Both the position numbers and the translations under genes were made by a program. The notes under the pieces are model-generated. The model was not told where the DNA came from and made no database searches. It saw only the letters and a list, made by a program, of their open reading frames with translations. A DNA stretch of 64,000 nt from Limnochorda sp. LNt (lineage in GTDB: Bacteria; Bacillota; Limnochordia; Limnochordales; Geochordaceae): assembly GCF_035593265.1 (NCBI RefSeq), contig NZ_CP141614.1, positions 744,001 through 808,000 on the forward strand, read 5' to 3'. Position 1 is the stretch's first letter; every line of letters begins with the position of its first letter. Positions 1 through 64,000 of the stretch are shown here, one piece after another.

Positions 1-2
1 TC

Positions 3-161
3 ACCTATGGCCCCAACTTCTACTACAAAAATCCGTATGCCGTGCATAACCCGCTCCTGCTAGTCGGGCGCATCGAGGAAGACCTGGAAGAGCTTGCCCG
101 GATTGGGCTTCGCATCCGCCGTCAAGGCGGGGAGAGGATGCGGCTGCGCCTACCGGAGTAG
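3..161 (+). CDS. 3' end of an unrecognised gene (partial)
   Basis: An open frame enters from the left edge and stops at TAG 159-161, leaving 52 residues. The visible end reads TYGPNFYYKN then a helical, charged tail (GRIEEDLEELARIG) rich in Arg and Glu. No family could be recognised from this fragment. It lies 65 bases upstream of the Ldh_2-type dehydrogenase on the same strand, so it is probably the preceding gene of the same catabolic operon. The frame and stop are directly visible; the operon membership is inferred. Confidence 0.55.
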   Translation, partial: TYGPNFYYKNPYAVHNPLLLVGRIEEDLEELARIGLRIRRQGGERMRLRLPE

Positions 162-226
162 AGGCCAGTTCGGCCCCAGCTCCAGGAGGGCGACTACAGC
201 TCGGCGTAACAGGGAAGGTGTCAGCG

Positions 227-1297
227 GTGCGGGCAGAACGCTTCTCCCAGGAAGAGCTGCGGGAATTTTGCATCGCCGCCCTTTGCGCTAAAGGTGTCAG
301 CCGGGACGACGCGGCGACGGTCAGCGACTCCCTGATAGACGCCGAGCTGCACGGCGTGAGTTCACACGGCATGCCGCACCTGCTCCTATACATCGACAAG
401 CTGGACCGGGGAGAAGCGTTGCCACAGGCACGGCCCACCGTCGAACGCCTGGGCCCGAATCTGTTCCGCATCAACGGACAGCGGAGTCTGGGGCAGATCG
501 CAGGCGCAAAGGCCATGGGGATGTGCTTGGCCGCCGCGAAGGAATACGGGCTCGCGGCGGCCTGGGTGCACAACACCCACACGTACGGCGCGGCCGGCTA
601 CTTTGCGCGTATGGCGGTGCAGGCGAACTGTGTGGGTCTCACCTTTACCAACACGACACCGCTGATGGCTCCCTGGCAGGGGCGGCTGCCCCTTTTGGGC
701 ACGAATCCCATCGCGGTCGGGATCCCGTGCGACGGGGGGCCCCTCGTGCTGGACATGGCCTGCAGCGTGTCCGCGTGGGGGAACATCGTCAACGCCGCAC
801 GCCGAAACGAGCGCATACCCGACGCCTGGGCTCTGGATTCCCAGGGGCGACCCACGTCAGACCCACAGGAAGCCCTGGCTGGCGCGCTACTGCCGGCGGG
901 CGGCTACAAGGGGTACGGCTTGGCCCTGGTATTCGAGATCCTGACGGGCCTTTTGGCCGGGGCGGGGCTGTCTGAGCCAATCCCCCGGGCGCCGGGGAAT
1001 TTCCGCTCGCCGCTAAGGTCTCACGTTATGATGGTGATCGATGTGCAGCGGTTTCAGCCAATTGCGGCGTTCAAGGCGGATGTCCTCCGATATCTGGAGC
1101 AGCTGCGGGCATGCCCCCCCGCCGACGGGTGCGACCAGGTCCGGGTGCCGGGCGATCGGTCGAGGAGGGAGTTCGCGGAGCGCTCCCGGCACGGGATTCC
1201 TCTGGACGCTGATCTCGTGGACCGGCTCCGCGCGCTCGCGAGGCAGCTGGGGCTGCGGTTTCCGGCGGCGTTGCCTGAGCCGGGGAACGCCGGCTGA
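227..1297 (+). CDS. Ldh_2-family malate/L-lactate-type dehydrogenase
   Basis: This is an NAD(P)-dependent 2-hydroxyacid dehydrogenase of the Ldh_2 (malate/L-lactate/ureidoglycolate/sulfolactate) family, 356 residues, normal for the family. Visible hallmarks are HGVSSHG near residue 45 (the family's conserved SHG region), the NPIAVGIP and LVLDMA segments in the middle, and a GGYKGYG loop near residue 225. GTG 227 is preferred over GTG 218 because AGGGAAGG ends 8 bases before 227. It opens the run PrpD, DppB, DppC, M20 peptidase and ALDH, all on the plus strand, so it probably oxidises a hydroxyacid released from the imported compound. The exact substrate cannot be read from the sequence. Confidence 0.85.
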   Translation: MRAERFSQEELREFCIAALCAKGVSRDDAATVSDSLIDAELHGVSSHGMPHLLLYIDKLDRGEALPQARPTVERLGPNLFRINGQRSLGQIAGAKAMGMCLAAAKEYGLAAAWVHNTHTYGAAGYFARMAVQANCVGLTFTNTTPLMAPWQGRLPLLGTNPIAVGIPCDGGPLVLDMACSVSAWGNIVNAARRNERIPDAWALDSQGRPTSDPQEALAGALLPAGGYKGYGLALVFEILTGLLAGAGLSEPIPRAPGNFRSPLRSHVMMVIDVQRFQPIAAFKADVLRYLEQLRACPPADGCDQVRVPGDRSRREFAERSRHGIPLDADLVDRLRALARQLGLRFPAALPEPGNAG

Positions 1298-1404
1298 GGC
1301 CTCTGCCTGAAGTGGGGGAGGCTGGTTGAATGGTGTTATGTGTGCCCGCCAGACGGGTAGCATGGCCCGGACTCGGGAAGGCCAGTTGAAGAAGGTGGTA
1401 AACC

Positions 1405-2769
1405 TTGTCGGCTACCGACACGTTGGCAGCGTTTGTGGCCAACCTGAAGGGTGAGGAGCTCCCGGCAGAGGTGCAGGAAGCGGCCGCCCGCTGCTTGATG
1501 GATAATCTTGCCTGTGCGCTGGGGGCCAGCATTACCGAATCGGGGCGGCGCTGGCTGGCCTTGCCGGGCGGATCTGGGCCATGCACGCTGCTTGGGTCCG
1601 GGCGTACCGTGATACTGGAAGAGGCTGTTTACCTCAACGGCAATTTGGCCAATCTGCTGGATTTCGATGACACGCGGGGCGGGCATCCGGGATCGACTGT
1701 CATTCCGACCGGGCTGGCTGTGGCCGAGCAGTACCGCTGCTCCAGCGCAGACCTCCTGGCCGCCATCGTGGTGGGTTACGAGGTTCAAGTCCGACTGTTC
1801 CGGGCCTTTTGGCCGTCGCGGGCCCGGATGCATCTGTTCCCGAAACTGACGCTGCAGACCTTCGGAGCGGCGGCCACGGCCGGCAGGCTGCTGAACCTGA
1901 ATGAGCAACAGATGGCCCACGCCTTCGGGATCGCCGCGACCTTGGCTCCCCTGCCGAAGGCGATCAGTTCTGCTAGCGGCAAGCGTCGGCCGTGGTATAA
2001 GGGATATCTCGGCTGGAGCGCCCGGACTGGGCTACAGGCGGCCCTGCTAGCACGCATGGGGCAGGTCGGCCCGAGGGGCGTCCTGGACGGCGAGGACGGG
2101 CTGGCGGCCTCGCTGGGCACGGACCGGTTCGGTGCCGACGCGCTGGTTCAGGACCTCGGCGTCACCTATGAAATCCTGAAGGTGGCCTTCAAACCGTATC
2201 CCTCATGCCGCTGGACCCATGCCGCGCTTGACGCCTTGCGGAACATCCGCGAGGCGGCGGGGGTGGCCGCAGAGGATGTGGAGGAAGTCGTGATCCACCT
2301 TCCGCCACCGTTCCATGAGTGGCTCGACTGGCGTACGCCGGCCTCAGTCACGGACGCGCAGTTTAGCTTGCCCTTCCTCGCTGCCCTCGTCCTTTACCAG
2401 TGGCCTGAGGCGCAGTGGTGGAAGCGGGATGACGTCGTCACCCGACCGGACCTGCTTGCCCTGAGCGAGCGGGTGGTCCTTCTCCCCGATCCCGGCCTGC
2501 TACGGCCGGAGGACCAGTCGCGCACCGTGCCGGCCCGCGTCAGCGTGCGGACCAGGAACGGCGCCGAGCACCGCGCCCTCGTGGCGATCCCCCGCGGCGA
2601 GGTTTCTAATCCCTTGACACCCGGCGAACTCAAGGGGAAGTGGGATGCGCTCACCGTGCCTGTTTTGGGTGAACAAGGCGCGGAGAAGCTCGCGCAAGCC
2701 GTGGCGTTCTTGGGGGATAACGAGACCGCAGCGATCTTTTGCGGTCTTAGCCCACGGGGTAGCCTATGA
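1405..2769 (+). CDS. MmgE/PrpD family protein
   Basis: The 454-residue product has the MmgE/PrpD fold typical of 2-methylcitrate dehydratase, cis-aconitate decarboxylase and iminodisuccinate epimerase. Family marks are the N-terminal DNLACALGAS helix (about residue 33), LLDFDDTRGGHPG (about residue 85) and KPYPSCRWTHAALDA (about residue 262). Translation starts at TTG 1405 after GAAGGTGG. Its stop overlaps the next start (ATGA at 2766-2769), so it is translationally coupled to the DppB-like permease. Without methylcitrate synthase or PrpB nearby, a role in the methylcitrate cycle is unlikely; lyase or epimerase action on a dicarboxylic or amino-acid-like substrate is the inference. Confidence 0.85.
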   Translation: MSATDTLAAFVANLKGEELPAEVQEAAARCLMDNLACALGASITESGRRWLALPGGSGPCTLLGSGRTVILEEAVYLNGNLANLLDFDDTRGGHPGSTVIPTGLAVAEQYRCSSADLLAAIVVGYEVQVRLFRAFWPSRARMHLFPKLTLQTFGAAATAGRLLNLNEQQMAHAFGIAATLAPLPKAISSASGKRRPWYKGYLGWSARTGLQAALLARMGQVGPRGVLDGEDGLAASLGTDRFGADALVQDLGVTYEILKVAFKPYPSCRWTHAALDALRNIREAAGVAAEDVEEVVIHLPPPFHEWLDWRTPASVTDAQFSLPFLAALVLYQWPEAQWWKRDDVVTRPDLLALSERVVLLPDPGLLRPEDQSRTVPARVSVRTRNGAEHRALVAIPRGEVSNPLTPGELKGKWDALTVPVLGEQGAEKLAQAVAFLGDNETAAIFCGLSPRGSL

Positions 2770-3689
2770 TTTCCCGGTTCGTCTTGCGGCGCCTTGCAAG
2801 CTTGATTCCCACCGTTTTTGGCATCGTTCTCGTTGTGTTCTTCCTCGGAAGGGCGCTGCCCGGGGATCCCGCCCTGACCCTGGCTGGTCCGGAGGCCACC
2901 CGCAATCAGGTGGAGTTGATCCGACAACGGTGGGGACTTGACGAGCCGCTGACCGTGCAGATGGTCAGCTACATGCGCAACTTGGCCATGGGGGATCTCG
3001 GGGTTTCGATGCAAACGGGCCGACCAGTCCTAGAAGAAATCGCGAACCGGCTGCCGAACAGTCTAAAACTAACGTTAGCCGCCATGGTGTTCGCCGTTGT
3101 CGGCGGCACCCTCGCGGGGGTGTTGGCCGCGCAGCGCCCGTATTCGGTTTGGGACGGTTTCACCATGGTAGCGTCCCTGGTGTTCCTCTCCATCCCGGTG
3201 TTCTGGCTGTCCATCGTCCTCGTCCTGATCTTCAGCGTCCGGCTGGGCTGGTTGCCTGTGATCGGGATGGAATCGTGGAAGAACTTCATCTTGCCGTCCA
3301 TCGCCATGGCCACGGGGTCGCTCGGGATGATCGCCCGGATCACGCGGACCTCGATGCTGGAGGTGCTAGGCGAAGACTTCGTGCGGACGGCGAGGGCAAA
3401 GGGGCTTGCTGAGCGGACGGTCATTTATAAGCACGCTTTGAAGAACGCCGTGATCCCGATCATCACGGTCATAGGGCTGCAGTTCGGGATTCTTTTGGGC
3501 GGCTCAGTGCTGACGGAGACCATCTTCAGCTGGCCGGGGATCGGGAAGTTCCTGTTCGATGCCATCCTGGCTCGGGACTATGCGGTGCTCCAGGGCGGCA
3601 TTCTCGTATACGCCGTGTGCATCTCGTTGCTCAACCTCTTGGTGGACGTGAGCTATGCGCTCATCGATCCGCGCATCCGGTACTCATGA
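2766..3689 (+). CDS. Dipeptide/oligopeptide-type ABC permease (DppB-like)
   Basis: A 307-residue inner-membrane permease of the Opp/Dpp class. It has the N-terminal FVLRRLASLIPTVFGI helix, the ALPGDP motif near residue 33, about six membrane segments, and the cytoplasmic EAA loop (EDFVRTARAKGLAERT, about residue 205) that contacts the ATPase. The C-terminus ends in the usual DPRIRYS. The start overlaps the PrpD stop. It pairs with the DppC-like gene 105 bases downstream; no substrate-binding protein or ATPase genes are visible in the window, so they must lie upstream of base 1 or elsewhere. Confidence 0.93.
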   Translation: MISRFVLRRLASLIPTVFGIVLVVFFLGRALPGDPALTLAGPEATRNQVELIRQRWGLDEPLTVQMVSYMRNLAMGDLGVSMQTGRPVLEEIANRLPNSLKLTLAAMVFAVVGGTLAGVLAAQRPYSVWDGFTMVASLVFLSIPVFWLSIVLVLIFSVRLGWLPVIGMESWKNFILPSIAMATGSLGMIARITRTSMLEVLGEDFVRTARAKGLAERTVIYKHALKNAVIPIITVIGLQFGILLGGSVLTETIFSWPGIGKFLFDAILARDYAVLQGGILVYAVCISLLNLLVDVSYALIDPRIRYS

Positions 3690-3794
3690 CGGCTGTCGGA
3701 CGCACGATGGACGCCGGGCGCAGCATGGTTGGGGGCGCACGATGGCTGAGGCAGGGGCGCGCAGGACAGAACAACGCGGCGAGGGCGATGGAAC

Positions 3795-4658
3795 ATGAAC
3801 GGGACGGTGATACGCGCGTTCGCTCGCCAGTTTGCTCGGAACAAGCCCGGCGTGGCCGGGATCGTCATCATCATCGCATTTCTTGTAATGGCCCTCCTCG
3901 CGCCCTGGATCTCCCCCTACGATCCGGGCCAGATGAATCTGCTGGCCCGGAATAAGGGGCCCACTATCGACCACTGGTTCGGCAACGATGAGATGGGGCG
4001 GGATATACTCAGCCGGATCATTTTTGGCGCACGGGTATCCCTGCTGTCCGCCATTGGCGCCGTGAGCATCGCGACGCTGCTGGGTGTCCCTCTGGGTTTG
4101 CTGGCGGGCTACGTGGGTGGCTGGACCGACAGCCTGATCATGCGGGTCATGGATGTGCTCTTGTCCTTTCCCGCGTTTCTCCTGGCCCTGGGCCTGGCCG
4201 CGGCGATGGAGCCGGGCCTCGTCAACGCTGTCCTGGCTGTCGGCATCGCGCGGACGCCGCAGTTCGTCCGGATGGTTCGGGGGCTTACCTTGTCCGCGCG
4301 GGAACGGGATTTCATCCAGTCAGCCCGGGCTATCGGCGTCGCCGAGTCGGTGATCGTGTCCAAGCACCTCTTGCCAAACATTATGGGCCCCATTGTCGTC
4401 CAGGCAACGCTGCATGTGGCCACCTCCATTCTGACCATCACCGGGCTCGGGTTCCTCGGGATCGGTATGGATCCGCGGACTCCTGAATGGGGCGCCATGT
4501 TGAGCAGCGGCTTCAGCTACTTGCGCGTCGCGCCGCACATGAGTGTCTTTCCCGGGGTGTTCATCGTGCTCGCGGTGTTGGGCTTCAACCTAGCCGGGGA
4601 CGCGCTGCGGGACGCCCTCGATCCCCGCATGAAGCGTTACCTGACCGCCAACCAATGA
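3795..4658 (+). CDS. Dipeptide/oligopeptide-type ABC permease (DppC-like)
   Basis: The second permease subunit, 287 residues. It shows the DppC N-terminal pattern (a short cytosolic part, one helix, then ISPYDPGQMN and a GNDEMGRDI segment) and the EAA loop ERDFIQSARAIGVAES near residue 175. It ends in DALDPRMK like its family. The 105-base gap from the DppB stop contains no gene; it holds two copies of CGCACGATGG (3701 and 3736). The next gene, an M20 peptidase, begins 8 bases downstream, consistent with uptake of a peptide-like or N-acyl compound followed by hydrolysis. Confidence 0.93.
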   Translation: MNGTVIRAFARQFARNKPGVAGIVIIIAFLVMALLAPWISPYDPGQMNLLARNKGPTIDHWFGNDEMGRDILSRIIFGARVSLLSAIGAVSIATLLGVPLGLLAGYVGGWTDSLIMRVMDVLLSFPAFLLALGLAAAMEPGLVNAVLAVGIARTPQFVRMVRGLTLSARERDFIQSARAIGVAESVIVSKHLLPNIMGPIVVQATLHVATSILTITGLGFLGIGMDPRTPEWGAMLSSGFSYLRVAPHMSVFPGVFIVLAVLGFNLAGDALRDALDPRMKRYLTANQ

Positions 4659-4665
4659 AGGGAGC

Positions 4666-5829
4666 ATGCCAACGTTGAACCGACCGCCTCTCCAGGATCT
4701 GCTGGAAGCACTACGCCGGCGCACCCCGGAGTGGCTGGCCGAGGTGAAGAGCATCGCGGAGATCCCTGCCCCGACCTTTGACGAAGGCCGGCGTGCTCGG
4801 CACGTGGCGGACCGCTTGCGCCAAGTTGGTGTTCAATCGGTCAAGATCGATTCGGTGGGCAACGTCGTCGCGCGGTTGGGCGACGGCGGAAGACCCTACG
4901 TCATGGTCGTGGCCCACATGGATACGGTGTTCCCCCTGCACGCCCACCGCGCCCCGGTGGAGGACGGGGACCTGTTGCGGGGACCGGGCGTACGGGACAA
5001 CTCGGCCGGTGTGGCAGCCCTGATCGGCCTGGCGAAACTGCTGCGGGAAGGCTTGATTAGTCCGAAGGGGAGCCTGTACCTAATCGCTTCTGTCGGTGAG
5101 GAAGGCCTTGGAAACCTACGGGGTGTGAAAGCGGCTATCGAGGCCCGTCCAGACGTGGACTTCGTGGTGGTGGTGGACGGGGGCTTCGGCGACATCGTCC
5201 CCTACGGTGTTGGTAGCGTGCGCTGGCGGGTCAGAGCCAGGACCCCGGGCGGGCATAGCTGGGCCGACTACGGTGTTCCCAGCGCCGTGCACATCCTGGT
5301 CGAACGGGCCTGCCGCGTCTTGAGTATCCCGCTTCCCGCCGAGCCGAAGACGGCGCTGAACATTGGCACCTTCACCGGCGGGGTTTCCGTCAACGCCATC
5401 GCGAGCTCGGCCGAGTTCTTGCTGGACTTACGTTCCCGGGACCAGGGGATTCTCACGGAAGTGGAGGGGCGCATTCGGGCGACGGTCCTCTCGGACGGGG
5501 ACCAGGGAAGCGACGTCCAGATCGTCCTAGAGGAACTCGGCCGGCGACCCACGGGCGATTTGCGCCCTGCTCATCCCCTCTTGGCGATGGCCATACAGAC
5601 ACTGCGCGAGCTCGGGCAGGAGGCGCGGGTCGAAGCGGCCAGCACCGATGCCAACATCCCACTGGCAAGGGGTATCCCGGCTCTCACCATCGGCGCGAGC
5701 CGGGGCGCCCATGTGCACACGGCGAACGAATTCCTCGAAATCCCCTCGCTGGCGCCCGGGCTGGCACAGGTGGCCTGGCTGGTTCAGGAAGCCTCGCGCC
5801 AGTACAACCCGGAGTCATGGCATTTCTAG
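4666..5829 (+). CDS. M20-family zinc metallopeptidase
   Basis: A 387-residue M20/M25/M40 peptidase (deacylase, carboxypeptidase or aminotripeptidase type). Metal and catalytic residues are visible: AHMDT (His84, Asp86), VRDNSAG (Asp111 bridging ligand), GEEG (Glu145 catalytic base, Glu146 ligand), Asp171 in VVDGG, and a C-terminal GAHVHTANE histidine. A dimerisation domain sits in the middle (RTPGGHSWADYG onwards). No signal peptide is present, so it acts in the cytosol. The ATG follows AAGGGAGC, 7 bases after the DppC stop. It probably hydrolyses the compound brought in by the preceding permeases. Confidence 0.92.
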   Translation: MPTLNRPPLQDLLEALRRRTPEWLAEVKSIAEIPAPTFDEGRRARHVADRLRQVGVQSVKIDSVGNVVARLGDGGRPYVMVVAHMDTVFPLHAHRAPVEDGDLLRGPGVRDNSAGVAALIGLAKLLREGLISPKGSLYLIASVGEEGLGNLRGVKAAIEARPDVDFVVVVDGGFGDIVPYGVGSVRWRVRARTPGGHSWADYGVPSAVHILVERACRVLSIPLPAEPKTALNIGTFTGGVSVNAIASSAEFLLDLRSRDQGILTEVEGRIRATVLSDGDQGSDVQIVLEELGRRPTGDLRPAHPLLAMAIQTLRELGQEARVEAASTDANIPLARGIPALTIGASRGAHVHTANEFLEIPSLAPGLAQVAWLVQEASRQYNPESWHF

Positions 5830-5863
5830 ACGGGTGAGATTCAGAAGGAGGATGAATGGCCGA

Positions 5864-7321
5864 ATGGCGGTGCAACCTTCGGTAGGTAACCAAGGGCAGG
5901 CTGTCGCCAGGCTGTATATCGGTGGGGAGTGGAGGGAGTCGCCCGAACGGGCCCTGACGCGGGACCCGTTTCACAAGACTCCGGTAACGGAACTTCACGT
6001 GGCGAGCGGGGCGGACGTCGAGGACGCGGTGCGGGCCGCGGTGGCGGCCAAGCCGGTCATGGCGGGGATGCCGGCTCACAAGCGGGCCCAGATCTTGCGC
6101 CGCGCCGCGGAGGAGCTCATGCGGCGCCGGGGGGAAGTGGCCCGCTCCATCACTGCAGAAAACGGCAAGCCGGCGGCGCTGGCGCAGCGGGAGGTGGGCC
6201 GGGCCGCCGAGACGCTGGAATTTGCCGCGGACGAAGCCAAGCGCCTGGCCGGCGAGGTCATTCCCATGGATTCTAGCAGCCGGGGCGAGAACAAGCTTGG
6301 GTTCACGCTACGGGTGCCGGTGGGGATTGTCGGCGCGATCACGCCCTTCAATTCCCCGCTTAACCTCATGGCCCACAAGGTGGGCCCGGCGCTCGCCGGA
6401 GGAAACACCGTCGTCCTCAAGCCAGCTCCGCAGACTCCCTGGTGTAGCGTGTACCTGGTTGAGGCCCTGGAAGCGGCGGGTTTGCCGCCGGGCGCTATCA
6501 ACGTCGTCCACGGTGGCCCCGATGTCGGGGAGGCCATAGTAACCCATCCAGGGGTGAACCTCGTGACGTTCACTGGCGGCATCCGGGCGGGGGCCCGCAT
6601 CCGCAACATCGCCGGCATGAAGAAAGTGCTTTTGGAGCTTGGGGGGAACGCGGGCAACATCGTTTGCGCGGACGCCAACCTCGACCGGGCGGCCCGGGAG
6701 ATGGCGGCCAATGCCTTCGGCTACTCAGGCCAAAGCTGCATTGCTGTCCAGAGGATCTACGTCGAGCGGCCCGTCTACGAGGCGTTTTTGGAGAAGCTCC
6801 TTCAGTACACATCCCGCCTTAGGGTGGGAGATCCTTGGCTGCCCGAGACCGACATCGGTCCCATGATCAGCGAGGAGGCGGCGGAGCGGGTCGAGGCGTG
6901 GATCAAAGAGGCCGAGCAGCAGGGTGCCCGTATCCTTTGCGGCGGCAAGCGAGACGGGGCGCTGCTTGAGCCGACCGTCCTGGTGGACGTTCGCCCAGAG
7001 ATGAAGGTCGTGTGCGAGGAGGTATTCGGACCGGTGGTTTCCGTGGTGGCCGTGGATTCGCTGGAGGAGGCCATCGCGGCGGTGAACGACTCGCAGTACG
7101 GCCTACAGGCAGGCATTTTCACAGCATCCCTCGGGAAGGCATTACAGGCGGTCCGCAGCCTGGAAGTGGGGGGCGTGGTTGTCAACGGAACGTCTAATTT
7201 CCGCTTGGAGCAAATGCCTTATGGCGGGGTGAAGCTCAGCGGAATCGGAAAGGAAGGGCCCCGCTACGCCGTGGAGGAAATGACCGTCGAGCGTATGGTC
7301 ATCATCGATCTGGCTCCGTAA
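5864..7321 (+). CDS. NAD(P)-dependent aldehyde dehydrogenase
   Basis: A 485-residue ALDH-superfamily enzyme. The Rossmann region contains TPFNSPLNLMAHK (about residue 163), the general base is Glu258 in LLELGG, and the nucleophile is Cys292 in YSGQSCIAVQR, a version common in lactaldehyde- and phosphonoacetaldehyde-type branches. FGPV occurs near residue 387. ATG 5864 is preferred: AAGGAGG ends 12 bases upstream, whereas the earlier in-frame ATG at 5852 abuts that site. It closes the operon and probably oxidises an aldehyde made by earlier steps. A transposase cluster begins 56 bases beyond its stop. Confidence 0.92.
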   Translation: MAVQPSVGNQGQAVARLYIGGEWRESPERALTRDPFHKTPVTELHVASGADVEDAVRAAVAAKPVMAGMPAHKRAQILRRAAEELMRRRGEVARSITAENGKPAALAQREVGRAAETLEFAADEAKRLAGEVIPMDSSSRGENKLGFTLRVPVGIVGAITPFNSPLNLMAHKVGPALAGGNTVVLKPAPQTPWCSVYLVEALEAAGLPPGAINVVHGGPDVGEAIVTHPGVNLVTFTGGIRAGARIRNIAGMKKVLLELGGNAGNIVCADANLDRAAREMAANAFGYSGQSCIAVQRIYVERPVYEAFLEKLLQYTSRLRVGDPWLPETDIGPMISEEAAERVEAWIKEAEQQGARILCGGKRDGALLEPTVLVDVRPEMKVVCEEVFGPVVSVVAVDSLEEAIAAVNDSQYGLQAGIFTASLGKALQAVRSLEVGGVVVNGTSNFRLEQMPYGGVKLSGIGKEGPRYAVEEMTVERMVIIDLAP

Positions 7322-7377
7322 AGGGTTTTGAACCGGGCTGGCGTTGTACACCCATGATCCCCTGTCAAGGGCTTTCC

Positions 7378-8265
7378 TCAAGCAGCGGCTTTCAGTTGGG
7401 CTCCTTTCCGAGTCTGCTTGATCGCATAAGGGCTGCGGTCAACGATTTGATCGACCCGTTCGCCCAGCCACCTCAGCACATAGGCCGTGGGATAGGGCGC
7501 CGCGTGGCCATCGAGCAGGGAAAGCTTGGCAGTATAGAGCTCGGCACGGATGCCGGTAAACAACCGCCCCGTGCGCCACATGGCCCAGGCGATCCGAGCC
7601 AGCTTGGCGGCCAGGGCCACCACCGCCACCTGATGGTCCTTCTTGGCCCGCAGCCGCTCGTGAAACGCGCGCAGGGCCGGCGGGCCATGGCGGGCGACGC
7701 TGCTGGCGGCTTCCACCAACGCCCACCGCAGGACCGCCGGGCCTTCCTTCGTGATCGACCTCCGGCGGTCCGTCGTGCCGGACTGGTAGACCCGCGGCAC
7801 CAGCCCCGTGTAGCTGGCCACGTGCTTGTCGGTGGAAAACCGGAAGGGGTCGCCGATGTAGGCATAGTACGTGGCCGCCGCGATGACATTGAAGCCTCCA
7901 AGGGAGAGCAGCAACCGCACCGGCGGGCAGTCCTTCACCCGATGGCCAATCTCCCGCTCCAGGGCCCGCAGGTGGGTGTTGGTCGAGCGCAGCTGCTCCA
8001 GCGCCACCGCCAAGGCCACCCGGTCGGCCGAGCACAGGTCCAGCTCCCAGAGGGCCTTCAAGTGACGACGCGCTTGCCAAAGGTTATGGGGCGCGCGATA
8101 GCCGGAGCGCTGGAGCAGGCTGCGGATTTGATTCTTCCACCGGGCCCGCTGCTCGACCAGCCGCCGGCGCAGATTCACCCAGCGCCCGCAGCTCCCGAAT
8201 CGGCTTCGGCGGCACCCAGACCCCCGGCAACGTCCCCAGCGCCAGCCGCTCGGCCAACAGCTTCG
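7378..8265 (-). pseudogene. IS110-family transposase remnant (frameshifted, N-terminus missing)
   Basis: On the minus strand the C-terminal half of an IS110 transposase is readable: LLLSLGGFNVIAAATYYAYI (transposase_20 region), FRFSTDKHVASYTGLVP, a TDRRRSITKEG segment and FHERLRAKKDH. Upstream the sense continues in another frame (KLLAERLALGTLPGVWVPP, then PIRELRAL), and a single extra G in the run near 8178 would explain the break (RAL then VNLRRRLVEQ). The N-terminal DEDD catalytic half is absent; sense ends near 8265 next to a foreign transposase fragment. The protein cannot be functional. The right-hand limit is approximate. Confidence 0.8.
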
Positions 8266-8289
8266 GCCGCGGCGCCGCCGCCCCCTGCG

Positions 8290-9150
8290 CAAGCACCGAG
8301 CCGTCTGCTGCGTGACCCACACCCCGCCCGGGTCGTGGCCCCTGCCGGGACGGCCGCCACCCTCGAGCTGGATAGCGAGCTGGGCGATCGGTGGCACGTC
8401 GTGCTGTACCTGGGCTCCGTTCTGGCGCGGGGCGAGTGGGTGACGCTGGCCATCGGGGTGGATCTGTCGGGTGCCAAGCACGTGTTGGGGCTTTGGGAGG
8501 GGGCCACCCTCAACGAGGCGGTGGCCCGGCGGGCGGTAGGCGAGTTGACCGCGCGGGGCTTGCGCACAGAGCCCGGTGTGCTGGTCGTCACCGACGGGCG
8601 GCGGGCCTTGGATGAAGCTATCAAGCAGGCGTGGGGCGGCCGGGCCCGTATCGCCCACTGCCAGTATCAGGTGCAGCAGGAGGTCCTGGCCCACCTCCCG
8701 GAGAAAGAGCGCCCCTCGGTCGCCGACCGGCTCCGGCGGATCTGGACCGCGCCGGTGGACGAAGCGGCAGGCCAGCTCGACCAGCTCCTCGCGGCCTTGC
8801 AGGCCCGGCATCCCGGAGCGGCGGCGCGCCTTTTGGGAAGCTACGAGGCCGTGCTGACCGTTGGGCACTTGGGGCTCCCGCCCGATCTGGCACCCCACCT
8901 GGCGGCGGCCGGGGCCTTGCGGGTGACCGTCGAGCATGCGCTGGAGGCCAGCAGCCCGACCCAGCGCGGCATGGCGGCGGTGCGAGCCGGCTTGCCGGCG
9001 GCGGTGAGCCGGATGCGCCGGACGGTGGGGGCGGCTGGACTCGCCATCCTGGCCCAGCGGCTGGGTGCTGCCGCGGACGTGGCTGCGATCCACAAGACAG
9101 GGACCGTGCCCTCCCGAGCAGAGAGTACCGCACGATCCCCGAGGGAGTGA
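8290..9150 (+). pseudogene. IS256-like (mutator) transposase remnant, copy 1
   Basis: The readable part begins around LDSELGDRW and runs through GVDLSGAKHVLGLWEGAT, VLVVTDGRRALDEAI and HCQYQVQQEVLAHLPEK, the middle of a mutator-type transposase, followed by a complete-looking C-terminal region to TGA 9148-9150. The N-terminal DNA-binding part is missing. Where copy 2 has FLDGLALG at the first catalytic Asp, this copy has LYLGSVLA, so the Asp is gone. There is no plausible start codon with a ribosome site. It abuts the IS110 remnant on the opposite strand. This is a decayed gene rather than an active one. Confidence 0.7.
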
Positions 9151-9175
9151 TTCCCCGTGACAACGTATCACACCC

Positions 9176-10262
9176 ATGCGTCCCTTGACCAGGGGGCCGC
9201 GGAAGGCTCCCGGGGCCGGGGCGGGCGGCCGGCGACGCAAGCGCCGGCTCTCCCGCCGGGAGCGGCGGCGGTGGCTGCGCCAGGCGCGCAAGACGACCGA
9301 GCGGGAGCTGGAGACGCTGGTCCGAGCGGGCCTGCTGGAGCTGAGCCGCCAAGCGGGGATGGCCTGGCTGTACCAGCGCCTGGAGACCGAAGCCGATGCG
9401 CTGGCCGGGGCCCCGAAGGGCCGCCATCAGGCCCAGCGGCGCGGCCGACGGCACGGCTACGAGGTCGGCAGCGTGGTGATGGGCGGGGTGCGCCTCCCCA
9501 TCCTGCGCCCCCGGGTGCGCAGACTGCAGGGCCGGGAGGAGCTGGTCCCGCCGACCTACCGGGCCCTGCAGGACGAGGCCACCTTGGGCGAAGCGGCGCT
9601 GGAACAGAGCCTGGCGGGGGTCGCCATGCGCCGCTACGGCGAGACCATGCCGGACTTGCTCGGCATCCCCGATGAGCTTCCTCTCACCCACGTATCGCGC
9701 AGCACCGTGAGCCGGCGCTTCCTCGCGGAGGCCGGGGCCATCCTGGCCGAGATCCTCCACCGCCCTCTGTCCGAGCGGTACCTGGTGGTCTTCCTGGACG
9801 GGCTTGCGCTCGGCGAGCACCAGGTAGTAGCCGCCGTGGGCGTGACCGAGGCCGGGCAGAAGCGGGTGCTGGGACTGTGGGAAGGGGTCACGGAGAGCCG
9901 GGAGGTCTGCCAGGCCCTGGTGGAGGACCTGGCTGCCCGGGGGCTTTCGGCTCAGCATGGCCTTCTGGTAGTCATCGACGGCAGCAAGGCGCTGGCGGCG
10001 GCCGTGCGGGCGGTGTGGGGTGAGCGGGCGCTCATCCAGCGCTGTGTGTGCCACAAGGCCCGCAACGTGCTGGAGAAGCTTCCCCGCTCGATGCAGGGCA
10101 TGGTGAGGCGGCGGCTGGCCCGGGCCTGGGGCGAGGCGGAGGCGGCCGCCGCCGCCCTCAGCCTGCAGGCCCTGGCCGACCGGCTGGACGAGACCGGATA
10201 CGCCGAGGCGGCGGCCAGGTAAGCGCGAGGGGCTGGAGGAGACGCTGACTTGCCAGCGTCTC
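9176..10262 (+). pseudogene. IS256-like (mutator) transposase remnant, copy 2
   Basis: Starting at ATG 9176, 348 residues are open: a basic N-terminus, YGETMPDLLGIPD, FLDGLALGEHQVV (first catalytic Asp), GLWEGVTESRE and LLVVIDGSKALAAA (second Asp), then ALIQRCVCHKARNVLEKLP. The frame stops at 10220, but sense resumes in another frame (REGLEETLTCQRLN, 10223-10262), matching the family's REGLEETLT segment. That indicates a frameshift near 10218. Sense then ends at the left edge of the IS1634-like element, so the C-terminal part with the catalytic Glu is absent. It is divergent from copy 1 and not a recent duplicate. Confidence 0.72.
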
Positions 10263-10264
10263 AA

Positions 10265-12105
10265 CGGAAGTTCAGGGGCTGGTAGTGGGCAGGACCCGCA
10301 TAGCGGTGGGCATTCAAACAGGTTGAACGCGTGCAAACGTAGCCAAGAGTATGGCCATACAGTATTGCCTCTGAGGTTGTCATATGCTACCATTGAGCCA
10401 TGGGGCGCGTATCCAGTGCCATGCACATCGAGACCATCCGCCGCCGGCAGGGCGACAAGGTGTACACCTACCACCTGCTGCGCCAGACCTACCGAGAAGG
10501 CGGCAAGGTCAAGCACCGGACCCTCGCCAACCTCTCCCACCTGCCGGAAGCCGTCCTGGAGCTGGTCCGGCGAGCCTTGCGGGGCGAGCCGGTGGCGCCG
10601 GTACCCCAGACGGTGAAGATCCGCCAGTCCCGCCAGCACGGGGCCGTCGCCGCCGTCGTGGGCATGATCCGCCAGCTGGGCCTCGACCAGGTGCTCTACT
10701 CCCGCTCGGCCGACTGGGTGCGCGTGGCCCTGGCCGTCGTCGTCATGCGCATCCTGCGGCCCTCCTCCAAGCTGGGCGGGACTTTGTGGTGGACGACCAC
10801 CACGTTGCCGCAGCTTCTGCGGTTGCCGCACAATGGCGCGGACGTCAACGACGTCTACCGGGCCATGGACGAGCTGCTCGCCCGTCAGGCCGCTATCGAG
10901 GCGAAGCTGGCGCGCCGGCACCTGACGGCCAACGCCCTCGTCTTGTACGACCTGACGAGCGTCTATCTGGAGGGCAAGACCTGCCCGTTGGCCCGCTTCG
11001 GGTACAACCGGGACAAGAAGCGGGGCAAGCGACAGTTTTGCGTGGGGCTGCTCACCAACGACGAGGGCTGTCCCGTGGCCGTGGAGGTGTTCCCCGGCGA
11101 CGTGGGGGATCCCGAGACGCTGCAGGCCCAGATTGCCCGGGTCCGGGCTCGGTTCGGCATCGAGTACGTCGTGTTCGTCGGCGACCGGGGCATGATCGTC
11201 AAGGCCCGGCTGGCCGATTTGGAGGCGGTGGGCTTCGGGTGGATCACGGCCCTACGGGCGCCGGAGATCCAGAAGCTGCGGGATGAAGGGTTCTTTCAGC
11301 CGGGCCTGTTCGACCGGCGGGACCTGGCGGAGATCGCCGACCCCGAGCGGCCCGGGGAGCGGCTGGTGGTCTGCTACAATCCGCTGGTGGCCGAGGAGCG
11401 CAGGCAAAAGCGCGAGGCGCTGCTTTTGGCCACGGAGCGGGAGCTGGCCAAAATCGAAGCCCGGGTGCGCCGTCGCCGCCGCAAGCCCCTGACGGCCGAC
11501 GAGATCGGGGTGGCCGTGGGCAAGGTGCTGAGGCGCTGGAAGGTGGGCAAGCACTTCCAGCTGGAGATCCGCGACGGCCACTTCTCCTTCCAGCGCAAGA
11601 AGGCCTCCATCGCCCGGGAGGCGGAGCTGGACGGGTTTTACGTGCTGCGCACCAACGTGCCGGCCGACCGGATGGAGCCGGCCAAGGTACAGGCCACGTA
11701 CAAATCGCTGCGGGCCCTGGAGCAAAACTTCCGCACGATGAAAAGCGCCCTGGACCTGCGTCCGGTCTACCACCGGCTGGAGGACCGGGTGCGGGCCCAC
11801 GCCTTTTTGTGCATGCTGGCGTTGTACGTGCGCTGGCACATGGAGCGGGCGCTTGAGCCCCTGCTGGCGGAGGACCCTCGTCAGTCCTTCGAAGGGCTGA
11901 TGATGCAGCTGGAGACGCTGCAGCGCCACACGGTCGAGGTGGCCGGCCAGGAAATCCAGATGCTCGGCGAGCCCGAGCCGATGCACCAGCGGATCTTCCA
12001 GTTGCTGGGGGTTCCCCTGGCGTAGCCAGAAGGGTGACACCTTGAATCACGACTTAGCCCCGCCACCACAAAGATTTGAGGGAAATAGGAAGCGATGAAC
12101 TTCCG
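10265..12105 (+). mobile_element. IS1634-like insertion sequence (candidate boundaries)
   Basis: The element is built around the intact transposase at 10400-12025. A 10-base inverted repeat, CGGAAGTTCA at 10265-10274 and TGAACTTCCG at 12096-12105, encloses about 1.84 kb, a plausible size for this family. The bases just outside are CTCAA on the left and CTTAA on the right, a 4 of 5 match that could be a worn target duplication. The repeat does not extend well inward, so the boundaries are tentative. The left edge coincides with the point where IS256-like copy 2 loses sense. Confidence 0.4.
10400..12025 (+). CDS. IS1634-family (IS4-like DDE) transposase
   Basis: A full-length 541-residue transposase with the typical opening RRRQGDKVYTYHLLRQ and KHRTLANLSHLP. 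Its first DDE Asp is in LVLYDLTSVYLEGK (about residue 180), the second in YVVFVGDRGMIVK, and the acidic C-terminal YKSLRALEQNFRTMKSALDL carries the Glu. The last part (VRAHAFLCMLALYVRWHM) is also typical. ATG 10400 or ATG 10421 could start it; neither has a clear ribosome site, which is common for transposases. No frameshift or stop interrupts it, so it may still be active. Confidence 0.92.
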   Translation: MGRVSSAMHIETIRRRQGDKVYTYHLLRQTYREGGKVKHRTLANLSHLPEAVLELVRRALRGEPVAPVPQTVKIRQSRQHGAVAAVVGMIRQLGLDQVLYSRSADWVRVALAVVVMRILRPSSKLGGTLWWTTTTLPQLLRLPHNGADVNDVYRAMDELLARQAAIEAKLARRHLTANALVLYDLTSVYLEGKTCPLARFGYNRDKKRGKRQFCVGLLTNDEGCPVAVEVFPGDVGDPETLQAQIARVRARFGIEYVVFVGDRGMIVKARLADLEAVGFGWITALRAPEIQKLRDEGFFQPGLFDRRDLAEIADPERPGERLVVCYNPLVAEERRQKREALLLATERELAKIEARVRRRRRKPLTADEIGVAVGKVLRRWKVGKHFQLEIRDGHFSFQRKKASIAREAELDGFYVLRTNVPADRMEPAKVQATYKSLRALEQNFRTMKSALDLRPVYHRLEDRVRAHAFLCMLALYVRWHMERALEPLLAEDPRQSFEGLMMQLETLQRHTVEVAGQEIQMLGEPEPMHQRIFQLLGVPLA

Positions 12106-12305
12106 CTTAACGAGCCGGCCGAGGGACAAACCATTGGCCTATCACTCGTGCTCCTAGCAGGTCAGCAGCACCCGGCAGCCCCGTCCTCAGCTCAACCGCT
12201 CCCGCATCCGGGACGATGCCTGCTACGACGTCGTACTGGCAAACACGGGAGCGACCGCTACGGGCGGTGGCCCCCACCTTGCCCGGTCCCCTCCCGGGGT
12301 GTAGC
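12106..12305. other. Non-coding stretch between IS element and HAD gene
   Basis: About 200 bases between the putative right end of the IS1634-like element and the next gene. No continuation of the IS256-like copy 2 reading sense could be recognised here in either strand. The stretch presumably carries the promoter of the HAD gene, but no convincing -35/-10 pair or ribosome site was seen. Confidence 0.4.
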
Positions 12306-13034
12306 ATGGCGGGCGAGGTGAGCGACTTGCGGGCCGTGCTCTTCGACATGGACGGCGTCCTGGTCGTCAGCAACCCGCTGCACTTCCGCGCCTGGCAGGA
12401 CTTCGGCCGACAGATCGGGCTGGTCGTCACGGAGGAGATGTTCTACCGGGAGTTCTCCGGGCGCAAGAACGAGGAGGCCCTGGAGACTCTCTTCCCGGGC
12501 CGCTTCGACGCTGACCAGCGAGCCGAGCTCTCGCGTCGCAAGGAGGCCCTCTTCCGGGAACGTTACGTGCCGCTGCTGCTGCCCGTGCCGGGCGTCCGGG
12601 AGCTGGTCATCGACCTGCGTCGCCGCAGCGTGCCCCTGGCGCTGGCCACCTCGGGCCCTCCCGAGAACGTGCAGGCCATCTTGCGGCACCTGAAGCTGGA
12701 GGGCGCCTTCGACGTCGTCGTCACCGGACAGGACGTCACGGCCGCCAAGCCCGATCCGGCCATCTTCCGGATCTCGGCCGAGCGGCTCGGGGTGCCCTGC
12801 GAGCGGGCGCTGGTGATCGAGGACTCGGTCGCCGGCGTGCGGGCCGCTCGCGCAGCCGGTGCGGTCTGCCTCGGCGTCTCCACCAGCGAGCCCCCCTCTC
12901 GTCTGGAGGAGGCGGGCGCGGCTCACGTGGTGGCGGACTTCACCGGGATGAAGGCGGAGGCGCTGGAGGCCATCTTCCGCGACGTGCGGGGCCCCGAGTC
13001 ACCCGCGGGGCCGACGGGCACCGACGCCCCATGA
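12306..13034 (+). CDS. HAD-superfamily phosphatase/phosphomutase (beta-PGM-like subgroup)
   Basis: A 242-residue subfamily I HAD hydrolase. Motif I is FDMDGVLVVSNPLH (about residue 12), with the nucleophile Asp and the second acid/base Asp. Motif II is ALATSGPP, motif III Lys lies in TAAKPDPAIF, and motif IV is LVIEDSVAGVRAA. The cap helices follow motif I directly, as in beta-phosphoglucomutase, phosphonatase and sugar-phosphate phosphatases. ATG 12306 lacks a good ribosome site; an in-frame GTG at 12318 is an alternative. It is the first housekeeping-type gene after the transposon cluster and ends just before a GC hairpin. Confidence 0.85.
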   Translation: MAGEVSDLRAVLFDMDGVLVVSNPLHFRAWQDFGRQIGLVVTEEMFYREFSGRKNEEALETLFPGRFDADQRAELSRRKEALFRERYVPLLLPVPGVRELVIDLRRRSVPLALATSGPPENVQAILRHLKLEGAFDVVVTGQDVTAAKPDPAIFRISAERLGVPCERALVIEDSVAGVRAARAAGAVCLGVSTSEPPSRLEEAGAAHVVADFTGMKAEALEAIFRDVRGPESPAGPTGTDAP

Positions 13035-13063
13035 CAAGACCCGGCCGACCCTATCGAGAAGAG

Positions 13064-13089
13064 AGGGGCGCCCCCCGGGGGACGCCCCT
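13064..13089. terminator. Bidirectional GC hairpin between convergent genes
   Basis: AGGGGCG and a run of C face a run of G and CGCCCCT, forming a nearly perfect stem of 12-13 pairs with a single mismatch and almost no loop. It lies between the HAD stop (13034) and the stop of the minus-strand 5'-nucleotidase (13133). There is no strong T tract on either side, so it may act with Rho or as an mRNA end-stabiliser. Confidence 0.6.
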
Positions 13090-13132
13090 TCGCGTCAGCC
13101 TCCGGTGCCCCGGATCCTGGCAGGCGCCGGGC

Positions 13133-14776
13133 TCACGGCACCCGCCGGATCCGCCCCTCGATCCGGGCGCTCACCGGCTGCGGCAGCTGCTGCAGGTACT
13201 CCACGAAGGCGTCGAGGTCGATGGGGCCGACCACCCGCTCCGTGCCTTCGCGCAGGACGGTGAAATTGTCGCCGCCGTCCGCCAGGAAGCTGTTGACCAC
13301 GACCCGGTAGCGCCCGTCCGGCCGCACGGGGGTGCCGTCTTCGAGGAAGATCTCCTCCGGGTCGACCCGGTCCCCCACGGGGCGCTCGGCATGCCACGTG
13401 TAACGCAGCCCGGCGATCTGCAGCATACGGGGCGAGGGCTGATCGATCCACTGCTGCTCCAGCAGCCGCTCGATCTGCTCGCCGGTCAGCGTCATGGCCA
13501 CCAGGTAGTTGTTGAAGGGCTGCACCGTGTACAGCTCACCCCAGGTCAGCTCGCCCGCCTCCAGGTCGGCCCGGATGCCGCCCGGGTTCATGAAGGCGAT
13601 GGGGACCCCCATCCGCCAGCGCTGGGCATCGGCGATGAGGTTGCCGAGCGGCGACTCGCCGGCCTCGCTTTGCTGGCGCACCAGGCGACCGTCCGCGGTG
13701 GCGATGACCCGCTGCACCCGCGGGGCGACTTGCTGCGCGTAGCGCTCCACCAGGCCCTGGATCACCGGATCCGGCACGATGCCGGGGGCGTCGACGACGG
13801 TGTCCACGATCTCGGCCCGCTTGGCGATGACGTCCTTGTAGGTGCGGTCGATGACCAGGTCGACGTCGGCCAGGGCCGTGCCGCTGGAGCAGGCCTGGGT
13901 GACCAGCTTGCTGCCCACCAGGCCCTGGTAGCACTGATGCGAGTGAGCCGACAGCACGACGTCGACCTCGTCGTCCATGCCGAAGACCAGCGGCACGATG
14001 GCGCCGCTCACCTGGCCGTCACGGCTGCCCGTGCCACCCTCGTGGATGAGGACGACGATGGTCTCGACCCCCTGCCGCTTGAGCTCCTGGACGTAGCGGT
14101 TGACGGTCTCGACCTCGTCGAGGAAGGCCAGGCCCTGCACCCCGCTGGCCGTCACGATGGTGGGGGTCACCTTGGTGATGACGCCGATGAAGCCGATGGG
14201 CACGCCCTGCACCCACCGGATGGCGTAGGGGGGCAACACGGGCTCCTGCGTGTCGGCCCAGACCACGTTGGCCGCCAGGTACTGGATGCGGGTCCCGTCA
14301 TAGCAGCCCGTGGCGGGGTGGCAGCCCCCATACTGCAGGCGCAAGAGCTCCCGGATACCCTCGTCGAGCTCGTGGTTGCCCACCGTCCCGTACTCGAAGC
14401 CCATGGTCTCCAACACGGTCAGGGTGGGCTCGTCCTGCAGGAGGGCCGAGATGGGAGGGCTGGCGCCGATGACGTCGCCGACGTGCACCTTGATGGTGAC
14501 CGCACCGTCCTGCTCTCGGGCCTGTTGCGCTCGAGCCTCGAGATAGGCCGCCAGGACGGCGGCGCCACCCATGGGCCGGCCCGAGACCATCCGGCTCTCG
14601 AGCTGGCCGTGGAAGTCATTGATGGCCAGGATCTGCACGTGCAGCGGTTCCTCGGCCAGCACGACCCCCGGAGGTACAGCGAGGGCCGACAACGACAACA
14701 GCCACGACGCGACGAGGACCGCCCATCTGCGAGCGGCGGCCCGGCTGGCGAAGCCCCGAAGCGACAACTCCCTCAC
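13133..14776 (-). CDS. Secreted 5'-nucleotidase / UshA-like metallophosphatase
   Basis: An exported two-domain phosphoesterase, 547 residues. After a signal peptide (hydrophobic WAVLVASWLLSLSALA, cleavage near VLAEE) comes the calcineurin-like domain with NDFHG (metal ligands), VHVGDVIG, GTVGNHELDEG and LSAHSHQC. The 5_nucleotid_C domain follows, with the QSEAGESPLGNLIADA segment and the substrate-stacking region near FNNYLVAMTLTG. It should hydrolyse extracellular nucleotides or UDP-sugars for nucleoside and phosphate scavenging. GTG 14776 sits almost on its GGGAGG site, so TTG 14764 (10 bases away) may be the true start. It is transcribed with plsY downstream of the divergent-free region at 14.8 kb. 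Confidence 0.9.
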   Translation of the reverse strand: MRELSLRGFASRAAARRWAVLVASWLLSLSALAVPPGVVLAEEPLHVQILAINDFHGQLESRMVSGRPMGGAAVLAAYLEARAQQAREQDGAVTIKVHVGDVIGASPPISALLQDEPTLTVLETMGFEYGTVGNHELDEGIRELLRLQYGGCHPATGCYDGTRIQYLAANVVWADTQEPVLPPYAIRWVQGVPIGFIGVITKVTPTIVTASGVQGLAFLDEVETVNRYVQELKRQGVETIVVLIHEGGTGSRDGQVSGAIVPLVFGMDDEVDVVLSAHSHQCYQGLVGSKLVTQACSSGTALADVDLVIDRTYKDVIAKRAEIVDTVVDAPGIVPDPVIQGLVERYAQQVAPRVQRVIATADGRLVRQQSEAGESPLGNLIADAQRWRMGVPIAFMNPGGIRADLEAGELTWGELYTVQPFNNYLVAMTLTGEQIERLLEQQWIDQPSPRMLQIAGLRYTWHAERPVGDRVDPEEIFLEDGTPVRPDGRYRVVVNSFLADGGDNFTVLREGTERVVGPIDLDAFVEYLQQLPQPVSARIEGRIRRVP

Positions 14777-14902
14777 CCCTCCCGGGCGCGAGCCGCGGGC
14801 GGACGCCCACCCGTGACCCGGCGTCTCGTGTCGAGCGCCTGGCCTTCTTCGAGGGGATGGGATGGCCTTCCTGCCCCTCCCGCGGGGCGGTGCGAGGGGT
14901 CG

Positions 14903-15511
14903 CTAGTAGGAGCGATGCTCGCTACCGGAGAGCAGCCGCCGGACGTTGGACTGGTGGCGCCAGGCGATGATGAGCACCATCAGGACCCCGCCGGCCACCA
15001 CCGGCCAGTCGCGAAACGCCAGCCACAGCCAGACCGGGGCCGTGGAGGCGCTGATGATGGACCCCAACGAGACGTAGCGGGTCGCGAGCACGACACCGGC
15101 CCAGATGGCGACCATCGCCACCGCGACCGGCACCGAGATGACGGCCACCGCCCCGAGGCCGGTGGCCACGCCCTTGCCACCCGAGAACCGCAAGAAGACC
15201 GGCCACGAATGCCCGATGACGGCCAACAGCCCGCCGGCCACGGCACCCTGCACGCCGAGCAGCCGCAGCCCGACCCACGCCGCGACGGCCCCCTTGGCCA
15301 CGTCGCCGGCCAGCACGAGCGCCCCGGCGCGGGCGCCCATCACGCGGGTCACGTTGGTAGCACCCACGTTGCCGCTCCCGTAGCGCCGGATGTCGAGTCG
15401 GCCCAGCCATCGCGCCACGCTGTACCCCACCGGCACCGAACCGACCAGGTACGCCACCAGCAAGACGACGCCCCACCGCAGGGCCGTCTCCCATCCCGGC
15501 GCCAGTTCCAC
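14903..15511 (-). CDS. plsY: Acyl-phosphate:glycerol-3-phosphate acyltransferase PlsY
   Basis: This membrane enzyme transfers an acyl group from acyl-phosphate to glycerol-3-phosphate, the first step of phospholipid synthesis in most bacteria. The 202-residue protein has the PlsY signatures YLVGSVPVGY, RRYGSGNVGATN (about residue 45) and IGHSWPVFLRFSGGKGVAT (about residue 98), and about five hydrophobic segments. GTG 15511 is preferred over TTG 15517 because GAGG lies 8 bases upstream of it. PlsX is not in the window. It ends 127 bases upstream of the 5'-nucleotidase start on the same strand. Confidence 0.96.
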   Translation of the reverse strand: MELAPGWETALRWGVVLLVAYLVGSVPVGYSVARWLGRLDIRRYGSGNVGATNVTRVMGARAGALVLAGDVAKGAVAAWVGLRLLGVQGAVAGGLLAVIGHSWPVFLRFSGGKGVATGLGAVAVISVPVAVAMVAIWAGVVLATRYVSLGSIISASTAPVWLWLAFRDWPVVAGGVLMVLIIAWRHQSNVRRLLSGSEHRSY

Positions 15512-15588
15512 TGCCAATTCCTCACAAGCCCCCCGGCCAGTCTAGCACAACCGGCGGGCCGGTGGGACGCCGCGGGCGGTACTCGCTG

Positions 15589-16611
15589 TCAACTGGCCCG
15601 GATCTCCTGGCGCATGAAGGCGATGTAGGCGACCATGAAGCAGATGAGCATGGCGGCCGCCAGGGCCGTCAGATGGGGCCAGATGAGCAACAGGCTCTGG
15701 CCCAGGGGCAGCGGCGCTCCCGGCACCGCCCCGATCACCTGCTCCAGGAGCAACGGGCCCAGGGCCCGCACCTGCGGGTTGAGGAGCGTCTCCACGGCCT
15801 CCCCGTAGAGCAACGTCGGCGAGAGGCGGTTGAGGGCCAGACTCCATCGAGCGTTGCGGAGCACCTGCATGGCGTCCTGCGAGTCGGTGACCGGCGCCAC
15901 CGCGTCCGCCACCAGCCCGAAGAGCAGGCCCGCGAAGATGCTGAAGAAGAGCCACAGCGCCAGGCTGGCCAGCGCCGAGGCCACCGTCTGGCGGAGCACC
16001 GTGGAGAAGAGGATGGCCAGACTCAGCCAGAAGCCGACGTAGACGATGGTGACGGCCAGGAAGGCGACCAGCCTCAGGAACTCCTCCAGCGTCGGAGGCA
16101 CGCCTGTCAGCACCAGCCCCAGCCCACCCACCAGGCCTCCCAGGGCGAAGACCATGACGGCCAGCGCAGCCAGCCCCGCGAGGAACTTGCCGTTGATGAT
16201 GGCATCGCGGTGGATGGGCTGGCTGACCAGCCGGCTCAGGGTGCCCCGCATGCGCTCACCGTTGATGGCGTCGAAGGCCAAGGCGATGCCCAGCAGTGGC
16301 CCCAGGAACTCGACGAAGAACGTGAAGGGCGGAAGCGAGCTCCCGCCGGTGGTGAAGAGGCGCAGGAAGACGAAGGGATCGCTCTCCGACGCCTGGGTCA
16401 GCGTATCTCGCAGCGTGCGAGCGCCCACGTAGATGGCCGCCAACCCCGTCACCACCACGAGGCCGACCAGGATCGCGAAGCGATGCCCGCTCAGATGGTC
16501 GGCCAGCTCCTTGCGGAAGACAGCCCCGAGACCCGAGGGACGGCGGGGCAGGCGCCGGGCGGCCGGCTCACGCCGCACCGCCGACGACGGAGCGGGGACC
16601 GCGCTGGCCAT
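15589..16611 (-). CDS. ABC-2 type exporter permease
   Basis: A 340-residue membrane subunit of an ABC-2 exporter. After a basic Pro/Arg-rich start comes [14 protein letters not shown], the usual amphipathic lead of this family, then TM1, a large outer loop, and a cluster of hydrophobic helices (residues about 110-340). The motif [20 protein letters not shown] near residue 120 is the conserved cytoplasmic loop of GldF/NosY-like permeases. ATG 16611 overlaps the 3' end of the ATPase gene by 44 bases, with GGGGGG upstream, implying coupled translation. It works with the ATPase 16568-17566 and probably with the NEW3 protein. Confidence 0.9.
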
Positions 16612-17566
16612 CCTGCATCCCCCCTTGGAAGTAGAGGCGGTAGATGTCATCGAGCCCGTACGTGTGCAACCGCAGGTGCTGGACCGAGAGACCATGCGTC
16701 ACCAGCGTGCGCGCCACCTCGGGCCGCACGTCCTGCCGGCAGCTCAAGACGAGTCCGTCGGCGTTGACCGTCACGTCGAGCACCCCGTCGATGGTGCGCA
16801 CCAGGTGCTCGGCCTGGGATTGCTGGCCGGGCCCGACCCCGACCTCGACGACCAGGGGGGCGGTACCTGCCAGCTGCCGGGCCAGGCTCTCCACCGGCCC
16901 CTGGGCGATGAGCCGCCCGCCGACGAAGATGCCGACACGGTGGCAGATCCGCTGCACCTGGTGAAGCAGGTGAGAGGAGAGCAGCACCGTGACCCGCTCC
17001 TGCTGGGAGAGGTGGGCGATGAGCTGCAGCACCTCGTCGACACCCTTGGGGTCGATGCCCAGGGTGGGCTCGTCGAGGATGACGATGCGGGGACGCTTGA
17101 CCAGGACGTCGGCCAGCCCCAGGCGCTGCCGCATGCCCCTGGAGTACTCTCGCACCCGGCGGTGCGCCGCCGAGGCCAGCCCGACCGCCTCCAGTAGGGC
17201 CTCGACGTGGGCGCGGGCCTCGCGCTCGTCGAGGCCGTTGAGGCGGGCGGTGTAGAGGAGGTTCTCCGAGGCGGTCAGCTCGTCGTAGAAGCCGACGTTC
17301 TCCGGGAGGTAGCCGACCCGCCGCTTGACATCCAGGGGCTCTCGCAGTGGGTCGTGGCCCAGCACGCGGACGACCCCGGCCGTCGGCTCCGTCAGGCCCA
17401 GGAGCATCAGGATGGTCGTGGTCTTGCCGGCTCCGTTGGGCCCCAGCAGTCCGAAGATCTCACCCTCGTGTACCGTCAGATCCAGGCCGTCCACCACCGT
17501 GCGCTGGCCGTAGCGCTTGGTGAGCCCTCTCGCCTCGATGACCGCGTGGGTTGCGGGCGGCTCCAA
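16568..17566 (-). CDS. ABC exporter ATP-binding protein
   Basis: A 332-residue ATPase of the ABC-2/DrrA-CcmA type. It shows Walker [10 protein letters not shown] (about residue 42), the Q-loop region, a signature [13 protein letters not shown] (SRGM in place of LSGG, common here), Walker [12 protein letters not shown] and the switch His in [13 protein letters not shown]-terminal extension of about 100 residues is typical of drug/lipid exporters. Translation starts at TTG 17566, 9 bases after AGGAGG. Its 3' end overlaps the permease gene. The order NEW3 protein, ATPase, permease suggests a single operon for export of a surface component. Confidence 0.93.
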
Positions 17567-17602
17567 GGCCTGTCACCTCCTCGCGCGTCGCCGTCCGCGG
17601 GC

Positions 17603-18790
17603 TCAGCGGCGCCCGTAGACCCTGAAAGTGGTGAACAGCCCGGCGACGACCACGGCCACGATGCCCACCCCGACCCATCCCCAGAGGGTCGGCGTCTTGA
17701 CCGCCACTCGCAGGGTCGCGTTGGAGGCGGCCTCCGCCGCCATCGCGCGCACCGTCACGGCGTAGTCGCCGGCGATGGCCCGCCCGTCGGGCCGGAGGGT
17801 GGCGGTGACCTCGCGGGACTGGCCGGCCGGCAGCACATCGATCCGGTCGGGGTCGAACGTCATCTGCCAGTTGATGGGCGTGCTGGCGGAGAGCGTGATG
17901 CCGTGAAGGTCGGCGCTACCCGTGTTGTCCAGCCGCAGCTTGACCGGGCTCTCCCGTCCGGCGACGGCCTCCGCGTTGAGCCGGCCGGAGGGTGTCGTCA
18001 GGGAGAGCTCGTAGGTGCCCGTGATGACCGTGGTCAGCTGGAGCGTCGCCTCCGACCCCACCGCAGAGGCCCGCAGCAATACGGGGTACTCGCCCGCGGG
18101 GACCCGGCTCGGGGGCGTGACGCGCACGTCCAGGCTCTGCGTGGCACCGGCCCGCACACCGATGCTGGCCACCTGGCGGCTCTCGAAGCGCGGCGATATC
18201 TCGACGCGCCACCCCTCGGGCGCCCGCGCGTCGAGCTGGTAGGTCTGGTCCTCGCCGCTGCGGTTGGCCAGCTGCACCGGAAACTCGAATTGTGCGCCTG
18301 CCGGTCCCCTGAGCTGCGGATAGTCGGTCGTCAGCACCACGGGCCTCTCCACAGCCCGCTCGCTCACCCTGAGACTGAGGCGGAGTCGGGACGAGCCGGC
18401 CGCCAGCACCACGGGATAGTCGCTCGGTGCAGCGTCACGCGGGATGGTCACCTGCAGGTCGAGGTAGACCGTGCCGGGTCGGCTCTCCTCCCGGGGAGGG
18501 ACGTAGGCCTGGTGCACCCGGGTGCCTCGCCCGCGGAAGTACACGTCCCAACCCTCGGGCGACTCCAGCACCTGCAGATCCACCACCTGGCCCGCGTCGC
18601 CGTAATTGGCCAGCGTCAGCGAGATGGTCTGGGTGGCACCCGGCTCGACGGCCATGCCGGGGAAGTCGCTGGTCAATACCACCGACGGCGCGGCGGCTCG
18701 AGTCGGCCCGGCCCCCAGGACGAGGAGCAACAGCAGGGCGGACGTCCACCGAAGCCCGGGCCCAAGCGAGCGAGCGACGGCCACATCCAT
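17603..18790 (-). CDS. Exported, membrane-anchored NEW3-domain protein
   Basis: A 395-residue protein with an N-terminal signal peptide (LRWTSALLLLLVLGAGP, cleavage near RAAA), a long beta-rich outer region and a single C-terminal membrane anchor (WVGVGIVAVVVAGLFTTF) with a basic tail. Three Ig-like repeats share the pattern of NEW3 domains, for example the segments ending in SPEGWDVYF, APEGWRVEI and TPINWQMTF. ATG 18790 has GGGGGG upstream, better than TTG 18805. It is followed by an ABC-2 exporter on the same strand, so it is probably the extracellular partner of that exporter. The ligand is unknown. Confidence 0.82.
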   Translation of the reverse strand: MDVAVARSLGPGLRWTSALLLLLVLGAGPTRAAAPSVVLTSDFPGMAVEPGATQTISLTLANYGDAGQVVDLQVLESPEGWDVYFRGRGTRVHQAYVPPREESRPGTVYLDLQVTIPRDAAPSDYPVVLAAGSSRLRLSLRVSERAVERPVVLTTDYPQLRGPAGAQFEFPVQLANRSGEDQTYQLDARAPEGWRVEISPRFESRQVASIGVRAGATQSLDVRVTPPSRVPAGEYPVLLRASAVGSEATLQLTTVITGTYELSLTTPSGRLNAEAVAGRESPVKLRLDNTGSADLHGITLSASTPINWQMTFDPDRIDVLPAGQSREVTATLRPDGRAIAGDYAVTVRAMAAEAASNATLRVAVKTPTLWGWVGVGIVAVVVAGLFTTFRVYGRR

Positions 18791-18882
18791 CGCGCATCCC
18801 CCCAAGACCCACGGTGGTTGTCGCTCTGATCGCGGATCTTACTCGCCCCGCCCACTTTGTCCACCGCTGAGCGGCCTGCTCG

Positions 18883-19980
18883 TCAGCGGCGCAGGCCGAG
18901 AGCACGGTACAGGTCCGGGGTAGCCGCCTCGACCGGGGGCAGCCCCAGCACCCGCTGGGCCTCCCGAATGGCCGCGAGCGTCACCGGGCCCATCCGGGCG
19001 TCGGCCCGACCGGGGTCGAAGCCATGGCGGCGCAAGGCCCACTGCAGCAGTGGCACGGGGAAGTCGACGGTTCCGGCGGGCAGGGGCGCCTCCCAGGTCA
19101 CCTCGGGCAGGGTGCCGACGATGGTGACCGGCGTGCCCTCCGTCACCATCTCGAAGAGCCGCTCCACGTCGGCGTTGTACATCCGGATGCACCCGGCGCT
19201 GGCCTGGGTGCCGATGCTCCAAGGCCGGTCGGTGCCGTGGATGCCGTAGCTGCCGAAGGGGATGTCGAGACCCATCCACCGGGTGCCGAAGACCCCCTCG
19301 GCGTAGCCCTTGTCGACGATCCACCACTCGCCGACCGGTGTCATGCTGAGAGGCTTGCCGACGGCGACGGGCCACCGCGCCTGGACCTGGCCATCTCGGT
19401 AGAGCGTCAGCACCAGACGGCTGGTGTCCACCACGACCCAGGGGCCACCGCTCCGTGCGCCGGGGTGCAGGGGGAGGTGCTCCGGCTGGGGCGCGGCGAT
19501 GGCTGACTGGTGCTGGCTGTCGATGAGGCTCACCGCCTCCTCCTGGAAGAGGCGAGCGATGGCGCGCAGGGTGGAGGCGTCGGCCACGCCGGTGACGGGC
19601 AGCCCGTATCGGCCCTGGAAGAGGCGCACCGCCTCGCGGGTGTAGGGGTCGTAGCGCCCGTCCAGCGGATGGGGGAAGAGGGCGAGAAGCCGCAGGCCGA
19701 GCTGGAGCTCCCGGACGGCGTCGGGGTCGTCGCGCTGGCCGGGCAGCCCCAACGAGCTCACCTCTCCGCATAGGGGCGGGCGGGGGGACGCCGAGGGAGA
19801 GGCGGCCCACGCCGTCTCGGTCAGGACGAGAGCCACCGCCGCCAGCCCGCTCAGGGCCACCAGCCCCATCAGCCAACCGGTGGGGCCCCTCACGGGGGTC
19901 GGGCGGTCGCTGGCTCGGATCGGTGCTCCCAAGACGTCTACCCCCCGGGGTCGACCTATTCGGGCGGGCAGCGCGGGCAT
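18883..19980 (-). CDS. L,D-transpeptidase (YkuD) with two peptidoglycan-binding domains
   Basis: A cell-wall crosslinking enzyme of about 365 residues. An N-terminal membrane segment or signal anchor (LMGLVALSGLAAVALVL) is followed by a PG_binding_1 domain (VRELQLGLRLLALF to STLRAIARLF). The YkuD domain then runs from VVVDTSRLVLTLYRD to the catalytic motif SYGIHGTDRP with SAGCIRMYN, where the Cys is the nucleophile. A second PG_binding_1 domain ends the protein (LLQWALRRHGFDPGRA). ATG 19980 was chosen; an upstream TTG at 20049 is possible. It is divergent from the thiolase-like gene at 20083. Confidence 0.9.
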   Translation of the reverse strand: MPALPARIGRPRGVDVLGAPIRASDRPTPVRGPTGWLMGLVALSGLAAVALVLTETAWAASPSASPRPPLCGEVSSLGLPGQRDDPDAVRELQLGLRLLALFPHPLDGRYDPYTREAVRLFQGRYGLPVTGVADASTLRAIARLFQEEAVSLIDSQHQSAIAAPQPEHLPLHPGARSGGPWVVVDTSRLVLTLYRDGQVQARWPVAVGKPLSMTPVGEWWIVDKGYAEGVFGTRWMGLDIPFGSYGIHGTDRPWSIGTQASAGCIRMYNADVERLFEMVTEGTPVTIVGTLPEVTWEAPLPAGTVDFPVPLLQWALRRHGFDPGRADARMGPVTLAAIREAQRVLGLPPVEAATPDLYRALGLRR

Positions 19981-20082
19981 GACGGCCCGAGGCCGGCCGA
20001 GATCCGGAGGAGGACGGACGAGGGGAGCGGCCGTAATCAGGATCGGCAATCGGTCTCATCCGCAGGGAGGGGGTCGGGCCCC

Positions 20083-21276
20083 ATGCGACGTGTCGGCATC
20101 GTCGGAGCCGCCGTGACGCCCTTCAAGGCCCGATGGTACGAGAAGACGTACTACGAACTCGCGCAGATGGCCACCGCCGCGGCGCTGGAGGACGCGGGCC
20201 TCGCCACCGGCGACGTGGACGGCGTCGTGTACGCCATCTACAACGACATCTTCCAGCGGGCGGCCATCCCTGAGCATCCCCTGCAGGCCATCACGGGCCT
20301 GTCCAACAAGTTCGGCGTGCGGGTGAGCAACGGGGGGGCGACGGGCGCGTATGCGATGTCCGTCGCCCACGCCTACCTGGCGGCCGGGCGGTTCAAGACC
20401 CTGCTGGTGCTGGGCGTGGAGAAGGCCACCGACTGCTTCGACTTCCAGTCCATGTCGGCTACGCCCGAGGTGATCAAGACCATCGGCTGGTCGGGCGATA
20501 CCTTCTTCGAGCAGAAGCTGGGCTGGACCGCCTCCGACAGCTACGCGGAGGTGGTGCTCGCCTACATGGACCAACACCCCGACGACCTCAAGCCCGAGGT
20601 GACCGCACGACTGGCGGCCCTGCTCAGCCAGCAGGCGAGGGACAACGAGTTCGCCCAGCGCCGCTTCGACCAGGTGACGCCCGAGGAGGTGCTCAACTCC
20701 CGCATCGTCGTCTACCCCTTCAAGGAGCTGGAGATCTGCGTCTACTCCGAGGGAGCCGCCGCCGTCATCATGGCCGAGGAACAGACCGCCCGGGCCATCG
20801 CCCGCAACACGGGCCAGCCCGTCATCTGGGTCACGGGCGTCGGGGAGGCCAACGAGCCCTCGTACGCAGGCAAGGGCCACAAAGTCATGCACCGGATCTA
20901 CTCCCACCACCTGGCCGCGATGCGGGCCTACGAGATGGCCGGCATCCGGCACCCCCTGGAGGCCATCGATGTGGCCGAGGTGCACGACGCCTTCGTGCAG
21001 CAGCTCCAGATCACCATGGCCGAGATGGGCTTCGTGCCGCTGGGCAGAGCCGACAGCCTGGTGGAGGACGGGATCGTGACGCCGGGCGGCCGCCTGCTGC
21101 TCAACCCGTCGGGCGGACTGCTCTACTGCGGCCATGCGGTGGGGGCCAGCAACATCATGTCGGCCTGGTCCGCCCGCCGCGAGCTGGTTCGCCGGGGGCT
21201 GAGGCGCGCGCTGGTGCACGGTACGGGCAGCACCGTGGCCCAGTACGGCGTCGTGCTGATCCTGGAGCGAGACTGA
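20083..21276 (+). CDS. Thiolase-superfamily protein lacking the nucleophilic Cys (Ltp2/SCP-x-like)
   Basis: A 397-residue thiolase-fold protein of the SCP-x/lipid-transfer branch. The start MRRVGIVGAAVTPFK, the GVEKATD turn, AEVHDAF and CGHAVGASN place it in the superfamily. At the position where degradative thiolases have ACASG, it reads RVSNGGATGAYA, so the acyl-accepting Cys is replaced by Gly. This is also true of Ltp2-type steroid side-chain aldolases, which pair with a DUF35 protein. The next gene, 33 bases downstream, is exactly a DUF35-containing protein. ATG 20083 follows GGGAGGGGG. A C-C bond-cleaving or forming activity on an acyl-CoA other than thiolysis is inferred. Confidence 0.85.
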   Translation: MRRVGIVGAAVTPFKARWYEKTYYELAQMATAAALEDAGLATGDVDGVVYAIYNDIFQRAAIPEHPLQAITGLSNKFGVRVSNGGATGAYAMSVAHAYLAAGRFKTLLVLGVEKATDCFDFQSMSATPEVIKTIGWSGDTFFEQKLGWTASDSYAEVVLAYMDQHPDDLKPEVTARLAALLSQQARDNEFAQRRFDQVTPEEVLNSRIVVYPFKELEICVYSEGAAAVIMAEEQTARAIARNTGQPVIWVTGVGEANEPSYAGKGHKVMHRIYSHHLAAMRAYEMAGIRHPLEAIDVAEVHDAFVQQLQITMAEMGFVPLGRADSLVEDGIVTPGGRLLLNPSGGLLYCGHAVGASNIMSAWSARRELVRRGLRRALVHGTGSTVAQYGVVLILERD

Positions 21277-21309
21277 CCCTGACCCGACGAGGTGGGGAGG
21301 CGGTTCACC

Positions 21310-22296
21310 GTGGCAGACAAGATCATCCCTCCCGAGGCCATCCCCGAGGTGGGGTCGGAGGTGATCCGCGTCGACGGCCAGCCGTACCTGCTGGTCAACG
21401 ACGCGATGTACACCTTCTACCGCCGCACGATGGGTGAGTTCTCGCCCTTCTTCCTGGCGCTGCGGGACGACAAGCGCATCCTGGGCGCCCGTTGCAGGCG
21501 CTGCGGGCTGGTGCGGGTGCCGCCGTTCGTGACCCGCTGTCCCGATTGCCAGTTCGCCCCCACCGATCTCGTCGAGGTGGGCGACGTGGGGCAGCTCATC
21601 TCGACGCCGCCCGTCACCTACTTCGCCAACTCCCTCTTCCAGGAGCAAGTGCCCTTCGGACGGGGCCGGGTGCTGCTGCACGGGGCCGACACGGCCCTCA
21701 GCGTCAACCTCTACACCACCCGGGGCATCCTGGTGCCGGGCATCTTCCGCAAGGGGACCGAGGTCAAGGTGGTCTTCCGGCGGGAGCGGCGCGGCGAGAT
21801 CACCGACATCTTCTGCGTGCCCGCCCATGAGCTGACGCCCGACCAGGTCCAGCGTCGGGGACTAGAGGAGACCGAGCTGGACTGGGAGCGGGGCCAGGAG
21901 CCCCCGCTGCCGGCGGCCACCGAGGCGGCGAAGGAACGCTTCGCGCAGGTGGCCCGGGAGTTGACGGCGCTGGCCCGGGAGCTGAGCGCCCACCCTCGAG
22001 CACGGCGCGACATCGCCGGATGGTGGCGGACCGTCCTGGTCAAGACGACGGGGGGCACCCTGGTGATGCGGATCGCCGACGGCGACCTCACCATCGAGGA
22101 GGGCAGCGTCCAGGCCCCTGACTTCGTGATGGTGGTGGCGGATCCCGGGGTGCTGCTGGACGCCCTGGCCTACCGGGGCTCGCTGACGCAGGCCATCATG
22201 ACCAACAAGCTCTGGATCAGCAAGAACGTCGAGTTCAACACCATCTTCAAGCTGGAGCGCATGGCGCGGTCGCTGGCCCGCTCCCGGAAGGCATGA
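21310..22296 (+). CDS. DUF35 (zinc ribbon/OB-fold) fused to SCP2 sterol-carrier domain
   Basis: A 328-residue two-part protein. Residues about 45-165 form a rubredoxin-like zinc ribbon (CRRCGLVRVPP, CPDCQF) plus OB-fold, as in DUF35/ChsH2-type thiolase partners that shape or present acyl-CoA substrates. Residues about 220-325 form an SCP2 domain (WWRTVLVKTTGGTLVMRI, GDLTIEEG, TNKLWISKN), a hydrophobic-ligand pocket. A charged helical linker joins them. GTG 21310 is preferred, with GGGGAGG 11 bases upstream. It is almost certainly co-transcribed with the Cys-less thiolase. The combination suggests delivery of a bulky lipid or polyketide-like acyl-CoA to the partner enzyme. Confidence 0.85.
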   Translation: MADKIIPPEAIPEVGSEVIRVDGQPYLLVNDAMYTFYRRTMGEFSPFFLALRDDKRILGARCRRCGLVRVPPFVTRCPDCQFAPTDLVEVGDVGQLISTPPVTYFANSLFQEQVPFGRGRVLLHGADTALSVNLYTTRGILVPGIFRKGTEVKVVFRRERRGEITDIFCVPAHELTPDQVQRRGLEETELDWERGQEPPLPAATEAAKERFAQVARELTALARELSAHPRARRDIAGWWRTVLVKTTGGTLVMRIADGDLTIEEGSVQAPDFVMVVADPGVLLDALAYRGSLTQAIMTNKLWISKNVEFNTIFKLERMARSLARSRKA

Positions 22297-22316
22297 GCGT
22301 GCGGGACAGCCCCGGC

Positions 22317-23111
22317 CTAACGTGGAGCCACCATCACGACGCGGCGCTTGAGGAGCCATCGCCCGTCAGCGCGATCCTCCACGAGCCCGCTGCGTAGCGC
22401 GGCCGGGGCCTGCCGGAGGATGTCGTCAGCCCGAGCCGCCTGAGGGCTGTCGGGCGGGACGGGCGCGAGCCAGCGCTCCCACGGGATGGGCTCGACGTGC
22501 ACCTCGAGGGTGGTGACGGTCAGGCCGGCCGCCTCTGCCTGCGCTCGCCACTGGTCGGGGGTCAGGGCCCGCACGTGGGAGTCGTCCCGCGCCGCCTCGA
22601 GAGCGTTGAGTAGGTCGGCCTGAGCGGGGTCGAGGGCAGTCATGTCGACGATGCCGAGTCGCCCGCCGGGGCGGAGTACCCGGGCCATCTCCCGCACCGC
22701 CTGCTCCACACGGGGGAAGTGGTGCGGCGCTCGCCGGCTCGTCACCAGGTCGAAGGAGGCGTCTGCGAAGGGCAGCCGCTCGGCGTCTCCCACCTGGAAT
22801 CGCACGTTTCCAAGGCCCTTCTCGGCGGCCAGGCGGCGGAACGGCCCACCCATGGCCGGCGTATAGTCGAGCCCGATGACGAGGCGCACTCGGAGAGCCA
22901 GGCGCAAGGCCGTGTGACCGGCAGCCGTGGCCACGTCGAGCGCCACCTCCTGCGGCTCGGGCTGCAGGAGCTCGACGAGACGGTCCAGGTCTGCGCCCTG
23001 GCCGTGGCTCTCGCTCCTGGCATAGTGCTCGGCATGCTGGGAGAAGAAGCCACGCACCCGCTCCTTGGCCTCGCCGTGACGGTCGTCCAGGTGGGGATGT
23101 CGGACGTCCAT
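22317..23111 (-). CDS. Class I SAM-dependent methyltransferase (UbiE-like)
   Basis: A 264-residue Rossmann-fold methyltransferase. Motif I reads ALDVATAAGHTALRLA (about residue 44), the acidic loop is VIGLDYTPAMGG, motif II is VGDAERLPFADASFDLV and motif III is EMARVLRPGGRLGIVDM. It has the UbiE/arsenite-type layout and no membrane segment. ATG 23111 has GGGAG upstream. The frame stays open further upstream with a His-rich stretch (ATG at 23213), so a longer product is possible. It converges with the DUF35-SCP2 gene. Substrate unknown. Confidence 0.82.
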   Translation of the reverse strand: MDVRHPHLDDRHGEAKERVRGFFSQHAEHYARSESHGQGADLDRLVELLQPEPQEVALDVATAAGHTALRLALRVRLVIGLDYTPAMGGPFRRLAAEKGLGNVRFQVGDAERLPFADASFDLVTSRRAPHHFPRVEQAVREMARVLRPGGRLGIVDMTALDPAQADLLNALEAARDDSHVRALTPDQWRAQAEAAGLTVTTLEVHVEPIPWERWLAPVPPDSPQAARADDILRQAPAALRSGLVEDRADGRWLLKRRVVMVAPR

Positions 23112-23633
23112 CGCGTCGCTCCCATCCTCGTGTTGGTGATGCGGGGAGCCCGGCAGCTTGGAATTCAGGGGATGAGGGCCTCGTACCTCCTCATGAGCGC
23201 CGTGAAGTTCCATCAGGAACGAGAGCAGCGCGTACCCGCTGGCGATGCCCGGCGCGGACGAGGTACCTATCGCACCATGCACGAAGTCACGCAGGGGCCA
23301 CACCATGTGCCCCGGATGGAGACCACTTTGGGGTCACAGCGGGGCCTTAGCCGCTTCACGTCCGGGAGTTTGCCCATGCCGACCTCTGGCGTCTGTCCCG
23401 TATGCGGCGAGGTGTACCTGCGTCACAGCAGCCTGACGCGGGTCAGCGATGAGCCTTTGGCCGATAGCGCCGTCCAGCTGCTCACGCTCTTCGGCGAGGC
23501 CTTCGCCCAGCTCGAAACGAAGAGCCACCCTCGCGGGCGGCTTCGTCATGCGGTTGGTGCCTCGTTGATTGACAGGAGTGATGGACGGGCGGGTCATCCG
23601 CGTCAATCAATGGCCTGCCAATCCCGTCGTCAC
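23112..23633. other. Unassigned 0.5-kb stretch with a CxxC-bearing open frame
   Basis: No gene is firmly supported between the methyltransferase and the tRNA genes. On the plus strand a frame from ATG 23376 encodes VCPVCGEVYLRHSS, a zinc-knuckle-like motif, then an acidic helix-like part (LADSAVQLLTLFGEAFAQL) with GC-rich third positions to about 23525. That frame then runs without a stop through both antisense tRNA genes, so it cannot be a normal intact gene. A minus-strand frame (23334-23606) also exists. A gene remnant is the best reading. Confidence 0.4.
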
Positions 23634-23709
23634 TGGAGCTGGCGGCGGGAATCGAACCCGCGACCTGCGCATTACGAGTGCGCCGCTCTGCCGGCTGAGC
23701 TACGCCAGC
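23634..23709 (-). tRNA. tRNA-Thr(CGT)
   Basis: A full cloverleaf reads on the minus strand: acceptor GCTGGCG with CGCCAGC, D-arm GCTCAGCCGGCAGAGC, anticodon stem GCGCA/TGCGC around loop CTCGTAA (anticodon CGT, reads ACG), and T-arm GCGGGTTCGATTCCCGC. The discriminator is T, and the 3' CCA is encoded. Confidence 0.95.
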
Positions 23710-23724
23710 TCGAAACAGAAGAAA

Positions 23725-23799
23725 TGGAGCGGATGACGGGATTCGAACCCGCGACCGTCGGCTTGGGAAGCCGATGCGCTACCACTGCGCCACATCCGC
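23725..23799 (-). tRNA. tRNA-Gly(CCC)
   Basis: Minus strand: acceptor GCGGATG pairs with CATCCGC, the D-arm is GCGCAGTGGTAGCGC, anticodon stem TCGGC/GCCGA surrounds TTCCCAA (anticodon CCC, reads GGG), and the T-arm is GCGGGTTCGAATCCCGT. The discriminator is T, and CCA is encoded. It lies 15 bases upstream of tRNA-Thr and is probably co-transcribed with it. Confidence 0.95.
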
Positions 23800-23837
23800 T
23801 CGCCGCCTCCGAGTATAGCCCAGCGGCTCCGGCTCGA

Positions 23838-25853
23838 TCAAGAGCCGGTCTCCGGCTGGGCCGTGCCCACCAATTCCGGAGCCTCGCCGCTCGGCTGCGC
23901 GGAGCCGCCGCTCCACCGGAAGCCCAGCAGCCTCAGACCGTTGAGGGCCACAAGCACGGTGCTGCCCTCATGACCGATGACGCCCAGCGTGAGGTCGAGC
24001 CATCCGCCGAGCGCCCCCACCACCAGTACGGCGATGACGCCGAAGGCGAAGGCCAGGTTCTGTCGCACGACCCGCTCGGCCCTCCGGCCGAGCCGGATGG
24101 CGCCCTCGAGCCGGCTCAGGTCGTCGGACATGAGCACCACGTCGGCTGTCTCCAGCGCCACGTCCGTGCCCGAGCGCCCCATCGCCACGCCCACGGCAGC
24201 TGCTGCCAGCGCCGGCGCGTCGTTGACGCCGTCCCCGACCATCGCGACCGGCCCCCAGCGACGCTCCAGCTCGGCCAGCACGTGCATCTTCTCCTCGGGC
24301 AGCAGGCCCGCATGGACCTCGTCGACGCCCAGCTCCTCGCCGATGGCCTCGGCGACGCGGGCGTTGTCGCCCGTCAGCATGACCACCCGGATGCCGAGGC
24401 GCTTCATCGCCGCCACCGCTTGACGCGCCTCGGGCCGCACCCGGTCGGCCACGGCCAGCAGCCCCACCGGTCCTGACCCGTTGACCCCCACCACCATGGC
24501 CGTTTGGCCGGCCGCCTCGAGGCGGGCCAGGCGGTCGCGGAGCTCGGGGCGGAGGGGACGCCCCATCTCCTCGAACCATGCCGGGCTGCCGACCATGACG
24601 CGGTCACCCGCCACCACGGCCTCCACGCCGCGCCCCGGGTGGCTGGTGGTCTGCTCCGGGGCGGAGAAGGCCAGGTCGTGCCGGTGAGCGGCCTCGACGA
24701 TGGCTCGGGCGATGGGATGCTCGCTGCCGGCCTCGGCCGAGGCGGCCAAGGCCAGTACCTGGCTCTCGCTCCATCCGTCGACGCCATGGACCGCCGTCAG
24801 GCTGGGGCGGCCCATCGTGAGGGTCCCGGTCTTGTCGAAGGCCACCACCCGCACCGACGCCAGCTGCTCCAGGTGGAGGGCTCCCTTGAAGAGCACCCCC
24901 CGGCGGGCACCCCGGGCGATGGCCGACAGCATGGCAGGCATGGTCGAGAGCACCACTGCACAGGGAGAGGCCACCACCATCAGCGTCATGGCACGATAGA
25001 GGGTCAGGTCGAAGCTCCAGCCCAGGACCAAGGGGCCGGCGGCGATGACGCCGACGGTGGCCAGCACCACCGCGGCCGAGTAGACCTGCTCGAATCGTTC
25101 GATGAAGAGCTGGGTGGGCGGCTTGTGCTCCTCGGCCTCGGCCACCAGCCGGATGATGCGGGAGAGGGTGCTGTCGGGCGTGCTCCGGGTCACCTGGACC
25201 CAGAGGGCCCCGGAGCGGTTGACGCTGCCTGCGAAGACCGTCTGGCCCGGCGCTCGCTCCTGCGGGATGCTCTCGCCGGTGATGGCGGAGGCGTCGACCG
25301 CCGACGCGCCCTGGACCACGACGCCGTCGGCCGGGATCTGCTCCCCGGGCAGCACCAGCACCACGTCGCCCGGTCGGAGCTGGTCGGCCGGCACCAGGGC
25401 CCCCTCGCCGACGTCGTCGAGGGAGCGCACTCGGCGGGCCCGGGTGGGCCGCAGTCTGACGAGGGCCTCCACCGCCCGCCGCGTGCGCCCCACGGCGTAC
25501 TGCTCGAGCGCGTGGCTCAGGGCGAAGATGAAGATGAGGATGGCACCGTCCTGGGCCTGCCCGATGGCGGCCGCACCCAGGGCCGCCGCCACCATCAGGA
25601 AGTCGATGTCGATGCGCCCTCGGCGCAGCGACCGGAGTCCCTCCCGAGCGGGCTCGAAGCCGCCGACCGCGAACGCCGCGAGGTAGGCGGCGAGCGCCGG
25701 CAGACCCGGTCTGAGCAAGAGAGGACCGCCGGCAGAGGCGGGCGCCAGACGGCGCTCCAGCCACCATCCGAGCACCGTGAGCGCCCCTGTCGCCAGCGGC
25801 ACCGCCAGGGGGCGCAAGCGAGCCAGTCTCCCGGATCCGTCGCGAGGGGGCAT
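23838..25853 (-). CDS. P1B-4-type metal-exporting P-type ATPase (CoaT/PfeT-like)
   Basis: A 671-residue heavy-metal ATPase. The membrane metal site is Ser-Pro-Cys (residues 296-298, VVASPCAVV) rather than Cys-Pro-Cys, and the last helices carry HEGSTVLVALNGLRLLG. No N-terminal metal-binding domain is present. These three points define the P1B-4 group, which exports Fe(II), Co(II) or sometimes Zn/Cd. Other motifs are TGES in the actuator, the phosphorylated Asp340 in DKTGTLTMG, SEHPIA (HP locus) and GDGVNDAP. ATG 25853 follows AAGGGAG. A Fur-like box about 90 bases upstream supports an iron-efflux role. The next gene upstream is divergent. Confidence 0.92.
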   Translation of the reverse strand: MPPRDGSGRLARLRPLAVPLATGALTVLGWWLERRLAPASAGGPLLLRPGLPALAAYLAAFAVGGFEPAREGLRSLRRGRIDIDFLMVAAALGAAAIGQAQDGAILIFIFALSHALEQYAVGRTRRAVEALVRLRPTRARRVRSLDDVGEGALVPADQLRPGDVVLVLPGEQIPADGVVVQGASAVDASAITGESIPQERAPGQTVFAGSVNRSGALWVQVTRSTPDSTLSRIIRLVAEAEEHKPPTQLFIERFEQVYSAAVVLATVGVIAAGPLVLGWSFDLTLYRAMTLMVVASPCAVVLSTMPAMLSAIARGARRGVLFKGALHLEQLASVRVVAFDKTGTLTMGRPSLTAVHGVDGWSESQVLALAASAEAGSEHPIARAIVEAAHRHDLAFSAPEQTTSHPGRGVEAVVAGDRVMVGSPAWFEEMGRPLRPELRDRLARLEAAGQTAMVVGVNGSGPVGLLAVADRVRPEARQAVAAMKRLGIRVVMLTGDNARVAEAIGEELGVDEVHAGLLPEEKMHVLAELERRWGPVAMVGDGVNDAPALAAAAVGVAMGRSGTDVALETADVVLMSDDLSRLEGAIRLGRRAERVVRQNLAFAFGVIAVLVVGALGGWLDLTLGVIGHEGSTVLVALNGLRLLGFRWSGGSAQPSGEAPELVGTAQPETGS

Positions 25854-25911
25854 GGACGACTCCCTTCTACGGCCGTCGACAGCATGGCGCCGGCGACCGG
25901 GCTCACATTGG

Positions 25912-25924
25912 TTAACCCCGTTAA
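25912..25924. promoter_or_regulatory. Short palindrome TTAAC-CCC-GTTAA
   Basis: A perfect 5-3-5 inverted repeat in an A/T-rich island between the P1B-4 ATPase and the divergent YetF-like gene, 17 bases from the Fur-like box. It could be a second operator or part of the promoter. No regulator can be named. Confidence 0.3.
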
Positions 25925-25940
25925 TTCTTAGGAGTGTTTA

Positions 25941-25960
25941 GCAAAGGAGAATCATTATCT
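25941..25960. promoter_or_regulatory. Fur/PerR-like operator upstream of the metal ATPase
   Basis: The minus strand reads GATAATGATTCTCCTTTGC. Against the classical 19-base Fur box GATAATGATTATCATTATC it matches at 15 positions, including the first ten. In 7-1-7 form (AGATAAT-G-ATTCTCC) it matches 12 of 14. It lies about 90 bases upstream of the P1B-4 ATPase start in one of the few A/T-rich intergenic regions. In Bacillus the related exporter PfeT is under PerR/Fur control (family knowledge). Confidence 0.55.
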
Positions 25961-26127
25961 GTAACGATCATATATCCTGGCAGGCGACGTCCGTCAAGGC
26001 GTCGGCGCGACGGTCCAAACGGCCCGTGGCGGTATGGCATGCGAGCGCGGCGCGGCAGACTACGGGGTGCGCCCGGCCGGGCGTACGCAAAAGACGGGCA
26101 TCGAGACCGGGACGGGTGGAGGGAGCC

Positions 26128-26835
26128 TTGGAGGGAGTCGGCTCGGTGCTGGGCCTCGCCGGCCGTACCGTCTTCTTCTACATCGTGGTGCTCGTCGTCA
26201 TCCGCTTGATGGGCAAGCGTGAGATCGGCACGCTCTCCCCGTGGGACCTGGTGCTGACCATCATGCTGGCCGAGCTGGCCGCGCTGCCCATCGAGAATGC
26301 CAACGTCGGACTGCTCGCGGGCGCCGTGCCCATCCTGACCCTCCTGGTCACGCAGGTCGTGGTCTCGTGGCTCAGCCTCAAGAGCCTCGGCTTTCGCAAC
26401 CTCATCGCCGGCACCCCCAGCATCGTGGTCAAGGACGGGCGCATCATCGAGCCGGAGCTGAGGCGCCTGCGCTACGGCATCGACGACCTCATGGAGCAGC
26501 TGCGCCAGAAGAACGTGCCCAACATCCACGACGTGGAGGTGGCCGTGCTGGAGACCAACGGCAGCCTCAGCGTCATCCCCAAGTCACAGCGGCGGCCCGT
26601 CTACCCCTCCGACCTGGGCATCAGCACCGGCTACGAGGGATTGCCCATCCCCCTGGTCAACGACGGGCGCATCGACTACCGGGCGCTGTCGGCGGCGGGG
26701 CTGGACCTGACGTGGCTCAAGCAGGAGCTGGAGCGGCGGGGCATCCACGACCCCAAGGAGGTGCTCTACGCCTGCCTCGACTCGCAGGGCAACCTGTTCG
26801 TGCAGGAGCGGGAGAAACCAGGGGCGCCGGGGTGA
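26128..26835 (+). CDS. YetF/DUF421-family membrane protein
   Basis: A 235-residue protein of the YetF-like family. Three N-terminal membrane helices (GRTVFFYIVVLVVIRLMGKR, LVLTIMLAELAALPI, PILTLLVTQVVVSWLSL) are followed by the soluble YetF domain (GTPSIVVKDGRIIEPELRR, GIDDLMEQLRQKNVPNI, VAVLETNGSLSVI). RLMGKREIGTLSPWDLV is the family signature. TTG 26128 follows GGAGGGA; GTG 26146 with GAGGGAG upstream is an equal alternative. Its biochemical role is unknown; members are often sporulation- or stress-related in Firmicutes. It diverges from the metal ATPase and could share its operator region. Confidence 0.88.
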   Translation: MEGVGSVLGLAGRTVFFYIVVLVVIRLMGKREIGTLSPWDLVLTIMLAELAALPIENANVGLLAGAVPILTLLVTQVVVSWLSLKSLGFRNLIAGTPSIVVKDGRIIEPELRRLRYGIDDLMEQLRQKNVPNIHDVEVAVLETNGSLSVIPKSQRRPVYPSDLGISTGYEGLPIPLVNDGRIDYRALSAAGLDLTWLKQELERRGIHDPKEVLYACLDSQGNLFVQEREKPGAPG

Positions 26836-26895
26836 GACGCGACCCAGGCATTGCTCGATGGTCCGCCGCGGGGTATAATCAGGCCTGCGATCGGT

Positions 26896-26970
<75 letters not shown>

Positions 26971-26979
26971 TCTTCGTTT

Positions 26980-26997
26980 CGGCCGGCTTCCCGGCCG
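26980..26997 (+). terminator. GC hairpin after tRNA-Arg
   Basis: CGGCCGG-CTTC-CCGGCCG, a perfect 7-pair stem with a four-base loop, 10 bases beyond the tRNA-Arg 3' end. TTTC precedes it but no T run follows. The next 180 bases up to glpX hold no gene that could be supported. Confidence 0.5.
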
Positions 26998-27178
26998 GCG
27001 TGACCCCGGCTCCCCTCTCCCTGCGGATCGCACCGGTCCCCCTCGGATTTCACCAGGAGGTGCAACCGCATACGTATCGAAGAGGGGCTACCCGCGTTCG
27101 GCCGACCAGGCGCGGGCCGACGCAACCTGGCTGGACGGGCGGCCGGGACGAGGGCGATCGACAGGGAGGGGCCGGTGG

Positions 27179-28192
27179 ATGCAGGACCGCGAGCGCGAAG
27201 TGATGCTGGACTTCTTGCGGGTGACGGAGACCGCGGCGCTGCGAGCCGCGCCGTGGATGGGCAAGGGAGACAAGCAGGCAGCCGACGACGCGGCCGTCGA
27301 CGGCATGCGCGGCATGCTGGACCTGGTGCGGGTGCGGGGCACCGTCGTCATCGGCGAGGGCGAGAAGGACAAGGCCCCCATGCTCTACGTGGGGGAGGAG
27401 GTGGGCACCGGTGATGGCCCCGAGGTGGACATCGCCGTCGACCCGCTGGAGGGGACCCGGCTCGTGGCCAACGGGCTGCCCAACGCCCTCTCGGTGCTGG
27501 TGGCGGCCGAGCGCGGCAGCGTGCTGCCCGTGCCCTCCTTCTACATGCAGAAGATCGCGGTCGGCCCTCGAGCCGCCGGCCACATCGACATCAACGCGCC
27601 CGTGCGGGAGAACCTGCGGGTGGTGGCGGCCGTGCTGGGCAAGCGGGTGGCGGAGTTGACCGTCGTCATCCTGGACCGGCCTCGCCACGCCCGCCTCATC
27701 CAGGAGGTGAGGGAGCTCGGGGCCCGCATCAAGCTCATCTCGGATGGCGACGTGGCGGCCGGCATCGCCACGGCGCTGGAGGACACGGGCGTGGACCTGC
27801 TGCTGGGGATCGGGGGGGCCCCCGAGGGCGTCCTGACGGCGGCGGCGCTCAAGTGCCTGGGCGGCGAGATCCAGTGCAAGCTCTGGTTCGCCACTCCCGA
27901 GGAGGAGTCCAGGGCCGAGGCCGCCGGCTTCCAGCCCGGCAGGGTCTACACCCAAGACGACCTCATCCGCACCGACCGGGTCATCTTCGCGGCCACCGGG
28001 GTGACCGACGGCGACCTGCTCAAGGGGGTACGCTACGAGGGACGCACGGCCCGTACCCACTCGCTGCTGATGCGGGCCCACACCAAGACCGTGCGCCTCA
28101 TCGAGACCATCCACCACCTCGAGCACAAGACGCTGCGCTCGCGCCGGCGCAACGAGGAGGTCGCGGCCCGCGCCGCCGAGGAGGCATCCTAG
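27179..28192 (+). CDS. glpX: Fructose-1,6-bisphosphatase class II
   Basis: GlpX hydrolyses fructose-1,6-bisphosphate to fructose-6-phosphate in gluconeogenesis. The 337-residue protein carries the class II signatures: [17 protein letters not shown] near the start, [17 protein letters not shown] (about residue 58, metal-binding Glu), [13 protein letters not shown] (about residue 85, the Asp-Pro-Leu-Glu-Gly-Thr core) and [19 protein letters not shown] (about residue 203). ATG 27179 has AGGGAGGGG 7 bases upstream. The soluble cytosolic enzyme is followed by folD on the same strand, a common pairing of central-metabolism genes rather than a pathway link. Confidence 0.96.
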
Positions 28193-28296
28193 CCGACGAC
28201 GAGAGGAGACGGCCCAGCCGTCCTCGAAGCCCCCTCGGGCCGCCCTCCACCCGTGGATGGGCGTCACGGCAGGCGGCCCGGGGGGAGGCGCGGAGC

Positions 28297-29172
28297 ATGG
28301 CGGACAGGGCACGGATCATCGACGGCAAGGCGCTGGCCGCGGCCGTGCGCCGGCAGGTGGCCCAGCGCGTCAGCCAGCTGCAGGAGCGGTATGGGACGGT
28401 GCCCGGCCTCTCGGTCATCCTGGTCGGCGACGACCCCGCCTCGGCCATCTACGTCCGCAACAAGCGGCGGGCCTGCGAGGAGCTGGGCATCCGCAGCCGG
28501 GTGCACCACCTGCCGGCCCAGACCCGGGCGTCGGAGCTGGCCGAGCTCATCGACCGGTGCAACGCCGACCCCCAGGTGCACGGCATCCTGCTCCAGTTGC
28601 CGCTACCGGCCCATCTGGAGGCGGACGACTTCCTGGCCCGGATCGATCCCCGCAAGGACGTCGACGGCTTCCATCCCGTCAACATGGGCCGGCTCCTGCA
28701 GGGGCGCCCGTACCTGGTGCCCTGCACGCCGGCCGGCATCCTGCACCTGATCGACGCCACCGGCGTCGAGCTGCAGGGCCGGCGGGCGGTGGTCATCGGG
28801 CGCAGCAACATCGTCGGCAAGCCGACGGCCCTGTTGCTGCTGGGCCGGCACGCCACCGTCACCGTCTGCCACTCCCGTACCCGCGACCTGGCCGGGGTCT
28901 GCCGGGAGGCCGACGTGCTGGTGGCCGCCGTGGGGCGCGCTCGCCTGGTGCGGGGCGACTGGATCAAGCCGGGTGCCGTCGTCATCGACGTCGGCATCAA
29001 CCGCCTGCCCGACGGGAGTCTGGCCGGCGACGTCGACTTCGACGCGGCCTCGCGCGTGGCCGGTCACGTCACACCGGTGCCGGGCGGGGTCGGGCCCATG
29101 ACCGTGGCCATGCTGATGGCCAACGCCGTGACGGCAGCGGAGCGGCTGCTGGAGGCCACGGACGGCGCCTGA
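28297..29172 (+). CDS. folD: Methylenetetrahydrofolate dehydrogenase/cyclohydrolase
   Basis: FolD interconverts 5,10-methylene-, 5,10-methenyl- and 10-formyl-tetrahydrofolate, supplying one-carbon units. The 291-residue protein shows [17 protein letters not shown] (about residue 50, with the catalytic Lys), [25 protein letters not shown] (about residue 120), the NADP-site [12 protein letters not shown] (about residue 168) and [15 protein letters not shown] near the end. ATG 28297 follows GGGGGGAGG. It is the bifunctional, cytosolic standard type, of normal length. It lies 104 bases after glpX and is probably co-transcribed with it. Confidence 0.97.
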
Positions 29173-29301
29173 TCCGGCCGCGACGGCCCTCGACGCCGGG
29201 ACAGGTCTAGCCGCGCGCCCGGGCGAGTAGAGTGGGTCCCGACGACGACATCGACGGGCGCGTCCTCGAGGCGCGCCGCCGGGCAGGGGGCCAGAGCGCC
29301 T

Positions 29302-29529
29302 GTGGGCACGGCGCTTCTCTACGGGGCCGCGGTGGGCGTGTTGCTGTTGTCCAACATCTGGATGCTACGTGAGCTCGAGGCGCTCAAACGGCAGCTGGAC
29401 GCCTACCAGCGCGAGGTGGCCTCGCTCGACGATCGCGTCTGCCAGCTGATGTACACCCTCGAGGCGAGCGAGGCCGACCGGCTGGCCCCTCGGACCTCCA
29501 CGCCTGCCCCCACCCCGAGCGGCCGCTGA
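29302..29529 (+). CDS. Small membrane protein with coiled coil
   Basis: A 75-residue product from GTG 29302. One N-terminal membrane helix (ALLYGAAVGVLLLSNIWM) is followed by a charged heptad-like helix (ELEALKRQLDAYQREVASL) and a Pro/Thr/Ser-rich tail. No family was recognised. Codon use is GC-rich at third positions like the neighbours, which supports a real gene. It may be the last gene of the glpX-folD group, 129 bases after folD. It resembles other single-pass, coiled-coil surface or division-associated proteins in layout only. Confidence 0.55.
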   Translation: MGTALLYGAAVGVLLLSNIWMLRELEALKRQLDAYQREVASLDDRVCQLMYTLEASEADRLAPRTSTPAPTPSGR

Positions 29530-29557
29530 CGGGGCCCTCGCCCCCCGATGCCGGGCG

Positions 29558-29908
29558 TCACCTGCCCTCCAGATGGGTCATGCGCCGCAGCCCCAGCACC
29601 ACCTGCTGCACGGCATCGGGCTCTCCGCTGAGGCTCACCTCGACACGGTTGGTCCGCAGCGCCCCGGTAAACTCCACCTCTTCGTGGAGGCGGGCGCGCC
29701 AGCCCTTGCCGGCCACCTCGGCCAGCACCCGGGGCCGAGCCGCGGCCAGTCCGCCACTGCCGGCGAGGGGCTCCTCATGGCCCGTCGTCAGCTCGCCCCC
29801 GAACTTCTCCAGGTAGCGCGCCACCATGCGCCACCCCACGCCCCTGAGCACCACCACGGGCGCATGGCGCTCGGCCTCGTCCTCGAACTCGACAGCTCCC
29901 CAGCGCAC
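29558..29908 (-). CDS. Unrecognised small soluble protein (116 aa)
   Basis: From GTG 29908 the product starts with RWGAVEFEDEAERHAPVVVL and continues with GVGWRMVARYLEKFGGEL, a central EVAGKGWRARLHEEVEFTG and a C-terminal VQQVVLGLRRMTHLEGR. The alternation of beta-like and helical segments and the GC-rich third positions suggest a compact alpha/beta protein. No signal peptide or membrane segment is visible and no family was recognised. It lies 86 bases downstream of livF on the same strand and could be the last gene of the Liv operon, though a functional link is not evident. Confidence 0.55.
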   Translation of the reverse strand: MRWGAVEFEDEAERHAPVVVLRGVGWRMVARYLEKFGGELTTGHEEPLAGSGGLAAARPRVLAEVAGKGWRARLHEEVEFTGALRTNRVEVSLSGEPDAVQQVVLGLRRMTHLEGR

Positions 29909-29994
29909 CGGCGGTACCGACCCCCCGCGCGACCGTGGGCGGATGTTCGGTGACCGGGTGCGAACTCCTCCCCCCGTCTCGGAGGAGGTGCGGC

Positions 29995-30743
<749 letters not shown>

Positions 30744-30747
<4 letters not shown>

Positions 30748-31523
30748 GCGGCTGGCTCCTCCCCCAGGTAGGCGGCGATCACCTTGGGATCCCGCTGGAT
30801 CTCTTCGGGTGTGCCCGTGGCGATGGCGACGCCGTGGTCCAGGACCGTGATGCGCTGGCAGATGCCCATCACCATCTGCATGTGGTGCTCGATGAGCAGG
30901 ATGGTCAGGCCGAAGCGCCTCCGTATCTCCAGGATGAAGGCCATCAGCTGTCGCATCTCCTCGGGGTTCATGCCGGCCGCTGGCTCGTCGAGCAAGAGCA
31001 GTCGTGGGCCCGTGGCCAGGGCCCGGGCGATCTCGAGCCGGCGCTGCTGGCCGTAGGGCAGGGAGCTGGCCGGTTCGCCGGCCAGGTGGGCCAGCCCGAC
31101 CGCCTCCAGCAGCGTATGGGCCCGCTCCCGCATGGCCCGCTCCTCCGCGCGGCGGGCCCGGCCGGGCACGAAGGCCGAGGCCAGCGAGGCCCGGCGACGC
31201 ACGTGCAGGCCCACCAAGACGTTGTCGAGGACCGTCAGGCCGCCGAAGAGGCGGATGTTTTGGAAGGTACGGGCGATGCCGAGCGCCGTGATGCGGTGGG
31301 GCGGCCACCCCTGGATGGGCTGCCCCTCGAAGAGGATGCGCCCCTCGCTCGGCACGTACTGGCCGGTGATCAGGTTGAAGACCGTGGTCTTGCCCGCTCC
31401 GTTGGGCCCGATGAGCCCCACCAGCTCGCCCTCGTGGATGACGAGGTCGAGGGCGTGCACCGCCACCAGGCCGCCGAAGCGAACCGTCAAGCGCTCCAGG
31501 GTCAGAAGAGGCTTCGTCGCCAC
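30744..31523 (-). CDS. livG: Branched-chain amino-acid ABC transporter ATPase LivG
   Basis: The second ATPase of the Liv system, 259 residues. It has Walker [18 protein letters not shown], the LivG-specific ALGIARTFQNIRLFGGLTV, signature SLPYGQQRRLEIARAL (YGQQ, normal for LivG), Walker B LLLLDEPAAGMNP and switch His in LLIEHHMQMVM. GTG 31523 follows AGGGGG. The start lies 2 bases from the livM stop and the end overlaps livF, so translation is coupled through the operon. It imports leucine/isoleucine/valine or related amino acids. Confidence 0.95.
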
Positions 31524-31524
31524 G

Positions 31525-32754
31525 TCACTGCCCCCTCGGCGGGCGCGCGGCCCCCGCCGCCCGCCCGGAGACCCGCGCCAGCCCGCGCGTCACCCCGCGG
31601 GCCACGCGCCAGGTGAGATGCCAGGCGCCGTCCCACGTGAACTCGCTGCGGCCGAAGAGCCCCCGTCGGTAGAAGAGCATGAGCAGCACCAGCAGCAAGG
31701 AGAAGGCCACCATGCGCATCCCGGGCACGCCGGGGATGAAGAGGGGCCCCAACCGCATCGGTGCCTCCACTGCCCGCAGCGCCTCCTGCAAGACGGCGTA
31801 CAGCACGGCGGTCACGGTGGCCCCGGTGGTGCTCCCCAGACCTCCCAGTACCACGATGATGAGGAGGTTGAAGGTCATCATGAAGGTGAACAGCGAGGGC
31901 GAGATGGTGGTGAGCAGGGCCGCCAGGAGCCCGCCGGCCACCCCCGCGAAGAAGGCGCTGACGACGAAGGCCAGGAGCTTGTGGGTGAAGACGTGGATCC
32001 CCATGGCCTCGGCCGCCACCTCGTCCTCCCGGATGGCCTTGAGCGCTCGGCCGTAGGTCGAGTTGACCAGATTCTGGACGACCCAGACGGTGAAGACGGC
32101 CGCGCCGCCCGTCCACCACAGGTTGGCGTACTCCGGGATGTCGCGGATGCCCAGGGGCCCGTTGGTGACCGAGATCAGGTTGTTGGCCAGCACGAAGATG
32201 ATCTCCCCGAAGCCGAAGGTGGCGATGGCCAGGTAGTCGCCTCGCAGCCGCAGGGAGGGGACCCCCACCAGCAGGCCGCCCACCGCGGCCGCCACCCCCG
32301 CCGCCACCAGCGAGACGAGGAAGCCCAGGGGCATGGCCAGCGCCGCCCCGGCACCTCCTGGGAGCAGGCGCGAGAGCCCCGCCGACAGGCTCTCCGGCAC
32401 CGAGAAGGCCGAAAGGGGCCAGACCAGCGGCTGCAGGAAGAAGACCTGGGCCTTGCGAGCCACGGGCAGCATCAACAGGGTCGTCAGGAAGCCCCCGATG
32501 GCCATGAAGCCGTTGGGTCCCAGCGAGAACTGGCCGGCCACCCCGTTGACGAGGTTGTAGCTGACGGCCGCCACGACGTAGATGAAGGCCAGGTTGGCGA
32601 TGCGCCGGTAGTACGGGCTGAAGCCCGGCTGCTCCATGTAGGCGATGGCACCCACGAGCAACGCCAGGGCGGCCAGGGTCAACAGCCGCTTGGTCCAGGG
32701 GGATAGGGGCGGCGCCTCGCGAACGGGCTCGATGGAAGCGGCTTTGGTCGTCAT
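31525..32754 (-). CDS. livM: Branched-chain amino-acid ABC permease LivM
   Basis: A 409-residue permease with about ten membrane helices. The family core NGVAGQFSLGPNGFMAIGGF (about residue 70) and the cytoplasmic loop STYGRALKAIREDEVAAEAMG (about residue 235), which contacts the ATPases, are visible. It is longer than average because of an N-terminal cytosolic stretch and an Arg/Ala-rich C-terminal tail of about 45 residues (VARGVTRGLARVSGRAA). No clear ribosome site precedes ATG 32754. It partners LivH, whose gene ends 6 bases upstream. Confidence 0.94.
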   Translation of the reverse strand: MTTKAASIEPVREAPPLSPWTKRLLTLAALALLVGAIAYMEQPGFSPYYRRIANLAFIYVVAAVSYNLVNGVAGQFSLGPNGFMAIGGFLTTLLMLPVARKAQVFFLQPLVWPLSAFSVPESLSAGLSRLLPGGAGAALAMPLGFLVSLVAAGVAAAVGGLLVGVPSLRLRGDYLAIATFGFGEIIFVLANNLISVTNGPLGIRDIPEYANLWWTGGAAVFTVWVVQNLVNSTYGRALKAIREDEVAAEAMGIHVFTHKLLAFVVSAFFAGVAGGLLAALLTTISPSLFTFMMTFNLLIIVVLGGLGSTTGATVTAVLYAVLQEALRAVEAPMRLGPLFIPGVPGMRMVAFSLLLVLLMLFYRRGLFGRSEFTWDGAWHLTWRVARGVTRGLARVSGRAAGAARPPRGQ

Positions 32755-32760
32755 GGGGGT

Positions 32761-33660
32761 CTACACTTTCTCCTTCATGGGCTCGCCCAGGATCCCGGTC
32801 GGCCGTACCAGCAGGAAGAAGACCAGCAAGGCGAAGACGAAGGCGTCACGGTAACCGGACAGGTGCGGCATCAGGCCCACCGTCATGATCTCGACGATGC
32901 CGATGACGAAGCCTCCGATCATGGCCCCTACCACGTTGCCGATGCCGCCGACCACTGCCGCCGTGAAGGCCTTCCATCCCGGGTAGATGCCCATCAGGGG
33001 GTTGACCTGGGGGAACTGGAAGGACCACATGATGCCACCGGCCGCCGCCAAAGCCGAGCCCAGCGCGAAGGTGTAGGAGATGACCCGATCGACGTCGACG
33101 CCCATCAGGCGGGTCGCCTCGATGTCACGCGACAGCGCTCGCATGGCCATGCCCGCCCGGGTGCGATAGACCAACACCAGCAGGGCACCCACCAGCAGCA
33201 GGGTCAGCACGGGTACCCAGACCGTCACGCCGGGCACCCGGAAGGGTCCGAGGGCGTACGAGCCGGCGAACGCCGGGGGCACCGGCATGCCCCGTGGACG
33301 CCCGCCGACCACCACCAGGCCCAGGTTCTCGATGAAGAAGGAGACCCCCACCGCGGTGATGAGGGCCGAGATGCGCGGCTCCTCTCGAAGGGGACGGTAG
33401 GCCGCGCGATCGATGGTCACGCCAACCAGGGCGGTCAGCAGCGCCGTCAGCGGCGCGCTGATCCACCAGGGGAGGTGGAAGACGCCCACGAGGAAGAAGG
33501 CCGTGTACGCGCCGATCATGAAGACGTCGCCGTGGGCGAAGTTGATGAGGCGCAGGATGCCGTAGACCATGGTGTAGCCGATGGCCAGCAGGCTGTACAG
33601 CCCGCCGAGGCTGATGCCGTTGAGGAGCTGCTGGACGATGACCTCGAGCGAAAGGTTCAC
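32761..33660 (-). CDS. livH: Branched-chain amino-acid ABC permease LivH
   Basis: A 299-residue permease with the LivH opening VIVQQLLNGISLGGLYSLLA, the INFAHGDVFMIGAY motif (about residue 37) and the coupling loop RAGMAMRALSRDIEATRLMG (about residue 165). VVGGIGNVVGAMIGGFVIG near the C-terminus is also family-typical. It starts at GTG 33660 after GAGAGGCGAGG. About eight membrane helices are visible. A strong hairpin separates it from livK upstream, so it is probably expressed below the level of the binding protein. Confidence 0.95.
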   Translation of the reverse strand: MNLSLEVIVQQLLNGISLGGLYSLLAIGYTMVYGILRLINFAHGDVFMIGAYTAFFLVGVFHLPWWISAPLTALLTALVGVTIDRAAYRPLREEPRISALITAVGVSFFIENLGLVVVGGRPRGMPVPPAFAGSYALGPFRVPGVTVWVPVLTLLLVGALLVLVYRTRAGMAMRALSRDIEATRLMGVDVDRVISYTFALGSALAAAGGIMWSFQFPQVNPLMGIYPGWKAFTAAVVGGIGNVVGAMIGGFVIGIVEIMTVGLMPHLSGYRDAFVFALLVFFLLVRPTGILGEPMKEKV

Positions 33661-33688
33661 CGCTGCCGCCTCGCCTCTCGATGAACGG

Positions 33689-33721
33689 GGCGACCGGGCC
33701 GGGCCCCGCCGCCCGGTCGCC
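33689..33721 (-). terminator. Intercistronic hairpin between livK and livH
   Basis: A perfect 11-pair stem, GGCGACCGGGC against GCCCGGTCGCC, with an 11-base GC-rich loop. It lies 43 bases after the livK stop and 29 bases before the livH start, on the same transcript. No T tract follows, so it probably works as a partial terminator or 3' stabiliser that favours the binding protein over the membrane parts. Confidence 0.6.
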
Positions 33722-33763
33722 TCTCCCTGGCCGTCGAATGGGTGAAGCCGGTCGTCGGGCGCG

Positions 33764-34888
33764 TCACGGATTGACCGTGGCGAGGTACTCCCACTGCCCG
33801 TTGACCAGCTTGCGGATGACGACGGGCTTGATGGCGTCCCCGTTTTGAATCGTCACGGTGCCCGTCGTCACCTCGAGGTCGCGGGTCTGTTGCATCGCGG
33901 CGGCGATGGCCTCCGGATCCGTGGAGCCGGCCCGCCGGATGGCGTCGAGGACGATGAGCACCGAGTCGGCCGCCAGCGCGCCGAAGGCGTTGGGCTCCTT
34001 GCCCGTCACCCGCCGGAAGGTCTCGACGTACTGCTGCGCCAGCGGGTTGGAGAAGGCCTGCACGTGGTAGAAGCCGGTGTGCATCAGGCCCTCTACGGCC
34101 GCGCCCCCGATCTGCACCAGCTCCGGAGCGTCGGCTCCGTCGCCGGCCAGGATCGGCACGTCGAGGCCCAGCCGGCGCGCCTGGACAGCGGCCAGCGCGA
34201 TCTCCGCGTAGTAGTTGGGCATGTACAACAGCTCGGGGTTGGCCGCGCGGATGGCCGTCAGCTGGGCGCTGAAGTCCTGATCGCCCGTCTTGAGGTACTG
34301 GGTGGCCACCACCTGACCGCCCAGCCGGGTGAACTCACGGGCGAAGAAGTTGGCGAGCCCGACCGCGTAGTCCTGGGCCACGTCCACCAGCAGGGCGGCC
34401 CGGCGGACGCCCAGGTTGTCGTAGGCGAAGCGCGCGGCGATCTGGCCCTGGAACGGATCGATGAAGCAAGCCCGGAAGACGAAGCTGCGCCCCTGCGTCG
34501 TGAGCGGATTGGTGGTGGACGGGCCGATGATGGGCACGCGCGCCTGCTCGGCGATGGGGCCCGCCGCCAGCATGGAGCCCGAGATCATGGGGCCGATGAT
34601 GGCCACGACCCGGTCTCGCTGGATGAGCCGCTGGGCAGCATTGGCGCTCTCGACCCGGTCCGACTTGTTGTCCACCAGGACAAACTCCACCGGCCGCCCG
34701 AGGGCCTCCAGCTTCATCATCTGCTGAAGCACCTGGATGCCCTCGTAGCCCTGCTGGCCGTAAGCGGCCACCCCGCCCGTCATCTCCAGGTTGAGGCCGA
34801 TGCGGATGGGCTCGGCCGCGCCGGCCACCGCCGTGGCGGCCACGAGCAACGAGCCAGCCAACAGCAGCGAGGCGATCTTGCGGTTCAT
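33764..34888 (-). CDS. livK: Branched-chain amino-acid ABC substrate-binding protein
   Basis: A 374-residue periplasmic-type binding protein (Peripla_BP_6). The signal peptide is NRKIASLLLAGSLLVAATAV, with cleavage near AGAAE; no lipobox Cys is visible, so anchoring is unclear in a Gram-positive-type cell. IRIGLNLEMTGGVAAYGQQG begins the mature domain, followed by ELVLVDNKSDR-like (VEFVLVDNKSDRVESANAA), AIIGPMISGSMLAAGP and IGPSTTNPLT, the ligand-contact loops. It is the first gene of the liv operon. The 217 bases upstream, shared with the divergent exported protein, presumably hold both promoters. Confidence 0.93.
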   Translation of the reverse strand: MNRKIASLLLAGSLLVAATAVAGAAEPIRIGLNLEMTGGVAAYGQQGYEGIQVLQQMMKLEALGRPVEFVLVDNKSDRVESANAAQRLIQRDRVVAIIGPMISGSMLAAGPIAEQARVPIIGPSTTNPLTTQGRSFVFRACFIDPFQGQIAARFAYDNLGVRRAALLVDVAQDYAVGLANFFAREFTRLGGQVVATQYLKTGDQDFSAQLTAIRAANPELLYMPNYYAEIALAAVQARRLGLDVPILAGDGADAPELVQIGGAAVEGLMHTGFYHVQAFSNPLAQQYVETFRRVTGKEPNAFGALAADSVLIVLDAIRRAGSTDPEAIAAAMQQTRDLEVTTGTVTIQNGDAIKPVVIRKLVNGQWEYLATVNP

Positions 34889-35105
34889 GGCGTGCTCTCG
34901 ATGCCCCCATTCCCTCCACTGCGTCTGGGGCCCGGGACTTGCGACCAGGGTGTTGGCAGGCTTATACGCCGTATCGCGGCGATCTCCTGGGACGACATCC
35001 CCAGACCTGTCGGGAGGGGAAAGCCGCCCCCGCTCCTAAATCCTCCTGCGTCGGGTCGCCGACCCAGGGTTGGCGACGATCTGGGAGAGGAGACGACGGC
35101 CATCG

Positions 35106-36215
35106 ATGCGCGGGCTCATCCGGCGCCCCCGGGTGGCAGGGCTGGCGGCCCTGATCGCGACGACGATGGCATGCATCGCGCCCGGCGCCGCCCGGGCGGG
35201 CGCGACCGCGCCCGGCGGTGCCGAACTGTCGACGCAGGGCGTCGTCACGCTGCTGGCGCGCCGGCACGAGTGGATCTGGCGACTCTCCCCCGACGCCCTG
35301 CAGGTGCGGGAGGCGCGCTCGCCCGACGGGTCGGCCCGGCTCGTCTGGGTGTCGGCGCCGACGGAGCAGGAGTCGACGCCCCCGCGCCATGCGTTTGGCC
35401 TGTTGCGACGCCAGTCCACGGGCGAGCGGGACGTCTTCGTGGACCTGACCGGCCTGGTCGACACCGGCTATCCCAGCTACACCGTGATGCCGGTCGACGC
35501 CCTGCCCGGAGGGCCGGTCCTCTTCACGGTGGCGGCGCCCTCCGATGGGGACCGGCCGCAGGCCGCGCTCTACCTCTTCGACCCGAGCCGGGCCGGCGGC
35601 GAGGCCGGTAGCGTACGGGTGCTGGCGGCCACGGGCGATCTCATCACCATGGACCGGGAGAGCGGCGGCAGCCTGCGGGTCCAGGTGGGTGTCTACGACT
35701 TCGGCGAGCGGGTGCCGGCCGTCTTCGTCGTCTCCGACTCGGCTCGCCTGGATCCCGTGGGCCGCCCCGCTCGTGCCGTGGCGGTCACCACGTACCGGTG
35801 GGATCCGCAACGCGGGGCCTTCGCCGTCGAGGCCTCGCCGCCGGAGCTGACCCCCTTCGGGGTGGCGGAGGCCTTCGTCGCGGCGGTGCGGCGGGGCGAC
35901 ATGCAGCAGGCGCTGGGGTTGACCACGGCCGAGTGGCGACGCGTCATGGGGGTCGAGACGCCCGAGCGCCTCCGAGCTTACCTGCAGGCCACCCGGCCGC
36001 ACCTGCTGATGTCGCCGGGCCCCTTCCGGTTCTTGGGAGGCTCCACCGGCCGGGAGGCGGCCTCCATCCTCTTCGCGGATCCCGACGGGCGCATCTATCG
36101 CATCCGGCTGCGCCTGGTCAGGGGACAGGCACCCGAGCTGCTGGTGATGCAGGGCACGCTGACGGCGGAGCTGCGTGGCCCGTGGCAGGTCGACGGGCTG
36201 GACGGCGGCAGCTAG
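35106..36215 (+). CDS. Exported protein of unknown function (370 aa frame)
   Basis: A secreted 369-residue protein: basic start MRGLIRRPR, a hydrophobic signal (VAGLAALIATTMACIAPGA) and cleavage near ARAGA. The mature part is beta-rich with Val/Arg/Asp strands, and the last third contains a helical unit FGVAEAFVAAVRRGDMQQAL followed by a strand-rich end, a layout seen in NTF2-like add-on domains. No family was recognised. ATG 35106 lies 15 bases after GGAG; TTG 35070 is an alternative. The next exported gene begins 32 bases downstream, so the two probably act together at the cell surface. Confidence 0.75.
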   Translation: MRGLIRRPRVAGLAALIATTMACIAPGAARAGATAPGGAELSTQGVVTLLARRHEWIWRLSPDALQVREARSPDGSARLVWVSAPTEQESTPPRHAFGLLRRQSTGERDVFVDLTGLVDTGYPSYTVMPVDALPGGPVLFTVAAPSDGDRPQAALYLFDPSRAGGEAGSVRVLAATGDLITMDRESGGSLRVQVGVYDFGERVPAVFVVSDSARLDPVGRPARAVAVTTYRWDPQRGAFAVEASPPELTPFGVAEAFVAAVRRGDMQQALGLTTAEWRRVMGVETPERLRAYLQATRPHLLMSPGPFRFLGGSTGREAASILFADPDGRIYRIRLRLVRGQAPELLVMQGTLTAELRGPWQVDGLDGGS

Positions 36216-36247
36216 CCGCGCGGCGTGCAGGCCGGAAGGGGCGGGCG

Positions 36248-37384
36248 ATGGTGAGACGATACGCGCCGACTGCATGGGGGCTCTTGCTCGCGACCGTGGT
36301 CTGGTGGCTGGCCGCGGGGATGTCGGCCCGGGCTGGCCAGGCGTCCGGACCTCCTGGGCCCCCATCCGGCGCCACGGGCCGCTGGGTCCTGACGGGCACC
36401 GTCCACAACCCGTACGGCATCGGGATCCCGGGCGCCGAGGTGGAGTTGGCGGCCCTCGGCATGCGGGTTCAGGCCGACGCCGGCGGCCGGTTTCGGCTGG
36501 AGGGCCTCGGATCGCCGGGCAGCGTCCAGGTGTCGGTGCGCGGCACGGGCTACCTCCCTCGCACCTTCCCCGTGACCCTGGCGGCCGACCAGGAGCTGCG
36601 CCACGACTTCGAGCTGGCCATCGACGGGATCCACTTCCTGAGGGCCCTGGAGGACGTGCGGCTGCGCCTCTACCGCGAGGGGGGCTTCTCGCCCATCGCC
36701 TGGTGGGTGCCGCGGCTGGGGCTGGTGGTGCGCTACACCCGTCCGGAGCTGCGGGGCTCGCAGGATCGTCTCTTCGAGATGTTCTCGGCGGTCATCATCG
36801 CCAAGGAGATCATGGCTCCCTTCCCCTACCTCCACGACGGCGACGCCCAGCTCATCAGCGAGGCCGTCACCCCCAGCGAGCACCTGCTGCGCCGTTACCC
36901 CCGAGGCCCGCTCCTGGAGATGCTGGCCCGGGGCACTCCCGACATCGAGAGGGCCCTGACCTGGACCCAGGAGCATTACGAGTTCTACCGCAACGGGCAG
37001 GGCCAGGGGCGGGAGGTGCCCGGCTGGGCCCAGGTGCAACGCGCGCTGGATGCCGTCACCTCCGAGCTCTTCCGCGAGCCGGAGGCCGGCGGAGTCTACG
37101 TGCCCGGATACGGGCTGGTCTTCAACGCCCCGCGTGCCCCGCAGTTTCCGCCAGTCACCGCCTTGAGCGTGCTCAGCATGCTCCTGGCGCTGCGGGTGCC
37201 GATCCCCGAGGGCGACCGCATCTTCGTGCAGCTCGACGACGGCGAGGCGCTGTGGGCTCTCGAGGCGCCCATCCAGACCCTGCGCCGCCTGCTGGACAGC
37301 CAGCAAGAGCACGACCTGTACCTGGATCTGCCCAACCTGGAGGAGCTGCGCGTCTATCGCAACGGCATGCCGTGGGGGCGTTGA
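36248..37384 (+). CDS. Exported protein with carboxypeptidase-regulatory-like beta domain
   Basis: A 378-residue secreted protein. After the signal peptide (WGLLLATVVWWLAAGMSARA) a beta-sandwich of the CarboxypepD_reg type is visible at residues about 45-115 (TGTVHNPYGIGIPGAEVEL, FRLEGLGSPGSVQVSVRGTG). The rest is an unrecognised alpha/beta region (IIAKEIMAPFPYLHDGDAQL, VPGYGLVFNAPRAPQFPPV) ending with LYLDLPNLEELRVYRNG. ATG 36248 follows GGAAGGGG. It is 32 bases after the preceding exported protein gene and converges with the URO-D-like gene. No catalytic motif was recognised. Confidence 0.78.
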   Translation: MVRRYAPTAWGLLLATVVWWLAAGMSARAGQASGPPGPPSGATGRWVLTGTVHNPYGIGIPGAEVELAALGMRVQADAGGRFRLEGLGSPGSVQVSVRGTGYLPRTFPVTLAADQELRHDFELAIDGIHFLRALEDVRLRLYREGGFSPIAWWVPRLGLVVRYTRPELRGSQDRLFEMFSAVIIAKEIMAPFPYLHDGDAQLISEAVTPSEHLLRRYPRGPLLEMLARGTPDIERALTWTQEHYEFYRNGQGQGREVPGWAQVQRALDAVTSELFREPEAGGVYVPGYGLVFNAPRAPQFPPVTALSVLSMLLALRVPIPEGDRIFVQLDDGEALWALEAPIQTLRRLLDSQQEHDLYLDLPNLEELRVYRNGMPWGR

Positions 37385-37388
37385 GCCC

Positions 37389-38333
37389 TCACGACTCCCG
37401 ACATGCCTCCCTGGCCGCCACGATGAGGTCGGCCGGCGTGTCGGTCGGGACCGCGCACCCGGGCCCGATGATGAGACCGGGGCGACCGGCCCGGGCAATG
37501 GTCTCCCGCACCATGCGGCGCACCTCCGAGGGGGTGCGCCCCGTGAGCCCGATCTCGTCGATACCGACGACGAGCGCGGCGCGGGTGGCGGCGCGTGCCT
37601 GGGCCAGCGTCGGCGGGGAGTGGTGGACGGACCAGTTGAATGCATGGGCGGGGTAGCGCTCGAAGACGGGCTGCCAGCGCAGCCGGGTCCCGTGGAGATG
37701 GGCGACGTTGAAATAGAACTTGCCCTGGCGTGCGAGCTCCGCCACCGTCTCCATCACGGCGAGGTCGTAGGGGAGCACCCATTCCTCGAATTGAGACTCG
37801 CTCATCTCGTCTTCGCCGATCCCGTTGATGGAGTAGAAGATTCCGGCGGCTTCCGTCTCGGCCACGGCTTTGACGTAGGATTGCAGGGTCTCGGTAACGG
37901 ATTCGAGGAAGTTCTTGAATGCCGTTGGGTGTCTCTCCCACAACGGCATCAGATGGTTTCGCAATGTGCGACGCGCGACGCCCAGCGGGTTGAAGACCGT
38001 TTCGATGAATGGAACGTCGGCCCCCAACCTGGCCCGGATCTCCCGCAGGCAACGCAATTGCTCGGCGAGCTCGGGCGCCTCCAAGGGGAATCGGGTGAAG
38101 CGACCGAGGGCCTCGACCGTCTCCACCTCCGTAACCCCCGGCGGCATCGGGTAACGATAGTCGCTCATCACCTTGAGCCAGTCGAGATCGTAGGCCTCGA
38201 AGAAGTCGACGTGGATGGCTGCCGTGCGATGGGCAGGAAGGTGTTGGGTGCCGAAGTGGAACCAAATGGAAAACAGCACGCCGACGCTGTCGTCGCCTGC
38301 CAGAGCCCGTCGCAGCCGCTCGGCTCGCGTCAT
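37389..38333 (-). CDS. Uroporphyrinogen decarboxylase-like (URO-D/MtaA fold) protein
   Basis: A 314-residue TIM-barrel protein of the URO-D superfamily, probably of the methyltransferase-like (MtaA/CmuA) or uncharacterised branch rather than true HemE. It opens with TRAERLRRALAGDDSVGVLF, has DVPFIETVFNPLGVARR, YSINGIGEDEMSESQFEEW and NVAHLHGTRLRW, and ends with GLIIGPGCAVPTDTPADLI, the usual C-terminal GPGC turn of the branch. ATG 38333 follows GGGGGAGG. No corrinoid protein or haem gene is nearby, so its substrate is open. It is divergent from the helicase-associated gene. Confidence 0.82.
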   Translation of the reverse strand: MTRAERLRRALAGDDSVGVLFSIWFHFGTQHLPAHRTAAIHVDFFEAYDLDWLKVMSDYRYPMPPGVTEVETVEALGRFTRFPLEAPELAEQLRCLREIRARLGADVPFIETVFNPLGVARRTLRNHLMPLWERHPTAFKNFLESVTETLQSYVKAVAETEAAGIFYSINGIGEDEMSESQFEEWVLPYDLAVMETVAELARQGKFYFNVAHLHGTRLRWQPVFERYPAHAFNWSVHHSPPTLAQARAATRAALVVGIDEIGLTGRTPSEVRRMVRETIARAGRPGLIIGPGCAVPTDTPADLIVAAREACRES

Positions 38334-38456
38334 GGCGGGACGCCTCCCCCTTGCTCTCGACCGGGTCGCCTGTGATATTCTCAATGAGTGACTGACAATC
38401 CTGGAATGCTGGAGTCCTGTGCCGGCCCGACATTTGGACTGTGGGAGCGGCGATCG

Positions 38457-40454
38457 ATGCAGTATCGTCAGCTGACGAGTCAAGAGCCGCCTGCGGCGCT
38501 GGATGGGGCCGCGTATCGCGCGTTGAGCCCCCATGCCCAGACGGCCTTGCTCGCCTTGCTCTTCTCGCGAGCGAGTCTGCCGGCCCCGGAGCTGGCGGGC
38601 GCCGGTGCCGACCAGGTGGTCGCCCGGGTGGCGGCCCTGGTCGGAGGCAAGCCGGCGGCGCTGGCGGCCCTATGGGAGGCGAGGCGGGCGGGTCTCGCCG
38701 TGCTGGTGAGGGAGCGCCGCTACGATCTCTACCTGCTGCCCGACGAGAGCCGCCAGCTCCTGTGGAACATCGGGGCCCGCGACCTGAGGTCCCGCCGGCC
38801 GCCCATCACCTTCGTGGTCGAGACGGCCTTCGGGCAGGATCGCTTCGATACCGCCGGGGTCGAGGCCGCCAGCGCCCTCCTCTTCGACCTGGCGGCCGTC
38901 ATCGCCTTCGTGCGGGCAGAGGAGGCGCCCCTGGGGCCTGGAGGGCACCTGCAGCGGCGGGCCCAGCACCGCCTCACCGAGTACCTCTCCCTCAAGGAGC
39001 CGCTGGCGCCCGATACCGGCCCCTTCGCCCCCGAGCCCCCGAGGATGGGCTTCTTGCTGGACCTGGCCAAGCGCATCGGCCTGGTGCAGGTGGCGCCAGG
39101 AGACGCCGAGTTCCTGCAGGAGGGCCCGCTGGCCGACGCATGGCTGCGGGCGGGACCTGGCCGCCGGCTCGCCCGGGCGATGGCCGGCTTCTGCGCCATG
39201 GCCGGGGGGTCCGAGGTCGATGCGCTCATCGCCCTGGATGCCTCCCGCTGGGTGGCGGCACCCGGGCGAGGCGTCTGGGTCAAGGGCTTCGCCGAAGCCA
39301 TCAGTCACTTCGAGGATGAGCCATTCCCAGCCTATCGCCTGGTCTCGCTGATCAAGACGCTGCAGCGACTGGCCTGGATGGGGGCCGTCTTCATGTGGAG
39401 GGCCCGCTGGCACGAGCCTCCGCCCGAGTCGGGTGAGGCGGGCAACGTCTCGGTCAAGCCGGCGCCCAGCCAGCGCAGGGGGTTGCCCCCGCTATCCGAC
39501 GTCGCCTTCGGCATCACCGCCATCGGGCGGGTGCTGTGGGATGCGCTCAGCGATCCACGTGCCATGCTGGAGGCGGCCCGCCTCGACGAGGATGCCGAGC
39601 CGGAGCTCCAGGCCGTCTCCGAGGGGGTGCGGCCCGGACGGCTGGGGGAGCTGGACGATGACCCGTCCGTCGACGGTCATGTGACGGCGGCGCCTGCGCC
39701 GGGCATCGCCATCGACCAGCGGCTGGCCCAGCTGTTGCCCGAGGACGAGACGCACGCTTTCATCCAGCCCAACTTCGAGATCCTGGCGCCACGCCACATG
39801 CGCCCGGACCGCCTGGCCCGGCTGATGGAGATCTCCGAGGTGGTACGCTCGGACCGGATGGTGCAGCTTCGTCTCGACGTGGACCGAGCGGCAGCCGCGG
39901 TGCGGTCGGGTCGGTGGGCGCCGGCCGAGGTGGTCGGGCTGCTGCGGGAGGCGGCTCGCCACGAGCTGCCACAAAACGTGCAGTTTACCCTGGTGGATGC
40001 CCTCAAGCCGCTGGGGCGGGTGCAGCTGATGGATGGCATCCTGGTGCGCACGGACGACGCCACGGTGGCTTCGGCCCTGCTCGACGGTGCCCGCGCCCGC
40101 GGCATCCCCATCGACCGGGTGGCCCCGGAGGCGCTCTGGATCGAGCGTCGCTACGTGGGCGCGCTGCTGGAGGCGGCCGAGCGCTCTGGGTATCCGGTCC
40201 GGCCCTGGGTCAAGGGCACCCGGGTGGCCTACCCGGCCCAGCGGGCCGACGAGGTGGGGCAGGCGCTGGAGAGCGCCGCCCGCCAGGCGGCCCGGGAGTC
40301 GGGCATCCTGGTGGAGCGGCGTCCGCCCCCCTCCCTTGCGCGGGGGCGGCGGGACCTTACGTTCGTCCCGCCTGGCAGCGAGGCCGACCTGCTCGGGGTG
40401 GCGGGCCGGGCTTCGAGGCTGCCCGCCTCCTGGGCGTCCCGGCGGGAGGAGTGA
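38457..40454 (+). CDS. Helicase-associated (Helicase_C_3) protein, partner of XPB
   Basis: A 665-residue protein. The N-terminal two thirds are helical with winged-helix-like repeats (LSPHAQTALLALLFSRASLP, RMGFLLDLAKRIGLVQ). The hallmark ETHAFIQPNFEILAPRHMRP (about residue 435) and following RLDVDRAAAAVRSG identify the Helicase_C_3 / XPB-Ssl2-like N-terminal family found beside XPB helicases in actinobacteria and some Firmicutes. No helicase motifs are present. ATG 38457 follows GGGAG. The XPB gene starts 6 bases after its stop, with the SD inside this gene, so the two are coupled. It probably regulates or targets the helicase in DNA repair. Confidence 0.85.
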   Translation: MQYRQLTSQEPPAALDGAAYRALSPHAQTALLALLFSRASLPAPELAGAGADQVVARVAALVGGKPAALAALWEARRAGLAVLVRERRYDLYLLPDESRQLLWNIGARDLRSRRPPITFVVETAFGQDRFDTAGVEAASALLFDLAAVIAFVRAEEAPLGPGGHLQRRAQHRLTEYLSLKEPLAPDTGPFAPEPPRMGFLLDLAKRIGLVQVAPGDAEFLQEGPLADAWLRAGPGRRLARAMAGFCAMAGGSEVDALIALDASRWVAAPGRGVWVKGFAEAISHFEDEPFPAYRLVSLIKTLQRLAWMGAVFMWRARWHEPPPESGEAGNVSVKPAPSQRRGLPPLSDVAFGITAIGRVLWDALSDPRAMLEAARLDEDAEPELQAVSEGVRPGRLGELDDDPSVDGHVTAAPAPGIAIDQRLAQLLPEDETHAFIQPNFEILAPRHMRPDRLARLMEISEVVRSDRMVQLRLDVDRAAAAVRSGRWAPAEVVGLLREAARHELPQNVQFTLVDALKPLGRVQLMDGILVRTDDATVASALLDGARARGIPIDRVAPEALWIERRYVGALLEAAERSGYPVRPWVKGTRVAYPAQRADEVGQALESAARQAARESGILVERRPPPSLARGRRDLTFVPPGSEADLLGVAGRASRLPASWASRREE

Positions 40455-40460
40455 CGTCCG

Positions 40461-42320
40461 TTGGGCTATCGTCCCGAAAACCCGGTCATCGTCCAGAGCA
40501 ATCACGAGATCCTGCTGGAAGTGGACAATCCCCGCTACGAAGAGGCCCGGGACGCCCTGGCCCGCTTCGCGGAGCTGGAGAAGAGCCCGGAGCACATCCA
40601 CACCTACCGGATCACGCCTCTGTCGCTGTGGAACGCGGCGGCCTCCGGACTGTCGGCCTCCGACGTGCTGAGCGTGCTGGAGCGGTACGGCAAGTTCGAC
40701 GTGCCGCTGGCCATCGCGCAGGTCGTCCAGGAGTACATGGCGCGGTACGGGCTCGTCAAGCTGGTGCGCGGGGGTGGGGCGCCGGCCAACGGCAAGGCGA
40801 CTCGCGGCGGAGCGCGCCGCCACGGGGCGGCTGCGGGCGGCCGGGACGGGCAAACCCTGCTGCTGACCAGCACCGACCCCGCCGTCATCGAGGAGATCGC
40901 CCACCACCCGCGCCTGGCACCCTACCTGCTCGGCCGCGTCGACCAGCGGACCCTGGCCGTCGACGGGCGGTACAGGGGCCACGTCAAGCAAGCCCTGGTC
41001 CACATCGGTTATCCCGTGGAGGACCTGGCGGGGTACGTCCAGGGAGCGGCGCTGGAGATGGCCTTGCGCCCCGTGACCCGCTCGGGACGCCCCTTCGCCC
41101 TGCGAGACTACCAGCGGCAGGCGGTCGACGCCTTTTGGGTGGAGGGCACGGAGCGGGGCGGCAACGGCGTGGTGGTGCTGCCCTGCGGCGCGGGCAAGAC
41201 CATCGTCGGGCTCGGCGTCATGGCCCGGGCCCGCACCCAGACGCTGATCCTCTCCACCAACGTGACGGCGGTGCGCCAGTGGGTGGCCGAGATCCTGGAC
41301 AAGACCACCCTCGGCGAAGAGGACGTGGGCGAGTACACCGGCGAGGCCAAGGAGGTGAAGCCGGTCACCGTCGCCACCTACCAGATCCTGACCCACCGCC
41401 GTGCCGGCGACGACGAGTACCCTCACTTCGCCCTCTTCAACAGCCGTGACTGGGGCCTCATCATCTATGACGAGGTGCACCTGCTGCCGGCCGACGTCTT
41501 TCGCATCACGGCCGAGATCCAGGCCCGCCGGAGGCTGGGGCTGACGGCGACGCTCATCCGGGAGGACGGCCGAGAGACCGACGTCTTCAGTCTCATCGGG
41601 CCCAAGCGCTTCGACGTGCCCTGGCGCGACCTGGAGAAGGCCCGCTGGATCGCCACGGCGGAGTGCTTCGAGCTGCGGGTGCCGCTGGACGAGTCGGTGC
41701 GCATGAGCTACGCGGTGGCCGAGGACCGCGAGAAGTTTCGCATCGCCTCCGAGAACCCCCGCAAGCTGGCGGTGGTCCGGGCCCTGTGCCGCTACCACCG
41801 CGGCGACCAGGTGCTCATCATCGGCCAGTACCTCGCTCAGCTCGAAGCCATCGCCTCGATGCTGGATGCCCCTCTCATCACCGGGCGCACGCCCAACGCC
41901 CGTCGCGAGGAGCTCTATGCGGCCTTCAAGGAGGGCCGGGTCCGATGCCTGGTCGTCTCCAAGGTGGCCAACTTCGCGGTGGACCTGCCGGACGCCAGCG
42001 TGGCCATCCAGGTCTCGGGCACCTTCGGCTCGCGGCAGGAGGAGGCCCAGCGGCTCGGCCGCATCCTGCGGCCCAAGGCCGGCGACAACGTGGCCCGCTT
42101 CTACTCCATCGTCACCGCGCCCAGCGCGGAGCAGCGCTTCGCGGCCAAGCGGCAACTCTTCCTGACGGAGCAGGGGTACCGCTACGCCATCTACTCCGCC
42201 GAGCGAGCCGTGGCGCTGCTCGAGGCGGGGCAGGGGCTCAGCGTGGACGGCGAGGCGCCCGCGCTGACCGGGATGGCCCCGGGGTCACCAGCCCTCCTCG
42301 AGGCCGACCGACAGTCGTAG
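40461..42320 (+). CDS. XPB/Ssl2-type SF2 DNA helicase
   Basis: A 619-residue SF2 helicase of the XPB (ERCC3) type. The N-terminal damage-recognition-like domain (IVQSNHEILLEVDNP to GYPVEDLAGY) precedes the motor: Q-region RDYQRQAVDAFW, Walker A LPCGAGKTIV (Lys246), DEVH box IIYDEVHLLP (Asp337), TATLIREDGRETDVF (motif III with the XPB RED motif), and QEEAQRLGRILRPK (motif VI). TTG 40461 follows GGAGGAG by 10 bases. XPB helicases open DNA for transcription-coupled or excision repair. Its last 36 bases overlap, on the opposite strand, the end of the next gene. Confidence 0.93.
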   Translation: MGYRPENPVIVQSNHEILLEVDNPRYEEARDALARFAELEKSPEHIHTYRITPLSLWNAAASGLSASDVLSVLERYGKFDVPLAIAQVVQEYMARYGLVKLVRGGGAPANGKATRGGARRHGAAAGGRDGQTLLLTSTDPAVIEEIAHHPRLAPYLLGRVDQRTLAVDGRYRGHVKQALVHIGYPVEDLAGYVQGAALEMALRPVTRSGRPFALRDYQRQAVDAFWVEGTERGGNGVVVLPCGAGKTIVGLGVMARARTQTLILSTNVTAVRQWVAEILDKTTLGEEDVGEYTGEAKEVKPVTVATYQILTHRRAGDDEYPHFALFNSRDWGLIIYDEVHLLPADVFRITAEIQARRRLGLTATLIREDGRETDVFSLIGPKRFDVPWRDLEKARWIATAECFELRVPLDESVRMSYAVAEDREKFRIASENPRKLAVVRALCRYHRGDQVLIIGQYLAQLEAIASMLDAPLITGRTPNARREELYAAFKEGRVRCLVVSKVANFAVDLPDASVAIQVSGTFGSRQEEAQRLGRILRPKAGDNVARFYSIVTAPSAEQRFAAKRQLFLTEQGYRYAIYSAERAVALLEAGQGLSVDGEAPALTGMAPGSPALLEADRQS

Positions 42321-42875
42321 GGAGGGTGAGCCTGCTCCGCCCGTCCCCAGGGCCGTCGCGTAGCGAAGCTGGACGTAGAGGCCGGCGAACCAGCCAGGCT
42401 CCAGCACCAGGGCGGCCTGGTCACGGGCCAGGGTTCGGTTCCAGATGGACGGGTAGAAGGCCGCGACCAGCGAGCCGTACCGGATGGCGATGCCGTTGAG
42501 GGCCTGGTCGAAGGGCGCCCCCTCCAGCGGGAGCCGGCGCAGCGTGTAGTAGACGCCGAGCAGGGGCCGACCGCTGCGGTACTCCTCGACCACCCCGCCC
42601 AGGCGGAAGTCCCACTCCGGCCGGGCGCCGAGCGTGCCCTGAAGGCTCCCGGCGAGCGACGCGACGCCCACCTCGCTGGGTTGCAGGGGCACCTTGACCC
42701 CGATCCCCCAGTCGAGGCCGATGGCGTCGACCTCCGTCAGGCCCCAGACGATCCCGGCCCGCCAGACGGGGTGGGGGCGTGGCTCCAGCAAGGCGTCCGC
42801 GGGGCGGGCCGCCCCCAGCACCACGACCGCGACCGCCGCCACCAAGAGTCCCGTTGCCCGTCGGTTGCCCACCAT
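42285..42875 (-). CDS. Exported beta-rich protein of unknown function
   Basis: A 196-residue product with a signal peptide (RATGLLVAAVAVVVLGAA, cleavage near ADALLEP). The mature part is a series of amphipathic beta strands (WDFRLGGVVEEYR, LLGVYYTLRRLPLEG, AIRYGSLVAAFYP, FAGLYVQLRYA), reminiscent of a small beta-barrel or lipid-binding fold. No family was recognised. ATG 42875 has GAGGGGG 6 bases upstream. The gene converges with, and overlaps by 36 bases, the XPB gene; the peroxiredoxin is transcribed just upstream of it, 40 bases away. Confidence 0.7.
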   Translation of the reverse strand: MVGNRRATGLLVAAVAVVVLGAARPADALLEPRPHPVWRAGIVWGLTEVDAIGLDWGIGVKVPLQPSEVGVASLAGSLQGTLGARPEWDFRLGGVVEEYRSGRPLLGVYYTLRRLPLEGAPFDQALNGIAIRYGSLVAAFYPSIWNRTLARDQAALVLEPGWFAGLYVQLRYATALGTGGAGSPSLRLSVGLEEGW

Positions 42876-42915
42876 GACGTGCCCCCTCGAGGCCACCGGT
42901 TAGACGTGGGGCTGG

Positions 42916-43407
42916 CTATTCCTTCCTGACGGCCTGGCCCCGGGCCTCGCGCAGGCGGTCCAGGGTGCGGAGCACCTCCTCGGCATGCCCGTCCACTTTG
43001 ACGGAGTCGAAGACGTGGGCCACTCGCCCCTCGGGGTCGATGAGGAAAGTGGTGCGCCGGGCGCTGGTGCCGCGCTCGTTGAGGACGTCGAGCCGCCGCG
43101 AGATGCTGCGATCGTGGTCGGAGATGAGCGGGAAGCGCAGCCCGCACGCATCGGCGAAGTGACGATGGGATGCCGCGCTGTCGACGCTGACCCCGACCAC
43201 CTCGGCGTCGCGCGCCCGCAGCGCCTCCAGGATGGCGTCGAAGGCCTTGGCCTCCCGGGTGCAACCGGGGGTGTTGTCCTTGGGGTAGAAGTAGAGGACC
43301 AGCCACTTGCCCAGGAACTGCCGCGTCGACAGACGCGTGCCGGCCTGGGTGGGACCCGCCACCTCGGGCATCTGGTCGCCGGGCCCGACCGCTACGGCCA
43401 CCGCCAT
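42916..43407 (-). CDS. Thioredoxin-dependent peroxiredoxin (BCP/PrxQ-like)
   Basis: A 163-residue peroxidase that reduces H2O2 and organic hydroperoxides in the cytosol. The peroxidatic centre is FYPKDNTPGCTREA with Cys49. The usual resolving Cys five residues later is missing (Lys at that position), so this is a 1-Cys-like or atypical form; another Cys in ADACGLRFPLISD might resolve. The conserved Arg lies in SARRTTFLIDPEG. ATG 43407 follows GAGAGG. It lies between the exported beta-rich protein and the divergent SDR gene. With the superoxide dismutase at 62 kb it marks an oxygen-exposed lifestyle. Confidence 0.92.
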   Translation of the reverse strand: MAVAVAVGPGDQMPEVAGPTQAGTRLSTRQFLGKWLVLYFYPKDNTPGCTREAKAFDAILEALRARDAEVVGVSVDSAASHRHFADACGLRFPLISDHDRSISRRLDVLNERGTSARRTTFLIDPEGRVAHVFDSVKVDGHAEEVLRTLDRLREARGQAVRKE

Positions 43408-43561
43408 CGACCTCTCTTTCCGACGGGTCGTGGGTCGACACGGGATATTCTGGCGCGGCGGCGCGGCGGCTTTCAAGGGATGGCCCGTCCGCCCTGCGAA
43501 TCTCGCAAGGAGACGGCACGGGGCCCCAAGGGGTGCCGCCGTCACGGGGAGGGACGCATCG

Positions 43562-44356
43562 ATGGATCTGGGACTGCAGGGTCGGGTGGCCGTGGTGGCA
43601 GCCGCCTCCGAGGGCCTGGGCTACGCCGCGGCGCGGGCGCTGGCGGCCGAGGGGGCGAGGCTGGCCATCTGCTCGCGGCGCGCCGACGCCATCGAGCGGG
43701 CGGCCCGCTCGATCGGGGAGGCCACCGGCGCCGAGGTGCTCGCCGTCACGGCGGACGTGAGTCGGGCCCAGGACGTGGCCCGCCTGGTGGAGGCCGTCGA
43801 TCGCCGGTACGGCCAGGTCGACGTGCTGGTGACCAATGCGGGCGGGCCCCGTGTCGGGACCTTCTTCGAGTTGAGCGACGCCGACTGGCAGGCCGCCTTC
43901 GACCTGCTGGTGATGAGCGTGGTCCGCATGGTGCGGGGCTTCGTGCCCCTCATGCGCAAGACGGGGAGGGGCGGCTCCATCCTGGCGCTGACCTCCTACA
44001 GCCTCAAGGAGCCCATCTCGGGCCTCATGCTGAGCAACACCATGCGCGCGGCGCTGGCGGGGCTGCTCAAGACGCTGTCCCAGGAGCTCGGCGGGGAGGG
44101 CATCCGGGTCAACGTCATCGTCCAGGGCCGCTTCGACACGGAGCGGGTGCGGGAGTTGGACCGGATACGGGCGCAGCGGGAGGGCATCACGCCCGAGCAG
44201 GTGGTGCGCCGCTACGCCGACCAGATCGCCCTGCGCCGGTACGGGCATCCCGACGAGCTGGCGAGGGTCATCGCCTTCCTGGCCTCGGACGCGGCCAGCT
44301 ACGTCACGGGCGCGGCGCTGACCATCGACGGCGGACTGGTCAAGGGCCTGCTCTGA
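43562..44356 (+). CDS. SDR-family protein with non-canonical active site
   Basis: A 264-residue short-chain dehydrogenase/reductase. The cofactor region is VAAASEGLGYAAARALA with ICSRR (Arg pair favouring NADP), and VTNAGGPRVGTFFEL holds the conserved NAG. The catalytic YxxxK is not present: after LTSYSLKEPISGL the expected position reads SNTMRAAL, so Tyr becomes Ser and Lys becomes Arg. The C-terminus YVTGAALTIDGGLVKGL is normal. It belongs to a known but poorly characterised SDR branch with GGPR and LSN motifs. Its reaction cannot be assumed to be 3-ketoacyl reduction. It is monocistronic and converges with the oxidase genes. Confidence 0.85.
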   Translation: MDLGLQGRVAVVAAASEGLGYAAARALAAEGARLAICSRRADAIERAARSIGEATGAEVLAVTADVSRAQDVARLVEAVDRRYGQVDVLVTNAGGPRVGTFFELSDADWQAAFDLLVMSVVRMVRGFVPLMRKTGRGGSILALTSYSLKEPISGLMLSNTMRAALAGLLKTLSQELGGEGIRVNVIVQGRFDTERVRELDRIRAQREGITPEQVVRRYADQIALRRYGHPDELARVIAFLASDAASYVTGAALTIDGGLVKGLL

Positions 44357-44365
44357 CCGACGCGT

Positions 44366-44399
44366 GGGCGGGCCCCGCCACCGCGGCGAGCGCCCGCCC
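44366..44399. terminator. Bidirectional hairpin between SDR and oxidase genes
   Basis: GGGCGGGC at 44366-44373 pairs with GCCCGCCC at 44392-44399, an 8-pair GC stem with an 18-base loop that can fold a smaller hairpin. It lies between the SDR stop (44356) and the stop of the convergent CydB-like gene (44430). No T tract is present on either side. Confidence 0.45.
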
Positions 44400-44429
44400 C
44401 GTCTCGTCGCGCGTGCCGCGCGAGGCGGA

Positions 44430-45590
44430 TCAGGCCCGCAGGTGCTCCAGCCCCTCGCGCCAGGGGTAGCGGAGCAGCAGATAGGCGACGAAGGCGATCC
44501 CCGCTACCAGCAGCAGAGCGAACAAGAGCAGAGGGGCCAGCTGAAGGCTGACCCGCCACATCTCCGGCTGAAGGTAGGGAGCGAGCGCGTCCATCCGCAC
44601 CCCGTGCCGGGCCACGGCCAGCCCGGCGGCCATGACCGCCGTGCCCGCCACTGCGCCCGCCGCCCATCGAAGGGCACCGGGCCCGCCGGGCCGGGACCGG
44701 GCGGCTCGCTCCGCCAGGAGCCAGGCGCCGGCCATCACGACGCCACCGGCCACGGCGACGACCACTCCTGTCCGCACCAGCGGCACCGTCTCGACGACCG
44801 GCCCCAGGGCCACCCCGTACCAGGCCGAGGCCGCCGCCTGCAGGGCGACGGTGACGGCCAGGGCGCGGCCCACGGCCACCCGTACCCGGCCAGCGGGCTC
44901 GGGTGCGACGCGCGCCGCCACGTGCGCCACGGCCAGCACGTACGACAGGCCGACCAGCAGCAGGTGGAGCACCGCGTGCACGTAGCGGGGCCACATGGTC
45001 GGCTCGGACAGGTTGAGCGCCGTGCCCGACAGGTTGAAGAGCTCCCCGTACCGCTCCGGATGCGGGAAGAGGCTCATGTTGGTCACCAGCGCGAAAGCCG
45101 TCCAGACCAGGGCGCCCAGCGTCACCGCCAGGCCCCAGGCCGGGGCCCGGGGACCTCGGTTGCGGCGCAGGGCCCAGGCGTACAGGGCGTAGTAGCCCAC
45201 GATCAGCACGGGCACCACGCTGATCCAGCTCCAGGCCACGAAGGTCGATGCCGTGTAGAAGAACGGCCCGTACAGCACCTGCACGAAGAGCAGGGGAGCC
45301 ACCCCCGTCGTGATGGAGAAGGCCATGGCCACGGGCAGGGCCTGGGAGAGATGGGCGCCCAGCAGCCGGGCGGGCGCGGCCCTGAGCTCGTCGTGCGAGC
45401 GTCCCACCACGGCGCTGGCCAGGCCGATGGCCGTGCCCCCCAGGGTCACACCCACGAAGAGCGTGTGCAGCGTGTACGTCAGGACCAGCAGCGCCTGCAG
45501 CAGCCCGGGCGGCGCGGGGATCCCGATGGGATCGGGGCCGGGCAGCATGGCCGGCATCATCCTCCACATCTCCTCTCCCGGCAGGTTCAT
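44430..45590 (-). CDS. Membrane partner subunit of the bd-type oxidase (CydB-position)
   Basis: A 386-residue membrane protein with about nine or ten helices, in the position of subunit II of a bd-type oxidase. Visible features are GLLQALLVLTYTLHTLFVG with a conserved His, a VTLGGTAIGLA turn, STFVAWSWISVVPVLIVGYY, NLSEPTMWPRYVHAVLHLLL (more His) and a C-terminal LLLFALLLVAGIAFVAYLL. It lacks recognisable classical CydB motifs, so it may be the special partner of the cytochrome-c-bearing subunit. ATG 45590 overlaps the stop of that gene (ATGA), showing coupled translation. Function in quinol or cytochrome c oxidation is inferred. Confidence 0.75.
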   Translation of the reverse strand: MNLPGEEMWRMMPAMLPGPDPIGIPAPPGLLQALLVLTYTLHTLFVGVTLGGTAIGLASAVVGRSHDELRAAPARLLGAHLSQALPVAMAFSITTGVAPLLFVQVLYGPFFYTASTFVAWSWISVVPVLIVGYYALYAWALRRNRGPRAPAWGLAVTLGALVWTAFALVTNMSLFPHPERYGELFNLSGTALNLSEPTMWPRYVHAVLHLLLVGLSYVLAVAHVAARVAPEPAGRVRVAVGRALAVTVALQAAASAWYGVALGPVVETVPLVRTGVVVAVAGGVVMAGAWLLAERAARSRPGGPGALRWAAGAVAGTAVMAAGLAVARHGVRMDALAPYLQPEMWRVSLQLAPLLLFALLLVAGIAFVAYLLLRYPWREGLEHLRA

Positions 45591-46951
45591 GAGATGGGCT
45601 CGCCGGGCAGCGGCGGTCGGCCCGCGGCCGACGGCGCCTCGGGCGGGTGGAGGGAGGCCAGCCACCGGGCCAGGGCGCGCCGCTCCTCGGGAGAGCCCAT
45701 GAAGGGCGGCATGTAGGGCTTGAGCGTGTCGAGGTGGGCGAGCTGGAAGTCGAGGTAGGCCTCGCTCCAGCCCTTGACCAGGGGCTGCACGTCGTTGTAG
45801 CCGCCCAGCGAGTGGCAGATGGAGCACTGCAAGCGGAAGAGCTCCTGGCCGGCGGCAAGGTCCGCCGCCTGCGCGTGGGCCTGCTCGCCCGACACCGAGA
45901 CGGACGCCGTCCGGGCCGGGTCGGCGAAGCGGGCGGAGGCCAGCACCCCTCGGGCGGCGAGTCCGGGTTGCTGCCAGACGTAGACGCCGTTGGAGTAGAG
46001 GTAGCCGTAGATGGTGTAGGGCTTGCGGATGCCCTCCCGCACCCACTCGGTGCCGCCCGTCGCGATGAGCCCCGCTGCCAGCAGCACGGCCGCCAGGGCG
46101 CCTGTGGCCGTCCGAGGGGACCGCAACGGCCCCAGCACACCGACGGCGAAGACGATGGCGGAGATGACCACGCTGCCGGCGAACATGAGGGAGACCGGCG
46201 CCGCTCCGCCCAGCACCAGCATCCGGGCCCCGACCGGCACCACCTGCAGGTACCAGATGGTCGTCAGCGGCAGCAGCAGCGCGCCGGGCACCAGCCACCA
46301 CGAGGCGAACCGCACCACCCGGTCTCGGTCCGGCTGGGAGGCGATGCGGGTGGCCGTCGCCAGCCCCCACAAGCCGGCCAGGGCGGCGGCCGCGGCGCTC
46401 CGGCCCACCAGGCTCGGCCAGTAGCTGGGGTTGAAGAAGCCGTGCCAGAAGTCGCCCGTCTCGAGCCAGCGCCCCGGGGTCAACATGAAGCTGATGATGC
46501 CGTTGATGATGACCAGCGACATGAAGGCGCTGACGGCGTACGCCCAGCCGTAAAGCATGTGGGTCCGGGCGTCCACCCGGTGCCACGAGGCGACGTAGAG
46601 CAGCACCGCCGCGATCTCCGCGATGAAGAAGACCCACTCGATGGCCCACGCCCAGACGAAGGTGCGGATGAGCACGGATGTGGTGGGCGGACTGACCAGG
46701 CCGATGGTGAACCAGATGCCCACCCCCGTCAGGGCGCCGAAGACGGCGGTGAGCAGCAGGAAGAACCGGGAGTGAGCCTCGACGTACGCCAGCACCTCTT
46801 GCCGGCCCTCGCGGCGAGCCCACCGCTCCGCCAGCACCAGGTAAAGCCCGCCGCCCACCGCGAACATGGCCACGAAGACGTGCAAGATGGCGACGATGCC
46901 GACGGTGAGCGAGCCTCCCAGGCGAGGGATGGCCCAAAAGGGGTAGTTCAC
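45587..46951 (-). CDS. bd-type oxidase subunit I (CydA-like) with C-terminal cytochrome c domain
   Basis: A 454-residue protein. The first about 340 residues form a CydA-like membrane core: FWAIPRLGGSLTVGIVAILH (haem-ligand His region), FAVGGGLYLVLAERW, TGVGIWFTIGLVSPP, VFFIAEIAAVLLY and EWVREGIRKPYTIYGY. The usual long Q-loop is short or missing. A cytochrome c domain follows: CSICH at residues 376-380 binds haem c and PYMPPFMG offers an axial Met. GTG 46951 has AAGGAGGGGG 8 bases upstream. Such c-domain members of the bd superfamily exist elsewhere. Electron entry from cytochrome c, or from quinol through haem c, is possible. CydD/CydC are not in the window. Confidence 0.85.
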   Translation of the reverse strand: MNYPFWAIPRLGGSLTVGIVAILHVFVAMFAVGGGLYLVLAERWARREGRQEVLAYVEAHSRFFLLLTAVFGALTGVGIWFTIGLVSPPTTSVLIRTFVWAWAIEWVFFIAEIAAVLLYVASWHRVDARTHMLYGWAYAVSAFMSLVIINGIISFMLTPGRWLETGDFWHGFFNPSYWPSLVGRSAAAAALAGLWGLATATRIASQPDRDRVVRFASWWLVPGALLLPLTTIWYLQVVPVGARMLVLGGAAPVSLMFAGSVVISAIVFAVGVLGPLRSPRTATGALAAVLLAAGLIATGGTEWVREGIRKPYTIYGYLYSNGVYVWQQPGLAARGVLASARFADPARTASVSVSGEQAHAQAADLAAGQELFRLQCSICHSLGGYNDVQPLVKGWSEAYLDFQLAHLDTLKPYMPPFMGSPEERRALARWLASLHPPEAPSAAGRPPLPGEPIS

Positions 46952-47117
46952 GGCGCACCCCCTCCTTGTTGCAAACGGGAACCTGTTAGTAAGGACAACC
47001 GCTTGCACCACTACCGTAGCCGGGGACGGGGTTGCCGGAGAGGGGAGGAAGTGCGGGACGGTAGTCTGTGAGAATTGTCTGAACCGGATCACGCGCTTCC
47101 GGCGAGGAAGGTAGGGT

Positions 47118-50100
47118 CTAGACCCAACGTTCGAGGGTCCGGGGGCCCTCGGCGAACCCGGCCGCCCGTATCCACGCCAGGCGCCCGCGGTCGTGGGGGA
47201 CGGGGATCCCCTGGACGGTGCGAACGATGAGCCGACGCCCGGGAAAGGCCATCCCCGCCACGCGCACCGCCGCCTCCAGAGCCTGGCCCAGCGCCTCGGG
47301 GCACGCGCCAGGGTCGTGCCACAGCCCGCCCGAGGCCGGACGCAAAAGCAGGATGGGCTGGGGGCCGACCCCGGCGACCAGGCCCGTGGGAGGCCCCGCC
47401 GGCCACCACGCAGGGGGATGCCCGGCCCAGCCGACCGTCACCGCGGGGTCCACGCTCGCGGTGGCCCACCCGCGGGCCGGCGGGCCGCCGGCGTCGTCCG
47501 CCCCCGAGCGCAAAGCCTCGGCGTCGGCTTCGCGGGCGAACTGCTCGCCATCGAGGCCCTCCACCGCGTAGACGCGCTGGATCCGACCTTGCGCCTCCAT
47601 GGTCTCCAGCGCCTGGGCGACGTGGGACCAGGGCACCGGGATCCCCTCGGCTGCCGCCACGCTCCGGCTGACGATCCCGTACCGCGCCAGCAGGGCCTCG
47701 GCCCAGGCCTCGGCCCGCTGGGCCGGGGCGCCAGGGTCGTGACCGGCGAGGTAGAAGCGCACCAGGCCGACGTCGGGCTTGGCCACGACGCGACGGGAGA
47801 GGGCACGGCGTGCCGCACGCCGCACCGCCCGGGCGGGGCGGCGGTACGCCCCCGGTGGCGAGCCGACGGCAACCGGCACGTCACGCCTGGGGGCCCGAGC
47901 GGCGGCTTCGAGCAGCTCCAAGGACTCGGCTCCCGCGAGGCCGGCGCGTACCAGCTCCAGGAGAGCTCGGGCGGCGGCTTCCAGGTCGAGCCCGGCCTGG
48001 CTGGCGACCTCCCACCCGAACCAGCTGCCTCCTCGCTGCAGGAGCGCCAGGACGGCGCGGGCCTCGGCGGAGAGCTGGGGCTCGGAGACGGCAGGGCCGG
48101 CCAGGTACGTGGCGGACGCCTGAGCCCGAGGGAAGAGGGTCACCCGGGGCTCCCGCTGGTCCTCCCCGGCGGTCGCCACGACGGCCCATCCGATCTGGCC
48201 CGAAGCGATGGCCCGGGCCAGATCGGGGCGCGGGTCTCGACCGAGGCGGGCCGCCAGCATGGCCACCCAGTCCGACCACCGGGCCCGCACGCCCGCCAGA
48301 GTGGAGAGTCGCCGGGTGAGGAGCTGCGTCCCCGTGTCGGTCTCGGGGCGCTCACGCGAACGCACCACGCCGTGACGTCGCAGGACGAACGCCTGGTAGC
48401 GGGAGATGGGGAGAGGGGCGGCCTCGGCGCGGGCCCGTTGGAGCGTGCGCCTGCGGGCCTCAAGCAAGCCCGCCACCGCCACGTAGACGGGCGCCTCGCC
48501 GGCCCGGAGGGTGGCCCGCAACACGAGACCTCGAGCCTCCAGCACCCCCAGGGCGCCTCGCGCCACCGGGAGCGGGACGTCGTAGCGCTCGGCCACCTCC
48601 TCCACGCGCCAGGGGCCCGGCCGCGATGGCAACCGGTGAGAGAGGAGGGCGGCGAGGGCATCCACCCGCTGCTGCAGCTCCTCCGACTCCAGGGCCTCGA
48701 GGGCAGGGGCCAGCAGGGCATGGACCCACAAGGCACCCCGGCGCAGCGCGCGTCCCTGCCGCACGAGCGCCTCCATCCAGGCCTGCCACGGAGCCTCCGA
48801 GCCGAGGGCCTCCTCCAGCTCGCGGTCGCGGATGTCGCCGGCGAAGCGCAGCCAGTCCTCCAGCCGCTCGATCCCGTCGGGGGGCCGAGCGCCCAGCCAC
48901 GCCGGGAACCGATGGCGCTCGGCCACCTCCTGCAGGGCCCGGGCGTCCACCAGGTGCTCCAGGGTCCCGGCGGCAGCCGCCTGCCGGAGCAGCTCCTCGG
49001 GCGCGCCCATCAGCAGCGTCGGGCGGGCCTGAGCCTTGGGCGCGTCGGGCCTGTAGAGGTAGGATTGCGTGAACGCGGCCAGCATGGCCGCCGCGAGAGG
49101 AGACGGGACGCGGCGCTCCACCACCCGCCCCTCGATCTCGCCCCGCTGCAGGCCCCGCACGAGCCGCGCCATGGTCGCCACGTCGAGGTCCTCCGTGGCC
49201 GCCTCGCGGATGGCCTCCTGCAGCAAGACGCCCGCGGCCCCTGTCCGCGTCGCCTGGTCCAGCAGATCGGCGGCCCTGAGGCGCTGCAGCCACAAGGGTT
49301 GGCGGCGCGCCCGGTGGCTGCGCGGGATGAGCAGGGCCCGGGTCGCCGCCTCCCGAAACCGCTGGGCCACCAGGTGGCTCGTGGGCAGCCACGCCTGCAC
49401 GAGCGCCGTGGGGTCCTGGCCTCCGAGGCGGCAGAGCTCGTCGGGGTCCACGTCCGCCTCCGCGGGGAGTCGCACCATCAACCCGTCATCGGCCGCGACC
49501 GTATCGGGGGTCAGCCCCCGGGCCCGGAGGTATCCTTCGATGGCCACGGCCCAGGCCCGGTGGACGGCCCGGCCCCAGGGGCTGTGCAGGACGATGCGCC
49601 GGTCGCCCAACTCGTCGGGAAAGGTCTCGACCACGACCCGGCGGTCCGTGGGGAGCGTGCCGCATGCTCTCCACTGGCGGACCAGCAGGCGGGCCAGAGC
49701 GTCGGCAGCCGGCTCATCCAGGCAGGCGTGCTCGCGCAGCCACCCCCGCAGCTCCGAGATCGCTCCATCGTCGGAGGGGCAGGCCTCCAGGCGCTCGCTC
49801 ATCCGCTCCAGCGTCTCCCCGACCCAGCGCCCGAGGTGAGTGGAGCGGCCCGGCGCGTCCCCCCGCCAAAACGGCAGCAGGGCGGGTCCCTCGTGAGGGG
49901 CGGGGCTGACCACGACCCGGTCGGGCTTGATGGCCTCGATGCGCCACGTGCCCATGCCGAGCCAGAAGACGTCGCCCCGGCGGCTCTCGTAGGTGAACTC
50001 CTCGTCCAGCTCGCCGAGTTTGACGTCGGTACCCTGCAGGTAGACGGGATACAGCCCCCGGTCCGGGATGGTGCCGGCGCCCGCGTAGAGCACCGTCAGG

Positions 50101-51539
50101 GCTCCCTCGGCGCTACGGATGCGCCCGCGCTGGCGATCCCAACGCACACGGGGCCGCCAACGCCCGTCGGGGAGCTCGCCGGCTGCCAGGGCCAGGACCT
50201 CTCGAAACATTTCCCGGGAAAGGTCCGAGAATGCGGCCGTCCGGCGGACCAGTCGGAGCAGGGCATCCTCGTCCCACTCCTGGACCGCGGCGGCCCCGAC
50301 CACGAACTGCACCAGCACATCGAGCCCGCCCGACAGCGGCCGGGTGGGCTCGATGTCGCCGGCGGCCATGGCACGGGCGGCGGCCGAGGCCTCCAGCAGG
50401 TCGGCGGGGTGCGTGGCCAGCAGGATGCCCCGACGGGTGCCCGTGACGGCATGGCCGGAGCGACCCAGCCGCTGCAGTCCCTGGGCCACCTGCTTGGGCG
50501 CCTGGACCTGGACGACCAGATCGACGGCTCCCACGTCGATGCCCAGCTCGAGGGTGGAGGTGGCCACCACGGCCTTGATCTCACCGGACTTGAGCGCTTC
50601 CTCCACGTAGAGGCGGGCGGGCCGCGCCATGCTGCCGTGGTGGGTGAGGACGAGGCGACGTCCGGCCAGATCGTTGACGAGGTGCGTGAGGCGCTCCGCC
50701 AGGCGGCGGTTGTTGACGAAGACCAGGGTGGTGCGGTGGGCCTCGATGAGCTCCAGGAGCCGCCGCGCTACCGACGGCCAGACCGACCCCTCCTCCTCCG
50801 GCAGTCCGAGGCCGGGCACGCTCACCTCGAGGGCCAGGGGCTTGCGGCCGCCTGCCTCGAGCACCCGCACCCCTTCTGCGCGGGCACCGCCGAGCCAGAG
50901 AGCGGCGGCCTCCGGCGGCTCGATGGTGGCCGACAGCCCCACGCGCTGGGCCCGGTCGCCCGCCAGGTGGTCCCTCAGCTCCAGGCTGAGCGCCAGGAGC
51001 ACGCCTCGCTTGCTCGGGGCCAGCGCGTGCACCTCGTCGACGATGACCCGGCGCGCCCGAAGCAGGGTGGGGCGCGTCGCCGGCGACAGGAGCAACAAGA
51101 AGAAGGACTCCGGGGTCGTGACCAGGACATGCGGGGGGCGGCGCGCCATGGCCCGGCGCTGCCGGGCAGGGGTGTCAGCGGTGCGCACCCCGACCTCGAT
51201 GCCGGGCCACGGCTGGCCCCGGTCACGGGCGAGGGCGGCCATCTCGGTCAGGGGCTGTTGCAGCGTGCGGTGGATGTCGTGGCTCAGGGCCCGCAGGGGC
51301 GAGACGTAGACGGTGTGGACGCGCGGGCAGTCCTCTCGCGGCGTGCGCAGCAGCTCGTCGAGCGTCACCAGGAAGGCCGCCAGCGTCTTGCCGGACCCGG
51401 TCGGGGCCGACAGCACCACGTCATGCCCCGACCGGATGGCAGGCCACCCGAGCCGCTGCACCGGGGTCGGCGGTCCCCACCGCCGCGTGAAACTCTCCGC
51501 GACGAGGGGGTCGAAGGCTGCCAGGGGATCGTCACGCAG
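47118..51539 (-). CDS. lhr: Lhr-type large SF2 helicase
   Basis: A giant helicase of about 1,470 residues. The motor shows FTRRWGPPTPVQRLGW (Q region), VVLSAPTGSGKTLAAFLVTL (Walker A), VIVDEVHALAPSKRG (DEVH), LVFVNNRRLAERL, and motif VI in QGLQRLGRSGHAV. The Lhr winged-helix/DEAD-associated region and a long C-terminal part follow. Lhr proteins act in DNA repair. No ATG, GTG or TTG lies upstream of the Q region in this frame within the sensible range; CTG 51539, 12 bases after GGGAGG and overlapping the CBS-ACT stop (CTGCGTGA), is the best start. The gene is fully open to 47118. Confidence 0.9.
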   Translation of the reverse strand: MRDDPLAAFDPLVAESFTRRWGPPTPVQRLGWPAIRSGHDVVLSAPTGSGKTLAAFLVTLDELLRTPREDCPRVHTVYVSPLRALSHDIHRTLQQPLTEMAALARDRGQPWPGIEVGVRTADTPARQRRAMARRPPHVLVTTPESFFLLLLSPATRPTLLRARRVIVDEVHALAPSKRGVLLALSLELRDHLAGDRAQRVGLSATIEPPEAAALWLGGARAEGVRVLEAGGRKPLALEVSVPGLGLPEEEGSVWPSVARRLLELIEAHRTTLVFVNNRRLAERLTHLVNDLAGRRLVLTHHGSMARPARLYVEEALKSGEIKAVVATSTLELGIDVGAVDLVVQVQAPKQVAQGLQRLGRSGHAVTGTRRGILLATHPADLLEASAAARAMAAGDIEPTRPLSGGLDVLVQFVVGAAAVQEWDEDALLRLVRRTAAFSDLSREMFREVLALAAGELPDGRWRPRVRWDRQRGRIRSAEGALTVLYAGAGTIPDRGLYPVYLQGTDVKLGELDEEFTYESRRGDVFWLGMGTWRIEAIKPDRVVVSPAPHEGPALLPFWRGDAPGRSTHLGRWVGETLERMSERLEACPSDDGAISELRGWLREHACLDEPAADALARLLVRQWRACGTLPTDRRVVVETFPDELGDRRIVLHSPWGRAVHRAWAVAIEGYLRARGLTPDTVAADDGLMVRLPAEADVDPDELCRLGGQDPTALVQAWLPTSHLVAQRFREAATRALLIPRSHRARRQPLWLQRLRAADLLDQATRTGAAGVLLQEAIREAATEDLDVATMARLVRGLQRGEIEGRVVERRVPSPLAAAMLAAFTQSYLYRPDAPKAQARPTLLMGAPEELLRQAAAAGTLEHLVDARALQEVAERHRFPAWLGARPPDGIERLEDWLRFAGDIRDRELEEALGSEAPWQAWMEALVRQGRALRRGALWVHALLAPALEALESEELQQRVDALAALLSHRLPSRPGPWRVEEVAERYDVPLPVARGALGVLEARGLVLRATLRAGEAPVYVAVAGLLEARRRTLQRARAEAAPLPISRYQAFVLRRHGVVRSRERPETDTGTQLLTRRLSTLAGVRARWSDWVAMLAARLGRDPRPDLARAIASGQIGWAVVATAGEDQREPRVTLFPRAQASATYLAGPAVSEPQLSAEARAVLALLQRGGSWFGWEVASQAGLDLEAAARALLELVRAGLAGAESLELLEAAARAPRRDVPVAVGSPPGAYRRPARAVRRAARRALSRRVVAKPDVGLVRFYLAGHDPGAPAQRAEAWAEALLARYGIVSRSVAAAEGIPVPWSHVAQALETMEAQGRIQRVYAVEGLDGEQFAREADAEALRSGADDAGGPPARGWATASVDPAVTVGWAGHPPAWWPAGPPTGLVAGVGPQPILLLRPASGGLWHDPGACPEALGQALEAAVRVAGMAFPGRRLIVRTVQGIPVPHDRGRLAWIRAAGFAEGPRTLERWV

Positions 51540-52185
51540 CGGACGAAGGCGCCTCCCAGTGGACCCGGCACTCCTCGACGGCGCGTTGCAGCTCCGCCGC
51601 GAGGCTGGCCACGTCGTCGCCCTGCACCCGGCAGACCAGGTGGGCCTGGCCCGGGGGAGCCGGCGTGGTGACGACGCTGTGGATGTTGAGGCCGTAGCTG
51701 GCGATGACCGAGGCGATCCGCGCCAGCACCCCTGGCCGGTCGGCGCAGTCGATCTCCAGGCGTGAGCCCGGCTTGCGCACACCCAACAGGTCGACGAAGG
51801 CGTCGAAGATGTCGGTCTCGGTGATGATGCCGACGAGCCGGCCCTCCTCGACGACGGGCAGTCCGCCGATCTTGTGCTCCCGCATCAAGAGGGCGGCCTG
51901 CTCGATGGGTGAGTCGGGCGTCACCGTGATGACCCGCCGGGTCATGGCCTCCTGGACCGTCAGCTTGTCGAGGAGGTACCGCAGCTCGTAGACGCTGAGC
52001 GTGGTGGCGGGCGATGCCGAGACCCTCATCAGGTCCAGCAGCGTCACGATGCCCACCACCTGCCCCTCCTGCAGCACCGGCAGCCGGCGAATCTTGCGCC
52101 CCTCCATGAGACGCAGCGCCTCGGCCACCGGGGTGCTGGGCTCCACCGTGATGGGATTGAGGGTCATCTTGTCACGCACACGCAT
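51532..52185 (-). CDS. CBS-pair and ACT-domain regulatory protein (AcuB-like)
   Basis: A 217-residue cytosolic sensor. Two CBS motifs (VRDKMTLNPITVEPSTPVAE with GIVTLLDLMRVS, and VQEAMTRRVITVTPDSPIEQ with GIITETDIFDAFVD) form an adenine-nucleotide-binding pair at residues about 1-138. An ACT domain follows (RLEIDCADRPGVLARIASVI, SYGLNIHSVV). This is the AcuB-like layout, usually thought to sense adenylates and an amino acid. ATG 52185 has GGGGGAGG 7 bases upstream. Its stop overlaps the Lhr start, so the helicase is translated from the same transcript. A functional connection to Lhr is not known. Confidence 0.92.
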   Translation of the reverse strand: MRVRDKMTLNPITVEPSTPVAEALRLMEGRKIRRLPVLQEGQVVGIVTLLDLMRVSASPATTLSVYELRYLLDKLTVQEAMTRRVITVTPDSPIEQAALLMREHKIGGLPVVEEGRLVGIITETDIFDAFVDLLGVRKPGSRLEIDCADRPGVLARIASVIASYGLNIHSVVTTPAPPGQAHLVCRVQGDDVASLAAELQRAVEECRVHWEAPSSAA

Positions 52186-52232
52186 GGCGTGGCCTCCCCC
52201 TCCGTCTCGGCGCGATGTCACCAGCCGGTGCC

Positions 52233-52272
52233 GGGGCCCGTGGGGCTCGCCGGGGGCGCCGTCGCGGGCCCC
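52233..52272 (-). terminator. Possible hairpin after the S9 peptidase gene
   Basis: GGGGCCCG at 52233-52240 pairs with CGGGCCCC at 52265-52272, an 8-pair stem with a 24-base loop, directly beyond the S9 peptidase stop (52277). No T tract is seen. It may separate the peptidase from the CBS-ACT/Lhr pair downstream. Confidence 0.35.
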
Positions 52273-52276
52273 TGAC

Positions 52277-54127
52277 TCAGCGGCCCGGCAACAGATGCCG
52301 CTCCAGAAAGTCCGCCGTGAGGCGATACGCCCGCTGGAGGTTGGCTCGTCGGGTGAAGCCGTGCCCCTCGTCCTCGAAGACCACGTAATCGACGGGACGG
52401 CCCAGGGCCCTCAGGCGCTCGACCATCTGGTCCGACTCGGCCTTGACCACACGCGGGTCGTTTTGGCCCTGAATGACCAGCAGGGGCGCCCGCACCTGGT
52501 CGACGTACGTGATAGGGGAGCGCTCCAGCAGCATCTCGCGGTCCTCGTCGGGGTCCCCCACCCAGCGCTTCATGAATCGCTGCCACGTCGGGGGCACGCT
52601 CCTGACGAAGGTGACCAGGTTGCTGGGGCCGACGATATCGACGGCTGCCGCCCAGTACTGCGGCAGGCGGGTCACGGCGGACAGCGTGGCGAACCCGCCG
52701 AAGCTCCCGCCGAAGATGGCCAGGCGGCGGCGGTCGACCCACGGCAGGCTCTGCAGGTAGCGAGCCGCGGCCTCGATGTCCCGCAGCTCGCCGCCGCCCC
52801 AGTCCCGGTGGATGAGGCGCTGGTAGCTGATCCCGTACCCGGTGGAGCCGCGGATGTTGGGCGCCAGGATGCCGATGCCCCGGTGGAGCAGGTACTGGTA
52901 GAGAGGATGATAGGCGGGCCGCTCCTGCGCCTCGGGCCCCCCGTGGATGGAGAGGGCGACCGGCGCCGGGGCGCCCGGCGAGGCCCCCCGTGGGCGATAG
53001 AGCCACGCCGGGATCTGCCGACCGTCGAAGGTGGGGAACGTCACCAGCTCCGGGGCCGCCAGGGCCTCCTCGGGGATGCCCCCCAGCATGCTGGAGGTGA
53101 TCCGGGTGACCCGGCCGTCGGCGAGCCGCAGCGTGTAGAGCTCGGCCGCCCGGCGGGGGGTGGCCAGGAGCAGCGCCGCGTGGCTCCCGTCCGGCGAGAA
53201 GCGGACGGAGGCCAGCACGCCTTCCGGCACCGGAGGCTCGGTCACCACCCGGCCCGAGGGCACCTCGACGAGACGCAGGCGACTGATGCCGCCCTCGTTG
53301 ACCGAGACCAGCGCCACCTGCCCGTCGGGAGCCAGCTCCACGTTTTCGACGTCCCACTCGGGCGTGTAGATCCACTCGAGGACGCCCGGGCGGTCGGGCC
53401 GGACGATGGCCAGTCCCGAGAACTCCCGATCGCGGTTGCTCACCACCAAAAACCCGCTGCCGTCGGGCAGCCACCGTTCGGGGAAGTGGACGGCCTCTCC
53501 CTCGTGGGGCGTCACGTTGCGGTGCGAGCCATCCGTCAGATCCAGCACGTAGACGTCCTGGTCGGTGTTGGCGTGGAAGGCGACCACCGTCAGGCGGCGG
53601 CCATCGGGGGCCCACGCGACGGGCACCAGGTACTCGCCGGTGGAGAGGACCAGGCGAGGCTCCCCGTCGGGGAGCTCGCGGACGAAGACGTCCACCTCGG
53701 TGGGCGTGCGCTGGTTGCCGGCGTACGCGATGCGCCGCCCATCGGGTGAGAAGGCCCCGGCACCCATCTCGTAGCGGACGTCTTCCCGGGACGTCAACTG
53801 CCGCGGCCAGCCGCCCCGCACGTCGAGCTCGAAGAGTTGCCAGAACTCGTTGCCGTCGCGATCGGCCAGGAAGACGATCCGGTCGCTTTGGGGGTGCGCC
53901 GCGGCCATGCGCACCGTCCGGTCCTCGAAGAGGGTCAGCTGATCCGGCCAGCCGCCCTCCACCGGGATGCGCCAGAGGTTGAACTGCCCCGAGATGTCGG
54001 TCGAGACGTAGACGTGCCGACCGTCGGGGCTGAAGGCCAGGGCGCCCGGCTGATGGCGCCGCACGGCGAAGAACTGCTCGAACGCGTACCGACCCGTGGT
54101 GGCCTCAGCCCGCTCTCGCCCGGTCAC
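52277..54127 (-). CDS. S9 prolyl-oligopeptidase-family serine peptidase
   Basis: A 616-residue cytosolic peptidase (acylaminoacyl/dipeptidyl-peptidase type). The N-terminal part is a beta-propeller with WD/PD40-like repeats (GALAFSPDGRHVYVS, AGAFSPDGRRIAYAG, ASVRFSPDGSHAALL). The C-terminal alpha/beta hydrolase domain contains LSIHGGPEAQERP, the oxyanion NIRGSTGYG, the nucleophile Ser475 in FGGSFGGF, Asp557 in QNDPRV and His589 in DEGHGF. GTG 54127 is preferred, 8 bases after AGGAGG; GTG 54133 lies too close. No signal peptide. It degrades short peptides and lies upstream of the CBS-ACT gene. Confidence 0.94.
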   Translation of the reverse strand: MTGRERAEATTGRYAFEQFFAVRRHQPGALAFSPDGRHVYVSTDISGQFNLWRIPVEGGWPDQLTLFEDRTVRMAAAHPQSDRIVFLADRDGNEFWQLFELDVRGGWPRQLTSREDVRYEMGAGAFSPDGRRIAYAGNQRTPTEVDVFVRELPDGEPRLVLSTGEYLVPVAWAPDGRRLTVVAFHANTDQDVYVLDLTDGSHRNVTPHEGEAVHFPERWLPDGSGFLVVSNRDREFSGLAIVRPDRPGVLEWIYTPEWDVENVELAPDGQVALVSVNEGGISRLRLVEVPSGRVVTEPPVPEGVLASVRFSPDGSHAALLLATPRRAAELYTLRLADGRVTRITSSMLGGIPEEALAAPELVTFPTFDGRQIPAWLYRPRGASPGAPAPVALSIHGGPEAQERPAYHPLYQYLLHRGIGILAPNIRGSTGYGISYQRLIHRDWGGGELRDIEAAARYLQSLPWVDRRRLAIFGGSFGGFATLSAVTRLPQYWAAAVDIVGPSNLVTFVRSVPPTWQRFMKRWVGDPDEDREMLLERSPITYVDQVRAPLLVIQGQNDPRVVKAESDQMVERLRALGRPVDYVVFEDEGHGFTRRANLQRAYRLTADFLERHLLPGR

Positions 54128-54302
54128 GCTCACCGCCTCCTCCTGTCTCCCTCTGCATCTCGTGTTCGCCGTGACGGCGCCCCATCCCTGGAGGTCGGGA
54201 TACGGCTGGCCAGTGCCATGGCGCCCACCACCAAGCCTGCCCTCGCGGCCTCGAGCAGGGCGCCCCCGACGGGCTCCCAGGTCCGGCGCTCCCGGGACGG
54301 GA

Positions 54303-54575
54303 CTACAGCTGGGAGAGCTCCAGCGGCGTCCACGGGAGCAGGCTGAACCGCCGGGCTCCCCCGCTGACCACCGGATCGTCGAGCACGAGCCGCCTTGCCT
54401 CGTCCACGGAGTCGACCCGGTAGACGACCATCCCCCCGCTGCCATCGCCGAAGGGCCCGGCCATCACGACCTTGCCCTCCCGGTGCAAGCGTCCGATGTA
54501 CTCCAGGTGGGCGGGTCGCAGCCGCCGGTTGGCCTCGGGGTCGACGATCCACAACAGTGCGACCACGTGCTCCAT
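54303..54575 (-). CDS. YciI-like (YCII family) small protein
   Basis: A 90-residue ferredoxin-like protein of the YCII family: VVALLWIVDPEANRRLRPAH, LEYIGRLHREGKVVMAGPF (family core, with the conserved His/Asp-type pocket) and GGMVVYRVDSVDEARRLVL. Members have been proposed as dehydrochlorinase-like enzymes or stress-related proteins. ATG 54575 has AAAGGAGG about 13 bases upstream. The 175 bases between it and the S9 peptidase contain only a short A/T-poor spacer. It is probably the last gene of the ABC cluster upstream, or independent. Confidence 0.85.
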   Translation of the reverse strand: MEHVVALLWIVDPEANRRLRPAHLEYIGRLHREGKVVMAGPFGDGSGGMVVYRVDSVDEARRLVLDDPVVSGGARRFSLLPWTPLELSQL

Positions 54576-54611
54576 GACGGGCGGAGCGCCTCCTTTCCCT
54601 CTGCCGCGGGC

Positions 54612-55424
54612 TCAGGGCGCGGCGCTGAGTACCAGGCGGTCGTCGAGGGCCGATTCCCCGCACGCCCGACGGAAGGCTTCCATCAGATCCGCCACGTCCA
54701 TGCCCCGCCGGGCCTCCCCCGCCAGGTCCAGCACGATGCGACCCTCGTGCATGAGCAGGGTCCGGTCTCCGACGGTGAGGGCGTGGCGCAGGTTGTGGGT
54801 CACCATGAGGGTGGTCAGCCCCTGCCGGGCCACCACCTGCCGGGTCAGCTCGAGCACCGTCTCCGCCGCCCGAGGGTCCAGGGCGGCGGTGTGCTCGTCC
54901 AGCAGCAGGAGCTTGGGGGCGCGCACCGTGGCCATCAAGACCGTCAGGGCTTGACGCTGGCCGCCCGAGAGATGCGAGACGGGCGTCTCCAGCCGGTGCT
55001 CCAGCCCCATGCCGAGGGTCGCGAGCGCCTCCGTGATGGCCGCTCGCCGCGCGCGGGTGAGCGCCGGGGCCAGGCCGCGCCGGATGCCTCGGGTCATGGC
55101 CAGCACCATGTTCTCCTCGATGGTCAGCGACCCGGCGGTGCCGGCTCGGGGATCCTGGAAGACCCGCCCGATGAAGGCCGCCCGTCGGTGCTCCGGCCAG
55201 CCCGTCACGTCCTGGCCGTCGACGTGGACCTGACCGGCGTCGGGCATGACGGTCCCGGCCACCACGTTGAGCAGCGTCGACTTGCCGGCGCCGTTGCTGC
55301 CCACCACCGTGACGAACTCGCCGGCACGCAACACCAGCGAGACCCCGTCGAGGGCCGGGCGGCCATCGACCGCGCCGCCCTCCCTGAAGGTCTTGGTGAT
55401 CCCGCTCAGCCGCAGCATGGCCAC
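54612..55424 (-). CDS. ABC ATPase of a TrpXYZ-like importer
   Basis: A 270-residue ATPase. Walker A reads VVGSNGAGKSTLLN, the Q-loop IGRVFQDPRAGTAGSLTIEEN, signature VSHLSGGQRQALT, Walker B LLLLDEHTAALDP (His after Glu, characteristic of this subgroup) and switch His LMVTHNLRHAL. It belongs to the same group as the ATPase in the PF04392 (ABC_sub_bind) systems for tryptophan, tyrosine or other aromatics. GTG 55424 is chosen since AGGAGGG lies 9 bases upstream; ATG 55418 is internal. The permease gene ends 16 bases upstream on the same strand. Confidence 0.9.
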   Translation of the reverse strand: MAMLRLSGITKTFREGGAVDGRPALDGVSLVLRAGEFVTVVGSNGAGKSTLLNVVAGTVMPDAGQVHVDGQDVTGWPEHRRAAFIGRVFQDPRAGTAGSLTIEENMVLAMTRGIRRGLAPALTRARRAAITEALATLGMGLEHRLETPVSHLSGGQRQALTVLMATVRAPKLLLLDEHTAALDPRAAETVLELTRQVVARQGLTTLMVTHNLRHALTVGDRTLLMHEGRIVLDLAGEARRGMDVADLMEAFRRACGESALDDRLVLSAAP

Positions 55425-55440
55425 GGGAGCCGGCCCTCCT

Positions 55441-56394
55441 TCACGGCGGGGGCGGGCGCCGGTGGCCCGCCGACAGGAGCCCGTGCGCTGCCAGCCATCG
55501 CCCAAAACCCCCGCCCGGCCGTTGCACCGGGACGCCGGCTCGCAGCCGATCGCGGGCGAAGCCGGGGACGGCCAGGGCGATGGCCACCACCGCAGCCGTC
55601 GCCAGCTTGAGGTCGCCGGGGTCCAGCCCCAGTTGGAGGGCGGCGGCGATGGCGGCCCGGTACGCGAGACTGCCCGTGACGGCCGCTGCCAGCCGCCAGG
55701 CCAGGCCACGAGGTCGGACGATGGCCTCGCCCAGGATGACCGACGCCAGCCCGGCCACGATGGTGCCGACGCCCATGTTGACGTCCGCGAAACCCTGGTA
55801 CTGCGCGGCCAATGCTCCCGACAGCGCCACGAGGCCGTTGGAGATAGCCAACCCCACGGTCCGGGCCCGGCCCACCTCCACGCCGGCGCTGGAGGCCATC
55901 GCCTCGTTGTCGCCGGCGGCCCGCAGGGCCAGCCCCATCTCCGTGCGCAGCCACCACAGCAGCCCCCCAGCCACCAGTGCGACCGCGGCTGCGAAGACCA
56001 CGAGTGGTGCCCAATCGAAAGGGATGCCGAGACGCCCGGCGTCCTCCATCAGGGTCGGCAGCCTCAGCAGCGGGACGTTGGGACGACCCATGACACGCAG
56101 GTTGACCGAGAACAGGGCGGTCATGGTGAGGATGCCCGCCAGCAAGGCCGGCACCCGCAGGCGGGCATGGAGCCAGCCCGTGGCGCCTCCCGCCGCTGCC
56201 CCGGCGGCTACCGCCACCAGCGTGGCGGGAAGCGCCGGGAAGCCCGCGGCGATGAGGGTGGCCGCGACCGCGCCGCCCAGGGGGAAGCTCCCATCGACGG
56301 TCAGGTCCGGCACCGCCAGGATGCGGAAGGAGAGGAAAACCCCCATCGCCATGATGCCGTAGAGCAGGCCCTGCTGGAACACCATCTGGAGCAT
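55441..56394 (-). CDS. ABC permease of a TrpXYZ-like importer
   Basis: A 317-residue permease of the BPD_transp_2-like class used with PF04392 binding proteins. It opens with VFQQGLLYGIMAMGVFLSFR, carries the diagnostic PDLTVDGSFPLGGAVAA (about residue 28), has NLRVMGRPNVPLL and the coupling loop TEMGLALRAAGDNEAMASS (about residue 150), and MGVGTIVAGLASVILGEAI. Eight to nine membrane segments are visible. A Pro/Arg-rich tail ends it. It lies between the binding-protein and ATPase genes with gaps of 11 and 16 bases, a tight three-gene operon. Confidence 0.92.
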   Translation of the reverse strand: MLQMVFQQGLLYGIMAMGVFLSFRILAVPDLTVDGSFPLGGAVAATLIAAGFPALPATLVAVAAGAAAGGATGWLHARLRVPALLAGILTMTALFSVNLRVMGRPNVPLLRLPTLMEDAGRLGIPFDWAPLVVFAAAVALVAGGLLWWLRTEMGLALRAAGDNEAMASSAGVEVGRARTVGLAISNGLVALSGALAAQYQGFADVNMGVGTIVAGLASVILGEAIVRPRGLAWRLAAAVTGSLAYRAAIAAALQLGLDPGDLKLATAAVVAIALAVPGFARDRLRAGVPVQRPGGGFGRWLAAHGLLSAGHRRPPPP

Positions 56395-56405
56395 GGCGGC
56401 GTCGA

Positions 56406-57398
56406 TCAGCGGATCACCTCCGCCGCCGACTCGATCAGCTCCGCCGGCACGGTGACGCCCATGCGACGGGCGGCCTGGAGGTTGATGACGAGGCGCGCCT
56501 CCTGCTGGAACTGGATGGGCATCTCGGCCGGCGACGCCCCTCGCAGCACCTCGGCGGCCATGCGGCCGGTCTGGCGCCCCAGCTCGTAGTAGTCGATGGC
56601 GACGCTGGCCAACCCCCCGCGCCGCACGCTGTCGCCCTCACCCACGATGAGCGGCTTGCGTGCCTCCTCGGCCACCTTGACCACCGACTCCAGAGCGCTC
56701 ACCACCGTATTGTCGGTGAAGACGTAGTAGGCGTCGACCCGCCGGGCGATGGACTGGGCCGCCGTCATCACCTCCGTGCTGGAGGCGGCGCTGGCCTCGA
56801 CGATCTCGAGACCGAGCTCGGCGGCGGCCTGACGGGTGAGGCGGGCCTGCACCTGGGAGTTGACCTCGCCGGGGTTGTAGACGACCCCGACCCGCCGGGC
56901 CGAGGGCACCAGCTGCCGCAGGAGGCGGAGCTGGGCTGCGACGGGCGTCATGTCGGATGTGCCCGTCACATTGGTGCCGGGCCGTTCGAGACTCTCCACC
57001 AGGCGGGCGGCCACCGGGTCGGTCACCGCCGTGATGAGGATGGGGATGCTGCGGGTGGCCTGGGCGGCCGCCTGAGCCGCTGGGGTCGCGATGGCCAGGA
57101 TCAGGTCGACCCCGTCGGCGACGAAGCGCTGGGCGATGGCCTGGGCGATGGCCAGGTCGCCCTGGGCGCTGCGGACGTCGTAGCGGACCGTGGAGCCCTC
57201 CACGTAGCCGAGCTCGGCCAGGGCGTCGACGAACCCCTGGCGCGCCGCGTCCAGGGAAGGGTGCTCCACGATCTGGACGATGCCGATGCGGGGCAGCGGG
57301 CCCGAGGGCGCCGCCTCCACGTCGGCCGATCCCGCCAGGGCCAGGCCGAGGACGAGGAAGGTGAAAGCCCGCGCAGCGAACCGAAGATGACGTGACAC
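56406..57398 (-). CDS. ABC substrate-binding protein (PF04392, TrpX-like)
   Basis: A 330-residue exported binding protein. The signal peptide (HLRFAARAFTFLVLGLALAG, cleavage near VEAAP) is followed by IGIVQIVEHPSLDAARQGF, the hallmark start of the ABC_sub_bind family, then AIATPAAQAAAQATRSIPIL, VGVVYNPGEVNSQVQ and DNTVVSALESVVKVA. Characterised relatives bind tryptophan or other aromatic amino acids. No T-box or riboswitch fits into the 98 bases before the divergent terpene gene, so regulation is not evident. It heads the three-gene importer operon. Confidence 0.92.
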   Translation of the reverse strand: MSRHLRFAARAFTFLVLGLALAGSADVEAAPSGPLPRIGIVQIVEHPSLDAARQGFVDALAELGYVEGSTVRYDVRSAQGDLAIAQAIAQRFVADGVDLILAIATPAAQAAAQATRSIPILITAVTDPVAARLVESLERPGTNVTGTSDMTPVAAQLRLLRQLVPSARRVGVVYNPGEVNSQVQARLTRQAAAELGLEIVEASAASSTEVMTAAQSIARRVDAYYVFTDNTVVSALESVVKVAEEARKPLIVGEGDSVRRGGLASVAIDYYELGRQTGRMAAEVLRGASPAEMPIQFQQEARLVINLQAARRMGVTVPAELIESAAEVIR

Positions 57399-57496
57399 GA
57401 AGGCGGACCTCCTTCGCTGAGTCGCGGAGATTGGGTGGCGCTTGCGCCTTTGAAGCGCATAGATTGACGGTCTCGGAGAGAAATCCTCCTGACGAG

Positions 57497-58678
57497 ATGG
57501 GATCTGTCACCGTCCTGGCGGCCCGCATGGTGGCCGCCCAGGCACTGGCCCGGCGGGCACTGGCTCGATGGGAGGCTCGGGCCCAGTCCATCCCCGACCC
57601 GGAGGCGCGGCGCCAGGCGCTGGGCAGCTTGCGTCACAAGGCCTTTCACAGCCTGGGTGCCGCCGTCTACGCCGCGGCCGTGCCCGGTCCGCACTTCGCT
57701 CGGATGGTGGAGTTTTGCGTCGCCTACCAGACGCTGAGCGACTACCTCGACAGTCTCGTGGATCGTGGCCGTCCACTGGACGGACGCCACCGGCGCCGAC
57801 TCCACCAGGCCATGGTCGTGGCGTTGCAGGGGGGCGCCCCGGCCAACGGCCTGGCCGAGACACCGTGGGACGACGGGGGTTACCTGGTCCGATTGGTGAC
57901 CACCTGCCAGCGCGTCCTGGCCGCCATGGGCGTCGACGAGGCATCCCGAGCACCGGCGCGCCACCTGGCGCTGGCCTATGCGCGGATGCAGGCACGCAAG
58001 CACGCCGAGCCGGGCAGCCGCCGGCGGCTGACCGCCAGGTGGGCGACGCGCCTGGGGCAGGCAACCGGCCGGCTGCCGCCGGCGGCCGGGATGGCCTGGT
58101 GGGAGATCGCCGCGGCGGCCGGCTCGACCCTGGGCATCTTCGCCTTGGTGGCGGCAGGGAGCCGCCGCCTCCCCTCCGAGGACCTCGAGGCGACGCTGAC
58201 GGCGTACTTCCCCTGGATCCAGGCGTGGCACATCCTGCTGGACTACGCCATCGACGAGGCCGAGGACCGCGAGGGCGGCGAACTCAACTTCGCCGCCTGC
58301 TACCCCCGCCCGCCGGTCGCGCTCGAGCGCCTGGCCGGCGTCTTCCGGCGGGCCCGTGAGGCCGCACTCGTGCTGTGGGAGCCGTCCTTCCACCGCCTGG
58401 TCGTGGCGGGCATGGGGGCCCTCTACCTGACGGACCCCAAGGCGGCCCACCTGGGCGCCCTGTTGGAGCGCCTGCAGGTCATGGAGCCGTGGGTGGCGGT
58501 GCTGCGACCCATCCTGCGATGGTGGCACGTCCGGCATCCGGCCCCCGCCCAGGTGGCCGCCTTCCATCCCGTGCGGCCGCCGACGCCCGCTCGGGCCACG
58601 CCCGGCACGGCACGTGCCCGCGCGGCAGGAGCGGTCGCCCTCGCCGACGAAACGGCCGGCTCAAATCCTTCGGGGTAA
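57497..58678 (+). CDS. DUF2600 class I terpene synthase-like protein (YtpB-like)
   Basis: A 393-residue all-helical protein related to Bacillus YtpB (tetraprenyl-beta-curcumene synthase). Two Asp-rich regions suit class I prenyl-diphosphate ionisation: YQTLSDYLDSLVDR with Asp82, Asp85 and Asp89, and LLDYAIDEAEDREGGE with Asp249, Asp253, Glu254 and Asp257. A KHAEPG element (residues about 170-175) is also typical. A C-terminal Arg/Ala-rich tail is lineage-specific. ATG 57497 has only a weak ribosome site. It should cyclise a long-chain prenyl diphosphate, giving membrane sesquarterpenes. The aminotransferase gene begins 19 bases downstream. Confidence 0.87.
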   Translation: MGSVTVLAARMVAAQALARRALARWEARAQSIPDPEARRQALGSLRHKAFHSLGAAVYAAAVPGPHFARMVEFCVAYQTLSDYLDSLVDRGRPLDGRHRRRLHQAMVVALQGGAPANGLAETPWDDGGYLVRLVTTCQRVLAAMGVDEASRAPARHLALAYARMQARKHAEPGSRRRLTARWATRLGQATGRLPPAAGMAWWEIAAAAGSTLGIFALVAAGSRRLPSEDLEATLTAYFPWIQAWHILLDYAIDEAEDREGGELNFAACYPRPPVALERLAGVFRRAREAALVLWEPSFHRLVVAGMGALYLTDPKAAHLGALLERLQVMEPWVAVLRPILRWWHVRHPAPAQVAAFHPVRPPTPARATPGTARARAAGAVALADETAGSNPSG

Positions 58679-58697
58679 CGGACAGGTGGTCTGGCCG

Positions 58698-59888
58698 ATG
58701 GAGAGCCCGGTGCCGTCACTCTCCCGCCGGAGCCGGGAGATCCCTGCCTTCCTGGCGATGGACGTCCTCGATCGGGCGAGGGCGCTGGAGCGGCAGGGGC
58801 GGCGCATCATCCACCTCGAGGTGGGCGACCCCGACTTTCCCACGCCGCCGCCCATCGTCGAGGCCGGGCGCAGGGCCCTGGCGGAGGGACACACGCACTA
58901 CACCGAGAGCATGGGCATCCGCCCCCTGCGAGAGGCCATCGCACGCCACTATCACCGCCGCTACGGCGTCGACGTCTCGCCCGAGCGCGTGCTGGTGACG
59001 AGCGGGACGTCGCCCGCCCTGGCCATGGTGATGCAGGCCATCCTGGATCCCGGCGACGAGGCCCTCGTGCCGGACCCCGGCTATGCGTGCTACGCCAACT
59101 TCGTGCGGGCGGCGGGCGGCGTGCCGGTCGCGGTCGATGCCGGGCCCGCCTCGGGCTATCGGCTGACGGTGGAGGCGCTGGAGGCGGCGCGCACGCCCCG
59201 CACGCGAGCGGTCCTGGTCAACTCCCCGTCCAACCCCACTGGCGTCGTCTACGGGCCCGAAGCCCTGCAGCCGCTGGTCGAGTGGGCAGAGCGGCACGGC
59301 ATCTGGCTCATCTCCGACGAGATCTACCACGGGCTGTCGGAGACGGGTCCCGAGCCCAGCGCGCTGGAGTACGGACCGAGGGCCGTGGTCGTCGACGGCT
59401 GCTCCAAGCGTTACGCCATGACGGGGTGGCGGCTGGGCTGGTGCGTGGCGCCGGTCGAGCTGGTACGACCCCTGCAGAAGCTTCAGCAGAACCTAATGGT
59501 CTGCGCCCCCGCCGCCAGTCAGGCGGCGGCCGTCGCGGCGCTGACGGAGGGCGAGCCCTACGTGGCGGCCATGGCACGGGCCTATGCGGAGCGTCGCCGC
59601 ATCCTGACCCGGGGGCTCGAGGCGCTGGGGCTACCCGTCGCCGGCCGGCCGCAGGGTGCCTTCTACGTGCTGGCCGACGTGCGCCGCATCACGAGCGACT
59701 CGGTCGGGCTCGCCTTCGAGCTGCTGGAGCGGACGGGAGTCGCTCTGACGCCCGGCGTCGACTTCGGCCAGCGGGGCGAGGGGCATCTGCGGCTGTCGTG
59801 TGCGGCCTCGCCCCAGGCCATCCAGGAGGGCTTGCGCCTGCTGGGGGAGTGGCTGCGGCAGCGGGGCGAGAGGCCCGCGGCCGGGTGA
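58698..59888 (+). CDS. PLP-dependent class I/II aminotransferase
   Basis: A 396-residue fold-type I aminotransferase of the AspAT-like group. It shows LEVGDPDFPTPPPIVEAG at the start, HTHYTESMGIRPLREAIARH, the PDPGYACYANFVRAAGG loop, NSPSNPTGVVYG (PLP-contact Asn), ISDEIYHGL (Asp), and the Schiff-base Lys237 in CSKRYAMTGWRLGW; a C-terminal HLRLSCAASP holds the carboxylate-binding Arg. ATG 58698 follows AGGTGG by about 8 bases. It probably transaminates an aromatic or branched amino acid. It converges with the M23 hydrolase, with only 8 bases between the stops. Confidence 0.94.
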   Translation: MESPVPSLSRRSREIPAFLAMDVLDRARALERQGRRIIHLEVGDPDFPTPPPIVEAGRRALAEGHTHYTESMGIRPLREAIARHYHRRYGVDVSPERVLVTSGTSPALAMVMQAILDPGDEALVPDPGYACYANFVRAAGGVPVAVDAGPASGYRLTVEALEAARTPRTRAVLVNSPSNPTGVVYGPEALQPLVEWAERHGIWLISDEIYHGLSETGPEPSALEYGPRAVVVDGCSKRYAMTGWRLGWCVAPVELVRPLQKLQQNLMVCAPAASQAAAVAALTEGEPYVAAMARAYAERRRILTRGLEALGLPVAGRPQGAFYVLADVRRITSDSVGLAFELLERTGVALTPGVDFGQRGEGHLRLSCAASPQAIQEGLRLLGEWLRQRGERPAAG

Positions 59889-59895
59889 CGTCCCC

Positions 59896-61062
59896 TCAGC
59901 GGGACGGCAGGAGGGGAAGGGGATCCACCGTCTTGCCGTCGATCTTGATGCGGAAGTCGAGGTGTGGCCCGGTCGAGCGTCCGGTCGACCCGGACCAGGC
60001 GATGACCTCCCCGCGGGCGACGGCCTGCCCTGCGCGTACCCCGACCCGGCTCAGATGGCCGTACAGGCTCTGGACGCCGCCCCCGTGGTCGATGACGACC
60101 CCGTAGCCGAAGCCGTCCATCCACCCGGCCTGCAGCACGACCCCGGGGGCCGCCGCTTTGACGGGCGTGCCGGAGGGCACCGCGATGTCGAGACCCTCGT
60201 GGAACTCCCGCGCCGAGCCGCCGAAGGGATTGGCCCGCCACCCGTACTCGGAGGTGATGGGGCCCGTCACGGGCCAGTCGAAGCTGACCCCGGCGCCCGA
60301 GCCCGCCACGGTGGGACGGCTGGGAAGCCAGAGGAGCTGGCCGGGCCGCAAGGCCCGGGGGTCCATGATGGCGTTGATCCGCTGCAGCGCCTCGTAGGAG
60401 ATGCCGAAACGCCGGGCGACGGACCAGAGGGTGTCGCCCGGCTGCACCCGGTAGCGTCCCCACTCGACGACGGTGCCGCCGATGCCCGCACGCGGCACCA
60501 AAAGACGCTGACCGACCCGGATGGTGTCGCCGCCCAGGCCGTTGAGCCGCACCAGCGTATCGACGGTGGTACCGTAGAGCCGGGCGATGCCCGACAGGGT
60601 GTCGCCCGGTTGGACCGGATACCACCACGTCGTGGCCAGGATCCGTGCGACGGTGGTAGCGTCGGCCTGGCCGGTGGCCCGCAGGCCCGCCTGTGCCTGG
60701 AAGCGGGAGACGGCGGATGCCGTCTCGGCGCCGTAGATGCCATCGAGCGAGACGTCGTAGCCGAGGCTGAACAGGAGCCGCTGCAGCGCCAGCGCGCCCT
60801 GGCCCCGGGCGCCCCTCGGCGGAGGCGAGGTCTGGACGCCGCGCACCCAGGCGGGGTACTCATCGGCTCGGGGCGAGAGGATGGCCGGGGCGGCGGCCAG
60901 CGCCTCGGGCCCCGGGGGAGGCGCGACGACGCCCAGCAACAGACCCACCGCCAGCCCTGTCAGCCATGCCAGCAGGCCTGGCCAGCCCAACGAGAAGGGG
61001 CGGCGCTGGCCCGCCCTCGAGGACGGGGTGATTTCCCAACCGGCGTCGTGATGCTCGCTCAC
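59896..61062 (-). CDS. Cell-wall hydrolase: PG-binding, two LysM and M23 peptidase domains
   Basis: A 388-residue membrane-anchored or secreted hydrolase. Residues about 25-50 form a membrane segment (WPGLLAWLTGLAVGLLLGVV). A PG_binding_1 domain follows (ALALQRLLFSLGYDVSLDG to SRFQAQAGL), then two LysM repeats (YPVQPGDTLSGIARLYGTT and YRVQPGDTLWSVARRFGIS), then M23 (lysostaphin-type) peptidase motifs FHEGLDIAVPSGTPVKA, YGHLSRVG and GPHLDFRIKID with the Zn-binding His and Asp. It should cut or remodel peptidoglycan crosslinks, as in spore or division hydrolases. GTG 61062 has no strong ribosome site, so the start is tentative. Confidence 0.92.
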   Translation of the reverse strand: MSEHHDAGWEITPSSRAGQRRPFSLGWPGLLAWLTGLAVGLLLGVVAPPPGPEALAAAPAILSPRADEYPAWVRGVQTSPPPRGARGQGALALQRLLFSLGYDVSLDGIYGAETASAVSRFQAQAGLRATGQADATTVARILATTWWYPVQPGDTLSGIARLYGTTVDTLVRLNGLGGDTIRVGQRLLVPRAGIGGTVVEWGRYRVQPGDTLWSVARRFGISYEALQRINAIMDPRALRPGQLLWLPSRPTVAGSGAGVSFDWPVTGPITSEYGWRANPFGGSAREFHEGLDIAVPSGTPVKAAAPGVVLQAGWMDGFGYGVVIDHGGGVQSLYGHLSRVGVRAGQAVARGEVIAWSGSTGRSTGPHLDFRIKIDGKTVDPLPLLPSR

Positions 61063-61409
61063 CTGGCGGTGGCACCCTCCACAGGCCGGCACCGCTGGCG
61101 CGGGATGGTAGCCGGCGGCGCGTCTGGCAGTATGCCCAACGAGGCGGCATGGGATGCATCGATCTGCCAGCCCTCGGACGGGCCACGGCACTCTTCCGCA
61201 GGGCGGCGGGCGCGTCCTTCGGGACGCAGGATGGAGAAAGCCGGTTCGGCTGGCAGCGCCGTGCCACCCTGGTCCAGCCTATGAGGAGACGGGCGGCGGG
61301 GTGTCAGGCGAAGGGGTGGGCCAAGCGGAGCGAGGCAGGGGCAGGCGCCTCCTCGGGGCCTGCCCCCGCTGGCTGGTCAGCGTCCTTGGGGCTGCGGCGT
61401 CGAGGCGTC
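61063..61409. other. Non-coding stretch between M23 hydrolase and superoxide dismutase
   Basis: About 350 bases with no supported gene in either strand. It holds the promoter region of the M23 hydrolase and, near its right end, the hairpin at 61338-61366 behind the superoxide dismutase gene. Short open frames occur in all directions, as expected from the high GC content, but none has a ribosome site with a recognisable product. Confidence 0.5.
61338..61366 (-). terminator. Hairpin downstream of the superoxide dismutase gene
   Basis: GGGGCAGGC at 61338-61346 pairs perfectly with GCCTGCCCC at 61358-61366, a 9-pair GC stem with an 11-base loop, about 44 bases after the superoxide dismutase stop. 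The downstream minus strand reads TGCCTCGCTCC, with no long T tract. Confidence 0.55.
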
Positions 61410-62012
61410 CTAGCGGGCGATGGCGGCGAAGCGCCGCTCCACCTTGGCCCAGTCCAGGTTGCGGAAGAAGGCGTCGATGTAGCTGCCCCGGTTGGTGCCG
61501 TAGTCGATGAAGTAGGCGTGCTCGTAGGTGTCGAGGGCCAGGATGGGCGTGGCGTTCCAGACGGGGAACGTATTCTGGGCGTCGCCGATGTAGTTGAAGA
61601 GGTACTTGTTGTCGTGGTCCCAGGCCAGCCAGACCCAGCCCCGGGCGGCGATGCCCGTCGCCTTGAGGTCCTTGGCCCACCGGTCGAAGCTGCCGAAGTC
61701 CCTCTCGATCTGGGCCAGCAGCGCGCCGGAGGGCTTGCCCCCGGTGCCACTCAGGATGTCGAAGTAGAGCTCGTGGTTCTTGACGCCGCCCAGAGCGAAG
61801 GTCAGCTCCACCTTGAGCTCGCGGATGAGGCTGTAGGTCTGGTTGGCCGCCTGGTAGTCGGCATCGCCCAGCTCGGCGAGCTTGGCCATGATCTCGTTGT
61901 ACTTGTTGACGTACCCCTGGTAGAGCTTGTAGTGCTCCGTCATGGTACGCTCGGAGATGCCGTCCAGCTGGCGGATGGAGTCGAACGGCTTGGCGGTCAG
62001 CTGGTGAGCCAT
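61410..62012 (-). CDS. Fe/Mn-family superoxide dismutase, divergent gateway
   Basis: A 200-residue SOD. Metal ligands are His27 (MTEHYKLYQGY), His80 (GGVKNHELYF), Asp161 and His165 (LDTYEHAYFIDYG). Gly76 before NHE and Gln146 in GDAQNTFPVW are the Mn-type pair of second-sphere residues. Unusually, the gateway HH of other SODs (HYGKHHQTY) is replaced by HYKLYQGY, one residue shorter, and DxWEH has Tyr instead of Trp. ATG 62012 follows AGGAGGGGG. It removes superoxide in the cytosol (no signal peptide) and complements the peroxiredoxin at 43 kb. Confidence 0.9.
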   Translation of the reverse strand: MAHQLTAKPFDSIRQLDGISERTMTEHYKLYQGYVNKYNEIMAKLAELGDADYQAANQTYSLIRELKVELTFALGGVKNHELYFDILSGTGGKPSGALLAQIERDFGSFDRWAKDLKATGIAARGWVWLAWDHDNKYLFNYIGDAQNTFPVWNATPILALDTYEHAYFIDYGTNRGSYIDAFFRNLDWAKVERRFAAIAR

Positions 62013-62093
62013 GCCACGCTTCCCCCTCCTGTGGGTGGTAGGTCCTACGCTTGAGAGCGCGCAGGATAGGATAGCCACGCCGCGCAGGCTTAG

Positions 62094-62744
62094 TCAAGAA
62101 AGCACGGTGCCAACCTTGTCGGACGCCCGCTCGGCCAGGATGGCGCGCACCTTGCTGGCCAGCACGTCGATGGCCACCTCGTTGAGGCCGCCCTCGGGGA
62201 TGATGAGGTCGGCGTAGCGCCTGGTGGGCTCCACGAACTGCAGGTGCATGGGGCGCACCGTCTCCAGGTACTGGCGCACCACCGACTCCAGGGTGCGTCC
62301 TCGCTGCTCGATGTCGCGCATCAGGCGCCGCAGGACCCGGACGTCGGCGTCGGTGTCGACGAAGATCTTGATGTCGAGCCGCTCGCGCACCCGGGGATCC
62401 TCCAGCACCAGGATCCCCTCCACGATGATGATGTCGACGGGATCGACCCGGACGGTGCGCGCCGTGCGGGTGTAGGTGGCGAAGTCGTAGACGGGCTTGT
62501 CGACGCTCTGGCCGGTCGCCAGGCGGTCGAGGTGGGCCACCAGGAGGTCGGTGTCGAAGGCCGAGGGGTGGTCGTAGTTGATGCGTCGGCGCTCCTCGAG
62601 GGGCAGGTGGCCCTGGTCCTTGTAGTAGGCGTCCTGCTCGATGAGGGCGGCACGGGCCCGGGGCACCCGGCTCAGGATGGCCTGGGCCACCGTGGTCTTG
62701 CCCGAGCCGCTGCCGCCGGCGATGCCGATGAAGACGGGCTGCAC
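62094..62744 (-). CDS. udk: Uridine kinase
   Basis: A 216-residue P-loop kinase of the PRK/uridine kinase family, which phosphorylates uridine and cytidine in pyrimidine salvage. The P-loop is [16 protein letters not shown], followed by [20 protein letters not shown] (substrate-binding Asp/Tyr), [29 protein letters not shown] and [19 protein letters not shown] (Walker B-like). [20 protein letters not shown] is the lid helix. GTG 62744, 5 bases after AGGGAGGG, is preferred over TTG 62786. It probably works with the secreted 5'-nucleotidase, which would deliver nucleosides. Confidence 0.95.
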
Positions 62745-62868
62745 GCGGCCCTCCCTGTCCGGCGACGAGGAAGGCGAGGCGGCCAACGTCTACGGTGCAC
62801 CTCCCGCGGAGCAGTCTACCATACCCACCGGCCCCCGTCGCCGCCAGCGCGGCATCGGCGGCGTATCG

Positions 62869-62874
62869 TATAAT
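62869..62874 (+). promoter_or_regulatory. TATAAT -10 element upstream of the acyl-CoA mutase
   Basis: A perfect TATAAT inside a short A/T-rich patch (GTATCGTATAATCGCAAACCG) in otherwise GC-rich intergenic DNA, about 104 bases before the mutase start. No good -35 hexamer lies 17 bases upstream, so it may be an activator-dependent or extended promoter. Confidence 0.45.
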
Positions 62875-62977
62875 CGCAAACCGCAATCAGCTGCACGAGC
62901 AGGTGAGCGAGGCCACAGGGGCGTACCCACCGGGTGCGCGGCTCGGCGAGATGCTGAGACGAGAGGGTGAGCGCATC

Positions 62978-64000
62978 ATGGGGGCGATGCCGGCTCGCCT
63001 GGAGGGCGAGCGAGCCCGGGACGTGACGAGCCTCTCGGGGCTGCCTCTGAAAGGGTTCTACGGGCCGGATGACGTGGCGGACCTGGATTACGAGCGAGAC
63101 CTGGGCGATCCAGGCGTGTACCCGTTTACGAGAGGCATCCACCCGACCATGTACCGGGGCCGGCTTTGGACCATGCGGCAGTTCGCCGGCTTCGGGACGG
63201 CCGAGGAGACCAACGCGCGCTTCCACTACCTGCTGGAGCACGGCCAGACGGGGCTGTCGGTGGCCTTCGACCTGCCGACGCTGCTGGGCTACGACTCGGA
63301 CCATCCCCGTGCCCGGGGCGAGGTGGGGCGGGAGGGAGTCGCCGTCGACAGCCTGGCGGACATGGAGCGGCTCTTCGAGGGCATCCCGCTGGACCGGGTC
63401 AGCACCTCCATGACCATCAACGGCCCGGCGGCCATCCTGATGGCCATGTACGTGGTCGTCGGCGAGAAGCAGGGGGTGCCGCCCGAGAGGCTGTCGGGGA
63501 CGCTGCAAAACGACATCCTCAAGGAGTACATCGCGCAGAAGGAGTTCATCTTCCCGCCGGAGCCCTCGCTCAAGCTGGTGGTGGACACCATCGAGTTCGC
63601 CACCCGCCACATGCCCCGCTGGAACACCGTCTCCATCAGCGGCTACCACATCCGCGAGGCAGGCTCGACGGCCGTGCAGGAGCTGGCCTTCACCCTGGCC
63701 GACGGGCTGACCTACGTGGAAGCCTGTCTGCAGCGCGGGCTCGACGTCGACAGCTTCGCGCCCCGCCTCTCCTTCTTCTTCAACAGCCACCTGGACTTCT
63801 TCGAGGAGGTGGCCAAGTTTCGAGCAGCTCGCCGCATGTGGGCGCGCTTCATGCGGGAGCGCTACGGCGCCCGCAATCCCCGCTCCTGGACGCTTCGCTT
63901 CCATACCCAAACGGCCGGTTGTTCGCTGACGGCCCAGCAGCCGGAGGTCAACGTGGTGCGGGTGACGCTGCAGGCGCTGGCGGCGGTCCTGGGCGGCACC
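62978..64000 (+). CDS. Acyl-CoA mutase (methylmalonyl-CoA mutase type) large subunit, partial
   Basis: The first 341 codons of a B12-dependent acyl-CoA mutase large subunit; the gene leaves the window still open. Recognisable are [39 protein letters not shown] (typical substrate-channel start), [72 protein letters not shown] and [23 protein letters not shown] 62978 follows GAGAGGG by about 10 bases; ATG 62951 and ATG 62987 are in frame. Whether it is methylmalonyl-, isobutyryl- or ethylmalonyl-CoA mutase cannot be decided without the rest. The B12-binding part would lie on a separate subunit or further downstream. Confidence 0.95.

Follow-up and report, generated by a model that had tools for sequence, protein, structure and literature searches.

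A probable cytochrome c-fused bd-type oxygen reductase with a CydA-like partner subunit in Limnochorda sp. LNt

In classical bd enzymes haem b558 takes electrons from quinol, and to our knowledge the bd oxidases that have been tested all use quinol as the donor. A gene pair of Limnochorda sp. LNt encodes a bd-type core that ends in a cytochrome c domain, and raises the question of how electrons would enter such a protein and whether it is an oxygen reductase at all. The window analysed here is a stretch of 64,000 nucleotides, and coordinates refer to it unless stated otherwise.

The gene pair and its products

The first gene, as read from the sequence, runs on the minus strand from a GTG at 46951 to a TGA at 45587 and encodes 454 residues. 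Its stop codon (45589-45587) overlaps the start codon of the second gene (45590-45588) in the tetranucleotide ATGA. The main elements are the following.

46967-46961, minus strand: Shine-Dalgarno-like AAGGAGG, 9 nt before the core GTG
45587..46951, minus strand: core subunit, predicted CydA-like oxygen reductase with a C-terminal cytochrome c (454 aa, GTG start)
44430..45590, minus strand: ATGA-coupled partner, CydA' paralogue of 386 aa, not CydB (profile and structure comparison)

A scan for sigma-70-type promoters gave nothing above chance. Upstream lies a large helicase-like reading frame, judged from its translation, and downstream a convergent SDR-type dehydrogenase gene on the opposite strand, followed by a peroxiredoxin gene. 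With these flanks, the pair is a stand-alone two-gene unit. The peroxiredoxin (AhpC/TSA) gene, located at 42916-43416 on the minus strand beyond the pair and the SDR gene, is probably unrelated.

Residues 17-216 of the core protein matched Pfam Cyt_bd_oxida_I (PF01654, E 1.9e-11) and residues 363-431 matched Cytochrome_CBB3 (PF13442, E 6.5e-8), both above the curated cut-off. The span, the Pfam matches and the alignment bear out the initial annotation, which had placed at 45587-46951 a CydA-like core with a CSICH haem c domain, coupled by ATGA to a second membrane gene. The core family profile found Geobacillus CydA (5doq) with an E-value of 1.8e-9 and the 30 classical CydAs with an E-value of 3.4e-17, and the HMMER alignment with 5doq extended to the E378/E445 helix. 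When the core model was used in Foldseek, the best matches were all CydA chains, 5doq_A being the first (E 3.7e-8). The AlphaFold model (pLDDT 90) shows long membrane helices, about eight, followed by the c domain, which on our reading of the alignment appears to replace CydA helix 9.

Haem ligands in the core and in the partner

A scan of 84,980 prokaryote genomes identified 35 loci, and 33 relatives, with 37-51% identity to the core protein of the window, were taken into the alignment. Ligands were compared between these 34 members (window included) and 30 classical CydA sequences, including that of E. coli. The following core positions were located.

46304..46903, minus strand: conserved bd core, residues 17-216, with H24 (E. 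coli H19), E105 (E99), E112 (E107) and H131 (H126) (Pfam and alignments)
46034..46036, minus strand: E306 (E. coli E445, high-spin haem ligand), followed by R309 (R448), each in 34/34
46400..46402, minus strand: R184, invariant Arg (34/34) at or adjoining the position of the b558 ligand His186

The residues H24, E105, E112, E306 and R309, which correspond to E. coli H19, E99, E107, E445 and R448, were invariant in all 34 members. The distance between E105 and E112 was seven residues in every member, while in classical CydA it is eight in 23 sequences and seven in the other 7. Geobacillus CydA, which is without the Leu101 insertion, has the same seven-residue glutamate spacing as the core (PMC8951039). 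The low-spin haem presents a different picture. H186 and M393, the ligands of haem b558, were found in 30/30 classical CydAs, whereas neither had a counterpart in the 34 members of the core family, in which helix 7 has no conserved Met. The initial annotation had regarded absence of the haem ligands as the mark of a non-oxidase relative; the active-site ligands are all in place and the two b558 ligands are gone, a loss that the initial annotation had not noticed.

In the same alignment of 34 members with 30 classical CydAs, the Q-loop, including K252 and E257, had no counterpart in the core. Between the His186 position and E445 lie 120-145 residues in members and 193-260 residues in the classical proteins. 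The Q-loop, earlier described as poorly visible, is therefore truly absent. The pattern is best explained by a core that would have neither a quinol site nor a b558-type haem.

The partner yielded zero matches to Pfam and NCBIfam. Comparison of profiles with hhalign matched it to the core profile (E 1.8e-13) and to the profile of 30 classical CydAs (E 8.3e-8); HHalign of the partner profile with the single E. coli CydA sequence gave no match, and the similarity to CydA was significant only with the 30-sequence profile. The TM-scores of the partner model were 0.52-0.67, mostly above 0.63, with CydA chains and about 0.5 with CydB chains. The identification of the partner as CydB was rejected because there was no match to a CydB profile, the structure was nearer to CydA, and a search of the whole genome detected no CydB (PF02322). 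By these profile and model comparisons, the "divergent membrane partner" of the initial annotation is a paralogue of CydA (CydA'), which that annotation had overlooked. Two of its residues are of particular relevance.

45465..45467, minus strand: partner H42, aligned with core H24 and E. coli H19 (28/28 His)
44976..44978, minus strand: partner H205, aligned with the classical b558 ligand His186 (28/28 His)

The b558 histidine that is absent from the core is thus present in the partner, which according to the alignment lacks the active-site acids. A conserved second haem ligand, equivalent to M393, was not found in the partner alignment. Partner M324 was considered for this role and rejected: it is near-invariant elsewhere and Leu in the window, so the role could not be general. 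The Q-loop is absent from the partner as well, with only 103-124 residues separating H205 from R328. Partner and core genes adjoin in 31 of the 35 loci; of the four exceptions, three are cut off by a contig end, and in the fourth, L019, there was no partner within the 1.3 kb available. It is conceivable, although we hold it doubtful, that the classical three-haem set has been split between the paralogues, the core having the two active-site haems plus haem c and the partner the low-spin b histidine. In such a case the heterodimer would be the functional unit and electrons would cross the subunit interface.

The fused cytochrome c and candidate electron donors

The C-terminal region of the core includes these features.

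45659..45865, minus strand: C-terminal cytochrome c domain, residues 363-431 (PF13442; AlphaFold pLDDT about 84-96)
45812..45826, minus strand: CSICH haem c attachment motif, residues 376-380 (motif and alignment)
45710..45712, minus strand: Met414, probable sixth haem c ligand

CxxCH was invariant in the 34 aligned members and Met414, the likely ligand already suggested by the initial annotation, was kept in 33/33 of those reaching the position, which indicates that the haem c motif is not there by chance. The number of CxxCH motifs per protein was one in 14 (window included), two in 19, and eight in 2. The last two, from L013 (Cloacimonadota) and L025 (Desulfovibrionaceae), have a seven-motif tail fused behind the mono-haem c domain, and the tail of L013 matches the MtrC/MtrF and cytochrome c7 families. 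Electron entry from the C-terminal side would produce such repeated growth of c-type domains there. In these two loci (L013:5001-7637 and L025:4998-7622) the CydA' gene is found upstream of the core gene rather than downstream. With the established bd topology, in which the N-terminus is outside, the C-terminal c domain would also face outward, to the side on which haem c is attached. Two members of the CcmC/CcmF family of cytochrome c assembly proteins are encoded in the genome, and ResB (System II) was not found in it. Taken together, the absence of the Q-loop, K252/E257 and the b558 ligands, the invariance of the haem c, and the existence of relatives with one, two or eight motifs make it well supported that electrons would enter through the fused cytochrome c.

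In the genome of Limnochorda sp. LNt, genes for a cytochrome b, a Rieske protein and a dihaem cytochrome c form a cluster, and a cupredoxin gene lies next to it.

L046 (own genome 853500-864500), 2809-6672, minus strand: bc-type complex with cytochrome b6-like protein, Rieske protein and dihaem cytochrome c (279 aa), cupredoxin beside; candidate donors

The cytochrome c families searched passed at two sites of the genome only, the c domain of the core and the dihaem protein. No redox or electron-transfer gene recurred among 64 genes flanking the homologues, so the gene context lends no support to a particular donor. The simplest chain would run from menaquinol through the bc-type complex to the dihaem cytochrome c or the cupredoxin, then to the fused haem c, the active-site haems and O2. 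There is no other CydA in this genome. Three strong matches to haem-copper oxidases were found, and hence the bd-type enzyme is not necessarily the main oxidase; it may serve a secondary or low-oxygen branch.

Proposed reaction, alternatives and relatives

OR-C proteins are members of the bd superfamily with a fused C-terminal haem c, and the group was reportedly defined by the phylogenomic work of Murali, Gennis and Hemp (ISME J, 2021). On this definition, the haem c fusion and the lack of a quinol site would make the pair an OR-C member: the pair and OR-C share the bd core, the absence of a quinol-binding site and a C-terminal haem c motif on CydA. We consider it likely that the pair forms a CydA-CydA' heterodimeric bd-type oxygen reductase of this cytochrome c-fused kind, fed by a periplasmic carrier. 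The gene structure, the domains, the presence and absence of ligands, the loss of the Q-loop, the paralogy of the partner and the conserved pairing were established directly, and we infer haem occupancy, O2 reduction, the donor and the proton route as follows. A periplasmic one-electron carrier, probably the dihaem cytochrome c of the bc-type complex or the adjacent cupredoxin, would reduce the fused haem c (C376/C379/H380, M414). Electrons would then pass to two high-spin haems of the core, held by H24/E105 and by E306; there O2 would be converted to water, the protons coming from the cytoplasm by way of E112. CydA' would have a stabilising role in the complex and might carry a b-type haem on H205 and/or H42.

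The initial annotation had left open a relay from quinol by haem c. In this arrangement, quinol would be oxidised at a new site, perhaps by a haem b near partner H205, and haem c would only carry electrons to the core. The invariant partner histidine aligned with H186 is compatible with it, as is the fact that the gene context names no soluble donor. However, neither subunit has a Q-loop or any known quinol site, K252/E257 are absent, no conserved residue of the partner corresponds to M393, and the near-invariant Met324 is Leu in the window. The relay has found no positive evidence, and we regard it as unlikely. Another possibility is that the protein is a non-oxidase relative, with the bd fold put to NO or peroxide reduction or to a cytochrome c-linked electron-transfer module. 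The identity of the core to tested enzymes is low (14-18% in structural alignment), and the authors describing the related Nitrospina protein doubted a classical oxidase role (PMC3578206). Nevertheless, every residue of the O2 site is invariant over 34 diverse sequences and the E105-E112 spacing is that of Geobacillus CydA, and such a function seems quite improbable. That the pair is a CydAB of the ordinary, quinol-oxidising type whose tail is decayed or fused, as the PF01654 match and a probable automatic annotation as cytochrome ubiquinol oxidase subunit I might suggest, is hardly credible in view of the absent Q-loop and b558 ligands, a genome without CydB, and a tail kept across phyla.

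The proposed c-fed heterodimer can be compared with known systems. The core shares with classical qOR enzymes (Geobacillus 5DOQ, E. coli CydAB) the fold and the equivalents of H19, E99, E107, E445 and R448, but it is without Q-loop, K252/E257, H186, M393 and helix 9, has gained a haem c, and is paired with CydA' instead of CydB. The caa3 and cbb3 oxidases are, like the proposed enzyme, terminal oxidases with their own haem c as electron entry; their haem-copper catalytic core is unrelated to the bd core and only the working principle is common. The bd superfamily has been split into qOR (with the quinol site), OR-C and OR-N (PMC13189123, PMC10839748, PMC12342949). The OR-N proteins of Nitrospira and Nitrospina resemble the pair in that a CydA-CydA' composition has been proposed, Q-loop residues are missing, and cytochrome c is a likely donor (PMC10839748, PMC3578206, PMC12342949). 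The authors of the Nitrospinota study considered the family likely to oxidise cytochrome c (PMC10839748), and a complex III-like role was suggested for the Nitrospina bd-like protein (PMC3578206). The Nitrospina OR-N protein has 14 predicted helices according to its authors, compared to about 8 plus the c domain in the core and, unlike the core, is not described as having a fused c domain in the available part of the text.

Enzymes of this kind have already been recognised from genomes; what the alignments add is the apparent complementary split of haem ligands between the subunits and the predicted octahaem variants in other phyla. We know of no cytochrome c-bearing member of the bd group that has been tested in the laboratory. 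If such enzymes are fed by cytochrome c, this family would form the terminal step of a branch that runs through the bc complex, and the reading of O2 respiration from genomes of Acidobacteriota, Armatimonadota, Zixibacteria, Planctomycetota and Bacillota would be altered. With only two genes and, probably, cultured thermophilic relatives of its lineage, this compact form would be a practical test ground for the donor of bd families without a quinol site.

The groups represented among the loci include Acidobacteriota, Armatimonadota, Zixibacteria, Planctomycetota, Methylomirabilota and Cloacimonadota. Of 60 genomes closely related to that of the strain, only four encode a c-fused core: one belongs to the same genus, two to the same family and one to the same order. 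In the tree, the window and these four make up one clade, which is supported. For isolated Limnochordales, a paper notes cytochrome c oxidases in two of the strains and a "cytochrome bd ubiquinol oxidase" in one, and the c-fused form is not mentioned in the available part of that paper (PMC11456536). A genome of the same family (L057, genome G003) has a classical quinol-type CydA alongside the c-fused one, while the window genome has the c-fused one only. A histidine five residues after H24 (position 29) occurs in 32 of the 34 aligned members; two sequences, the order-level relative and L025, have Gln, and the window (46865-46867) and its three closest relatives have Met. Compared with the OR-C family, the lineage thus has Met in place of a nearly invariant His and may differ in some step.
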